Shown here piece by piece: positions 1-41,422 of a stretch of DNA of 41,422 bases. The notes under the pieces were generated by a model, which saw only the letters and a program-made list of their open reading frames with translations, did not search any database and was not told where the DNA came from. Numbering within the stretch: position 1 is the first letter of the stretch; every line of letters begins with the position of its first letter. Both the position numbers and the translations under genes were made by a program. Source of the DNA: a virus; the IMG/VR virus record IMGVR_UViG_3300031565_000113, positions 1-41,422 of that record. One strand, 5' to 3'.

Positions 1-1
1 T

Positions 2-13
2 TTTGACCGAACC
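2..13. repeat. 12-bp near-terminal direct repeat, left copy
   Basis: The 12 bases TTTGACCGAACC occur here and again at 41410-41421, one base from the right end. If the molecule is circular the two copies stand almost in tandem just upstream of the small terminase gene. The flanking bases differ, so this is not a plain exact end overlap. It could be part of a packaging site, an attachment-core duplication or a trace of circularisation; the sequence alone does not decide. Confidence 0.6.
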
Positions 14-14
14 C

Positions 15-25
15 GCGAGGCTCGC
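15..25. repeat. Short inverted repeat before the terminase promoter
   Basis: GCGAG-G-CTCGC is a perfect 5-bp inverted repeat with a one-base centre, lying between the terminal repeat and the candidate promoter at 38-66. It is too tight to form a stable hairpin and is more likely a protein-binding site, if it has a role. Confidence 0.3.
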
Positions 26-37
26 TATATAAAACTG

Positions 38-66
38 TTGCTAGCTTGGTATTGGCAGGCTATAAT
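38..66 (+). promoter_or_regulatory. Candidate sigma70-type promoter for packaging/head genes
   Basis: A -35-like TTGCTA (38-43) and a perfect TATAAT (61-66) are separated by 17 bp. Transcription would start near 73, one base before the chosen ATG of the small terminase at 74. The message would then be leaderless or nearly so, which fits the absence of a Shine-Dalgarno sequence. Read-through from the gene ending at 41300 is the alternative source of transcription if the genome is circular. Confidence 0.5.
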
Positions 67-73
67 CCCAGTC

Positions 74-646
74 ATGGCGGTACATTACATACAACAGATA
101 ACCTTTGCTAAAAGATGCGGAGTCCCTCGTGCTCAGGTTTCGGAAGGAATAAGGTCGGGCAAGTTGTCAAAGTGCGTAAAGGACTCTCGCATAGATGCTA
201 ACCATCCCGAGGCTGTAGCTTTCATGGAGAAGCGGATAGCGAGAAAGTCAGAAAAAGAAAGACCCGACTCAGAAAATTTTGAAAAATATCTACAATATAA
301 ACTGGTTGAGATAACTGATATCTTTTGTCACGAGGTCGAGTTCAATAATTGGCTGAAAGCCCTAAAATCGATCGAAGAAGTTAAAGAAAAAAGAATTAAA
401 ACCATGATAACATCTGGCGAGCTAATATATCGGGACTTTGTAAAAACGCAAATTTTAAATTTGGTTGATATTGCTTTCACTCGACTTGTATCAGACTCGC
501 CCCGCACGATAGCGGCCAGAGTTCTCGAGATGATAAAAGCTAACGAAACTAAAGAGGCAATAGAAAAAACTATACACGACTTGATATCAACGCAAATTAA
601 AGGGGTAAAACAAAGAGTTAACAAGGTTATTCAAAGCGATGATTGA
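74..646 (+). CDS. Terminase small subunit (Nu1/HTH type)
   Basis: This 190-residue protein is the probable DNA-recognition subunit of the packaging terminase. The N-terminus carries a helix-turn-helix with an ITFAKRCGVPRAQVSEGIRS core (residues ~8-27), followed by an 'IDANHPEA' segment like that of lambda Nu1/gpNu1-type proteins. The middle and C-terminus are long charged helices suited to oligomerisation and contact with the large subunit. I chose ATG 74 because the HTH begins right after it; an in-frame TTG at 38 would overlap the promoter. It overlaps the methyltransferase gene by 8 bp. The family assignment rests on the HTH, the size and its place ahead of the large terminase gene rather than on strong motif identity. 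Confidence 0.7.
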   Translation: MAVHYIQQITFAKRCGVPRAQVSEGIRSGKLSKCVKDSRIDANHPEAVAFMEKRIARKSEKERPDSENFEKYLQYKLVEITDIFCHEVEFNNWLKALKSIEEVKEKRIKTMITSGELIYRDFVKTQILNLVDIAFTRLVSDSPRTIAARVLEMIKANETKEAIEKTIHDLISTQIKGVKQRVNKVIQSDD

Positions 647-1565
647 GTTATATCGTGGCGATTGCTTAGAAATAATGCCCCTGCTTGAGCCGTCTAGCGT
701 AGACCTGATTTTAGTAGACCCGCCGTACGGCACGATTAAAGAGAGCAGCGCGGGCATGTACGACCTCGGCGGGGGGTATAGCTCTACACAGTGGGACACA
801 GTAATACCGATAGGCGAGATGTTCAGACAGTGTGATCATATGCTACGAGCCAAAGGCATGCTTGCGATTTTTGGGAAAGAGCCTTATGTGTCAAACCTTA
901 TAAGTTATAATCAGGATTTATTCAGGTTCTGTTTTAAAATGTACTGGATAAAAAGTCATTTTCCCAGCCCACTTTCTTGTAATAGAATCCCTATGAGCTA
1001 CGCCGAAGAAGTTTGTTTTTTCTATAAAGAGTACGATACGGGACGAAAAAACATACTGCGGGCATACGCTAAAAAAGTTTTTGAGCATTGTGGGGTAGGC
1101 ATAAAAGAGATATGTAAAACCATAGGAAACACAACGGTAGGTCATTTTTTAGGTTGGGAAAATATACAGTTTGGGATACCGACTGAGCGGGCGTATAACG
1201 CCTTAATCGCAGTCTATGGAATAAATAAAATCAATGGTTTTATAGAGTACGATAATTTAAAGTATCTATATAAACTCAGCGAAACCCGTGTTTTCAATCT
1301 TCCAAAAGATAAAAAAATTAAAAGTAATATTTTAAGATATGATAAAGAACACCCAAGCCTACACATAGCACAAAAACCCGTGGCTTTACTAGCGGACATA
1401 ATAGAAACTTACAGCCATGAGGGCGACTTAGTCTTGGATTTTGCGATGGGTAGTGGCTCTACGGGTGAAGCGTGCATAAAAACGGGAAGGCGGTTTATAG
1501 GGATAGAAAAAGATGAAAAGTTTTTTAAGATAGCACAAGATAGGATTGACAATGTTAGGGCGTGA
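639..1565 (+). CDS. Site-specific DNA methyltransferase (beta-class, N6-adenine type)
   Basis: This 308-residue protein should transfer a methyl group from S-adenosylmethionine to an exocyclic amino group in DNA. Motif IV, DPPY, lies at residues 27-30. The AdoMet-binding motif I (a VLDFAMGSGSTG stretch near residues 265-277, then FIGIE) lies at the C-terminus. The order IV - target region - I is that of beta-class enzymes of the N6_N4_Mtase family, and DPPY favours adenine N6 over cytosine N4. It overlaps the small terminase gene by 8 bp and the large terminase gene by 14 bp, so the three are translationally linked. No restriction gene is nearby, so it is an orphan, probably for anti-restriction or for marking packaging substrate. 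The recognition site cannot be read from sequence. Confidence 0.88.
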   Translation: MIELYRGDCLEIMPLLEPSSVDLILVDPPYGTIKESSAGMYDLGGGYSSTQWDTVIPIGEMFRQCDHMLRAKGMLAIFGKEPYVSNLISYNQDLFRFCFKMYWIKSHFPSPLSCNRIPMSYAEEVCFFYKEYDTGRKNILRAYAKKVFEHCGVGIKEICKTIGNTTVGHFLGWENIQFGIPTERAYNALIAVYGINKINGFIEYDNLKYLYKLSETRVFNLPKDKKIKSNILRYDKEHPSLHIAQKPVALLADIIETYSHEGDLVLDFAMGSGSTGEACIKTGRRFIGIEKDEKFFKIAQDRIDNVRA

Positions 1566-3540
1566 TTTTGAGGCGTCAGGTGAGTTATGGTTACGGGAAG
1601 CTATAAGCGAGCTAACCGACTGTATGCGTATAACAACGCCGATCGAATGGGCTGAAACAAATCGATATTTACCGCTTGGTGTGACACCGCTCCCGGGTCT
1701 TTATAGCTACGAAGTGTGCCCATATCTAAAAGAAATAGTGAGTTGCTTGGACATACGCTCGCCAGTACGTGAGGTAACTCTGATGAAGGGAGCGCAAATA
1801 GGGGCGACATCAGGCGTCCTCGAGAACGCCATAGGCTACTATATATCGCAAGTGCGGTCAGCCCCAATGATGCTTTTAACGGCTGATAAAGAGCTTGCGA
1901 AAATAAGAATGGATAAACACATCACGATAATGATTCAGCAAAGCAACCTAGCCCACCTAATAAAGTCATCAGACGAGATAAGCAGGAACAAAACAGGTAA
2001 AACAAACGATATGTTGGAGTGGATAGGCGGGGGGTATTTGTTGCCTTTTGGTGCTAGGAGCGCATCAAAACTACGCTCAAGCCCTATACAAATTTTACTT
2101 GAAGATGAGGTCGACGGGTATCCTGATACGGTCGGGAACGACGGCGACCCTATGAAACTAGCCGAGGCACGCACAAACTCATATGCTCAAACCCGTAAAA
2201 TTTTACGACTATCAACCCCGCTCTTAAAATACAAATCAAGAATCGAAAGAAAATATAAGGAGGGTGACCAACGCAAGTTTTTAGTACCGTGCAGAAACTG
2301 CGGGATACCGCAAGAGTTGCGGTTCTCGCAGAGTACGGAAGAAAAAAAAGCGGGAAAGATTTATGGGCTTGTTTGGGAGACTACGCCCGCTGGGGCTTTA
2401 AAAGCGGATACAGTGAGATATAAGTGCAAGCACTGCGGGCATCTACACTCAAACGCTGATAAAGTGTGGCTATTGCCACGGGGGCGGTGGGTCCCAACAG
2501 CCACCCCTCTTTCGGAGGACACGAGGTCGTATCATCTAAATGCTCTTTACGCTCCTGCTGGTATGTACTCGTGGGCTAATATCGTACGGAGCTACCTCAC
2601 AGCGTGGGACACTAATCTAGGACAAGTTAAAAACATAAACGCCCTACAAGAATTTTATAATAATGATCTTGGGTTAACTTTTGAAAACCGAGGCGAGAAA
2701 GTACGCTTTATAACGGTGTCGGGGCTTCGACGTAATTTTTATAAATTCGGGGACATACCAAACGCTATGGCGTTGCTGTACTCCGGTAGCAGGATTTTAG
2801 CTGTTACTTGTTCTGTAGATGTTCATAAAGCGAATTTATCGGTTGCGGTTTTTGGATGGACTCGTGGGCGACGGTGCTATCTTTTAGACTACTGGATTTT
2901 TGAAGGGCATTCGGAGGATGAGGGAGATGAAGGGACATGGGGTAAGTTACAAAAGCTAGTTTTAGAAAAGGAATACATATCAGACGACGGCTGTAGATAT
3001 AGAATAGCGTTAACAGTTATAGACTCTGGCTATTTGCCAAGCCAAGTTTACAAATTTTGCGAGAAGTTTTCGGGTGGGGTCATGGCTATAAAAGGGCGAG
3101 AGGCTTCGACAAAAACCGCAATTTTTAAAGAATTTTCACGCTTTCAAACAAACGCTGGGACGGCGGTTTACGGCGTAAATACAACGCTTTATAAAGACCG
3201 CATGGCTTCCGCTCTACATAAAAAGTGGGATAGAAAAAGTCTACAAGACGAGGGAGCTTTTAACATGCCTCTGGATATATCGGACGATTGCGTAAGCGAG
3301 CTTACAGCAGAATCGAAGCAAGAACATGTAAACACCGACACGGGCGAAATTACAACGAGATGGAAACGACCAAGCGGGGTTAAAAATGAGCTGTGGGATT
3401 TGCTGATATATGCGGCGGCTGCTATAGATATTATAGCGGTTACAGTCTGTGAGATTGATTTGCAGTTAGAAAAAGAGGTGGACTGGGTACAGTTTTGGGA
3501 CTATATAGAATCGCAAAAATTGTATTTTTTAGAAAAATAA
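1552..3540 (+). CDS. Terminase large subunit (lambda gpA family)
   Basis: This 662-residue packaging motor and nuclease has an N-terminal 'TTPIEWAETNRYLPLG' segment typical of gpA-type terminases. The ATPase follows, with a Walker A variant MKGAQIGATSG near residues 77-87 and Walker B LLEDEVDG near 182. Paired CxxC motifs (CRNCG near 246, CKHCG near 291) form a zinc-binding insert. The RNase H-like nuclease starts at a 'CSVDVHK' strand and includes a later 'VIDSGY' acidic motif. ATG 1552 is used; the in-frame TTG at 1546 is less likely. gpA relatives generally cut at cos sites, so cohesive ends are the first hypothesis for this genome. It overlaps the methyltransferase gene and is followed by the gpW-like gene. 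Confidence 0.93.
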   Translation: MLGRDFEASGELWLREAISELTDCMRITTPIEWAETNRYLPLGVTPLPGLYSYEVCPYLKEIVSCLDIRSPVREVTLMKGAQIGATSGVLENAIGYYISQVRSAPMMLLTADKELAKIRMDKHITIMIQQSNLAHLIKSSDEISRNKTGKTNDMLEWIGGGYLLPFGARSASKLRSSPIQILLEDEVDGYPDTVGNDGDPMKLAEARTNSYAQTRKILRLSTPLLKYKSRIERKYKEGDQRKFLVPCRNCGIPQELRFSQSTEEKKAGKIYGLVWETTPAGALKADTVRYKCKHCGHLHSNADKVWLLPRGRWVPTATPLSEDTRSYHLNALYAPAGMYSWANIVRSYLTAWDTNLGQVKNINALQEFYNNDLGLTFENRGEKVRFITVSGLRRNFYKFGDIPNAMALLYSGSRILAVTCSVDVHKANLSVAVFGWTRGRRCYLLDYWIFEGHSEDEGDEGTWGKLQKLVLEKEYISDDGCRYRIALTVIDSGYLPSQVYKFCEKFSGGVMAIKGREASTKTAIFKEFSRFQTNAGTAVYGVNTTLYKDRMASALHKKWDRKSLQDEGAFNMPLDISDDCVSELTAESKQEHVNTDTGEITTRWKRPSGVKNELWDLLIYAAAAIDIIAVTVCEIDLQLEKEVDWVQFWDYIESQKLYFLEK

Positions 3541-3554
3541 TATAATATTGTAGC

Positions 3555-3806
3555 ATGAGCGAAACATTTTTACAAGACAGGCTAACAGCTACAAAAGCGA
3601 TGATAATAGCGTATGAAACGGCTATTGAAGCTTTAATAACGGGCGTGGCGTCGTATACTTTAGACACAGGACAGACAAAACAAACTGTGACTAAACTAGA
3701 CATCGACAAGCTACAGCGAATGTTAGATATACTATATAACCGCTATACTACGCTATACACTAGGCTTAACGGCGACGGGGTTGTAAATTTTGGTGGTGCT
3801 TGGTAG
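3555..3806 (+). CDS. Head-tail joining protein, gpW-like
   Basis: This is an 83-residue protein between the large terminase and the portal gene, the place of lambda gpW. Two helical stretches flank a short turn-rich centre. The pattern 'TVTKLDIDKLQRMLDILY' near residues 45-62 resembles the end of the gpW fold, in which a strand precedes a helix. Its C-terminus overlaps the portal start. No strong Shine-Dalgarno is seen, but a TATAAT lies at 3541-3546, nine bases ahead of the ATG, and may be an internal promoter element. The role in plugging or joining the portal to the tail is inferred from position and size. Confidence 0.62.
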   Translation: MSETFLQDRLTATKAMIIAYETAIEALITGVASYTLDTGQTKQTVTKLDIDKLQRMLDILYNRYTTLYTRLNGDGVVNFGGAW

Positions 3807-5356
3807 TGTTTAAAAAAGCTATAGGGTATTTTAAGCGCAAGACTACGCAGGCTTCGGTGATACCAGCTGGGTACTCGTACGATATAAACGACGGCGAGAA
3901 ATTCGTCGGCGGTTTTGGGCCTACAAAACTTTTTTATGAAGACTACCAAACGCTAAGACTACGATCAATACAGCTCTTTAAAGAGAATTTGTACGCTAGG
4001 GGGATTATCCGCAGGTTAGTAACTAACGAGATAAACGCAGGGCTAACGCCTGAAGTTATACCTAATGAAAAAATTTTAGGGCTTGAGGAGGACTCTTTGG
4101 GCGAATGGGCGGAGCTTGTAGAAGACCGATTCGAGCTATGGGCGAATTCAGCTACTCTATGCGACACTAAAAAGCAAAGCAATTTTGGGGCTATTCAAAG
4201 AGCCGTAAGGGCGGAAGCTCTTATAAGCGGTGATGCCTTAGTAATTTTACGACTCGATAGGGCCACGGGATTGCCACGGGTTCAACTAGTATCAGGGCAA
4301 AATATAGAAACGCCAATAGACGCCATGCCACAAATAGCGGGCTCAAGAATAGAACATGGGATAGAAATTAATCAGTATAACCAACACACGGCTTATTATG
4401 TTATACAACCCGATGGAACTTCGATAAGAGTGCCAGCTTTCGGGGCTCAGTCGGGCAGAAAAATAGCATGGTTGGTCTATGGTTGCGATAGAAGGATATC
4501 AGAGGTACGAGGCGAGCCGTTGCTGTCTATAGTTTTACAATCGCTAAAAGAGGTTGATAGATATAGAGACTCAACACAGCGTAAAGCTGTGATTAACGCC
4601 ATGCTTGCGATGTTCATAAAGAAAACACAAGATAAAATAGCAACGAGACCAATATCAAATTCCGCCGTTTTGAGAGGTTCGGCTACAGTATCTACAGAAA
4701 CGGGCGAGCAAAGAAAATACCAAATAGCTAAATCGATACCTGGCATAGTAATAGAAGAGCTACAAGCAGGCGAAGAGCCCATGGCTTTTGGCAATCAAGG
4801 AACTGATACTAATTTTGGGGCTTTTGAAGGGGCTATAATCCAAGCAGTCGCTTGGTCTCTAAGTATACCACCAGAAATTTTGAGGTTGTCTTTTTCTAGT
4901 AATTACAGCGCGAGCCAAGCGGCCATAAATGAATTTAAAAATTATTTAAACTCCATAAGAGACGAGTTCGGGGCAACTTTTTGTCGTCCGATATACGAAC
5001 AATGGCTATTAAGCGAAGTTTTAGCAGGGCGTATAGAAGCCCCTGAGCTAATAACGGCGTGGCGTGACCCTTTGGAATTTGATATTTACGCATCTTGGAT
5101 AGCTAGCGACTGGAGCGGAGCAATAAAACCATCAACAGATATAAGAAAACAGGCTCAAGGTTATGCAGAAATGGTAAAAAACGGCTGGATAACTAACGCT
5201 AGAGCCTCTAGAGAATTGACAGGCACAAAATTTAGCCGTAATATCAGAACAATACGGCGCGAAAATATGGCGAAGCTTGATGCGGGGCTACTTATAAATG
5301 ACGGGGTAGCACAAGAAACGGGCGAAGAGACAGAAGAAACTGGAGAAGAAGAATAA
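3806..5356 (+). CDS. Portal protein (lambda-type)
   Basis: This ~516-residue protein forms the ring at the capsid vertex through which DNA passes. It has the lambda-family pattern: an N-terminal 'RSIQLFKENLYARGIIRR' stretch near residues 55-75 and 'INAGLTPEV'. 'AEALISGDALVILRLD' and 'PPEILRLSFSSNYSASQAA' follow, the latter being a hallmark of phage_portal_2 proteins. The C-terminus is glutamate-rich (repeated EETGEE). GTG 3806 starts inside the stop codon of the gpW-like gene; TTG 3800 is an alternative two residues upstream. Confidence 0.92.
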   Translation: MFKKAIGYFKRKTTQASVIPAGYSYDINDGEKFVGGFGPTKLFYEDYQTLRLRSIQLFKENLYARGIIRRLVTNEINAGLTPEVIPNEKILGLEEDSLGEWAELVEDRFELWANSATLCDTKKQSNFGAIQRAVRAEALISGDALVILRLDRATGLPRVQLVSGQNIETPIDAMPQIAGSRIEHGIEINQYNQHTAYYVIQPDGTSIRVPAFGAQSGRKIAWLVYGCDRRISEVRGEPLLSIVLQSLKEVDRYRDSTQRKAVINAMLAMFIKKTQDKIATRPISNSAVLRGSATVSTETGEQRKYQIAKSIPGIVIEELQAGEEPMAFGNQGTDTNFGAFEGAIIQAVAWSLSIPPEILRLSFSSNYSASQAAINEFKNYLNSIRDEFGATFCRPIYEQWLLSEVLAGRIEAPELITAWRDPLEFDIYASWIASDWSGAIKPSTDIRKQAQGYAEMVKNGWITNARASRELTGTKFSRNIRTIRRENMAKLDAGLLINDGVAQETGEETEETGEEE

Positions 5357-5357
5357 G

Positions 5358-5624
5358 ATGGCGAATACAATAGAAATTGTTTTAAACGATACGACTTGGA
5401 CAGAAGTAGCGGATAGTACGGCAGGCTTTATAACTAACGAGGGTGGAGCGGCCCTACGCTATCGTGAATCTGATGTGCTTCCAGACCCGAGCGATTTACT
5501 AGGCCATACCCTAGAGCTAAAGTCAGTGGCTTTTGTCGCTTTCTCTTTGCAAGTAGGGCAAAAAGTCTATTGTAGGTCGGCTCAAGGCTACGGGAAATTA
5601 GCGTTAACATTGGGGGCGGCCTAA
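5358..5624 (+). CDS. Small beta-rich structural protein of unknown role
   Basis: This 88-residue protein starts one base after the portal stop codon and ends one base before the protease start codon, so it belongs to the head operon. It is almost entirely predicted strand, with a 'TTWTEVADSTAGF' start and a 'GQKVYCRSAQGYGKLAL' end. This looks like a small compact beta-sandwich of the kind seen in phage decoration or head-fibre proteins. I do not recognise the family and assign no function beyond a likely virion or assembly part. Confidence 0.6.
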   Translation: MANTIEIVLNDTTWTEVADSTAGFITNEGGAALRYRESDVLPDPSDLLGHTLELKSVAFVAFSLQVGQKVYCRSAQGYGKLALTLGAA

Positions 5625-5625
5625 A

Positions 5626-6759
5626 ATGTGGTTACTTGAAGAATCAACAAGATTAAGGCTTGAGGCGGTAAGTTCCGAGCATATACAAGACCTCGAAAAA
5701 AAAGAGGCAGAATTTAAACAGCGGGCTTTAGACAAACAAAAAAGATTATATTCTATTGTAGTATACAATAATAAAAATGTGGCTAACATAGAGATAAAAG
5801 GGATATTAACAGAAGAGCCAGATTTTTTTGCAGAATGGATTTATGGGGCTAATACAGTATATAGCGATATAAACAAAGCGTTAAAAGACGCCGAGGAAAA
5901 CTCAAACATAGACAGGATACAACTAAACATAAATTCCCCGGGTGGGGAGATTGACGGCTTTTTTGACACGGTTGCGGTGTTGCAGTCTGTGACTAAACCT
6001 ATGACTGCAAATGTTACAAATTTGGCGGCCTCGGCCGCTTATGCTATAGCGTCACAAGCCGATAGCATAACGGTTAATAATCGGGCCGCAAGAGTTGGAA
6101 GCGTAGGGGTTGTTGTTAGTATGTATGTTAGCGAAAATGTCGTCGATATAACAAGCTCTAACGCTCCAGCGAAGCGTCCTGACGTTATGACTAAAGAAGG
6201 AAAAGCGATGGTAAGAGAAGAGCTAGACGCTCTTGAGGAACTTTTTATCGAAGCAATAGCGGAAGGGAGAGGCACAACTACGGTTAATGTTAAGAAGAAT
6301 TTTGGACGGGGCTCTGTTGTCATAGCTGATGAAGCTAAGCGACGGGGTATGATTGATGAAGTGGCGGGCAGTAGCCCCGTGAGTAAAATTAATAATAAAA
6401 ATGAGGGGAAGAAGAAAGTGGATTTAGAAACTTTAAAAGCAGAGCATGCCGAGCTTTATAAAATTGTGCATGATAGTGGAATCGAGGCTGGTCGTGGATT
6501 AGAACGAGACAGAGTATCGGCTCATCTAACTCTTGGCGAAGCATCAGGCTCTTTAAAAACAGCTGTTGAAGCTATAAAAAATGGCTCTGATTTAACACAA
6601 GAGCTTAACGCAAAATATATGGCTGCCGCGATGAATAGGGGAAATCTAAATACACAGATATCCGACGAAGCTCCAATAGTAACCCCGAAAGACCCAGTGG
6701 AGTCGATTGAAGACGCAGTAATTGCGGGGATTAAAGACAGAGTGGGGTACAATTTATGA
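5626..6759 (+). CDS. Head maturation protease (peptidase S49) with C-terminal scaffold
   Basis: This 377-residue protein has an N-terminal ClpP/SppA-fold protease, as in lambda gpC. 'INSPGGEIDG' near residue 106 forms the oxyanion-hole strand and 'NLAASAAYAIAS' near 131-142 carries the likely catalytic serine. The candidate lysine follows about 50 residues later, in 'PDVMTKEGK'. After a GKKKVDLETLK linker near residue 264 comes a helical segment that resembles the Nu3-like scaffold encoded in frame with gpC. An internal start giving scaffold alone is possible: the GTG at 6418 (in 'KKKVDLE') is preceded by 'GAGGGGAAGAAGAAA'. It overlaps the decoration gene by 4 bp. Confidence 0.9.
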   Translation: MWLLEESTRLRLEAVSSEHIQDLEKKEAEFKQRALDKQKRLYSIVVYNNKNVANIEIKGILTEEPDFFAEWIYGANTVYSDINKALKDAEENSNIDRIQLNINSPGGEIDGFFDTVAVLQSVTKPMTANVTNLAASAAYAIASQADSITVNNRAARVGSVGVVVSMYVSENVVDITSSNAPAKRPDVMTKEGKAMVREELDALEELFIEAIAEGRGTTTVNVKKNFGRGSVVIADEAKRRGMIDEVAGSSPVSKINNKNEGKKKVDLETLKAEHAELYKIVHDSGIEAGRGLERDRVSAHLTLGEASGSLKTAVEAIKNGSDLTQELNAKYMAAAMNRGNLNTQISDEAPIVTPKDPVESIEDAVIAGIKDRVGYNL

Positions 6760-7157
6760 GCAATCTAACAATAACAAACATAGATTTAGGTAATGTAATT
6801 TTAAAAAGTGCCGAGTTTGAAGACGGGCTTTTAACTTTTGCTGGTGCTGGAACGGTACTTGCTGGAACAATTTTAGCACGGGATAGTGTAAGTTTAAAAT
6901 TTATTCCTTTTGTAAAAGGCGGAAGCACTAACGAAAACGGTATACCGAAGGCTGTGGTAACTTACGATATAGTGGCAACAGGTGCAGGCGATATAGCTAT
7001 CCGTGCAATGATAAAAGGCAATGTTAAAAAAAGCCTTTTAATCATAGACGCAGACGGCGATGACTCAAATATTGATCTCGCCGTACGAGACCAATTGCGG
7101 AATTATAACATTAATGTTTTTGTTGTTTTAGAATTAACTCAATACGACAATCAATAG
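6756..7157 (+). CDS. Head decoration protein (lambda gpD family)
   Basis: This 133-residue protein has the gpD signature arrangement. An 'AGAGTVLAGTILARDS' stretch near residues 28-43 is followed by a beta-rich domain and ends with 'VRDQLRNYNINVF'. gpD trimers cap the threefold positions of the expanded capsid and hold it against packaged DNA. The gene lies between the protease and the major capsid genes, exactly as in lambda. It is slightly longer than gpD because of an extended N-terminus. Confidence 0.88.
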   Translation: MSNLTITNIDLGNVILKSAEFEDGLLTFAGAGTVLAGTILARDSVSLKFIPFVKGGSTNENGIPKAVVTYDIVATGAGDIAIRAMIKGNVKKSLLIIDADGDDSNIDLAVRDQLRNYNINVFVVLELTQYDNQ

Positions 7158-7166
7158 GAGAACATA

Positions 7167-8255
7167 ATGAGCGATAAGTTAACAAAAAAAATGCTACCTG
7201 TTTATGAGAGTATGGCGTCCCCGACTCTTTTTTTATCAGGTCTTTTTCAATCACCGGCGTCGAATTTTTATAACTCGGAAGAAGTAGAAATTGATGTAGT
7301 ACGCTATGATGAAGAAATATCCATAGTTATACAGGATTTATCAACTGGCGGAAGAAATAACAAAATGGATTTGTATACAAATAAAAGATTTAAAGCACCA
7401 ATTCACAAAGAAAAAACTACTATAAATTCTTTTAATTTGAACCAACGGATAGCTGGTAAAAACCCTTTTGAAGATGTTATTTTTCAAGAAGTAGCCACTA
7501 CTAAAGCTTTAACAGCTATAGCACAAATGGGCTCAAAAATCAAGCGCGCTATTGAGCTACAGGCTTCTCAAGTTTTGCAAACGGGGAAACTGGATTTAAA
7601 AGATGAGAACGGCGTTAGCTTATATGCATTAGATTATAAGCCAAAAAGTACGCATTTTTTCACGGCATCTACGACATGGGACAATATAGCGACTGCAACA
7701 CCTTTAAAAGATTTAGAGACGATGATGGATTTAGTGCGAGCCGACGGAAAAGTACAGGCAGATCAAATAATTATGGGTTCAGCGGCTTTTAACTACTTTA
7801 TACAAAGTACTGAAGTTAAAGCGGCTCTGGATAATAGAAGAATTACTCTAGGAACGATATCCCCTGTGGCTATGCGAAGCGACGGCGGAAAGTATCAAGG
7901 CGTGTTGAGTATCGGGAATTACATGGTTGACTTGTGGACATATCAGGGCTTTTACGAAAACCCAGAAACCAAAGCAACTGTACCGTACATTGACCCGGCT
8001 AAAGTTATTGTGCGTGCTTCTACTGCTAGAATGGACGCAACTTACGGGGCAATACCTCGCTTTAATGTGCCAAACGCTGGGCTTGTTCTTCCATTTTTAC
8101 CACCGCGATTATCTAGCGTATCAACTGGCGTGGATATTTATACTAACGCGTATTTAACGGAAGGTGGCGAGCAACTAGTAGTATCAGCAAGCTCAAGACC
8201 GCTTATGATACCGACCGCAATAGACAGCTTTGGTTGCTTAGATAGCGGAGTTTAA
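7167..8255 (+). CDS. Major capsid protein (lambda gpE family)
   Basis: This 362-residue protein forms the icosahedral shell. It has gpE-family features: an early 'EEVEIDVVRYDEEIS' motif near residues 43-57, 'PIHKEKTTINSFNLNQR' near 80, and 'VIMRS'-type central strands. A late 'YGAIPRFNVPNAGLVLPF' stretch is followed by an 'RLSSVSTGVDIYTNAY' P-domain end. It has a good Shine-Dalgarno (AGGAGAACATAATG). No separate scaffold gene is present, which matches the protease-scaffold fusion upstream. Confidence 0.92.
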   Translation: MSDKLTKKMLPVYESMASPTLFLSGLFQSPASNFYNSEEVEIDVVRYDEEISIVIQDLSTGGRNNKMDLYTNKRFKAPIHKEKTTINSFNLNQRIAGKNPFEDVIFQEVATTKALTAIAQMGSKIKRAIELQASQVLQTGKLDLKDENGVSLYALDYKPKSTHFFTASTTWDNIATATPLKDLETMMDLVRADGKVQADQIIMGSAAFNYFIQSTEVKAALDNRRITLGTISPVAMRSDGGKYQGVLSIGNYMVDLWTYQGFYENPETKATVPYIDPAKVIVRASTARMDATYGAIPRFNVPNAGLVLPFLPPRLSSVSTGVDIYTNAYLTEGGEQLVVSASSRPLMIPTAIDSFGCLDSGV

Positions 8256-8258
8256 AGA

Positions 8259-8666
8259 GTGGGGCTTAGAGAAACGGCAACAGCTGATTTAAATACCATT
8301 TTATCTGATAACGCAGACTTTGCGTACGATATAACACTAACAAACCCTGGCGAAGACTCGCTGGAGCTTTTAGGATATACTACAGATATCAGCCAAATCA
8401 TAGACCCCGACACAGGTCAAATTGTTTCGGGGCGTTCGGCAAGCGTTGCTCTTTCTATGCGAGTTTTAAAAACTGCGGGATTTGATATACCACAAGGGAT
8501 TACAGACGAGACAAAGAAGCCGTGGCGAATAGAATTTAACGATTTAGACGGTGCTTCTTATACTTTTGCGGTTCAATCTTCAAATCCTGATAGAGCTTTA
8601 GGAATCGTTACATGTGAGCTTGAGCTATATACCGCCCCAGCGGAGCTACATAATGCCGCTAATTGA
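8259..8666 (+). CDS. Head-tail connector/adaptor candidate
   Basis: This 135-residue protein with a GTG start follows the capsid gene, where head-tail connector genes sit. Two features stand out: 'TGQIVSGRSASVALSMRVLKTAG' in the middle and 'PWRIEFNDLDGASYTFAVQSSNPDRALGIVTCELE' at the end, broken here by strand-rich segments. The latter is reminiscent of gpFII-type or other small head-tail attachment proteins that fold as beta-sandwiches. The role is inferred from gene order. It overlaps the next gene by 14 bp. Confidence 0.6.
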   Translation: MGLRETATADLNTILSDNADFAYDITLTNPGEDSLELLGYTTDISQIIDPDTGQIVSGRSASVALSMRVLKTAGFDIPQGITDETKKPWRIEFNDLDGASYTFAVQSSNPDRALGIVTCELELYTAPAELHNAAN

Positions 8667-9318
8667 AAAGCTTATAGATAAGCATGATAATTTTGAGGTA
8701 GTGCGTGATAAAATAGTAAGCATTCTAAGAGACGAAACTATAGCACAGCAGGCGTTAGCAGTTGCGGGTGGTAAAGACCCGTCACAATGGAAGCTTGAGG
8801 TTTATGCTGAAAGGTCGAACCCGTGGGAAAAATGGCTAAATTCACAAGTAGATAGAACCCCAATTGTTAATGTTTGGTTAGATAATTTAAACTTTAATTT
8901 AGCTAATAGTAACGCAGTTAATCGGCAAAAAGCCGAGGCTACTTATAATATTGACTGTTACGGTTTTGGTTTAGCGCGTGATGTTGAGCTGGGCGGGCAT
9001 ATATCGGGGGATAAAGAAGCGGCCTACGAAGCACATAGAACAACTAGACTTGTAAGAAACATTTTAATGTCGGCTTATCACAAATATTTAGATTTGCAGG
9101 GGGTTGTGTGGGGCGACCGTGAAATTCAGTCAATAACAGGCTATCAACCCGAACTGAATGGTAGACAAATTCAACAGGTTTATGCAGTAAGAATTAAACT
9201 TGGCGTTGCGTTTAACGAGTTTTCGCCACAATTCGAAGGTACTCCACTTAAAAAAGTTACGGTAGCTGTAAATGATACCGAAGACGACAAGTTATTAGAT
9301 GTAGAGTATAATTATTAA
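8653..9318 (+). CDS. Gp37-like tail terminator/connector protein
   Basis: This 221-residue protein is read from ATG 8653, which has a GGAG Shine-Dalgarno seven bases ahead; the longer open frame upstream lacks one. It contains an 'RSNPWEKWLNSQVDRTP' segment, an alternating beta pattern, and a conserved 'YNIDCYGFG' strand followed by a helix rich in arginine. This resembles proteins that precede the sheath gene in Mu-like and related myoviruses (Gp37 family) and probably cap or terminate the tail tube. The function is inferred from context. Confidence 0.6.
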   Translation: MPLIEKLIDKHDNFEVVRDKIVSILRDETIAQQALAVAGGKDPSQWKLEVYAERSNPWEKWLNSQVDRTPIVNVWLDNLNFNLANSNAVNRQKAEATYNIDCYGFGLARDVELGGHISGDKEAAYEAHRTTRLVRNILMSAYHKYLDLQGVVWGDREIQSITGYQPELNGRQIQQVYAVRIKLGVAFNEFSPQFEGTPLKKVTVAVNDTEDDKLLDVEYNY

Positions 9319-9337
9319 AAAATTTTAGGAGAAAGAT

Positions 9338-10822
9338 ATGACTATATCGACAGCAGTCGACCCGAACGCTAGAGCAAGCATTGTAGGGATTGATGTTAAA
9401 TATCAAAATCTAGGACTTGTAGGCGGATTTTTACCGCAACGAGTCGCTATTGTGGGGCAGGGCTCGACTACTGCGACTTATGATTTAGTAAGAAGACAAA
9501 TAACTTCAGCTTTTGAAGCTGGACAAACTTATGGCTTTGGCTCTCCGATTCATCTTTCAGCAATGCAGATATTGCCTGATAATGGCGATGGCGTAGGCAG
9601 TATACCGGTCACAGTTTACCCGCTTGAGGATGATGTAAGCGGGATAGCTTCAGCGGGCGAGATTACTCCTTCGGGTATTCAATCCGAGACCGCCGCTTAT
9701 AGGGTAAGTGTTGCGGGCATGTTATCTGAAGCTTTTATCATAAATGCGGCCGACTCTGTAGCTGTAAAAGTAACAGCTATCACAGAAGCTATTAATGCTA
9801 GTGTGAATTTGCCCATTGTTGCGACTGACGACATAACAAAAGTAGACATTGAGGCAAAATGGAAAGGCGAAAGCGGTAACGATATTATAATTAGTATAGA
9901 AGGCTCAACAACAGCGGGAACAGTTTTTGCGATAGTACAGCCGACCTCTGGCGATGTTAACCCTGATGTCGACGGAATATTAGCCGAGATGGGCAACACT
10001 TGGGAAACGCTAATTTTAAATTGTTTAAATAAAACCGATATCGTGACCTTAGAAAAATTTAGGGTCTTTGGCGAAGGTAGATGGCAACCATTAGTTAAAA
10101 AACCTCTTATAGTTTTTAGCGGAGACACTAACACAACGGTCGCAAATGCTGTAACAATCCCCGAGGCTAGAAAAACTGACAGAATAAATTCGCAATTAGT
10201 AGCACCGGGGTCAGTAAATTTGCCATTTGTCATAGCTTCTCGTGAACTTGCAAAAATTGCAGTAATCGCAGAAGCAAATCCACCGAAAGGCTACAATAAA
10301 CAAATAGCCGATGGAATTTTAGCAGGAGCGAATGGCGACCAGTGGACATATATAGATAGAGACGAGGCTGTAAAAAAAGGAAGCTCTACTATAACAGTAG
10401 AAGATAGCGTCATAAAACTTGGCGATATAGTTACCTTTTATCACCCAACGGGCGACCCATTTCCGTCTTATAGCAAGGTAGTCGCTATAATAAAGCTGAT
10501 GAATATAATTTATAATCTTGATTTAGAGTTTGAGTCGATAGAGTGGGCCGACGCCCCGTTGATACCTGATAACCAACCGACCGTTAACCCTGATGCCAGA
10601 ACACCGAGTGCGGCAAAAGCGGAGGTAAACGGAATTTTAGACTATTTAGGCACACAAGCTATTATATCAGACCCTGAGACCGCTAAGAAGAAAACAACCG
10701 CACAGATAAACCCTACAAATCCTGATAGACTGGATATAGTGGTAACGGTGCAACTATCGGGAAACAGCAATATAAAGGCTGTTACTATAAATTTTGGCTA
10801 TTTTGTTGGAGGTGCTAACTGA
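9338..10822 (+). CDS. Contractile tail sheath protein (Mu gpL-like)
   Basis: This 494-residue protein forms the contractile outer layer of the tail. The N-terminus (VDPNARASIVGIDVKYQN) and the 'RVAIVGQGS' strand are typical of sheath subunits. The central domain includes 'YPLEDD' and insertions with 'IEAKWKGESGNDIIISIEG'. A late 'KPLIVFSGD' and the 'DGILAGANGDQWTYIDRDEAVKKG' region (here split across residues ~325-348) match the conserved protease-resistant core. A strong Shine-Dalgarno (TTAGGAGAAAGAT) precedes it. Its stop overlaps the tube gene start, so sheath and tube are co-translated. Confidence 0.93.
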   Translation: MTISTAVDPNARASIVGIDVKYQNLGLVGGFLPQRVAIVGQGSTTATYDLVRRQITSAFEAGQTYGFGSPIHLSAMQILPDNGDGVGSIPVTVYPLEDDVSGIASAGEITPSGIQSETAAYRVSVAGMLSEAFIINAADSVAVKVTAITEAINASVNLPIVATDDITKVDIEAKWKGESGNDIIISIEGSTTAGTVFAIVQPTSGDVNPDVDGILAEMGNTWETLILNCLNKTDIVTLEKFRVFGEGRWQPLVKKPLIVFSGDTNTTVANAVTIPEARKTDRINSQLVAPGSVNLPFVIASRELAKIAVIAEANPPKGYNKQIADGILAGANGDQWTYIDRDEAVKKGSSTITVEDSVIKLGDIVTFYHPTGDPFPSYSKVVAIIKLMNIIYNLDLEFESIEWADAPLIPDNQPTVNPDARTPSAAKAEVNGILDYLGTQAIISDPETAKKKTTAQINPTNPDRLDIVVTVQLSGNSNIKAVTINFGYFVGGAN

Positions 10823-11205
10823 TGAGCGTAGGCGGTTCGATTGAGTCTGTGACTATAGACGGCGTTATTTTCGCTGTTACGGCTGATGCAGATGTAACAA
10901 GGCATTTAGGGGGCGACCAGAACGAAGTGGAAACCAACGGCGACGGTAGCTCAAGAATAATAAAAACGAAAACAGCGTGGAAACTCGATGGGCTTGTTTT
11001 AAGTATAGATGACTTAAGAGAAGACCAAGAATTTTTACAAGCCCATGCAGACCTAAAAAGCTTTTTTACAGTGCTAATAAGCTTCGCATCAGGGGCTAAA
11101 TACGACGGGCAAGGGCAAATAACGGGCGATTTAGTGTTCTCAAGTAAAGCCACAACAGCTACCGTGAGTTTTACGGGTACTGGTAAGCTATCGAGGCAGT
11201 CATGA
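10822..11205 (+). CDS. Tail tube protein
   Basis: This 127-residue protein directly follows the sheath gene, the position of Mu gpM and other inner tube proteins. It is beta-rich, with 'GGSIESVTIDGVIF' at the start and 'LGGDQNEVETNGDGSSR' near residue 30. 'AWKLDGLVLSID' near 53 and a closing 'TGDLVFSSKATTATVSFTG' strand pair complete the simple beta-barrel fold of tube subunits. The start overlaps the sheath stop and the stop overlaps the chaperone start by 4 bp. Confidence 0.85.
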   Translation: MSVGGSIESVTIDGVIFAVTADADVTRHLGGDQNEVETNGDGSSRIIKTKTAWKLDGLVLSIDDLREDQEFLQAHADLKSFFTVLISFASGAKYDGQGQITGDLVFSSKATTATVSFTGTGKLSRQS

Positions 11206-11609
11206 GTATAGTAGTAAACAGCGAGCTAGCCGAAAAAGAATTTTTTAGATTTGCGGATAGCATGGGTATTGATGTAGATGTTGACGATATGGAACACGAT
11301 GACAAACAGTCTTTTTTTAATAGTAAAAAAATCATTATAAAAGCTATTATGTTCGGAAGTCTAATTATTAACGACAACGGCGAGCCTGTTTTCACACCGC
11401 AACGAAGCGAGAATCGTGATCCTATAACTTTTTATGAACCTACTGGAAAGTCTATTTTATCTATGGACAAAAGGGGAAAAGGTCAAGATGTTGCTAGAAT
11501 GTATGAAGTGCTTGGAGAGATAACTAAAACACACGCGCAGAAATTCGCCAATTTAAAAATATCTGATTTAAAAATTTGCCAAACGATATCCATATTTTTT
11601 TTGGTATAA
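11202..11609 (+). CDS. Tail assembly chaperone, short (unshifted) form
   Basis: This 135-residue product lies between tube and tape-measure genes, where tailed phages carry a pair of chaperones made by ribosomal frameshifting (lambda G/GT, Mu gp41). It is acidic and helical, with a 'SMGIDVDVDDMEHDD' stretch near residues 20-35 and a 'PTGKSILSMDKRGKG' turn near 81-95. The last ~11 residues (QTISIFFLV end) are encoded after the slip site and would be lost in the shifted product. It presumably coats the tape-measure protein during assembly. Identification rests on position, the slip site and the overlapping second frame. Confidence 0.78.
   Translation: MSIVVNSELAEKEFFRFADSMGIDVDVDDMEHDDKQSFFNSKKIIIKAIMFGSLIINDNGEPVFTPQRSENRDPITFYEPTGKSILSMDKRGKGQDVARMYEVLGEITKTHAQKFANLKISDLKICQTISIFFLV
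11567..11573 (+). promoter_or_regulatory. -1 frameshift slippery heptamer T TTA AAA
   Basis: In the frame of the gene starting at 11202 the codons are GAT TTA AAA ATT, so TTTAAAA fits the X XXY YYZ slip rule exactly (TTT, AAA, A). In the -1 frame a TGA sits at 11564-11566, immediately upstream, so the -1 frame opens precisely at the heptamer. A second, weaker candidate, T TTT TTG, lies at 11597-11603, just before the 0-frame stop at 11607-11609. Confidence 0.8.
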
Positions 11610-11818
11610 CGTCTGTTCTATTGGTACGCCATGGCGAAGACGAAAAGTTGCCAAAGGGCAGACATACGCTTTTAACTGTGGCTAAAGAGATGTTGTTACA
11701 AATAACTAGAGATTACAACGGCTTAGGCGACTTTAGAGAGTTAAAGTGGCATGAAATTTTATTTTTTTATGATGGGCTAAGGCAAGAACTGCGGGAGGCG
11801 ACAAAACCAAATGGCTAA
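11567..11818 (+). CDS. Tail assembly chaperone, -1 frameshift extension (T-domain)
   Basis: This is the 3' half of the long chaperone form, entered by -1 slippage at 11567-11573. The fusion would be about 205 residues: 124 from the first frame and about 81 from this one, beginning N-L-P-N-D. The extension is basic-helical, with 'LPKGRHTLLTVAKEMLLQI' and 'ELKWHEILFFYDGLRQEL', and should be the part that contacts the tape-measure protein, as in lambda gpGT. There is no Shine-Dalgarno or ATG at the start of this frame, which argues against it being a free-standing gene. Its end overlaps the tape-measure start by 8 bp. Confidence 0.75.
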   Translation, partial: FKNLPNDIHIFFGITSVLLVRHGEDEKLPKGRHTLLTVAKEMLLQITRDYNGLGDFRELKWHEILFFYDGLRQELREATKPNG

Positions 11819-13148
11819 CAAATACACGATCGAAAATGTTTTTAAAGCTGTTGATAAAGTGTCAGCTCCAATCTCTAAAATGCAAAATAGGATTATGAAG
11901 TTTACTAATTCTATCGGGAGGGGATTCTCTAAAGCCAACCGTTTTGTTGATAAACTCACGGGGAAGCTAAAAAATATAGCTAAAAGCGGAGCTTTGGTCT
12001 TAGCGGGAGCGATGACCGCCATCGGGCTTGCTATTGAAAAAACCGCAGAAAGAGCCGATGTACTAGCAAAGACCGCCCGCACGATAAACATGCCGATAGA
12101 AGACCTGCAAAAATTCCAATTTATAGCAGAGCAGAGTGGGATATCATCAGACTCTTTAACAAAATCGCTCGGCATTTTAGATAAGCAAATAGGTCAAGCA
12201 AAAACAGGAACCGGGACACTTGTCACGATGTTAAAAAAGTCAAACCCGGTTTTACTAAGACAATTGGCGGCCGCCAAAAATACCTCGGAAGCTTTTACGC
12301 TTATGAATAAAGCGATAAAAAATACTAAAAACCCGACAGACAGAGCCGCTTTGGCTTTCGCTGCTTACGGCAGACAGGGGCTAGCGATGACTAATGTTGC
12401 TAACTTATCATCAAAACAGCTTAAAGCTTTAAGCAAAGAAGCGGAAAAAAATGGCATTATCACAGAGAAGCAGGCACAAATGGCCGAGGCTTTTGACGAC
12501 CAGCTGAACTCTTTAAAACACACTATGCAGGGCGTTTTGCAAGAGGCAATTTTGCCGATGCTTCCGACTTTACAAGAATACTTGAGATTGACGCAAGATT
12601 GGATAATGAATAATAAAGCCCTTATAAATACCGATATAAAAGAGATTATAATGGGAGTAGGAAACTCCATAGCGTTTTTAGTAAAACACGGCAAAACAAT
12701 AGGAGAGGTAGTAGTTGCTTTAATCGCCCTATCTTTAGCCATAAAAACGATAAATGCAATAATGATAATAACTAATGTGATTATGGCCGCCAACCCTATA
12801 GGAGTTATAATAGCTGGTGTGGCTTTACTAACGGCGGGTATTATACTTCTTATTAAATACTGGGACAAATTAAAAACGGCTTTAGAAAACACTAAAGTTT
12901 TTAAAATGTTCTCGAAATTTTCCGGTGGTATTAAGTCGTTTTTTGGTGTAAAAGATGACACTGATAAAAAAGACACGGCGACAACAGCATCTGTAGTAAG
13001 TCCACAAGCTAGGGTTTCCAAGGCTTTTAGCGAGTCTAAAACTACTGCTAAAACGGAAGTTACTATCAAAGATGACACGGGAAAAGCCAAAGTTACTAAA
13101 GGCTCTTTGGGTGGCGGTTTAAAACTGCAAAAATCGGGGGCTTTTTAG
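11811..13148 (+). CDS. Tail tape measure protein
   Basis: This 445-residue protein sets tail length and occupies the tube lumen before DNA ejection. The N-terminus has the Mu-like start 'YTIENVFKAVDKVSAPISKM'. Long helices follow, with a hydrophobic patch near residues 63-80 and 'TARTINMPIEDLQKFQF' near 92. Strong membrane-like hydrophobic segments lie near residues 295-350 (alternating I, V, A, L) and would insert into the host inner membrane. The C-terminus is Lys/Thr/Ala-rich. At 0.15 nm per residue (a general rule) the tail would be about 65-70 nm. The stop overlaps the gpN-like start. Confidence 0.9.
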   Translation: MANKYTIENVFKAVDKVSAPISKMQNRIMKFTNSIGRGFSKANRFVDKLTGKLKNIAKSGALVLAGAMTAIGLAIEKTAERADVLAKTARTINMPIEDLQKFQFIAEQSGISSDSLTKSLGILDKQIGQAKTGTGTLVTMLKKSNPVLLRQLAAAKNTSEAFTLMNKAIKNTKNPTDRAALAFAAYGRQGLAMTNVANLSSKQLKALSKEAEKNGIITEKQAQMAEAFDDQLNSLKHTMQGVLQEAILPMLPTLQEYLRLTQDWIMNNKALINTDIKEIIMGVGNSIAFLVKHGKTIGEVVVALIALSLAIKTINAIMIITNVIMAANPIGVIIAGVALLTAGIILLIKYWDKLKTALENTKVFKMFSKFSGGIKSFFGVKDDTDKKDTATTASVVSPQARVSKAFSESKTTAKTEVTIKDDTGKAKVTKGSLGGGLKLQKSGAF

Positions 13149-14404
13149 TGAGTTGGCAAGATAGACTACAAAAAGCGGCTTATATATCACCGCTAGGCTT
13201 TAGGCGTGTTTTTCACTATGAAGATGTAAATATAAGCTTCATAAAAAAGACAGCGGACTTTGAGTTTCCCGCAAAGGACGGTAGCTATGTTCAAGATTTA
13301 GGAAGAGCTGGCAGGCGAATACCTCTGCGAGTCGTTTTATGGGGTGATGACTATGATAAAGAGGCATTAGCTTTTGAAGCGACCCTGCTTGAAAAGGGGG
13401 TCGGAAGACTAGAACACCCGATTTATGGAACTATTAATGTTATACCATTTGGAGATATAAAACGAAGGGATGATTTAAAAACATCAGCTAATCAGGCTAT
13501 TATTGAAGTAGAGTTTTACGAGACTATTTTCGAGCTTTACGCCGGGGCTTTAACAGACATTTTAGATGATATTTTTAAACTTGTGGACTTATATAACGAC
13601 GCTTCTTCTGGTCAGCTAGATGCTGAAGTTATAGTAGATACGGTCGTACAGGATGCATATTTTAGAAATTTTTATGGAGAATTAATCGGCGGAATAACTG
13701 GAAGCTTAGGAGGCATAGCTAATTCAGATGAAGCGGTAAGAACGCAGTTTAACGCTACAAGTCAATCGATGACTCAAGATTTAGAAAGTACGGCGGATAT
13801 AGACACTAAAATTTTAGGAAGTCAAACAAATATTTTAATACAGCTACCCGCTAAGGTTTCAACAATTAATATTGATGCTAGGTACGGTGCGTATTTATCG
13901 CTTTTTCAGGGCGTATTAGACTATACAGCCGATAACATACAAATCGAGCAGATAACTAACAAGGAGATAAACGAATTTTTTAGCCGTGATATGCATGCTG
14001 GATCGTATTTAGCGGGGATAATAGTAGCTATTTTAAATACAAGATTCGAATTGAAAAGCGAAGTTTTAACATACCTTGATAATATAAACGAGCTGTTCAC
14101 GCAGTGGACAGACTGGAGAGAGGCTAACTACGCTTTGCTAGGCTCAGAAGATGTCGGCGAGATGTACGGCACTTTGCAACAAACCGTGGCTTTAACAAGT
14201 AGCTTTTTAGTACAAGAGTCTTTTGATTTAAAAACTGAAAAAACTATTATTTTAGATAGAGACAGGGCGCTACTTGAGCTTGTAGCGGAACTATACCAAG
14301 ATATAGATAACGACACGATAGACCTTTTTATAAAAACAAATAGCTTATCGGGCGACGAAATTTTAGAGCTACCACGGGGGCGACAGGTTGTCTATTATGT
14401 ATAA
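13148..14404 (+). CDS. DNA circularisation / baseplate protein N (Mu gpN-like)
   Basis: This 418-residue GTG-started protein opens with the DNA_circ_N signature. 'WQDRLQKAAYISPLGFRR' is followed by 'VFHYEDVNISFIKKTADFEFPAKDGSYVQDLGRAGRR', read here in two parts: residues 2-19 and then about 22-58, with the conserved D-x-G-x-x-x-R pattern. In Mu this protein is a tail/baseplate hub component; the 'circularisation' name comes from SfV-like annotation. The rest is helical. It lies between the tape measure and the LysM-bearing hub gene, in the Mu order. Confidence 0.85.
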   Translation: MSWQDRLQKAAYISPLGFRRVFHYEDVNISFIKKTADFEFPAKDGSYVQDLGRAGRRIPLRVVLWGDDYDKEALAFEATLLEKGVGRLEHPIYGTINVIPFGDIKRRDDLKTSANQAIIEVEFYETIFELYAGALTDILDDIFKLVDLYNDASSGQLDAEVIVDTVVQDAYFRNFYGELIGGITGSLGGIANSDEAVRTQFNATSQSMTQDLESTADIDTKILGSQTNILIQLPAKVSTINIDARYGAYLSLFQGVLDYTADNIQIEQITNKEINEFFSRDMHAGSYLAGIIVAILNTRFELKSEVLTYLDNINELFTQWTDWREANYALLGSEDVGEMYGTLQQTVALTSSFLVQESFDLKTEKTIILDRDRALLELVAELYQDIDNDTIDLFIKTNSLSGDEILELPRGRQVVYYV

Positions 14405-15623
14405 GATACTACAAGGCGACACGCTAGAAAAGATATCAAAAAAAATATACGGCACGGGCATTCATGACGACCATATATTGCGGGCTAACCCCGGGCTGAC
14501 TTCTACGCTGATACCGGGTACTACAATCGCTATTCCGAAACTTCCAGATTATCCGGGAGATTTACCGCAAATTCTAGGGATAAAAGAGGTTGAAGATGTA
14601 CAGGTATATATCGACGGCAACCGTTTTGAATTTTGGACGGATGTAGAGATAAATTTAAGCTTGGATAGTATAGATAGCTTTGTTTTTTCCGCACCTTTCG
14701 ACCCTTACGCACCCGGTTTTAGGGAACTTTTTAAGCCGTTTACTTTTAAAAAATTAATTTTGAATGTCGGAAAAGAAAGGCTTATAACGGGAGTTATCGT
14801 CGGCAATCACCCAAGCCTTGATGCAAACAGCAACACAATATCAGTATCGGGATACGCAACACCGGGCATTTTACACGACTGTAATATGCCGATAAATAGC
14901 TACCCGATAGAGTACAACACAGTTAACCTGCGAGATATAGCAAAAGCTCTAACCAAACCTTTTGGCGTGGATACTATTTTTAAAAGCGAACCAAAGGGAA
15001 ATTTTGAACAAATAGTTTTAAATGCAACCGATAAAATTTTTGACTTTTTAGCAAAACTAGCTAAGCAAAAAAATTTTATTATGTCAAATAACGAATACGG
15101 GGCGTTAACTTTTTTTCAAGCGATAACAGACACAAACACAACCGTGGCTGACCTAAGCGAAGGAAAAGCACCGTTGATGTCTATAACGCCAAACTTTAAC
15201 GAACAAGAATATTACAGTCATGTGACTGGGCTAGCTTACGAGTCTATAGCTACTATCGGGGATAAGTACACAATAAAAAATCCTTTTTTAAAAGATGTTA
15301 TAAGACCTTTCACATACACAAATAATAACACCACAGCTTCAGATTTAAAGACAGCCGTAGAAGCTAAAGCGGGGAGAATGTTTGCGGAGATGGTGTCCTA
15401 TTCTATAGAAGTTTCGTCATGGCATGACCAAAATAACGATTTGTGGAGACCGAACACAGTAGTTTCTTTATACGCTCCACGGGCGATGATATACGAAAAA
15501 TATTATTTTGTGATTAGGTCTGTATTTTTAAAGAGAGATAAAAGCAGTTATACGGCGACTCTAGAGCTAGTGTTGCCCGGCTCTTTGAGCGGGATAATCC
15601 CGACGGAGTTGCCATGGGGCTAA
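14397..15623 (+). CDS. Baseplate hub protein with LysM (Mu gp44/gpP-like)
   Basis: This 408-residue protein forms the central hub ring around the spike. An N-terminal LysM-type motif, 'YKILQGDTLEKISKKIYG' with 'ANPGLTSTLIPGTTIAIP' (residues ~2-45), precedes the conserved hub domain. That domain includes 'VYIDGNRFEFWTDVEINLSLD' (split by a turn), a 'FKKLILNVGKERLITGVI' strand pair and a later 'LWRPNTVVSLYAPRAMIYEKYYF' segment. ATG 14397 is preferred; an in-frame TTG at 14388 is possible. It overlaps gpN (8 bp) and gp45 (10 bp). Confidence 0.88.
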   Translation: MYKILQGDTLEKISKKIYGTGIHDDHILRANPGLTSTLIPGTTIAIPKLPDYPGDLPQILGIKEVEDVQVYIDGNRFEFWTDVEINLSLDSIDSFVFSAPFDPYAPGFRELFKPFTFKKLILNVGKERLITGVIVGNHPSLDANSNTISVSGYATPGILHDCNMPINSYPIEYNTVNLRDIAKALTKPFGVDTIFKSEPKGNFEQIVLNATDKIFDFLAKLAKQKNFIMSNNEYGALTFFQAITDTNTTVADLSEGKAPLMSITPNFNEQEYYSHVTGLAYESIATIGDKYTIKNPFLKDVIRPFTYTNNNTTASDLKTAVEAKAGRMFAEMVSYSIEVSSWHDQNNDLWRPNTVVSLYAPRAMIYEKYYFVIRSVFLKRDKSSYTATLELVLPGSLSGIIPTELPWG

Positions 15624-16096
15624 TAGCAAGACTAGTCGAGATAAAAAATAGAATTTTAAAAGTGGATTTGAATAGTAATAATATTGTGTCGACTTGGCAT
15701 TTTCAGCCTGCGGGAGATGACGCCCCGCCTCTTATAACGGATAAAGCTTTTGTGAGTGAAACAAAAGGAGCGGACGCTTTTGCCTCGCTTGGTTTTTACG
15801 ATACTAAAAACAGTGGCGTAGCGGAAAAAGGAGAAAAGCGGATTTTTAGCCGTGGAAGCGACGGGCTAAAAATAGCAGAAATTTACCTAAAAAAAGATGG
15901 GTCTATTAATATAAGCGGGGGTAGTGGTACAATACATATAAAAACAAGCGGAGAAATAGAACTAAGTAACGGTAGCGGAAACATAAAATTGACCCCGGGC
16001 GGAAAGCTAGAGATAAACGGGGCGGACTTTTTAAGTCATACCCACAGCGGGGTAACGAGCGGAACAGAAGACACAGGTGGGGTTGTGATTATATGA
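15614..16096 (+). CDS. Baseplate spike protein (Mu gp45-like)
   Basis: This 160-residue membrane-piercing spike has an OB-like N-terminal half that leads into a beta-prism. The alternating glycine/serine strands 'INISGGSGTIHIKTSGEIEL' and 'GNIKLTPGGKLEINGADF' show the repeat. Near the C-terminus lies 'SHTHSG', the HxH motif that binds iron at the tip of Mu gp45 and P2 gpV spikes. Both the fold and the tip chemistry are therefore conserved. The stop overlaps the gp46-like start by 4 bp. Confidence 0.93.
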   Translation: MGLIARLVEIKNRILKVDLNSNNIVSTWHFQPAGDDAPPLITDKAFVSETKGADAFASLGFYDTKNSGVAEKGEKRIFSRGSDGLKIAEIYLKKDGSINISGGSGTIHIKTSGEIELSNGSGNIKLTPGGKLEINGADFLSHTHSGVTSGTEDTGGVVII

Positions 16097-16512
16097 GTGA
16101 TATAAAACTTTTTCAGACAAATGATGATGGTGAGGTAACTTTTCAAAACGGTGATTTAATACAATCTACAGGAATAGAAACGGCGGTTTATTTGTCACTT
16201 TTTGGCGGAAATATCGACGACGGCGGGCATGACGACATAACAAAAGAATACTGGGCGGATTTAACAGAAAACGACTCGGCTTATAAATACAGAAGCGAAA
16301 CACAGCATATTTTAGCTAATAATGTGTTAACTACGGCAGAATTAAGAAGAATTGAGCAAGCAGTTAAAAGGGATTTGCAGTGGTTGATTGATACGAATAC
16401 GGCAAAAAGCATTTTAGCAGAAGCTAGCTCGCCCGTGATAGATAAATTAAAGCTTGATATTTTTATAGATGAGCTAAAATTGGAATATGTGGAGACATTA
16501 ACAAATGGCTAG
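16093..16512 (+). CDS. Baseplate wedge protein (Mu gp46-like)
   Basis: This 139-residue protein matches the phage GP46 family: 'GDLIQSTGIETAVYLSLFGG' near residues 20-39, 'YWADL' near 53, and a helical 'EQAVKRDLQWLIDTNTAK' near 87-104. In Mu it joins the wedge to the central hub, comparable with T4 gp25. It is translationally coupled to both neighbours (4-bp overlap upstream, 8-bp overlap downstream). Confidence 0.9.
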   Translation: MSDIKLFQTNDDGEVTFQNGDLIQSTGIETAVYLSLFGGNIDDGGHDDITKEYWADLTENDSAYKYRSETQHILANNVLTTAELRRIEQAVKRDLQWLIDTNTAKSILAEASSPVIDKLKLDIFIDELKLEYVETLTNG

Positions 16513-17683
16513 TATACCTACGGTTAAAAGCATTATTAATAATATAAAAGCTTCTTATCAAGCTACCTTTGGTCAAGCAATATCAATTTTACCCAAATCT
16601 TTTTTATATGTAACCGCTAAGGTGCTTGGCGGGCTATACATAACGCTTTATAAATACGCAGGTTTTTTAGGTCAGCAGATGTTTATACGGCTAGCATCAT
16701 CTAAAGAGATAACGCTAAACGGGGTTAAAGTGATTCCGCTTATAGAGCTGGGGCGACAGGAAGGGGTCACAGACCCAACAGACCCGGTATCTGCTCAATA
16801 CCTAATCGCTATAACAGTAACAAATCAAATCGGTTTTTTGCCTTCTGGTTCTATTTTAGTAGGCGAAAAAAACGGCGTGACATATATAACTATAGGCTCT
16901 ACAGCTTTAGGTGCTGATACTGTTTACGCCACGGTTAAAGCAGTTAGCGACCAATCAGGCGGAAACGGGGCGGGGATAATTGGAAATCTAGACATTGGGG
17001 ACTATATAAATTTTGTTAATCCTCTTGCTAATGTCGAGACTAGAACGATAATCGACAGCCAAACAATAACGGGCGTAGACGGCGAGGACATAGACACCGT
17101 CTATCGCCAGCGAGTTTTAGACAGACGCCAAAAGCCACCGCAGGGTGGGGCATATTCTGATTACGAGCTATGGGCAGAGTCACGCCCGGGGATAATAAAT
17201 GCCTACCCATACACGGGAGACATCCCCGGCGTAGTAGACACATACATAGAAGCGAGCGTGAGCAGTTCTGGTAACCCTGATGGCTTCCCTACACCTGCAC
17301 AAATCGCAGATGTGGCCGCATATATAGAGTCGGTGCGCCCAGCAACAGCCTTTGTGAATATACTCTCTATTACTCGGCTACCCTTTAATGTCGAGGTTTT
17401 TGATTTAGAAGTGGACGATATAGGGCTAGTTAAAGATGATATAGAAAAAGCTTTAATTCAATTTTTCTTATCTCGTGAGCCGTTTATACCGGGTCTGTCT
17501 ATCTTGCCAAGAGCGGATAGAGTGACAAGAAGTGCCGTGGGTGGTATTGTTCAAGATGTTGTTGACTCTTTCGGCGGAATTTTTGCTGGTGTGTCGTTAA
17601 AGATAGAAGCAAATCCAATAGAGATTTACTCTTTAGCTGAAGGTGAAAAAGCAAAGCTAGGCGTTTTGAGTTTCCCGGTATGA
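16505..17683 (+). CDS. Baseplate J-like wedge protein (Mu gp47-like)
   Basis: This 392-residue baseplate_J family protein is a wedge component that transmits the contraction signal. Visible motifs are 'GVTDPTDPVSAQYLIAI' near residues 88-104, 'LPSGSILVG' and 'GVTYITIGS' strands, and 'VYRQRVLDRRQKPPQGGAYSDY' near 198-219. 'RPGIINAYPYTGDIPGVVD' and 'ASVSSSGNPDGFPTPAQI' are the most conserved parts of the family. It overlaps the gp46-like gene and the gp48-like gene by a few bases. Confidence 0.92.
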   Translation: MASIPTVKSIINNIKASYQATFGQAISILPKSFLYVTAKVLGGLYITLYKYAGFLGQQMFIRLASSKEITLNGVKVIPLIELGRQEGVTDPTDPVSAQYLIAITVTNQIGFLPSGSILVGEKNGVTYITIGSTALGADTVYATVKAVSDQSGGNGAGIIGNLDIGDYINFVNPLANVETRTIIDSQTITGVDGEDIDTVYRQRVLDRRQKPPQGGAYSDYELWAESRPGIINAYPYTGDIPGVVDTYIEASVSSSGNPDGFPTPAQIADVAAYIESVRPATAFVNILSITRLPFNVEVFDLEVDDIGLVKDDIEKALIQFFLSREPFIPGLSILPRADRVTRSAVGGIVQDVVDSFGGIFAGVSLKIEANPIEIYSLAEGEKAKLGVLSFPV

Positions 17684-18483
17684 TAAATTTTTTATCGCTA
17701 TTTAAGAGGCTACTACCGCGAGCCAAGGCGTGGAGCTTAACGGCTTCTAAAGATTTGCAAAAATTTTGGCAATCTTTGACTGTGGTTGGAGAAAATTTTA
17801 AAGATTACGCACTACAAGTAATTTTTAAAGATTATTACGCTTTTAAAACCGAAAAATTAGACGAATGGGAGTTAGATTTTGGACTTGTACAGTCTAATTT
17901 GAGCGATGAAGACAGACGGAAACGACTGGACTCGGCATGGAAAGCCACGGGCGGGCAAACTATCGCATATATACAGAGCGTTTTGCAAAAAGCGGGGTTT
18001 GATGTGTATCTTCACGACTGGTGGGAACTCCCGCGCGATAGCGTTCCAGTGACTCGCAATCCGCTCGCATATTTACGCCGTACTTATCTACCGCACGGCT
18101 CTGTTTTAACCGTGGGTAATGCTTTAGCGATGTGCGGGAAAGCCGAGGCGATGTTTGGAAAACTAGAAGAGAGGACATCTTACCCGCTTGTCAATAAGAT
18201 TGACACCGTAACAAAGCGTATATCGTTGACCTGTGGGAGTGCTAGGGCTATGTGCGGAAAAGCCGAGGCGATATTTGGCACTTTTGATAGATTTGTTTTT
18301 GCAAAAAAAGATTATGTTATCCCGCTCGACCAGTACTATTGGAATTTTTTCTTATATATAGGCGGGGCTACTTTTCCAGACACAGCCCAGATATCGCATA
18401 TAAGAAAAGATGAATTTGAAAATTTATGTTTAAAACTGTGTCCTAATCACATTTGGCTAGGAATGTTAATCACTTATATTTAA
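17680..18483 (+). CDS. Tail/baseplate protein (Mu gp48-like, DUF2313) with internal duplication
   Basis: This 267-residue protein follows gp47 as in Mu and begins with 'LLPRAKAWSLTASKDLQKFW' near residues 11-30, typical of DUF2313 (YmfQ) proteins. 'WELDFGL' and 'RRKRLDSAWKATGGQT' follow, and the family usually attaches tail fibres to the baseplate. The part after residue ~145 carries two copies of a Met-Cys-Gly-Lys-Ala-Glu-Ala block (AMCGKAEAMFG near 149 and AMCGKAEAIFG near 190). They are about 40 residues apart and seem to be a local duplication. The protein is longer than the usual ~200 residues. Confidence 0.82.
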   Translation: MINFLSLFKRLLPRAKAWSLTASKDLQKFWQSLTVVGENFKDYALQVIFKDYYAFKTEKLDEWELDFGLVQSNLSDEDRRKRLDSAWKATGGQTIAYIQSVLQKAGFDVYLHDWWELPRDSVPVTRNPLAYLRRTYLPHGSVLTVGNALAMCGKAEAMFGKLEERTSYPLVNKIDTVTKRISLTCGSARAMCGKAEAIFGTFDRFVFAKKDYVIPLDQYYWNFFLYIGGATFPDTAQISHIRKDEFENLCLKLCPNHIWLGMLITYI

Positions 18484-18495
18484 GAGGAGAAAAAA

Positions 18496-19470
18496 ATGGC
18501 TATAAAACCTGATGTGTCTTACCCGGGTCAAGTTGAACCCGCAAGCCCAGCGTATCCATGGGGTGGTGCTAAAGATGAAACAGTACCAGGGGCGGAAGAT
18601 GGAACACCTGTAAAACAATCGTGGCTTAGCGATGTGTGGGGGTTTTTGCAAGGACTTTTAAAAACAACGGATATAACGCCGACTGGTACGCCTGATACAG
18701 CTATAGCTTCGCAATATAGGGATGCTATCGGCATAATGTCTGCATCAAATTCTAGACCGATAGGGGTTTTAAGTAATAATATAGCTACGCCGAATTATAA
18801 GCTTGATGCCGAGGCTGATATAATATGGGACAGCGGTTTTACTACTCTAATGAAGACTACTGCAACTTTTACAAAGGATATAGGCCAGGTGTGGATGGCA
18901 GGAAATGGAAACGGCGGGCGACCTTCTACCATCGCTCTTCCAGTTGATACATGGCTACATTTTTTTAAGATTATGAACTCTACTACTGGAGCTGTTGACT
19001 ACGGCTGGAGCGATACGCTAGATGCATCTAAGCTTTTAGCGGATAGCGGGTATGATTTATATAGATATAAGGGCAGTAATTATTTTACTTCTGCTGGTTT
19101 TATAGCCTCTTTTAAGCAAGTCGGAAATGTTTTTTATGTTACGGTGCGAGAGCTTAGTTACAAAGCGTTTCTTACGACAGCGTATACGACTATCACTTTA
19201 GCTTTACCGCAAAATGTGATTTTAGAGGCTAAAGTTCTTATACTGGTAAATCCTGCCGATAATCAGACAAACGGAATATTTTTTAGGCATACAGGCACGA
19301 CACTAGAAGGGCGAGTACTAGAAGTCGGAGGGAATAATTTTAATATCGGAACTACAGAAGTTAGTCTTTTAATTGATGGAACTGCTAGCATAGAACATAA
19401 ACGCACTGGCCCCGATTTAGCCACGTATAATATAAATGTTCGGTCCTATAAAGATTTTTTAGTGGCTTAA
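18496..19470 (+). CDS. Tail fibre protein, first copy of receptor-binding module
   Basis: This 324-residue protein directly follows the gp48-like gene, with a strong Shine-Dalgarno (AAGAGGAGAAAAAA). The N-terminus 'YPGQVEPASPAYPWGGAKD' and the following 'GTPVKQSWLSDVWGFLQGLL' match the conserved attachment region of many phage tail fibres. The remainder is a beta-rich, aromatic domain without recognised enzyme motifs and is probably the receptor-binding part. Whether it or the 1304-residue protein at 30365 is the main adhesin is unknown. Confidence 0.75.
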   Translation: MAIKPDVSYPGQVEPASPAYPWGGAKDETVPGAEDGTPVKQSWLSDVWGFLQGLLKTTDITPTGTPDTAIASQYRDAIGIMSASNSRPIGVLSNNIATPNYKLDAEADIIWDSGFTTLMKTTATFTKDIGQVWMAGNGNGGRPSTIALPVDTWLHFFKIMNSTTGAVDYGWSDTLDASKLLADSGYDLYRYKGSNYFTSAGFIASFKQVGNVFYVTVRELSYKAFLTTAYTTITLALPQNVILEAKVLILVNPADNQTNGIFFRHTGTTLEGRVLEVGGNNFNIGTTEVSLLIDGTASIEHKRTGPDLATYNINVRSYKDFLVA

Positions 19471-19473
19471 TAA

Positions 19474-19485
19474 AACCTTAAGGTT
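19474..19485. repeat. Perfect 12-bp palindrome between fibre and cargo gene
   Basis: AACCTTAAGGTT is self-complementary, with no loop. A T8 run follows at 19499-19508, but the spacing is too long for a standard terminator. It may be an operator for the exported-protein gene at 19530 or a weak terminator; I cannot tell which. Confidence 0.3.
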
Positions 19486-19529
19486 CGCATGATATCTTGG
19501 TTTTTTTTACTACAATTTTAGGAAAAATT

Positions 19530-20057
19530 ATGATATATTTTTTAAATATTTTACTATTATGTGTTGTTACTATCTCGCAGACAAGTTATGCGGCCGTGTA
19601 TGATAGAAAACCACTACAAATGGACGGGGCTATTAGGGTTTTAGCTACTAGACAAACAAAAACTTTTGAGCTTCCTGCAGTTTTTAACAAAAAAGAGCTC
19701 AGGGAAGATATATCCCCTTTTTATTGTAAGTTATGGACGGATTATAGGGGAGAGCGAGGTTTAGGTGCACATATTTTTTCTTTTTCTATGTATGGGCTTG
19801 TGCAATACCCAGGCGGAAATTTTGACACACAAATGCAAATTCCCCTTGCTAAAGATGCGTATATAGTATTTAGTAACGGTGGGTATTTAAAAGAAGAATA
19901 TATGCGCGACGGGATAGAAATTAGCTTTGAAGTTAGCAACGAAAACTGTTCTTATAAAGACCCGGTATGTACTCCAACAGTCGATAAGCACCTTTTTATG
20001 CAATGCTTTAAGGGTAGTCCACCATCTACAGCTACTACAGCTCCAATCAAGCGTTAA
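19530..20057 (+). CDS. Exported protein of unknown function (cargo/moron candidate)
   Basis: This 175-residue protein begins with a clear Sec signal peptide. The hydrophobic stretch IYFLNILLLCVVTIS (residues 2-16) ends in 'TSYA', with probable cleavage before 'AVYD'. The mature part is beta-rich with four cysteines near the middle and end, suggesting disulfides in the periplasm, and has a Pro/Thr/Ala-rich tail. ATG 19530 is chosen for the AGGAA Shine-Dalgarno eight bases upstream; the longer frame from 19497 adds only a T-run-encoded extension. It stands alone at the end of the structural operon and converges on the primase gene with an 11-bp overlap. I do not recognise a family; superinfection exclusion or host surface change are possible roles. 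Confidence 0.65.
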   Translation: MIYFLNILLLCVVTISQTSYAAVYDRKPLQMDGAIRVLATRQTKTFELPAVFNKKELREDISPFYCKLWTDYRGERGLGAHIFSFSMYGLVQYPGGNFDTQMQIPLAKDAYIVFSNGGYLKEEYMRDGIEISFEVSNENCSYKDPVCTPTVDKHLFMQCFKGSPPSTATTAPIKR

Positions 20058-22287
20058 GCTGTGCTTTTATGTAAGCATCCGTTATAGCCGAAACATCGGT
20101 TAATTCCGCCTGCGGAGAGCCACGCAAAACGAATAACTTCGGCTTTCCGCCGTCGGGCATTATGAAAGAATTTACACGCCCATTTGGTAGCCCTCGATGC
20201 CAGTCGTAACCTAACGCCCTCATCATTTCACGGCGTTTATTTAACTGTATTTTTCTACGCAATCCGTCGATTAGTTTTGCGAGAGCCATCGACGACACCC
20301 ACCCACCTCTGAAACCTATACGACCTTCTTCTATCGCTTCAACTATTTCTTGCTCGACTACGCCGAGCGTGGCGGTTATAGCGAGTTGAGTGCTTGAGGT
20401 TTCGGGTGCTCGGTGGCATTTTCCTGCGGGGTTAAATTCGGCCGGTATCTGATAAGTTGCTAAGAAGTTGTGAACATACGCATAGCCGACATCATGTAGC
20501 CAACCGTATAATGCGGGGAAATAGTCGCCATGGAGTCCATCGGCTACAATATCTGTCATCTCCTGCTGTTTACAATAAAAAATAGCGAAACGCCTGTCGT
20601 TAGCCGTCTTGCGTATAGCATCTTGGTGATTTGAATTTATGATAAAATTAGCACATATATCGGCTGTTATCTGGTCGACCCCTTTTGCTTGTATCTCGAT
20701 ACCATCCCCGCCTGTAATCATTGGTTTTAGCGTTTCTATTATTGACCGTTTATCCTCGGGAACATAAATATCCTCAACACCGATAAATAATTTATTTAGC
20801 AACCACGCATTAAATTTGTTGTCTAAATCCGCCGCTTTGGGAAAATGTACGTATTTACGCCCGATTGCTTGAGCTACGCACCTTGTAAAAAGGGTTTTTC
20901 CGTTGCCTTCCGCCCCCTGTAGCAATGGGCACCACTGGAATTTTATTCCTTTGTGTTGTATGCAGGCAGATAGATAAGATAAAAGGATTATTTGATCACG
21001 CTCTATCGGTAAAATTGTGTTTAAATGTTTTAAAAAAGGCGTAACATCGCCCACGGTGCGTGGCGTGTCTATCGGAACATGAACATTCACAAGACTCCGC
21101 CCCCCTTCTGTGACTATAGCTCCTGACCTCTCGAGTGGTCTAAAGCATTGCGATTGTACTTTAGACGGGCGTAGTGCTTGGCTTTCTGTGAAGGCTTGCC
21201 AAGCGTTGCAGGTCGATTTTGAGTTGAGCGAGTCTATCGCAAAACAATAGCCACCATAGACGGTTTTAAATTGCTCGGGTTTTAATAGGTCGCCCGCAGG
21301 TGTAAAAGCTCTATGTATATCTTGGATATAAACACAGCCCGCGAAGTGCGAGAGCTGTTGTTGCGGACTCAAAAATTGGTATCCTGCTCTAATCCCGGCC
21401 TCGCCAGCGACCGTTTCCGCCGTTGAAGCAGTAGCCACGGGCGTTACATGTTTATTATATGTTGTTTTTTGTTTTAAAATTGCGTAGTTTATCGTCCTGT
21501 GCAGATAGTCCTCCCGCTTCCATTTATCTCGAACTAGCGACGATAAAAGCATTATTCTATGCATTTGTTCCGCATTTCTAGCAGTCCAAAAGGCGAGATG
21601 TTGAGCTAGGGCCGCATCGGCTGTTGAGTAGTCATAGTCTCTTATGCCGTCATTTGTCGGATATTTTTTAGCAAGTATTTTAACATCACGGGTCCATAGG
21701 GCTTTAAAATTACATTCGCTATAAAGTGGGTTTTTAGACTTTAAAGCGAGAGCTATCAGCGTGCTGTCTTCTGTGGTTATATCACGCTGTGGCGTTTCTT
21801 GCTCTATAATATCCGCAGGTTTAAAATGTTTTTCTATTGTTGTCTCGAGCTGTGTTGTGCAGTCTATCGAGCTGTCGCCCACGGCTTGCGTTCCTGTTAG
21901 AGCTACATAGCGACCTGATGTGTATAATTCTATGCCAAATTCTTTATTTTTGCACAGGTGCAGAGGTTCTTCTCCGATATAACTCCCGATGATATGCAAT
22001 CCCCGACCAGACTTTGACACTTCTACATAAGCACCCTTGAAAACTTCTATTAGTTCAGTTGCGATCGGCTTCCAATTCCCCGAGTTATCCACACAGTTAT
22101 CCACATCTATAAAAAAAAGAGAGTCATTTTTTGTAAAAATAAAACCTACGGCTCTACCGCCTGCCGACGCTTCTTCGTAGCTCACGGCTAGCGTGGTGTC
22201 TGTAATGTCAATAATTTTTCCGTTCCGTGGGTTTATCGGCAATTTTTTATCCGCAGAATAATTTATAAATTGTTTATAGCGATGCAA
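20047..22287 (-). CDS. Primase-polymerase-helicase, NrS-1/VapE-like
   Basis: This 746-residue replication protein has three parts. A PrimPol-type N-terminal domain has a catalytic 'FFIDVDN' (acidic residues 61 and 63), then 'VEVSKSGRGLHIIGS' near 110-125 and 'GIELYTSGRYVALTG' near 140-155. Together these resemble the polymerase of Nitratiruptor phage NrS-1. A helical PriCT-like linker near residues 225-270 contains 'SLVRDKWKREDYLHRTI'. The superfamily 3-type helicase domain has Walker A 'EGNGKT' near 460, Walker B 'FIGVEDIY' near 500 and a sensor-like 'NFIINSNHQ' near 545. It probably primes, and may also copy, DNA while unwinding it. It is last in the leftward replication operon and overlaps the mini-TetR gene by 14 bp. 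Confidence 0.85.
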   Translation of the reverse strand: MHRYKQFINYSADKKLPINPRNGKIIDITDTTLAVSYEEASAGGRAVGFIFTKNDSLFFIDVDNCVDNSGNWKPIATELIEVFKGAYVEVSKSGRGLHIIGSYIGEEPLHLCKNKEFGIELYTSGRYVALTGTQAVGDSSIDCTTQLETTIEKHFKPADIIEQETPQRDITTEDSTLIALALKSKNPLYSECNFKALWTRDVKILAKKYPTNDGIRDYDYSTADAALAQHLAFWTARNAEQMHRIMLLSSLVRDKWKREDYLHRTINYAILKQKTTYNKHVTPVATASTAETVAGEAGIRAGYQFLSPQQQLSHFAGCVYIQDIHRAFTPAGDLLKPEQFKTVYGGYCFAIDSLNSKSTCNAWQAFTESQALRPSKVQSQCFRPLERSGAIVTEGGRSLVNVHVPIDTPRTVGDVTPFLKHLNTILPIERDQIILLSYLSACIQHKGIKFQWCPLLQGAEGNGKTLFTRCVAQAIGRKYVHFPKAADLDNKFNAWLLNKLFIGVEDIYVPEDKRSIIETLKPMITGGDGIEIQAKGVDQITADICANFIINSNHQDAIRKTANDRRFAIFYCKQQEMTDIVADGLHGDYFPALYGWLHDVGYAYVHNFLATYQIPAEFNPAGKCHRAPETSSTQLAITATLGVVEQEIVEAIEEGRIGFRGGWVSSMALAKLIDGLRRKIQLNKRREMMRALGYDWHRGLPNGRVNSFIMPDGGKPKLFVLRGSPQAELTDVSAITDAYIKAQLNA

Positions 22288-22552
22288 GAGCTCTCTCCTT
22301 TAATTCTTGTGATATATCAGCTATTAGCTTATCTTTACAGACTAAAGCTTGAGCGATTATTATTAAGTTTTCTGTTTTTATAGCACGCAAAACAACCTCC
22401 TTTTTTAGATTATCTAATTTTCTAAAATAGTACGGCACAGACGGCGGAGAAACTCCGGCTCTATCTGCAACATCAGCCTGCGTTATTTGCCGATAGCCTT
22501 TCTCTTCTGCGACTTTAACGGCCGCATCAATAATTTTTGTGTAAGTACTCAT
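22274..22552 (-). CDS. Mini-TetR DNA-binding protein
   Basis: This 92-residue protein is essentially the TetR N-terminal helix-turn-helix: 'IIDAAVKVAEEKGYRQITQA' (residues 7-26), 'DVADRAGVSPPSVPYYFRKL' and 'DNLKKEVVLRAI'. The usual ~120-residue ligand-binding and dimerisation domain is missing. It sits in the replication operon between nuclease and primase-helicase, three bases after the nuclease stop. It may act as a DNA-binding accessory of replication or as an autoregulator without effector control. The frame is intact and overlaps the downstream gene, so it looks functional rather than broken. Confidence 0.75.
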   Translation of the reverse strand: MSTYTKIIDAAVKVAEEKGYRQITQADVADRAGVSPPSVPYYFRKLDNLKKEVVLRAIKTENLIIIAQALVCKDKLIADISQELKERALASL

Positions 22553-22554
22553 TT

Positions 22555-22911
22555 TTAAAACCCCAAATATTTTTTTAATAAAGAGACATCATTTATAAAA
22601 AAACCATAGCCTCCATTTTTTCTAACGATTTCTAAAAATCGTTCTTGTGCTAGCTCTTTTAATGTTCCCGTAAAAACCCAGCCTTCTTTTTTCGCCTCGA
22701 TAGCTATAAAACGACCAGTAGAAGTCAGACCGATTAAATCGCTTGATTTTATGTTTTGGTTCATTCTATAGCTATCATTAGCTAGCCCGTATCTAACCAA
22801 ACGCCCATCAGGGGCGTAGGTCGCTCCCGTATTATTGCGCCACAGGGTCACGCCAAGAGAAGGGGCTATAAGTCGTATTTCTTGAAGCACTATTTTTTCA
22901 TTTTTTTTCAT
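22555..22911 (-). CDS. VRR-NUC domain nuclease
   Basis: This 118-residue protein has the compact PD-(D/E)XK fold of phage VRR-NUC proteins. 'LWRNNTGATYAPDGRLVRYG' occupies residues ~23-42. 'KSSDLIGLT' carries the catalytic aspartate near 58, 'GRFIAIEAKKEGW' the E-x-K near 72-74, and 'ELAQERFLEIVRKNGGYGFF' the conserved Q and GG. Standalone VRR-NUC proteins are structure-selective nucleases, for example resolving branched replication or recombination intermediates. It is encoded between the MORN-repeat and mini-TetR genes and overlaps the former by 14 bp. Confidence 0.88.
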   Translation of the reverse strand: MKKNEKIVLQEIRLIAPSLGVTLWRNNTGATYAPDGRLVRYGLANDSYRMNQNIKSSDLIGLTSTGRFIAIEAKKEGWVFTGTLKELAQERFLEIVRKNGGYGFFINDVSLLKKYLGF

Positions 22912-23518
22912 TTACACTGTACCCGTCTTTATATGCGCAAATTACTGTTTTTTGTCCGTTTTCATCGTATTCCGCAGCAACGCCATTTAATTTATCGTTT
23001 TTATACGGAACTTCGAATTTTTTTTGCCCGTCCTCGCTGTATGATATATAGATGCCGTTTAATTCATCGTTTTTATATGCCCATTCACGCATTTTCTGAC
23101 CATTTTTGTAATATTCCGTAGAAATGCCATCTAATTTATTATTTTTAAAGGTATCTTCTTTCTTTTTTTTACCATTTTCTTGATACAGAATACGAACTCC
23201 GTATTTTTTATCATTTTTATATTCGCAACTTATGGATTTTTGTCCGCTTTTATACCACCCTTCAAGAAGACCGGCTTTTTTCCCGGCTTTACAGGTATAT
23301 GTATACCGTTTTTTGCCGCAGTCATACCAAATCGTATACGTCCCCGTTAATTTAAAAGTTTCTGAGACCCATTTAGAACCGTTCGATTTAGCTATATATA
23401 GCTCGTTTAAAATTTGCGTATGATCTACTATGCCAATTTGCCCGTATCTACCGATAAACCAACACAAAACATCATCTGGGGCCTCGTTATCTAATAATTT
23501 TTTAAATGTTATTTTCAT
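22898..23518 (-). CDS. MORN/YwqK-repeat protein, copy 1
   Basis: This 206-residue protein has an N-terminal domain with the pattern C-W-F-I-G-R-Y-G-Q ... D-H-T-Q-I-L-N-E-L (residues ~19-40) and 'TFKLTG'. About six 23-residue MORN-like repeats follow, of the type Y-K-N-D-K-L-N-G-x-x-x-E-Y-x-x-N-G-Q-K. Such repeats form flat beta sheets and usually mediate protein or membrane contacts; the 'YwqK antitoxin' name of the family is not evidence of an antitoxin role here. The gene is coupled to the helicase by a 4-bp overlap. A paralogue sits at 38580-39242. Confidence 0.75.
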   Translation of the reverse strand: MKITFKKLLDNEAPDDVLCWFIGRYGQIGIVDHTQILNELYIAKSNGSKWVSETFKLTGTYTIWYDCGKKRYTYTCKAGKKAGLLEGWYKSGQKSISCEYKNDKKYGVRILYQENGKKKKEDTFKNNKLDGISTEYYKNGQKMREWAYKNDELNGIYISYSEDGQKKFEVPYKNDKLNGVAAEYDENGQKTVICAYKDGYSVNEKK

Positions 23519-25152
23519 TTTTTTTCCTCTATATTTTTCTCAATTTTTTTCATTAGCTCTACCGCTTGATTTGCGGACAAAGACTGTGCCGATAAAACAT
23601 CAATCCCGAAGATATGAAAGAAAAGCCTATGCCCCTCGTCATCTGTTTTTCCTTCTGCTTTGTTATATCCGCCCCACAGGGCTATAGCCTCACGCAGTTT
23701 TATTTGTGCCGTTTGGGTGTCATAATGTCGTTTACAAGCCGTTAAAATACCGATTTGCGGGCATTTTTTAAGCAACAACCGCTTTTTTAGCTCCTCGGCA
23801 TCTTTAAAAATAGCATCGGCTTTTTCTCGTAATTTTTTTAAAGTTTCGGCGTTTAGCTCGATTAGGCTACCATCTGTATGCTCTGGTTGCGTGCGTGATT
23901 GTGGAGGGTCGTAATACCCGCACCACGGGCAACATTTGTATATGCGTAGGTATAAGCTAGTACATCGTATGCAGGTTTTTACGGGTATTTGTGGCGTTTT
24001 GTCGCTCTTTCTACTCTGTGACATTAGTCCCCAGCTTCTCGGAGAATCGGGCAAACCGTGTCGCATAACATTGCCTGCGTGGTCTATTATTATTGCGTGC
24101 GTTTTACCTTCCATTGGTCTCAAAGCCCTACCGAATTGCTGGGCAAAAAGCCCGTATGATTGCGTAGGGCGTGCCATGGATACTACTTCTATTGCTGGCA
24201 AGTCAAAGCCCTCGCCGAATAAGTCCACATTAACTAATTGCATAATTTCACGGTTTCTAAAACGGCGTAAAATTTCAACTCTTAGCATATCCGAGGTTTT
24301 AGCACAAACCATATCAGCGGGAACGCCAGCAGAGTTAAATCTCGAGGCTACTTGCGAGGCGGTGTCTACATCAGTCACGAAAGTTACGCCAAGCTTACCG
24401 CAAGCTATCTTTTTATAATGTTCTACCACATCGCCCACGATGTGCGAGTGCTGTACGGCTGAAACGAGGGGCTTGTGGCTATATTCTCCGCTTGTAGTCA
24501 CTTTTACGGAGTCTAAATTTAAGTCAGAGGGCGGGGCGTAAATTCTATAATCCGTTAGATACCCTGAATTTATTAGATGACGCATATTAGTGCCAACAAT
24601 TAAATCATTAAATACTCCGTCTGACATTTGCCCCAGCCCTAGCCCATCGGTACGCATTGGCGTTGCGGTTACCCCGAGTCCTCGAGCGTTTGGAAACATG
24701 GTTACAGCCCGCCCCCACTTGTTTTTTTTAGTTATGTGGTGGGCTTCATCTATGACCCATAGCTTCACAGCTTTTAGCCACAAAGAGAGCTGATCGCCCC
24801 TTCTTATTATAGTGTCAACGCCTGCGACCCCGCATTTAGCACAAGAGTCATAAAAAGAACGACCAACCTCCCGCACATGTAGCCCGATTATTTCACGGCG
24901 GACACTGTCGGGGGCTATTATATGATGTTTTACCCCATTTGACGCAAGTGCGAGCGATATCTGCCCCACCAGCTCTCTTCTGTGTGCGATAGCACACGAG
25001 GGGGCGTTGGTTTCTGCTATAATACTTGAAAAAATAACTGTTTTTCCCGCTCCCGTTGGGAGCACAGCAAGAACATTTTTATTGCCAGCTTGCCAGCTAG
25101 CTAAAATTTGCTTTTTTAGAGATATTTGATAATTTCTTAATGTTGTTGACAT
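23515..25152 (-). CDS. DEAH-box superfamily 2 helicase
   Basis: This 545-residue ATP-dependent DNA helicase or translocase shows motif I 'PTGAGKT' near residues 33-39, motif II 'VIDEAHH' near 133 and motif III 'GVTATPMRTDG' near 155. The C-terminal RecA domain has 'FVTDVDTASQVA', 'DLFGEGFDLP' and 'QQFGRALRP' (motifs V and VI). A Cys4 zinc ribbon (CIRC ... CCPWC) follows near residue 400. Relatives (SSL2/UvsW-like, ResIII) remodel forks and branched DNA in phage replication. ATG 25152 is used; it lacks a Shine-Dalgarno. It is first in the leftward operon, divergent from the gene at 25213. Confidence 0.9.
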   Translation of the reverse strand: MSTTLRNYQISLKKQILASWQAGNKNVLAVLPTGAGKTVIFSSIIAETNAPSCAIAHRRELVGQISLALASNGVKHHIIAPDSVRREIIGLHVREVGRSFYDSCAKCGVAGVDTIIRRGDQLSLWLKAVKLWVIDEAHHITKKNKWGRAVTMFPNARGLGVTATPMRTDGLGLGQMSDGVFNDLIVGTNMRHLINSGYLTDYRIYAPPSDLNLDSVKVTTSGEYSHKPLVSAVQHSHIVGDVVEHYKKIACGKLGVTFVTDVDTASQVASRFNSAGVPADMVCAKTSDMLRVEILRRFRNREIMQLVNVDLFGEGFDLPAIEVVSMARPTQSYGLFAQQFGRALRPMEGKTHAIIIDHAGNVMRHGLPDSPRSWGLMSQSRKSDKTPQIPVKTCIRCTSLYLRIYKCCPWCGYYDPPQSRTQPEHTDGSLIELNAETLKKLREKADAIFKDAEELKKRLLLKKCPQIGILTACKRHYDTQTAQIKLREAIALWGGYNKAEGKTDDEGHRLFFHIFGIDVLSAQSLSANQAVELMKKIEKNIEEKK

Positions 25153-25173
25153 AGTCAAAGGATACCATATAAT
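25146..25173 (+). promoter_or_regulatory. Strong sigma70-type promoter for the rightward replication operon
   Basis: TTGACA (25146-25151), a 16-bp spacer and TATAAT (25168-25173) give a near-consensus promoter. Its start near 25180 leaves about 33 bases of leader with an AGGAGA Shine-Dalgarno before ATG 25213. The -35 overlaps the start codon of the leftward helicase gene. Two ATACCAT copies (25162-25168 and 25172-25178) straddle the -10 and could bind a regulator. A weaker leftward match (TTGATA-16-TATCCT on the minus strand, about 25156-25183) may serve the helicase. Confidence 0.65.
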
Positions 25174-25212
25174 ACCATTTTATCAATAGAAATTTTTAGG
25201 AGATATTAAAAC

Positions 25213-25896
25213 ATGAAACTAATTTTAAAAATACCCGAGGGGATTACTGATTTAGATTTAGAGCTCAGGATTATGCCAAAGCAAGCCGAGCAAGCCGAGC
25301 AAGCCGAGCAAGCCGAGCAAGCCGAGCAAGCCGAGCAAGCCGAGCAAGCCGAGCAAGCCGAGCAAGTCGAGCAAGTCGAGCAAGTCGAGCAAGTCGAGCA
25401 AGCCGAGCAAGTCGAGGAAGCCGAGGAAGCCGAGCAAGCCGAGCAAGCCGAGTATATGGGGCATATACCGCCCGAATACGCCATGCCCGAAGAAGACGAC
25501 GAGCAAGAAGAAGAGCTAGACACAGATGGCATTCCTTGGGATGCAAGAATCCACAGCGGGGCGAGGTCAAAGCTCGTGACCGGCGTTTGGAAAGTAAGAA
25601 GGGGTATGAACCCTGCGTATGTCGCTGGCATTTTAGACGAGCTAAAGCAAACTATCGCTAAAGAGCCACAACAACCAGTGGAGACTACACCCGAGGAATT
25701 TACAGATATAAAAACAGTCCAGTGGCTGATAACTTATGTGACTTCTAAAATTGCTGAGGGTAAACTGTCACAACAAGATATAGTTAGCGTTTTAGCAGAA
25801 ACGGGGGTACATAGTTTGCAATCACTACATGCAAATCCTGCTCTTTTGCCTGAAGTTTCAAGAGCTATACAGAAAAGAGTAGCCGAAAATGGGTAG
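25213..25896 (+). CDS. Phage protein with 19-unit Glu/Ala minisatellite; conserved C-terminus
   Basis: This 227-residue protein has a short N-terminal strand region (LILKIPEGITDLDLELRIM). A 57-residue acidic repeat, [Q/E][A/V]E x19 (residues 24-80), follows and is predicted to be one long helix. A conserved C-terminal part then contains 'DTDGIPWDARIHSGARSKLV' and 'GVWKVRRGMNPAYV', and closes with a helical 'EGKLSQQDIVSVLAETGVHS' domain. That 'D-x-x-G-x-P-W-D-x-R-I-H' motif recurs in phage proteins encoded beside DUF2800 and DUF2815 genes; its function is not established. It heads the rightward replication operon and overlaps the nuclease gene by 8 bp. Confidence 0.75.
   Translation: MKLILKIPEGITDLDLELRIMPKQAEQAEQAEQAEQAEQAEQAEQAEQAEQVEQVEQVEQVEQAEQVEEAEEAEQAEQAEYMGHIPPEYAMPEEDDEQEEELDTDGIPWDARIHSGARSKLVTGVWKVRRGMNPAYVAGILDELKQTIAKEPQQPVETTPEEFTDIKTVQWLITYVTSKIAEGKLSQQDIVSVLAETGVHSLQSLHANPALLPEVSRAIQKRVAENG
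25282..25452 (+). repeat. 9-bp tandem repeat (CAAGCCGAG)x19
   Basis: There are nineteen uninterrupted 9-bp units. The first nine are identical (25282-25362); later ones vary by C/T (Ala/Val) or C/G (Gln/Glu). It stays in frame inside the gene at 25213. The minus strand gives long spurious open frames here. Such an array should expand and contract by slippage. Confidence 0.97.
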
Positions 25897-27052
25897 TTAT
25901 CTGAGTCTTTCGCCGTCTTCAGCGGCGAGGTGGGTTGTTTGCCCTGCATCTGTAGCACTGCAAGCAGAGTACCCACGCCAGCCTGACTCTGTGGCTTTAC
26001 AAGAAGGAATTGCATCACATGAATTAGCTGAAAAAGCTTTAAAGGGATATCTAAGAAAAGGTAAAATTGACTTTTCTTTTTTAGAAGCTCAAGAAGTGGC
26101 ATCAAACGGCTATATTATCACGCAAGAGATGAAAGATGCGGTTAAACTCTATATAGAAGATATATTCAAAACGCATATTGGTAATAACTTGGTCGGTTCT
26201 GAAAGAAATGTAGAGTTTTTTCTAGCTTGTGAAAAGATACACGCAAGATGCAAGGGCGTTATTGACTTTTGGGCATCGTCTGAAGACTTTAAAAAATTAG
26301 TAATCTGGGATTTTAAATATGGCCATTCACCAGTTTCTGCGTACGAAAACTGGCAACTTTTATGCTACGCTGTGAGCCTGTGCTACGCATATCAAGTCAA
26401 TAACGACACTATAATAGAGCTTAGAATAGTACAGCCCCGTGCGTACGGAAAAACTCTTTCAGTGTGGTCCTTACAAGCGAGTAGCATCGGAGCTTATCAT
26501 GAAAAGCTTAAAAAAGCGGCGGATAACGTATTAAGCGATAGCCCCACGGCTTGCGTAAGCGAACAATGCCGGTATTGCAGAGCTTCGCACGGTTGCAGAG
26601 CTTTGCAAGAAGCCTCGCTAAAAGCTACGCATACAGCTAAAGAATACTCAACACCAAACGAAATTAACGGCGTTGGGCTTTCATATGAAATAGGGTATTT
26701 AAAAGAAGCACAGGATATTTTAAAATATAGGCTTGATGCACTTGAAGCAGAAGCTAAGAAACAAATCTCGGAAGGGCGATCAGTACCGGGCTTTTGTTTA
26801 GAGCCTACTTTTTCGTCTTTAAAGTGGTCGAAGTCTATAGAAGAGATAAAAGCCCTTGCCGAGCTGTTTGGAATTGATAGTACTAGAATACTAAAAGCAC
26901 CAGAACTTATCACCCCGACCCAAGCCAAGAAAATTCCTGAACTAAAGGAGCTTATTCCGTCTTATGCCAGCTCTGAAAAAACAGGAATGAAATTAGCAAA
27001 ACTAAACCAAAACGATATTATTAATAAATTAGGAGAAAAATATGACAACTGA
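25889..27052 (+). CDS. DUF2800 family PD-(D/E)XK nuclease with Fe-S cysteines
   Basis: This 387-residue protein is related to Cas4/RecB-type exonucleases. The N-terminal 'SPSSAARWVVCPAS' supplies the first cluster cysteine. 'GIASHELAEKAL' supplies the H motif near residue 49. 'CKGVIDFWASS' (near 126-136) and 'VIWDFKYGHSPV' (near 143-155) give the D and D-x-K catalytic motifs. 'NWQLLCYAVSLCYAY' is motif QxxxY-like. 'CRYCRASHGCRA' near 227-238 completes the four-cysteine cluster. It probably degrades or processes DNA ends in replication or recombination together with the DUF2815 protein that follows (11-bp overlap). Confidence 0.88.
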   Translation: MGSYLSLSPSSAARWVVCPASVALQAEYPRQPDSVALQEGIASHELAEKALKGYLRKGKIDFSFLEAQEVASNGYIITQEMKDAVKLYIEDIFKTHIGNNLVGSERNVEFFLACEKIHARCKGVIDFWASSEDFKKLVIWDFKYGHSPVSAYENWQLLCYAVSLCYAYQVNNDTIIELRIVQPRAYGKTLSVWSLQASSIGAYHEKLKKAADNVLSDSPTACVSEQCRYCRASHGCRALQEASLKATHTAKEYSTPNEINGVGLSYEIGYLKEAQDILKYRLDALEAEAKKQISEGRSVPGFCLEPTFSSLKWSKSIEEIKALAELFGIDSTRILKAPELITPTQAKKIPELKELIPSYASSEKTGMKLAKLNQNDIINKLGEKYDN

Positions 27053-27791
27053 AATTTTAACGCCCGTAGGGCGACTAGTACAGGGCAGTCTTACAAAAGG
27101 CTACGATAAAGACGCCGAGGGACGACCTTTAAAAACACAAGCTGGAAATCCCAGAGTCAAATACTTTATGGCTCTTGCGATACCGAAGACAGACGCCAGT
27201 ATAAACGCAATTTTTCAAGCGATTGCTACAGAGGCTCGTATCTCTTTTCCAACTCTTTTCGACGCTAATGGGAACTGTAGTAGCCCTCTTTTTGCGTGGA
27301 AATACACCGATGGCGACACAAAACCCGAAAAAGAGGGATTTGCGGGGCATTGGATTTTTAATTTTAGCGGTGGGTACGCTCCGACCATATACAACGCTGG
27401 CGGAAAGGGGATTAAACTCGATGCGGATACTATAAAATGCGGACACTATATAAGAATAGCGGGAACTATTGCGGGTAACGACTCCTCGCAACGCCCGGGC
27501 GTGTATCTGAACCCTAAAATAATTGAGTTTATAGGTTATGGAGCAGAAATCGTGCAGGGGATGGACGGGGCTTCCGTTTTTGGAGGTACTCCTGCGACCG
27601 TGCCGAGCTATGTACAAACTACGCCAACCGCACCGACAGGCTCTGCGATGTATCAACCACAGCAACAGCAAGCACCTGCTCCAGCATATCAGCCACCATG
27701 GCAACCACAGCAACAGCAAGCACCTGCAGTCGCTCCGCACCCCGGTTTTTTAAACACGACTCCGCCATATGTCAACAATAATAACGATTGA
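27042..27791 (+). CDS. DUF2815 single-stranded DNA-binding protein
   Basis: This 249-residue protein has the DUF2815 pattern: 'GRLVQGSLTKGYDKDAEGRP' at residues 11-30, 'VKYFMALAIPKTD' near 39 and a central 'GHWIFNFSGGYAPTIYNAGG'. 'IKCGHYIRIAGTIAGNDSSQ' and 'GVYLNPKIIEFIGYGAEI' follow, giving an OB-like core. The C-terminus from ~190 is a low-complexity Pro/Gln/Ala tail ending in 'NNNND'. DUF2815 proteins act as phage SSBs and are nearly always encoded between DUF2800 and PolA, as here. The tail contains a 26-bp duplication. Its 3' end overlaps the polymerase gene by 23 bp. Confidence 0.87.
   Translation: MTTEILTPVGRLVQGSLTKGYDKDAEGRPLKTQAGNPRVKYFMALAIPKTDASINAIFQAIATEARISFPTLFDANGNCSSPLFAWKYTDGDTKPEKEGFAGHWIFNFSGGYAPTIYNAGGKGIKLDADTIKCGHYIRIAGTIAGNDSSQRPGVYLNPKIIEFIGYGAEIVQGMDGASVFGGTPATVPSYVQTTPTAPTGSAMYQPQQQQAPAPAYQPPWQPQQQQAPAVAPHPGFLNTTPPYVNNNND
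27654..27727 (+). repeat. Two 26-bp direct repeats in the SSB tail
   Basis: An identical 26-bp segment occurs at 27654-27679 and 27702-27727 (starting CAACCACAGCAACAGC). It encodes the repeated Gln-Pro-Gln-Gln-Gln-Gln-Ala-Pro-Ala motif of the disordered tail, so the tail probably grew by duplication. Confidence 0.93.
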
Positions 27792-29874
27792 CTTTGAGAC
27801 ATATAGCGAAGCGGGATATATTTTCGCTGAAAACCGCTGGAAACCAACCTCCGCCTCGCCCCCTTACGGGCTTGGTGCGGTGGGGGCGGCGGTTTACGCA
27901 GAACACCCATCAACCGAAATTTTATCGCTTGCGTATAGCCACAATGGGGGTGTGAGCCTATGGACACCCGACGACCCCCCTCCCGTGGCTCTCTTTGAGC
28001 ATATAAAAGCGGGGGGTTTGGTTGAAGCGTGGAACTCGGCGTTCGAGTTTTATGTGTGGCACTTTGTAGCTTGTCGCAAGCTCGGATGGCCATCGTTGCC
28101 GTGGCAACAACTGCGCGACCCTTCGGCGAGAGCAAGAGCTGTAGGACTGCCAAGCGGGCTAAGTGCCGTCGGCGAAGTCTTACACTCTGGACAGAAAAAA
28201 GACAGCACGGGAACTCGGCTTATAAATAAATTTAGCAAACCTCGGCAACCGACAAAACACGACACACGCACACGCACGCAACTACAAGACGACCCACAAG
28301 ACGCCCAATTATTATATGATTATTGCGCGCAAGATGTGCGAGCCGAGCAAGCTATAGCCTCTACGCTTCCCGAGTTATCACCGTTTGAGCTTAATGTTTG
28401 GTTGCTAGACCAATTAATAAATTATCGTGGCGTTCATGTTGATAAAACGGGGCTTAACGCTCTGATAGAAGTGGTAGAAGAGTCAGCTAAAAAATATAAA
28501 CAAAGGCTACATGAAATAACCAACGGAGCTGTTTCGGGTGTTGCTGAACTAGCAAAATTTAAAGCTTGGCTCGAAACCCAAGGCGTAAATTTACCATCTT
28601 TAACTAAAGAGACGGTAGCAACAGCTTTAACCACCGACCTCCCGCCACTCGCTAAAGAAGCCCTTCAAATACGCTCTTCTTTGTCTTCTAGCAGTGTACA
28701 AAAATTATATGCTTTTAAAAACCGTCTTGCTTCTGATAGTCGACTACACGGGCTTTTTTCGTATTGCGGGGCGACTCACACGGGGCGTTTCGCTGGGCGA
28801 GGAGTACAACCACAGAACCTGCCCAACTCGGGGCTAAGCGTGAATGCTTGTGGGGGGTGTGATCACACTTACCGCATATCCGCCGATACTTGCCCCTGGT
28901 GCGGAGCTTCTGAGGCTTTTAGCGACAAGACCGACTGGGACTTATCGTCTACAGAGGGTTGCTTGACAATAGCCGAGACATACGGACTTGATGGGGTTGA
29001 GTCGTTTTACGGCGATGCTTTCAAGTCCGTGTCGGGGTGCTTGCGTGGGCTACTTTGTGCATCTCCGGAGCACGACCTTATATGCTCTGATTACTCTTCT
29101 ATAGAAGCTGTGATTTTAGCAGAACTCGCAGGCGAGCAATGGCGTCAAGAAATTTTTAGGACAGATGGCGAGGACATATACAAAAATTCTGCTAGTAAAC
29201 TTTTTAAAATTCCAGTTTCTTCTATCACTCCCACACAAAGAAAAGTGGGGAAAGTTGCTGAGTTAGCCTCGGGATATCAGGGAAGCGTTGGAGCTTGGAA
29301 AAAATTTAAAGCAGAAAAATATTTTAAAACTGATGAAGAAATTTTGTCAGCAGTGCGACAGTGGCGTGCCGATTCCCCTTCTATAGTGTTGTTTTGGCGG
29401 TCGATAGAAGACATAGCTAAAGCCTCTATAGCATGCGTGGGGCAGGCATATTCATATAAAAATATCGCTTTTCAAGCGACTGATAAAGCCCTTTATTGTT
29501 TGTTGCCATCAGGGCGTAAACTCACATATAATTCGCCTAGTTTAGTCCAAGACTACGAGGGGCGGACGCAGATTCAATACTACGCCACGGGAGTGCAAGG
29601 AAGCTGGCTACCACAGCTAACCTATGGCGGAAAATTAACGGAAAATATTGTGCAGGCTGTGGCTCGTGATGTTCTATGTTACGCTATGCTTTCTTTAGAG
29701 CAAGCAGGCTATCCAATCGTCATGCATATTCACGATGAGATTGTAGCTGAAGTCCCTGTGGGTGTGGGTTCTATAGAAAATTTTGAGTATATCATGTCAA
29801 CAATGCCGCCATGGGCATCATCGTACCCTATCAAAGCTAAGGGGGGCTGGCGTGGAAAAAGATATAGAAAATAA
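27769..29874 (+). CDS. DNA polymerase, family A, with 3'-5' exonuclease
   Basis: This 701-residue phage replicative polymerase has exonuclease motifs 'TIDFETY' (residues 5-11), 'WNSAFEFYVW' near 92 and 'YDYCAQDVRAEQ' near 183. A Cys4 zinc knuckle (CGGC ... CPWC) is inserted near 361-380. Polymerase motif A is 'DYSSIEAVILAELAG' near 441, motif B 'RKVGKVAELASGYQG' near 490 and motif C 'IVMHIHDEIVAEV' near 650-662. There is no 5' nuclease domain. The start overlaps the SSB gene. Its presence next to an NrS-1-like primase-polymerase suggests division of labour, with the latter priming and PolA elongating. Confidence 0.95.
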   Translation: MSTIITIDFETYSEAGYIFAENRWKPTSASPPYGLGAVGAAVYAEHPSTEILSLAYSHNGGVSLWTPDDPPPVALFEHIKAGGLVEAWNSAFEFYVWHFVACRKLGWPSLPWQQLRDPSARARAVGLPSGLSAVGEVLHSGQKKDSTGTRLINKFSKPRQPTKHDTRTRTQLQDDPQDAQLLYDYCAQDVRAEQAIASTLPELSPFELNVWLLDQLINYRGVHVDKTGLNALIEVVEESAKKYKQRLHEITNGAVSGVAELAKFKAWLETQGVNLPSLTKETVATALTTDLPPLAKEALQIRSSLSSSSVQKLYAFKNRLASDSRLHGLFSYCGATHTGRFAGRGVQPQNLPNSGLSVNACGGCDHTYRISADTCPWCGASEAFSDKTDWDLSSTEGCLTIAETYGLDGVESFYGDAFKSVSGCLRGLLCASPEHDLICSDYSSIEAVILAELAGEQWRQEIFRTDGEDIYKNSASKLFKIPVSSITPTQRKVGKVAELASGYQGSVGAWKKFKAEKYFKTDEEILSAVRQWRADSPSIVLFWRSIEDIAKASIACVGQAYSYKNIAFQATDKALYCLLPSGRKLTYNSPSLVQDYEGRTQIQYYATGVQGSWLPQLTYGGKLTENIVQAVARDVLCYAMLSLEQAGYPIVMHIHDEIVAEVPVGVGSIENFEYIMSTMPPWASSYPIKAKGGWRGKRYRK

Positions 29875-29887
29875 TTACATATTTATG

Positions 29888-29937
29888 TTGACAAGTGTAC
29901 CAAGTCTGATACACTTAACATGTATTAATAACAAAAG
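29888..29937 (+). promoter_or_regulatory. Repeated promoter cassette, copy D (rightward)
   Basis: TTGACA (29888-29893), a 16-bp spacer and TACACT (29910-29915) are followed by a conserved leader (TTAACATGTATTAATAAC) and AGGAG. It closely matches, in opposite orientation, the elements before the genes at 39779, 38520 and 38014. An inverted repeat AAGTGTA-N10-TACACTT spans the spacer and -10 in this copy and looks like an operator. It drives the gene at 29949 independently of the polymerase operon. Confidence 0.75.
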
Positions 29938-29948
29938 GAGTAAAAATT

Positions 29949-30311
29949 ATGACTATAGAATTTTATAAAACAACAGTCCCAACAAGCTTGGTTCTTAAAG
30001 AAATTTTTGGCGGAAAGCATTATAAAAAAGTTAAAATAAATTACGCCTTTATTTTAACCAGCGAAATTTTAAAATCAGATACTTTCTCAGAAGACGAAAA
30101 AAAGAAATTTGCTATTTTTATTACAACTCCTGAATCTTATTTTGAAGATGGTAATTTAGCACTATACCCAGCACCTATCGAAAAATATTTTGTGTCAAAA
30201 ATTTTAGCAAAAAGATTAAAAGAGAAAAATAAATATATCGCCAAAGATAAAGAAGGTCGAAACTTTTGGTTTAGATTAGAAAGCGATTTTGATCAAACTT
30301 ACTACGACTAA
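29949..30311 (+). CDS. Small unknown protein under a cassette promoter
   Basis: This 120-residue lysine- and phenylalanine-rich protein has no recognised motif. It alternates strands and helices: 'VKINYAFILTSEIL', 'EKKKFAIFITTPESYF', then 'FVSKILAKRLKEKNKYIAKD' and a closing 'NFWFRLESDFDQ'. A strong Shine-Dalgarno (AAAGGAGTAAAAATT) precedes ATG 29949, and it has its own copy of the repeated promoter, so it is probably expressed with the early leftward operon. No function is assigned. Confidence 0.65.
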   Translation: MTIEFYKTTVPTSLVLKEIFGGKHYKKVKINYAFILTSEILKSDTFSEDEKKKFAIFITTPESYFEDGNLALYPAPIEKYFVSKILAKRLKEKNKYIAKDKEGRNFWFRLESDFDQTYYD

Positions 30312-30331
30312 AATGGAAAAATATGATATCA

Positions 30332-30361
30332 TAACCCCTATATATTATAGTATAGGGGTTA
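30332..30361 (+). other. Strong hairpin over the ribosome-binding region of the large fibre gene
   Basis: AACCCCTATA (30333-30342), an 8-base loop and TATAGGGGTT (30351-30360) pair perfectly over 10 bp, or 11 with the flanking T/A. The AGGGG of the right arm is the only Shine-Dalgarno-like sequence before ATG 30365. The hairpin could therefore hide the ribosome-binding site or separate the fibre gene from upstream translation. There is no T-run, so a simple terminator is less likely. Confidence 0.65.
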
Positions 30362-30364
30362 AAT

Positions 30365-33300
30365 ATGGCATTTTCAAAAAATAAGGGCCCGGGCGTCTCT
30401 GGTGGAGCCGGTGGAGCAGGAAACATAATCTATAAGGGGCTTATCATACAGCCCGCAGACTATGGCGACCTGGCAGAAATAGAAACCGGGTGGACATACA
30501 CAATCGGTCTATCCGAGAGCATCGTCTCTTTGACATCGAGCGGGGGCATAGCCACGGCTACAGTATCGGCGTTGTTTTATGCTTCTTTTGTAGATAGCGA
30601 GACCATACGCATATCAGGAGCGAATGAAACAGAATATAACGGGGATTTTGTCGGAACTAAAATAGGCTCAAATCAGATAAATTATGGCATAACTGGAACT
30701 CCAGCGAGTCCAGCAACAGGCAGTATATCTGTAGGGTTTCCGCTACAAGTCACTGATGACGACCCCACTCGTACGGACACGGGTCAAACTTTTTCGCTAG
30801 GAGATGAGATCATATGGGACGGCGTAAAAAATTTATATTCATTGCTTGGAAGCGAGCGATTATGGGCAAAAAGCGGTAATGATTTGTCTCCTGTTCAAAA
30901 TGATAATATAAAATTAGATGCTTCAAAAAATTATTATATAGGCGATTCAAAATTATCTTTTGATAGAGAAAAAATTATTTTTTTAGCAGGAAATGGCGAT
31001 GACACAAAAAGCGGTCGTAGACCTGAATTTGCTATAAAAACATTAGAGACAGCTTTAACAAAGGCAAGTGCATTATCACCATCTGCTAGCAATATTATCA
31101 CTATTAGAGTTATAGATGGTTCAACAATTGACATCTTAAAAGATGAAGTAGTCCCCTCTTATGTTAATATTTACGCTAAAAACTCTGATTTTGTGCATGC
31201 TGGTGCTTTTACGCTTTCAATCCGTGAAAATGTTGCACTTCTTTTTAGAGATGTAAAAGCGTTTAAATTTAACAAAATTGGCGTTGGCCGTTCTGTTTTA
31301 AAATGCCGAAATTTTGATACTGAAAGTAATATAAATGTTGGTAAAAAATTACAAGTTTCAGCAGAATCAAGCGAGTTAATCGTTAAAATTGATAATCTTT
31401 TAAACGCTTCTTTAGACATTAATGGCACAATTGCTGGGAACGCTGTTTTAGATATATCTTATTATGATAGAACTGCTACGCCTGATGGCATAGGCACTTA
31501 CGGAACTATAGCAAAACGTAGTTATCAAAATGTTAATATTGACCAATCTTTATCAACAACAGCTAGTCCGACTTTTAATAAAGTGCAATCGACAAATGAC
31601 CCAACAAATCCAGAAGATTTAACACGCAAAGATTATGTTGATAATGTTTTTGTCACTGCAAACTCTATGATTAGTCGTGCGGTAGTTTCAGGTCTTGAGA
31701 TTGATTATGATGCTACTAGCGTTGTTAGTGCCGCCGGCTCTATAAAATGTGTCAATGCAGTTATCGTTAATGGAGACACCATAACTTTTAAAAATCACAA
31801 CATTGAGCCAGTCACGGTGATAACTCTCACTGTCGGAACTGATTTTGCAGAAGGTGCAACTAGTCAAGATACTGCGATAAATCTGCGGAATGCGATAAAT
31901 GCAAAAGCAGTTTTAAATACTTGGCTTGTAGCGATTGTTTTGCCTTCTCCAAATGATGATGTTGTGGCAATGTCCGCCCTTACTGGCGGTTTTGATGGAA
32001 ATAAAATAGGATTGTTAACTAACGCCCCAACTGGCTTTATTTTATCAGCACCTGCTTTGTTGGGTGGCGGTTATACTAAAATTGACATAACAAAAGGTTC
32101 TTTTACTAAAAGCATAATTCAATTTTCTGATGCTGTAACAAATCCAATCCAGTCGACAATAACAAGATATGAGATTGCCGATATTTTGAGCTTAGACTTG
32201 TCTTTTAGAACTATTGCCCCGGTAACTTATTTAACTTACCAAGAGAATGGCGGAGCACCTACTTTAACTCAATCTCCGCTTTTCCCAACTCGCCAACAGC
32301 TTTTAACAGATGTTTATTTTGGTGCGATTGTACATTTAACGCAAAATGAATTGCAAAGCATATCAAATACGAATAACGGCATTGGTTCAAACGCAACCTC
32401 AGGGCTTTTCACTTTTGAAGATAGAAAATTTAATCCAGCTGGCGTTTTATTCTACGCCCAAGCTACAACACAACAAATTGGGATAGCACAATCTGCATAT
32501 ATTCTACCTGAAATTAATCGACTTGATAGAACAGACCCCGACTATTTAGCTTTGCCAACCGTGCAAAAAATAACAAGCGAGTTAATTTTAGTTTATAGAG
32601 ATGGGATTGGTGGCTGGATAGTCGCACCACAACTAGATTTAGATGGCTTGAATTTTAATGTTACGAATTATGACGATAATTCTGGCGGAACAATTGGAAT
32701 AAATGGGCAGCCTAGTGGTGTGCTAACTCCAGCAAAACCATATGTTTTGCATAAAGTCTATCGAGAGCCAACAACAGCAAAAAGATATTTATTTATGCAG
32801 GCTGGGCAAGAAATTTATTCTACACAAGATGACGCTATTTTTGCTATAAGCACTGCAGTTTGGGACGATAATCCTTTTACACGCCCTGACTGGGAGTACG
32901 GTTACATAATCTTAAAAAAAGATGCTACAGATTTTTCAGTCATGGATAATTTTTTATATTTACCAAAAAATGGGCCAGGGGCAAATGGAGGGTCGACATA
33001 TGTCCCTCCAAATCAACAAAAAATAATTTATTTTAAAAGTGGTGGATTGCTAACAAATAATGGTTTCAACCTAGAAAACGCTGTTGATACTGCTGTGACT
33101 GGGATTACTAAAGCGAACGCTCTTGGAGTCACTTCTTCTGTAAGATGCCAAGATGCTGGCTCTTTTGCAGGCGCTTTATTGCCTAATGCAAATGTTACTA
33201 TTTACGCACCTGAGTCTACTTTTACAACCGCAGATATTACGCTGAAAGATGGCACAGGCGTAACAGCTAAAAATTATACAGCCTCCAATGGAGTCATACT

Positions 33301-34279
33301 GGCAACTGGAGCAGGCGCTTTTATGCATATAAAAAAAGTACTTTCTATTTCTGATAACGTAATTCAAGGAACAGACGGGGCTTTAGATATAAAATGCGGA
33401 GAATTTTTAGACACAGATTTTGCCTTCTCTGGCACTGACTCAGTATCAAGAATATCAATAAAAGCCAACAAAATAAATAAATTTGATGTTTCAAATCCAT
33501 CAAATAAACGGGGAATTTTTGATATTTCGTGCGATGAGCAAAATGGGGCATTAATAGCAAACGATACTTCAATAACAGCCGATATCGGAAAAATAACCGC
33601 GACGGCATCTACTGTGATATCGATATCAGGAACTTCTGTTTTTTATGGTCGATTAGCATATGCCCCAAGTGGAAAACTTATCTATTTTGGTGCTAATGTT
33701 ACGGGAGAGCTAACGATAGCTTATGATGCAGGTGTAACAATCAATAATCTTTCAAGTACTTTTAAAATAAATATTTTGAGTAATTCATCGCAAGAGACGA
33801 TTTTAGGGCAAGGAAACGCAGGGGTTTTAACTGTACCGAACAGTGGCGGTGGCAATGCATTAAGAGCTGATGGCACGGCGGGCATAGGTTTAGTCGAAGT
33901 GCAACGGTTAATTGCAAGTGCGATAGCAACTTTTAACGGAGCGGTTACTTTTAACGATGTTGTAAAAGGCGGTTATATCGCGCAAGCTACTTTCGATGTT
34001 ACGGCAACTCAAACTTTAACCGCAACCTATGGTGGCTATCTTATAAACGCAAATTACGCCACAGGGGCTCAAACTATAAATTTACCAGCAATAGGCTCAA
34101 TAACTGTTGGCTGGCATGTAAAAATTAGAAGAGAGACGGCTCAAACTGTAACAATTGGAGCAAATGGGAACACTATTGATGGCGGTGGTAGTTTCGCTAT
34201 ACCCGCTCAATATGAAGTAGCAGAGATTGTTTGCGTTGGAACTAATAAATATAGCGTAACTCTAGGCAAAAAAACATGA
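30365..34279 (+). CDS. Large tail fibre/spike protein
   Basis: This 1304-residue protein is the largest in the window. The glycine-rich N-terminus (GPGVSGGAGGAGNIIYKG) resembles phage adhesin starts. 'DEIIWDGVKNLYSLLGSERLW' (residues ~148-170, read in two parts) is a virion-anchoring pattern. Two related beta-helix-like segments follow, one near residues 200-320 and one near 885-1010. Each starts with K-I-I-(F/Y) and an A-I-x-T-x-x-x-A-x-T-K-A helix, then strand runs. A 'PTNPEDLTRKDYVDN' coupling motif lies near 413, and the C-terminus 'GWHVKIRRETAQTVTIGANG' is a common phage tail end domain. It is probably a receptor-binding or glycan-binding fibre; no glycosidase motif is evident. Confidence 0.82.
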   Translation: MAFSKNKGPGVSGGAGGAGNIIYKGLIIQPADYGDLAEIETGWTYTIGLSESIVSLTSSGGIATATVSALFYASFVDSETIRISGANETEYNGDFVGTKIGSNQINYGITGTPASPATGSISVGFPLQVTDDDPTRTDTGQTFSLGDEIIWDGVKNLYSLLGSERLWAKSGNDLSPVQNDNIKLDASKNYYIGDSKLSFDREKIIFLAGNGDDTKSGRRPEFAIKTLETALTKASALSPSASNIITIRVIDGSTIDILKDEVVPSYVNIYAKNSDFVHAGAFTLSIRENVALLFRDVKAFKFNKIGVGRSVLKCRNFDTESNINVGKKLQVSAESSELIVKIDNLLNASLDINGTIAGNAVLDISYYDRTATPDGIGTYGTIAKRSYQNVNIDQSLSTTASPTFNKVQSTNDPTNPEDLTRKDYVDNVFVTANSMISRAVVSGLEIDYDATSVVSAAGSIKCVNAVIVNGDTITFKNHNIEPVTVITLTVGTDFAEGATSQDTAINLRNAINAKAVLNTWLVAIVLPSPNDDVVAMSALTGGFDGNKIGLLTNAPTGFILSAPALLGGGYTKIDITKGSFTKSIIQFSDAVTNPIQSTITRYEIADILSLDLSFRTIAPVTYLTYQENGGAPTLTQSPLFPTRQQLLTDVYFGAIVHLTQNELQSISNTNNGIGSNATSGLFTFEDRKFNPAGVLFYAQATTQQIGIAQSAYILPEINRLDRTDPDYLALPTVQKITSELILVYRDGIGGWIVAPQLDLDGLNFNVTNYDDNSGGTIGINGQPSGVLTPAKPYVLHKVYREPTTAKRYLFMQAGQEIYSTQDDAIFAISTAVWDDNPFTRPDWEYGYIILKKDATDFSVMDNFLYLPKNGPGANGGSTYVPPNQQKIIYFKSGGLLTNNGFNLENAVDTAVTGITKANALGVTSSVRCQDAGSFAGALLPNANVTIYAPESTFTTADITLKDGTGVTAKNYTASNGVILATGAGAFMHIKKVLSISDNVIQGTDGALDIKCGEFLDTDFAFSGTDSVSRISIKANKINKFDVSNPSNKRGIFDISCDEQNGALIANDTSITADIGKITATASTVISISGTSVFYGRLAYAPSGKLIYFGANVTGELTIAYDAGVTINNLSSTFKINILSNSSQETILGQGNAGVLTVPNSGGGNALRADGTAGIGLVEVQRLIASAIATFNGAVTFNDVVKGGYIAQATFDVTATQTLTATYGGYLINANYATGAQTINLPAIGSITVGWHVKIRRETAQTVTIGANGNTIDGGGSFAIPAQYEVAEIVCVGTNKYSVTLGKKT

Positions 34280-35049
34280 GTATTATCTCACAAAATGTAA
34301 CACTAAAAAATGTAACTTTGCAAGATTTTCAGATGCCTGCTTGGGATTTTAGTTTTTTACCTGCAAATTCGGTGACTTACATTGAAGGGGGATTTGTAGT
34401 AATTCAACAGCTAAATGATATGGGAGCTATAGGCATTCCAGCAATACAACAATCAACCGACCCAACAAAACTCGTTTATCTTGAAGATGGCGTTTTTGGC
34501 GGAGATAGCGGAGCTAGGCTAGAAACAAGAACAGTTTTAAGAAGCTTTGCCTGTTCATCTCTAAGCTCTTACAATTTTTTGCATGATGGAAGCGGTGCAA
34601 CTGTTTTTATTGCACTAAAGCCAGACTTAGTTGATTCTGGGAATTTAATCGGCACAACGCTTGGAAATGCTTTTAGTGAAAATGGCTTTATGATCGTAGT
34701 AGATGATGACCCACTAGAACTTAGAGTTTTTGTTAATAATGGCAACGGCTCAACAAATATTATTGCGATAAATCAAGCACTTACGACACTTGCTGGTGAT
34801 GTGCTTGTGATTGCTGTGACTATATCCGCCACAGGCGTGAGCCTGTGGGTTAACGGAGTTTTTAAGATTTTTCAAGCTTTTTTAGGTACGCCAAGCACCA
34901 GCAATGCTTCAAGAAATCTGCATATTTTTGGAGCTGATGGGGCGGTTGGTATTCAAGGCGTGGGATATGTCGCACGTGGAATAAATACAGTTTTATCAGA
35001 TGGTTTCATCGCACAATATAGCGATTATTTATATACAAACAGAGGTTAA
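34276..35049 (+). CDS. Lectin-like (LamG/concanavalin-type) tail protein
   Basis: This 257-residue protein overlaps the large fibre gene by 4 bp. It is a run of alternating strands with patterns of a jelly-roll carbohydrate-binding fold: 'GSGATVFIALKPD' near 107, 'ENGFMIVVDDDPLELRVFVN' near 133-152 and 'DVLVIAVTISATGVSLWVNG' near 172-191. 'FGADGAVGIQGVGYVARG' and 'FIAQYSDYLYTNRG' close the domain. It is probably an accessory receptor-binding component of the second fibre. LamG-like assignment is by fold pattern, not by invariant residues. Confidence 0.68.
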   Translation: MSIISQNVTLKNVTLQDFQMPAWDFSFLPANSVTYIEGGFVVIQQLNDMGAIGIPAIQQSTDPTKLVYLEDGVFGGDSGARLETRTVLRSFACSSLSSYNFLHDGSGATVFIALKPDLVDSGNLIGTTLGNAFSENGFMIVVDDDPLELRVFVNNGNGSTNIIAINQALTTLAGDVLVIAVTISATGVSLWVNGVFKIFQAFLGTPSTSNASRNLHIFGADGAVGIQGVGYVARGINTVLSDGFIAQYSDYLYTNRG

Positions 35050-35052
35050 AAA

Positions 35053-35406
35053 ATGACACTAAAATTAAACACAGTCACACAAATAGATAAAAATTCTAAC
35101 AATATCGAGATTTGGTACGAGATGATAGAGCTCGATGAATCAGTAGAAGTTTTAGTAACTGATGCAAACGCAGAAAATTTTTATAGTGACGGATACGGAA
35201 AATATATTCAAGAAGCTAAAGATAGCGGACATTTTGACACTTCTTTTGCTTTCATAGAAGAAAAATTAGCTCATTTTGAGGTGTTATTCGATAGTAAAAA
35301 ACTTATTATTCCGCTTTCTGACAAACGCACTTTTACTCAAAAAATATCAGCAATTACCCAGATGATAACAATATTGAGTAATGTAGTTTCAGCTGGAAAT
35401 TTATAA
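35053..35406 (+). CDS. Small fibre-operon protein (assembly chaperone candidate)
   Basis: This 117-residue protein starts three bases after the lectin-like gene and ends two bases from the convergent regulator gene. An N-terminal strand region ('NNIEIWYEMIELDESVEVLV', residues ~16-35) is followed by helices. A closing 'KRTFTQKISAITQMITILSN' region (near 93-112) is amphipathic. Its place at the end of a fibre operon suggests a fibre chaperone or small virion part. I recognise no family. Confidence 0.55.
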   Translation: MTLKLNTVTQIDKNSNNIEIWYEMIELDESVEVLVTDANAENFYSDGYGKYIQEAKDSGHFDTSFAFIEEKLAHFEVLFDSKKLIIPLSDKRTFTQKISAITQMITILSNVVSAGNL

Positions 35407-35407
35407 C

Positions 35408-35848
35408 TTAGCTTATTTTGCGACTAATTTGCATCAGTTTTTCTTTCTGTTCTTTTATGCTCAAATCTTTAAGACCATTTGACTTAAGAAAATTATCCAT
35501 TTCTTCAAATCTTTGCTTTGTTTTTATAATACTTTTCGCCATTAAGTCAAAAATTTTATTTATAGCAGATTCATCAAGAATATCTTTTTCGAATAAATCC
35601 ATGAGAGATGTGATATTATTAATACTTTTTTGATGTAAATATCCCCCTAATTTACCAATATCTTTTTTTAACCAAATTTGACAAATTTTATAGATTTGAT
35701 TGAGTTTATTCCGATTCTTAATATTTGGCGATTTTCCCGCTAACCACTCATATATAGTAGGTCTTTGTACCTTGAAAATTTTAGAAAGCTCTAAAATATT
35801 AAATCCCATCAAACTACGCAATTTATCTATTTGTTGTTTTGCGGACAT
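35408..35848 (-). CDS. Xre-family regulator
   Basis: This 146-residue protein has an N-terminal helix-turn-helix: 'IDKLRSLMGFNILELSKIFK' then 'VQRPTIYEWLAGKSPNIKNR' (residues ~7-47), of Cro/CI type. A helical C-terminal region could dimerise. ATG 35848 is chosen because AAGGTG lies six bases before it; GTG 35854 is an in-frame alternative. It is transcribed against its neighbours and divergent from the gene at 35915, the layout of a phage switch or an autoregulated antitoxin-like regulator. No protease or effector domain is present, so it is not a LexA-type CI. Confidence 0.75.
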   Translation of the reverse strand: MSAKQQIDKLRSLMGFNILELSKIFKVQRPTIYEWLAGKSPNIKNRNKLNQIYKICQIWLKKDIGKLGGYLHQKSINNITSLMDLFEKDILDESAINKIFDLMAKSIIKTKQRFEEMDNFLKSNGLKDLSIKEQKEKLMQISRKIS

Positions 35849-35860
35849 TAGCACCTTTTT

Positions 35861-35888
35861 ATTATACAGTTAATTATGTTATAATCAA
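35861..35888. promoter_or_regulatory. Overlapping divergent promoters with inverted -10 elements
   Basis: ATTATA (35861-35866) and TATAAT (35880-35885) form an inverted repeat 13 bp apart. The right arm is a -10 for the gene at 35915. The left arm, read leftward, is a TATAAT for the regulator, with TTGATT (35883-35888) as its -35 at 16 bp. The two promoters overlap and should exclude each other. The leftward start near 35854 leaves almost no leader before ATG 35848. Confidence 0.5.
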
Positions 35889-35914
35889 ATCTTTAAAAAT
35901 TTAGGAGAAATAAA

Positions 35915-36277
35915 ATGTATAATTTATATATTTATGACAAACTACATAATATGTCAATTAATGATATTTTTAAAGAGGTTCTAGTGAAGATGTGCGGTAC
36001 TAGGCGTTTGGGTTTAGATGATAAGCCACGGCTTGAAGAAGTAACAAAAGAGCTTGTAGCACATAGCAAAGATGCTTTTTTAAACTATAAAGGCTCAGCT
36101 TTTAATAGTGAGAAAGTAGCTTTTTCAATGTGGTCAGAGATGCTAGCAAGTGCTTTTTTAGGCGTAGGCGAAGCGATGAAATCGACTAACCCAGAAACAT
36201 CAAAATGGTTGATTTTTGCTGGTCTTGAAGTTCAATCAACGATGTTACATCTAGTAGAAACAGGAATTTTATCTTGA
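35915..36277 (+). CDS. Unknown protein opposite the Xre regulator
   Basis: This 120-residue, mostly helical protein has no recognised motif. 'MCGTRRLGLDDKPRLEEVTK' lies near residues 26-45 and 'FSMWSEMLASAFLGVGEAMK' near 69-88. It has a good Shine-Dalgarno (TTAGGAGAAATAAA) and a TATAAT 30 bases upstream. Its last codons overlap the start of the next small gene by 4 bp, linking it to the membrane-protein cluster, so a role in lysis timing or regulation is possible but unproven. Confidence 0.6.
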   Translation: MYNLYIYDKLHNMSINDIFKEVLVKMCGTRRLGLDDKPRLEEVTKELVAHSKDAFLNYKGSAFNSEKVAFSMWSEMLASAFLGVGEAMKSTNPETSKWLIFAGLEVQSTMLHLVETGILS

Positions 36278-36417
36278 AAATTAATATTATAAAAGTAGCT
36301 AAACTTCTTGGCTCTTTTGTTTTCTTTTTGCAAAGAAGAAAGCAAAGGGAGCGAGAAGAGCTGGCACGTAGCGTAGAACGCTTTAAGAAAGAGCAGGGAA
36401 AAAACAATGATAGATAA
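36274..36417 (+). CDS. 47-residue basic protein in the lysis cluster
   Basis: This short gene uses a TTG start that overlaps the preceding stop (TTGA at 36274-36277) and ends 11 bp inside the next gene. The product has an N-terminal hydrophobic stretch (IIKVAKLLGSFVFFL, residues 5-19) followed by a highly charged Arg/Lys/Glu helix. The layout resembles small inner-membrane or spanin-like lysis accessories. The tight coupling on both sides supports its reality. Confidence 0.55.
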   Translation: MKINIIKVAKLLGSFVFFLQRRKQREREELARSVERFKKEQGKNNDR

Positions 36418-36751
36418 TCTACTACAACTGTCAAAACTTTTTTGTGCCTCTCTTTTTCTTTCTATTTTAATCAGTGACTATGGGGATATAATAGGACTAA
36501 CTAAAATAGCAAACGATGTCTTAATTCTCACATATAGCCTTCTTGTAGCTGTGACAACTATACAAACACTATATCTTTTTGGAATAATCACGATAGACAG
36601 CCAACCCCTGATACGATTCTTTAACATCGAATCTAGCGTGCGTGACTTAACACTAACTCTTAGTTTCGGATATGTAGGCGTAGCACATAATCTAAAATAT
36701 CTAGCTATTCCTTTTAAATACCTTCTTAAGCTTTTCTCAGGTCCGTGTTGA
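36407..36751 (+). CDS. Membrane protein, holin candidate
   Basis: This 114-residue hydrophobic protein has about three membrane segments: residues ~8-25, 37-60 and 79-105, the last weaker. Its N-terminus is short and its C-terminus ends in Lys-Leu-Phe-Ser-Gly-Pro-Cys. It lies between two other small genes with overlapping starts and stops, as in phage lysis cassettes. No endolysin follows, so the holin assignment is by topology and context only. A CAGGGA Shine-Dalgarno precedes ATG 36407. Confidence 0.55.
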   Translation: MIDNLLQLSKLFCASLFLSILISDYGDIIGLTKIANDVLILTYSLLVAVTTIQTLYLFGIITIDSQPLIRFFNIESSVRDLTLTLSFGYVGVAHNLKYLAIPFKYLLKLFSGPC

Positions 36752-36966
36752 GTATCTGGGACTTTATTATTAGCTTTTGCGGAATAGTTTTGCCGATTAT
36801 AGCGGCTATATGGTCATTTTTTATCTATAATAGCAAAAGACTCCGACAGATAGAAGTCGACATGCGAGAGGGCGATAGCAAACTCCACGCCCGGGTTGAT
36901 GACCTTGTGACATCCATGAGCGTAAAAACAGATAAAATTTACGAGCTGATGTTGAAACGGCAATAA
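36745..36966 (+). CDS. Single-span membrane protein with coiled coil (holin/haemolysin-XhlA-like candidate)
   Basis: This 73-residue GTG-started protein has one membrane segment (FIISFCGIVLPIIAAIWSFF, residues ~7-26). A charged heptad-like helix follows, 'RQIEVDMREGDSKLHARVDD' and onward. The shape resembles small phage membrane proteins of the XhlA/BhlA kind that accompany holins. It overlaps the upstream gene and is the last rightward gene before the terminator region. Confidence 0.55.
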   Translation: MLSIWDFIISFCGIVLPIIAAIWSFFIYNSKRLRQIEVDMREGDSKLHARVDDLVTSMSVKTDKIYELMLKRQ

Positions 36967-36997
36967 AAAAGCCAGTAAGTGTGGTGCTTGCTGGCTT
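36965..36997 (-). terminator. Rho-independent terminator of the leftward csrA operon
   Basis: GCCAGTAAG (36971-36979) and CTTGCTGGC (36987-36995) form a 9-bp stem with one G-T wobble, extended by two A-T pairs, around a 7-base loop. Six A residues at 36965-36970 give a U6 run for leftward transcripts. This ends transcription after the gene at 37047. It may also slow rightward transcripts from the lysis cluster, but the U-run is missing on that side. Confidence 0.88.
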
Positions 36998-37046
36998 AAA
37001 GAGACTATGAATTATTTAAATCATAGCTATAATACTAAAAGTAATC

Positions 37047-37274
37047 TTATTTGTCAAGCTCAATCATATCTTCTTTTACTCTTTTAATAAAAATTTTATC
37101 TTTTTTAACTAACCCGAGTAATTTTTCGTATTTTTTATCACGCACTATAGTATATGGATGCGTTTTGTATGGCTGGGCTAAAATAGTTAAGATTCCGGCT
37201 TTACACCACCTTTTTATCAGCGTGCGGGAGCGGCCAAATTCAGCCATCGCATCAATAACAAGCAGAGTTTTCAT
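37047..37274 (-). CDS. Small HTH protein (excisionase/MerR-like)
   Basis: This 75-residue basic protein has a winged-helix-like start: 'AMAEFGRSRTLIKRWCKAGI' (residues 9-28), then a turn, 'PYTIVRDKKYEKLL' and a lysine-rich helix. The pattern suits a small DNA-binding regulator or a recombination-directionality-type protein; with no integrase present, a regulator is more likely. It overlaps the TOPRIM gene by 4 bp and ends 50 bp before the terminator. Confidence 0.6.
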   Translation of the reverse strand: MKTLLVIDAMAEFGRSRTLIKRWCKAGILTILAQPYKTHPYTIVRDKKYEKLLGLVKKDKIFIKRVKEDMIELDK

Positions 37275-37810
37275 TTGATCACACTCTCTAAAAACTCTTT
37301 GGCTCTTCCTCTATCACGCAGATATAAATCATTTAGCCCGCCCGTGCTTTTGTACGATATAACCACACTTTTTTTCACATCAACTTTTTTTCTTAAGAGC
37401 AGATTGCGTATAACTGGAGCGACATTGTCCCTATAAAAACAGCAGTACGCCGTAGCATCTGTAAGAGCGACAGCAGTCAAAGCATCAGCATAACTCTCGA
37501 CAAAGAAGCAAAAGTCTGATGTGCCGGCTTTTCTAGCTACTCTAGCGTAACCGCCGGCAGTCGATAAGCACTTAGCGAAGCGGGTTTTTCCAGCTGGGCT
37601 GATATATTGGGCTGTGATAAAACTGTCAGTAAGCGAATCAAAAATCGGAATAAAAAGTAAATTTTGCCTATTTATAAGATGTTTAGTACCCGTAAATAAT
37701 ATTTTTTTTCTTTGAAGGTACTCGTGAAAACCGCTTATTTTCCCTTCGTTGCCACCGCCTATCGCTAGGTACTCAGCGTACACTAGCGATAATTTCTCTT
37801 TTCTTAGCAT
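37271..37810 (-). CDS. Degenerate TOPRIM-domain protein (primase-like)
   Basis: This 179-residue protein resembles the catalytic half of phage/plasmid primases. 'LLFIPIFDSLTDSFITAQYI' (residues ~50-69) and 'GKTRFAKCLSTAGGYARV' form the pre-TOPRIM region. 'CFFVESYADALTAVALTDAT' (near 100-119) carries the glutamate of the TOPRIM E-G-x-x-D/T motif. A closing 'GGLNDLYLRDRGRAKEFLES' is the usual N-D-L-Y tail. The D-x-D pair expected after the first strand is replaced by 'VVISYKSTGG', so metal-dependent catalysis is doubtful. It follows csrA by 12 bases and may bind nucleic acid or regulate priming. Confidence 0.68.
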   Translation of the reverse strand: MLRKEKLSLVYAEYLAIGGGNEGKISGFHEYLQRKKILFTGTKHLINRQNLLFIPIFDSLTDSFITAQYISPAGKTRFAKCLSTAGGYARVARKAGTSDFCFFVESYADALTAVALTDATAYCCFYRDNVAPVIRNLLLRKKVDVKKSVVISYKSTGGLNDLYLRDRGRAKEFLESVIK

Positions 37811-37822
37811 AGCGTTATACTC

Positions 37823-38014
37823 CTAATCAAAAATTCTTTTTATCTTATCGTCCTTCTTTTTTCTTAAAAAAATCTCGTATCGGTTGACATCGATATCTCG
37901 CGGGCATGTTATGCCCAGTTTAACCTCTCCTCTTTTTGTGTCTAAAATTTTAATATCGATTTCGTCGTCGCCAAAAATTATCGACTCATTAACCTTTCTT
38001 GTAAAAACTAACAT
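37823..38014 (-). CDS. csrA: CsrA/RsmA-family RNA-binding regulator
   Basis: This 63-residue protein aligns along its whole length with CsrA. It starts 'MLVFTRKVNESIIFGDD', with the RNA-contacting Arg6, and continues with 'VKLGITCPRDIDVNRYEIFL', in which Arg45 matches the second key arginine (Arg44 in E. coli). Position 4 is Phe instead of the usual Leu and the residue before Arg45 is Asn instead of His. CsrA dimers bind GGA-containing leaders and block or stabilise mRNAs; in Campylobacterota the host protein controls flagellin and is antagonised by FliW. A phage copy may retune host or phage translation. It has its own cassette promoter (copy A) and a strong AAGGAGA. Confidence 0.92.
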   Translation of the reverse strand: MLVFTRKVNESIIFGDDEIDIKILDTKRGEVKLGITCPRDIDVNRYEIFLRKKKDDKIKRIFD

Positions 38015-38021
38015 TTTTTTT

Positions 38022-38073
38022 CTCCTTTGTTAATAGTACTTGGTAATTGTAACATACTCGGCACACTTATAAA
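38022..38073 (-). promoter_or_regulatory. Repeated promoter cassette, copy A (before csrA)
   Basis: Read leftward: TTTATA (38068-38073), a 16-bp spacer and TACAAT (38046-38051), then a leader ending in AAAGGAG. It is the most diverged of the four copies in the -35 and spacer, and lacks the exact TACACTT half-site. Together with the 39-bp block at 38072-38110 it parallels copy B closely. Confidence 0.65.
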
Positions 38074-38110
38074 CAATTATTTTTAATAATTTGTGTTCCA
38101 CAGCATATAA
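38072..38110 (-). repeat. 39-bp duplicated block behind promoter copy A
   Basis: This block is 37/39 identical to 38582-38620. Most of it encodes the end of the acidic protein at 38083 (…YMLWNTNY) and the rest is noncoding. In the other copy the same DNA is read in a different frame. Confidence 0.92.
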
Positions 38111-38520
38111 TCGCCTAATAGCGAGATATCGTTATCCGAGTTCTCGTACTCGTCTAAAAATTCTTCTTTTTCTTCGTCCGTTTTAATCGCTTCTATCCTT
38201 TTTATTTCTAAGCTTTCTTCTTCGTCAGACTGCTCTAAGATATCTAACATGCTCTCTTTAGCTATCTCAAAGCTACCGTCTAAAGTCGTAGCACACAAGC
38301 CGCCAAAAAAGTCTTTGACAATATCCGCCACTTTTTCTAAAATCTCGTCGCTATCCGTACCCCAAAGAGTCCAGTCAGAATCAACAGGAAAGCAGTAGTA
38401 AAAGTCGCTAAAAGCTTTGATATACGCCTCTTTTCTTTCTTCTGTAAGAGCCACACGCTCGTAGCTCTCCACTTTATCTAAAAAATAATTTTTTTGTTTT
38501 TCGCTCAATAAGTTAAACAT
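38083..38520 (-). CDS. Acidic protein of unknown function
   Basis: This 145-residue protein is rich in Asp and Glu, especially near residues 95-130 ('EQSDEEESLEIKRIEA', 'KTDEEKEEFLDEYE'). The N-terminal half is helical ('NYFLDKVESYERVALTEERK') and includes an aromatic 'FYYCFPVDSDWTLWGTDSDE' centre near 62-81. Strong acidity is a feature of DNA-mimic and anti-restriction proteins, but nothing specific supports that role here. It has its own cassette promoter (copy B) and AAGGAGA-like Shine-Dalgarno. Confidence 0.7.
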   Translation of the reverse strand: MFNLLSEKQKNYFLDKVESYERVALTEERKEAYIKAFSDFYYCFPVDSDWTLWGTDSDEILEKVADIVKDFFGGLCATTLDGSFEIAKESMLDILEQSDEEESLEIKRIEAIKTDEEKEEFLDEYENSDNDISLLGDYMLWNTNY

Positions 38521-38530
38521 TTTTTTTAAT

Positions 38531-38583
38531 CTCCTTTAGTTATTAATACAAGTTAAGTGTATCATACTTAGCACAGTTGTTAA
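38531..38583 (-). promoter_or_regulatory. Repeated promoter cassette, copy B
   Basis: Read leftward: TTAACA (38578-38583), a 16-bp spacer and TACACT (38556-38561), then TTAACTTGTATTAATAACTAAAGGAG. The leader is nearly identical to copies C and D. The -35 overlaps the stop codon of the MORN-repeat gene at 38580. Confidence 0.78.
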
Positions 38584-39242
38584 CAATTATTTTTAATAAT
38601 TTGCGTTCCACAACATATAACTGTAATAATATTTCTTTTTTCATCATAAGTTCTTTTTTCATATAGCACGCCATTTTTAAAATTTTCTTCACTGCCTGTT
38701 TTTTTGCCTTCTTTGTATTCTATGCGGTTATATATCTTGCCTCCGTACGAAAAATATGATTGAAAACCTTCTTTAAGATTATTTACATATGTAGTTAAAT
38801 ATTGAGTTCTTCCGTTTTCGTAAAACTCTTCGCATTTCCCCTCCATTAGCCCTTTAATATAATTTCGCTGTTCTCTTACTCTCCTTATTTTTCCTGCTTT
38901 GTAATACTCTTTATAAATACCATCTTTAACTCCATTTTTATATGTGCATTCTTCTGCCAACAGATATTTTCTGTAAAAAGTTTTACAAATTCCGTCTCTA
39001 ACTCCCTCTTTATAAGATATTTCGCTAGTAATATAGCCATCTTCAAAAAGAAAACATATTCCTGAAAGCTTGAAAGTTTTAAACAACCAGTACGCAAAGT
39101 CTCCCCCTCTTTTTTCTTCAAAAAGAGCTTTTAAAATGTCCATATGCTCTATATCTTTGTTTTGCCCAAATTTTCCGACAAACCAGTCTGAATTTATAGT
39201 TTCAATATAATTTTCTAATAATAAATTTACATTAATTTTCAT
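38580..39242 (-). CDS. MORN/YwqK-repeat protein, copy 2
   Basis: This 220-residue paralogue of the protein at 22898 shares the N-terminal pattern D-W-F-V-G-K-F-G-Q ... E-H-M-D-I-L-K-A-L (residues ~19-40) and 'TFKLSG'. Repeats of the type Y-K-N-G-V-K-D-G-I-Y-K-E-Y-Y-x-x-G follow. The last ~13 residues (CCGTQIIKNNC and flanks) are encoded by the 39-bp block duplicated at 38072-38110 but in another frame. The native C-terminus therefore appears to have been replaced when the promoter cassette was copied. It has AAGGAG upstream and follows the gene at 39270 by 27 bases, probably on the same transcript. Confidence 0.75.
   Translation of the reverse strand: MKINVNLLLENYIETINSDWFVGKFGQNKDIEHMDILKALFEEKRGGDFAYWLFKTFKLSGICFLFEDGYITSEISYKEGVRDGICKTFYRKYLLAEECTYKNGVKDGIYKEYYKAGKIRRVREQRNYIKGLMEGKCEEFYENGRTQYLTTYVNNLKEGFQSYFSYGGKIYNRIEYKEGKKTGSEENFKNGVLYEKRTYDEKRNIITVICCGTQIIKNNC
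38582..38620 (-). repeat. 39-bp duplicated block behind promoter copy B
   Basis: This block is 37/39 identical to 38072-38110. Here the whole block is coding, forming the tail of the MORN-repeat protein, in a frame different from the one used in the other copy. Confidence 0.92.
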
Positions 39243-39269
39243 AGTTTTCTCCTTTTTATTAATAAAATC

Positions 39270-39779
39270 TTAATAATCAAATCCCCACAATGCTGTTAAA
39301 GCATTATGTTTTTCAGCAATTTGTTTTATTTCGCCGCTACAATCATCTTTAGAATCTAGTAAAGCGTTGTAAATATTAACTAATTCTCTTTTTCGATAAA
39401 TAAACATTTCAAAATCTTGTAACGATTTATCTTTATTCACAATCCAAAATCTTGAATGTGAATAATTTTTTGATGTTGCAAGTATTTCTGCGACTTCTTT
39501 TGAAACACTAGTTAAAATACAAGCTCTTATCTTTTCAGCCCACTCTTTTTGTTTTAAAGTTCCACGCAACGCTAAACCACCGAATTTTTTAGCTGTTTTT
39601 CTATTTTCTAAGCATTTAGTGTTAACTTTTTGTCTTATTGATGCTGTTCCATTTTCTAAAGCTTCATAATCTATAGATGCGTCATACTGATGTCCTGTTT
39701 CTAAATCGTACCAATAGCCATCATCTTTTTTATCAGGTATATCAGCAAATTTATTTTTCCAGTATTCAAAATTATTCAT
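39270..39779 (-). CDS. Unknown protein heading the leftward early operon
   Basis: This 169-residue protein has an N-terminal 'DGYWYDLETGHQYDASIDYE' segment. A central 'LALRGTLKQKEWAEKIRACI' motif (near residues 73-92) and 'SRFWIVNKDKSLQDFEMFIY' (near 109-128) follow. The G-T/S-x-K-Q-x-x-W-A-E-x-I-R pattern followed by a tryptophan segment recurs in small phage and plasmid proteins of unknown function. It is driven by cassette copy C and has AGGAGA before ATG. Confidence 0.68.
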   Translation of the reverse strand: MNNFEYWKNKFADIPDKKDDGYWYDLETGHQYDASIDYEALENGTASIRQKVNTKCLENRKTAKKFGGLALRGTLKQKEWAEKIRACILTSVSKEVAEILATSKNYSHSRFWIVNKDKSLQDFEMFIYRKRELVNIYNALLDSKDDCSGEIKQIAEKHNALTALWGFDY

Positions 39780-39791
39780 TTTTTTTAGTCT

Positions 39792-39842
39792 CCTTTAATT
39801 AATAATACAAGTTAAGTGTACCATACTAGGCATAGTTGTCAA
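39792..39842 (-). promoter_or_regulatory. Repeated promoter cassette, copy C
   Basis: Read leftward: consensus TTGACA (39837-39842), a 16-bp spacer and TACACT (39815-39820), then TTAACTTGTATTATTAATTAAAGGAG. Beyond the -35 it shares 'TATTTATG' with copy D, while copies A and B share a different upstream block, so the four fall into two pairs. This is the first promoter of the leftward early operon. Confidence 0.8.
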
Positions 39843-39871
39843 CATAAATATGCGAATAAATTTAAAATAGG

Positions 39872-39918
39872 TACTGGGAGCTACGAGCCTTAGTGCCACG
39901 GGGGTTTCCAGCAAGTCC
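39872..39918 (+). repeat. Dispersed ~45-bp element, copy R1
   Basis: The core runs TACTGGGAGCTACGAGCC then TTAGTGCCACGGGGGTTTCC, ending CAGCAAGTCC. It is closest to R4 (same orientation) and to R5 (inverted, sharing CTACGAGCCTTAGT and CCAGCAAGTCC). Confidence 0.85.
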
Positions 39919-40060
39919 GCACATTCCGCATAAATTCTGGCTACAACAATTTTTAATCTAAAATTAGCCTTTTTGTACTTTCTTATAAAATACATCAGTT
40001 TTTGCCTTTTTTATGGATTTAATCACATGGGGTGGGAGCAGTGGAAACCTCAAAATGCCC

Positions 40061-40096
40061 CAAAACACCCGTGGGACTAAGACTCACGCTAAAACA
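40061..40096 (-). repeat. Dispersed element, copy R2 (inverted, diverged)
   Basis: CACCCGTGGGACTAAGACTC aligns with the inverse of the R1 core (CCCCCGTGGCACTAAGGCTC). The outer end has lost the CTCCCAGTA block. Confidence 0.6.
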
Positions 40097-40128
40097 GGCG
40101 AACAAAAAGTCCCCAGAGCTTTTTTTTC

Positions 40129-40200
40129 GTACTGGGACTTAAAGGAACGCCCTAGGCATGGGGGTTTCAAGGCATTTTTCTGAAAAAAAAGTCCCAGTAC
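40129..40200. repeat. Perfect 12-bp inverted repeat enclosing copy R3
   Basis: GTACTGGGACTT (40129-40140) and AAGTCCCAGTAC (40189-40200) are exact reverse complements and would form a long hairpin or cruciform around element R3. Copy R4 begins at the next base. Confidence 0.9.
40130..40172 (+). repeat. Dispersed element, copy R3
   Basis: TACTGGGACTTAAAGGAACG leads into GGCATGGGGGTTTCAAGG. It is a subtype shared with R6 (both have CTTAA[A]GGAAC in the middle) and differs from R1/R4/R5, which have CCTTAGTGCCAC. Confidence 0.75.
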
Positions 40201-40248
40201 TACTGGGAGCTGTGGGCCTTAGTGCCACGGGGGTTTCAAGACACTCCA
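40201..40248 (+). repeat. Dispersed element, copy R4
   Basis: TACTGGGAGCTGTGGGCCTT then AGTGCCACGGGGGTTTCAAG. It is nearly identical to R1 over the first ~38 bases and diverges at the end (ACACTCC). Confidence 0.88.
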
Positions 40249-40363
40249 CACGTTTCCCTTTACTTTAGAGAAATTGGTGGGAGAAATAGGTGTAAAAAGG
40301 CAAAAATAGGGTGTAAAAATGGTGCGTGTGGCGACGGATTTGCTGTGAGAACGAAAAATGTGT

Positions 40364-40410
40364 GGACTTGCTGGAAATGTCCGTGAGACTAAGGCTCGTA
40401 GCTCCCAGTA
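40364..40410 (-). repeat. Dispersed element, copy R5 (inverted)
   Basis: Read on the minus strand it is TACTGGGAGCTACGAGCCTT, then AGTCTCACGGACATTTCCAG and CAAGTCC, matching R1 at both ends with changes in the G-run. Confidence 0.85.
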
Positions 40411-40438
40411 GCTCTTGGGACTTTGTTTTTGAAAATCG

Positions 40439-40485
40439 GCTTGAAACCCACGCCCCCGTTGAGTTCCTTAAGCTCCCAAGAGGCT
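40439..40485 (-). repeat. Dispersed element, copy R6 (inverted)
   Basis: On the minus strand: CTTGGGAGCTTAAGGAACTC then AACGGGGGCGTGGGTTTCAA. It is the partner subtype of R3. It is followed by two AGAGGCTCTTGGGAGCTCTTGGGACTTTTT-like half-copies (40481-40507, read in pieces). Confidence 0.7.
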
Positions 40486-40581
40486 CTTGGGAGCTCTTGG
40501 GACTTTTTGTACTTTCTCTGTGATGTTACACACGGAGCGGGATCAGCGTGAATTTTATACGACTAGCGGAAAAAGTCAATA

Positions 40582-40587
40582 TATAGT
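40582..40587 (+). promoter_or_regulatory. Candidate -10 element for the gpZ-like gene
   Basis: TATAGT lies 12 bases before ATG 40599 and 27 before ATG 40614, in an AT-rich stretch after the repeat block. A -35 match is not clear. Start would fall near 40594. Confidence 0.35.
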
Positions 40588-40598
40588 ATTATGCTTTT

Positions 40599-41300
40599 AT
40601 GTTTACGGCGGATATGCAAAACTATAAAATTCTTGAAGAACGGCTAAAAGCTTTTAGCGAAAAAGCAATCCCATTCGCTACCAGACAAACGATAAATGAC
40701 CTTGCTTTCGCCGCCTCTTCTAAAGCTAAAGAGAATATAAGAAAAGAATTTGTTTTGAGAAATAAATTTACAGAGAAATCCATTAGGGTCACGACGACAC
40801 GAGAAAGAACAATATCGGCTCAACGATCAGTCGTTGGCTCTGTAGTAGCGTACATGGAAGAGCAGGAGTTCGGCGGGACTACTACAAAGCGAGGAAAATT
40901 CGGCGTACCTATCCCTACATCTTATTCTGCCGGGCTCTCTGAATCGGCGAAGCCAAGATCAAAAATGATAAGAAAACCAAATAAAATGTCTAGCATCAGC
41001 ATATCTAATAAAAATAGAGCGTTTAAGTCTAAGAAGCAAGCGGCCAAGGTTTCTGTAATCGAAGCGGTGAAGCGGGGGCGTAAATACATTTTCATGGAGC
41101 TGGACAGAACGAAGGGACTTTTTAAAATAACGGGCGGAAAAAATAAACCGAAAATAAAAATGGTCTATGACTTGACCCGGACAAGTATAAAGACTAAAGC
41201 GAGACCGTGGCTACGCCCAGCTTCTCAAGAGGTCATCAAAAACTTTTCTAAAATATATATAAAAAATTTAGAATATCAACTTAAACGCTTTAAGGCGTAA
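40599..41300 (+). CDS. gpZ-like minor tail / tail completion protein
   Basis: This 233-residue basic protein begins like lambda gpZ (minor tail protein Z family). A leading helix 'LEERLKAFSEKAIPFATRQT' (residues ~12-31) is followed by 'INDLAFAASSKAKENIRKEF' and 'RNKFTEKSIRVTTTRE'. The rest is Lys/Arg-rich, with an 'FGVPIPTSYSAG' loop and a C-terminal 'ARPWLRPASQEVI' motif. gpZ-type proteins complete the tail tip that enters the head. Here the gene is detached from the tail module. If the genome is circular it sits just before the terminase genes and could start the late transcript. ATG 40614 is an alternative start. Confidence 0.65.
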   Translation: MFTADMQNYKILEERLKAFSEKAIPFATRQTINDLAFAASSKAKENIRKEFVLRNKFTEKSIRVTTTRERTISAQRSVVGSVVAYMEEQEFGGTTTKRGKFGVPIPTSYSAGLSESAKPRSKMIRKPNKMSSISISNKNRAFKSKKQAAKVSVIEAVKRGRKYIFMELDRTKGLFKITGGKNKPKIKMVYDLTRTSIKTKARPWLRPASQEVIKNFSKIYIKNLEYQLKRFKA

Positions 41301-41356
41301 CAAAAAAAGTAGCTCGGGGGCGGGGCTTCTTTAAGGGGCGTTCGTGGCTATAAGAG

Positions 41357-41378
41357 CCTTTAAAGTCTCTTTAAAAGG
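41357..41378 (+). repeat. Near-perfect hairpin in the candidate packaging region
   Basis: CCTTTAAAG (41357-41365), loop TCT, CTTTAAAAGG (41369-41378) pair over nine bases with one bulged A. No T-run follows, so it is not a standard terminator. It may be a binding site for the small terminase. Confidence 0.6.
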
Positions 41379-41409
41379 TACTGTGGAGCGAATTTAAAAC
41401 CCATCGCAC

Positions 41410-41421
41410 TTTGACCGAACC
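41410..41421. repeat. 12-bp near-terminal direct repeat, right copy
   Basis: TTTGACCGAACC is identical to 2-13. It ends one base before the window end. Confidence 0.6.
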
Positions 41422-41422
41422 A

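Follow-up and report, generated by a model that had tools for sequence, protein, structure and literature searches.

A repeat array beside the neck gene of a contractile-tailed phage is a candidate iteron-type replication origin with a PrimPol-SF3 initiator as its proposed reader

The window, the whole stretch of 41,422 nucleotides that was analysed, is an entire IMG/VR virus record (IMGVR_UViG_3300031565_000113). It encodes lambda-type large terminase and portal proteins as well as a tail sheath. The 12-mer TTTGACCGAACC was found at both window ends (2-13 and 41410-41421) and nowhere else in the window. These identical 12-mers are probably filled-in 12-nt cohesive ends, and the window is therefore probably the complete linear genome of a cos-type contractile-tailed phage. 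Its phage kin are Vibrio VP16, Shewanella SFCi1, and Oceanospirillum PD0307; a search for close relatives of the window found none. The locus under study is a gap between divergent operons in which no convincing gene was found, and it probably also separates two divergent promoters (Table 1). Its conserved right-hand neighbour encodes a neck protein whose isolated relatives (identity up to 45%) belong to phages of Vibrio, Shewanella, Oceanospirillum, Pseudoalteromonas, Aeromonas, and Acinetobacter. In many records of these isolated relatives, the neck gene is located at the same genome end as in the window. The original prediction had assumed a Campylobacterota host, which is not supported because the isolated relatives infect Gammaproteobacteria.

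The leftward operon adjoining the gap also encodes a CsrA-like RNA-binding regulator at 37823-38014 (-) (PF02599, E 1.6e-17) and a small protein at 37047-37274 (-). The latter resembles by eye an excisionase-type helix-turn-helix (HTH) protein, has no Pfam match, and could be a further repeat-binding candidate. Two MORN_2-repeat proteins are encoded in leftward operons as well, at 22898-23518 (-) and 38580-39242 (-).

Table 1. Coordinates of the array, its parts, its neighbours, and the candidate DNA-binding proteins in the window.
Feature	Position	Strand or orientation	Remark
Non-coding repeat array, proposed replication origin region	39843-40598	between divergent operons	756 bp
Composite copy 1 (reference copy), TACTGGGAGCT + CCTTAGTGCCACGGGGGTTTC	39872-39936	+	repeat family D1; self-BLAST match 39866-39925
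Composite copy 2	40201-40265	+	78% identity to copy 1; family D1; self-BLAST match 40201-40255
Composite copy 3, inverted arm of copy 1	40357-40427	-	inverted repeat I1; self-BLAST match 40357-40416
Weak composite copy 4, CTTAGTCCCACGGGTGTTTT	40030-40112	-	marginal similarity
Weak composite copy 5, second subtype, CCTAGGCATGGGGGTTTCAAGG	40100-40186	+	repeat family D2
Weak composite copy 6, second subtype, CAACGGGGGCGTGGGTTTCAAGC	40428-40512	-	inverted repeat I7
Iteron-like half-site YTGGGASYT, first of nine	39874-39882	+	
Half-site YTGGGASYT	40132-40140	+	
Inverted half-site pair, AAGTCCCAGTACTACTGGGAGCT	40189-40211		members at 40189(-), 40203(+)
Inverted half-site pair, AGCTCCCAGTAGCTCTTGGGACTT	40400-40423		members at 40400(-), 40415(+)
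Inverted half-site pair + tandem pair, then T tract, CTTGGGAGCTCTTGGGACTTTTTG	40471-40516		members at 40471(-), 40487(+), 40497(+)
A+T-rich stretch within array, candidate unwinding element	39940-40019		75-78% A+T
Second A+T-rich stretch, nearer neck gene, as in relatives	40259-40298		70% A+T, modest
Leftward promoter-like site, TTGACA-16-TACACT	39815-39842	-	TG before second hexamer; consensus match alone
Leftward gene, family not recognised, other flank of array	39270-39779	-	nearest start codon 39779
Neck / minor tail protein Z gene, conserved right-hand neighbour of array	40599-41300	+	
PrimPol-SF3 helicase (NrS-1-type HBD, DUF5906), proposed array-reading initiator	20047-22287	-	
PrimPol C-terminal domain, predicted winged helix, proposed DNA-reading part	20050-20451	-	middling structural matches
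Small TetR_N-type helix-turn-helix protein, rival repeat-binding candidate	22274-22552	-	

The gap had been described as a block filled for the most part by six degenerate copies of one element on both strands. The repeats are real, as seen from the copies found by self-BLAST, the half-site counts, and a repeat score reached by 0 of 30 shuffled sequences. Composite copies 1-3 are significant by self-BLAST (E 1e-10 to 1e-15), whereas copies 4-6 are weak; they share the core loosely (E about 0.1), were recognised by motif order, and none is significant individually. Repeated 9-mers cover 299 of the 756 bases; in 92 other windows they cover 63 on average and 172 at most, so the extent of the filling was somewhat overstated. 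The short sequence-specific repeats expected of an iteron origin are clustered here: YTGGGASYT, counted on both strands, has nine occurrences in the gap against two in the other 40.7 kb (0.04 expected). The recurrence of AAGTCCC/GGGACTT was borne out, with five occurrences in the gap and the same number across the other 40.7 kb, and the pattern C[AT][CT]GGGGGTTTC was found three times in the gap and nowhere else in the window. The 12-bp perfect inverted repeat of the original prediction is also present (40129-40140/40189-40200), and so is an outer inverted repeat of 71 nt with 82% complementarity (39855-39925/40357-40427). The inverted half-site pairs are located at 40192-40208, 40403-40420, and 40474-40492, and the final two half-sites are arranged in tandem ahead of a T tract (40486-40510). 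GC content is 43.7% in the gap and 40.5% in the window; the A+T content in the array is modest, and corresponding segments in relatives mostly reach 75-93%.

The array is the strongest non-coding repeat cluster of the window, outscored solely by a (QAE)n array that lies in coding sequence at 25.2 kb. This in-frame tandem array (about 25275-25450) belongs to an open reading frame at 25213-25896 (+) that sits between the helicase and a DUF2800 gene. The early regions of relatives contain repeat-rich genes too, and those of Vibrio phage 1.009 are annotated as CRISPR spacers.

Comparison with related phages revealed that a repeat-bearing gap lies upstream of the neck gene in nine of the 11 other complete relatives examined (the gap of PD0307 being repeat-bearing weakly by score) and that its word differs per lineage. 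The exceptions, SppYZU01 and Scuro, are the two isolates examined that have the window's primase type, and both lack a strong array. In 45 of 76 IMG/VR neck loci, the 600 bases upstream are richer in repeats than each of 30 shuffles, and 29 of these have a z of 5 or more. The words found in the neck arrays of relatives include GGTGCAC, TACCACTA, TTGGTCA, TCGTCCAT, and GTTACAAA, and in several IMG/VR neck loci an A+T-rich segment abuts the tandem word copies. Therefore the position and format of the array are conserved and its sequence is not. The window's own repeat word had no array match in phages, plasmids, or viral contigs; a single viral match to the core (locus L006) apparently lies inside a coding sequence and is probably due to chance. 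The closest neck relative (L053) has a palindromic array of its own without significant similarity to that of the window. A second motif that seemed by eye to be common to the two was dismissed, its best match (22 bits) being below the shuffled maximum (26.5). A clean split of the words by primase type (TGT versus TAC) was likewise abandoned, as TTGTAGCGG repeats occur in some window-type relatives too. Five loci (L073, L074, L052, L062, and L022) have extra tandem TTGTAGCGGCTT-type repeats beside GGGGTA-type words upstream of the neck gene, and two repeat families are thus present in some relatives.

The relatives examined encode a PrimPol with an SF3/D5-type helicase domain, of which there are two types. 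The neck gene remains the neighbour of the array in window-type phages, and the primase is found 1-3 kb away in relatives and 18 kb away in the window. With the second primase type, 17 of the 25 loci have their array directly upstream of the primase (0/60 shuffles), some of the 25 being near-duplicates (L142/L158 and L151/L154). Repeat enrichment downstream of this primase was seen in only two of the 25. No neck homologue was found within the 2.5-kb flank in 13 of the 17. Strong arrays just upstream of a related PrimPol, with no neck homologue nearby, were observed at L132, L133, L137, L138, L142, and L146; L137 has 13 TGTCACA copies in this position. This format of origin may thus not be confined to VP16-like phages.

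The window's PrimPol, the candidate initiator, combines primase and SF3/D5-type helicase domains within one protein, as expected of SaPI/P4-type PrimPol-SF3 initiators. Its matches are PF22763, PF19263, a PHROG DNA primase, the NrS-1 primase structures 6k9a and 6k9e, and 7ola. The second type has a profile that matches 7ola and 7pds, which are SaPI-type initiators. Since the structure prediction for the whole protein was poor (mean pLDDT 45), the C-terminus was used alone. It is predicted to have an H-E-H-H-E-E topology with a pLDDT of about 90 in the core, and its structural matches to winged helices have a Z of about 4-6. Foldseek returned nothing at E 0.001 or better for this segment, and Pfam gave no significant match. 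Within the window's primase type the C-terminus is largely conserved though the repeats vary.

The second primase type allows the repeat word and the initiator to be followed together. Vibrio phages 367.14 and 97.13 share a 230-bp gap-free array segment with 14 substitutions, in which TGTTGT (367.14) is replaced by TGTAGT (97.13) at all seven scored copies (hypergeometric P = 5.6e-10). Of 831 primase positions, 31 differ between the two phages, and the differences are concentrated in the C-terminus, with 11 in 90 residues compared with 8 in 641 in the middle of the protein (p = 1.8e-6; first 100 residues excluded). A 1.7-fold C-terminal excess (p = 0.004-0.006) was also found between L128 (TGTTGT) and both PD0307 and L129 (TGTAGT). 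L130 showed no overall C-terminal excess against PD0307 or L129. Seven pairs with the same repeat have C-terminal ratios of 0.6-1.3, with no excess. When the TGTTGT phages (367.14, L128, and L130) were compared with the TGTAGT phages (97.13, PD0307, and L129), which may represent as few as two independent switches, one alignment column was fixed-different. This is residue 797 in the C-terminal domain, Gly with TGTTGT and Ser with TGTAGT. Five control splits cutting across the two clades gave zero fixed-different columns. Further TGTAGT phages have Ser (L132) or Arg (AeroV_348 and L131) at this residue; because of the Arg-containing phages, the Gly/Ser rule is not universal. As judged from these sequence comparisons, in relatives with the second primase type the repeats alter as a set, and the C-terminal domain of the initiator alters with them.

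Several known systems resemble the arrangement in the window. In SaPI origins, and likewise in SCCmec, a self-loading helicase (Rep/PriRep and Cch2, respectively), which in some cases is fused to a primase, recognises the iterons through its C-terminal domain (PMC7581432). Both the window-type and the second-type initiators are homologous to 7ola, and the second type also to 7pds. The SaPI origin is just downstream of rep, whereas the arrays of second-type phages are upstream of the primase and window-type arrays are beside the neck gene, 2-18 kb from the primase. An origin adjoining the initiator gene, as in SaPI- and P4-type systems, is thus not what the window has. Moreover, the window's repeat units are palindromic composites, unlike those of SaPI. 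Plasmid pRN1 and phage BIP-1 also have an AEP primase, an SF3 helicase, and a winged helix in a single protein, and the large inverted repeat near their stem-loop origin is comparable to the outer inverted repeat of the window. However, pRN1 has no iterons and its stem-loop is 3' of the replication gene, whereas most relatives of the window carry iterons and no obvious large stem-loop. The origin of P4 has repeats in both orientations, with a second repeat region some kilobases off. P4 alpha, which acts at ori1 and crr, is a multifunctional primase-helicase that recognises the origin repeats through a winged helix (PMC4234260), but its primase domain is of the Toprim type and the sequences are unrelated to those of the window. 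NrS-1 PrimPol has the same N-terminal PrimPol and helix-bundle domain (Pfam PF22763, PDB 6k9a). The passages of the NrS-1 reports consulted describe an 8-nt priming site, TTTGGTTA, found twice in the genome, and, in contrast to the window, mention no iteron array (PMC7102993, PMC8718748). Lastly, in the PLE satellite origin a phage-satellite initiator binds repeats that contain inverted sub-repeats (PMC7145576), although RepA_N is an unrelated initiator family.

Of the four roles originally proposed for the block, the origin with iterons is the best supported, and it is likely that the array is the phage's iteron-type replication origin, read by its PrimPol-SF3 initiator. By homology, the initiator would bind the YTGGGASYT half-sites via its C-terminal winged-helix domain and load its helicase as oligomers, which would melt the neighbouring A+T-rich stretch and so fire the origin. 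The PrimPol would then prime DNA synthesis at the melted origin, and extension of the primed DNA would fall to the family-A DNA polymerase and the ssDNA-binding protein that the phage itself encodes. The covariation of repeats with the initiator was found for the second, array-adjacent primase type and not for the window's own. GC skew had been proposed as a check for an origin; GC and TA skew along the window follow gene direction and give no clear origin mark.

An alternative is that the array consists of operators through which a phage regulator, such as the small TetR_N-type protein or some early protein, controls the divergent promoters, making it an early/late switch and not an origin. 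Transcription units do diverge on either side of the array, a leftward promoter-like site matches the consensus well, and the half-sites are arranged as inverted pairs, as are the operators of dimeric repressors. The TetR_N-type protein also has counterparts in the relatives examined. However, 13 arrays adjoin a second-type primase at loci where no neck gene was found within 2.5 kb. As the array can part from the neck or the primase gene, an origin acted on in trans fits better than the operator of one gene. Moreover, the switch between 367.14 and 97.13 alters the primase C-terminus, yet the recognition-helix segment of the TetR_N-type protein is identical across it, and this protein was set aside as the repeat binder. 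A small HTH_17/Xis-type protein beside the second-type primase was also discarded, since no such protein is found there in 97.13. A purely regulatory array is therefore considered unlikely. A regulatory role may still coexist with the origin because of the location between divergent transcription units, and many iteron replicons have iterons with both roles. That initiator-bound iterons also repress or activate the flanking promoters would agree with this location and with the initiator covariation; a combined role is plausible enough, but as a reading of its own it is rated improbable.

Two other roles from the original prediction found no support. Structured RNAs, whether one or several, or a cluster of intrinsic terminators (hairpin and T tract, GGGACTTTTT) might account for the large predicted fold (z of -14 as DNA and -19 as RNA) and for two terminator-like hairpins followed by T tracts. 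Nevertheless, such a strong fold arises automatically from the inverted copies, and no Rfam family reached its threshold; a match to RF04139 (24 bits against a threshold of 200) was spurious. The two terminators are not above the 0.9 +/- 0.9 found in shuffles, the repeats of many relatives have no obvious hairpins, and the array is upstream of both flanking transcription units, making an RNA or terminator function very improbable. The degenerate composites in both orientations do look like miniature mobile repeats, which would suit a dispersed repeat family, host-derived or selfish, that the phage had captured. Yet in 84,980 species genomes, an exact core pattern that covers only the three good copies gave just four scattered single matches in unrelated groups and was never found more than once in a genome. 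No phage or plasmid match was found either, and unrelated words occupy the same place in relatives. A captured host repeat is already largely refuted, and we give it next to no chance.

Iteron origins with PrimPol/SF3 initiators are already known. No origin of a VP16-like phage was reported in the open-licence literature searched. The VP16-like version, with palindromic composites, an array separated from the initiator gene, and rapid concerted change of the word, was also absent from that literature and appears new. If the reading of the array as an iteron origin is right, the origin would be located across a widespread group of contractile-tailed phages and its reader protein named. Natural pairs such as 367.14 and 97.13 would allow a DNA-recognition switch to be studied with few other changes, and the joint change of a multi-copy recognition site with the protein that reads it would become testable. 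A more tentative proposal, possible but somewhat doubtful, is that the origin-initiator system of this family changes its word rapidly, with all copies in concert and the C-terminal domain (Gly/Ser 797) tracking the word. If true, related phages would come to have origin specificities that are incompatible with one another, and the pressure behind this might come from satellites or from competing phages exploiting the origin.
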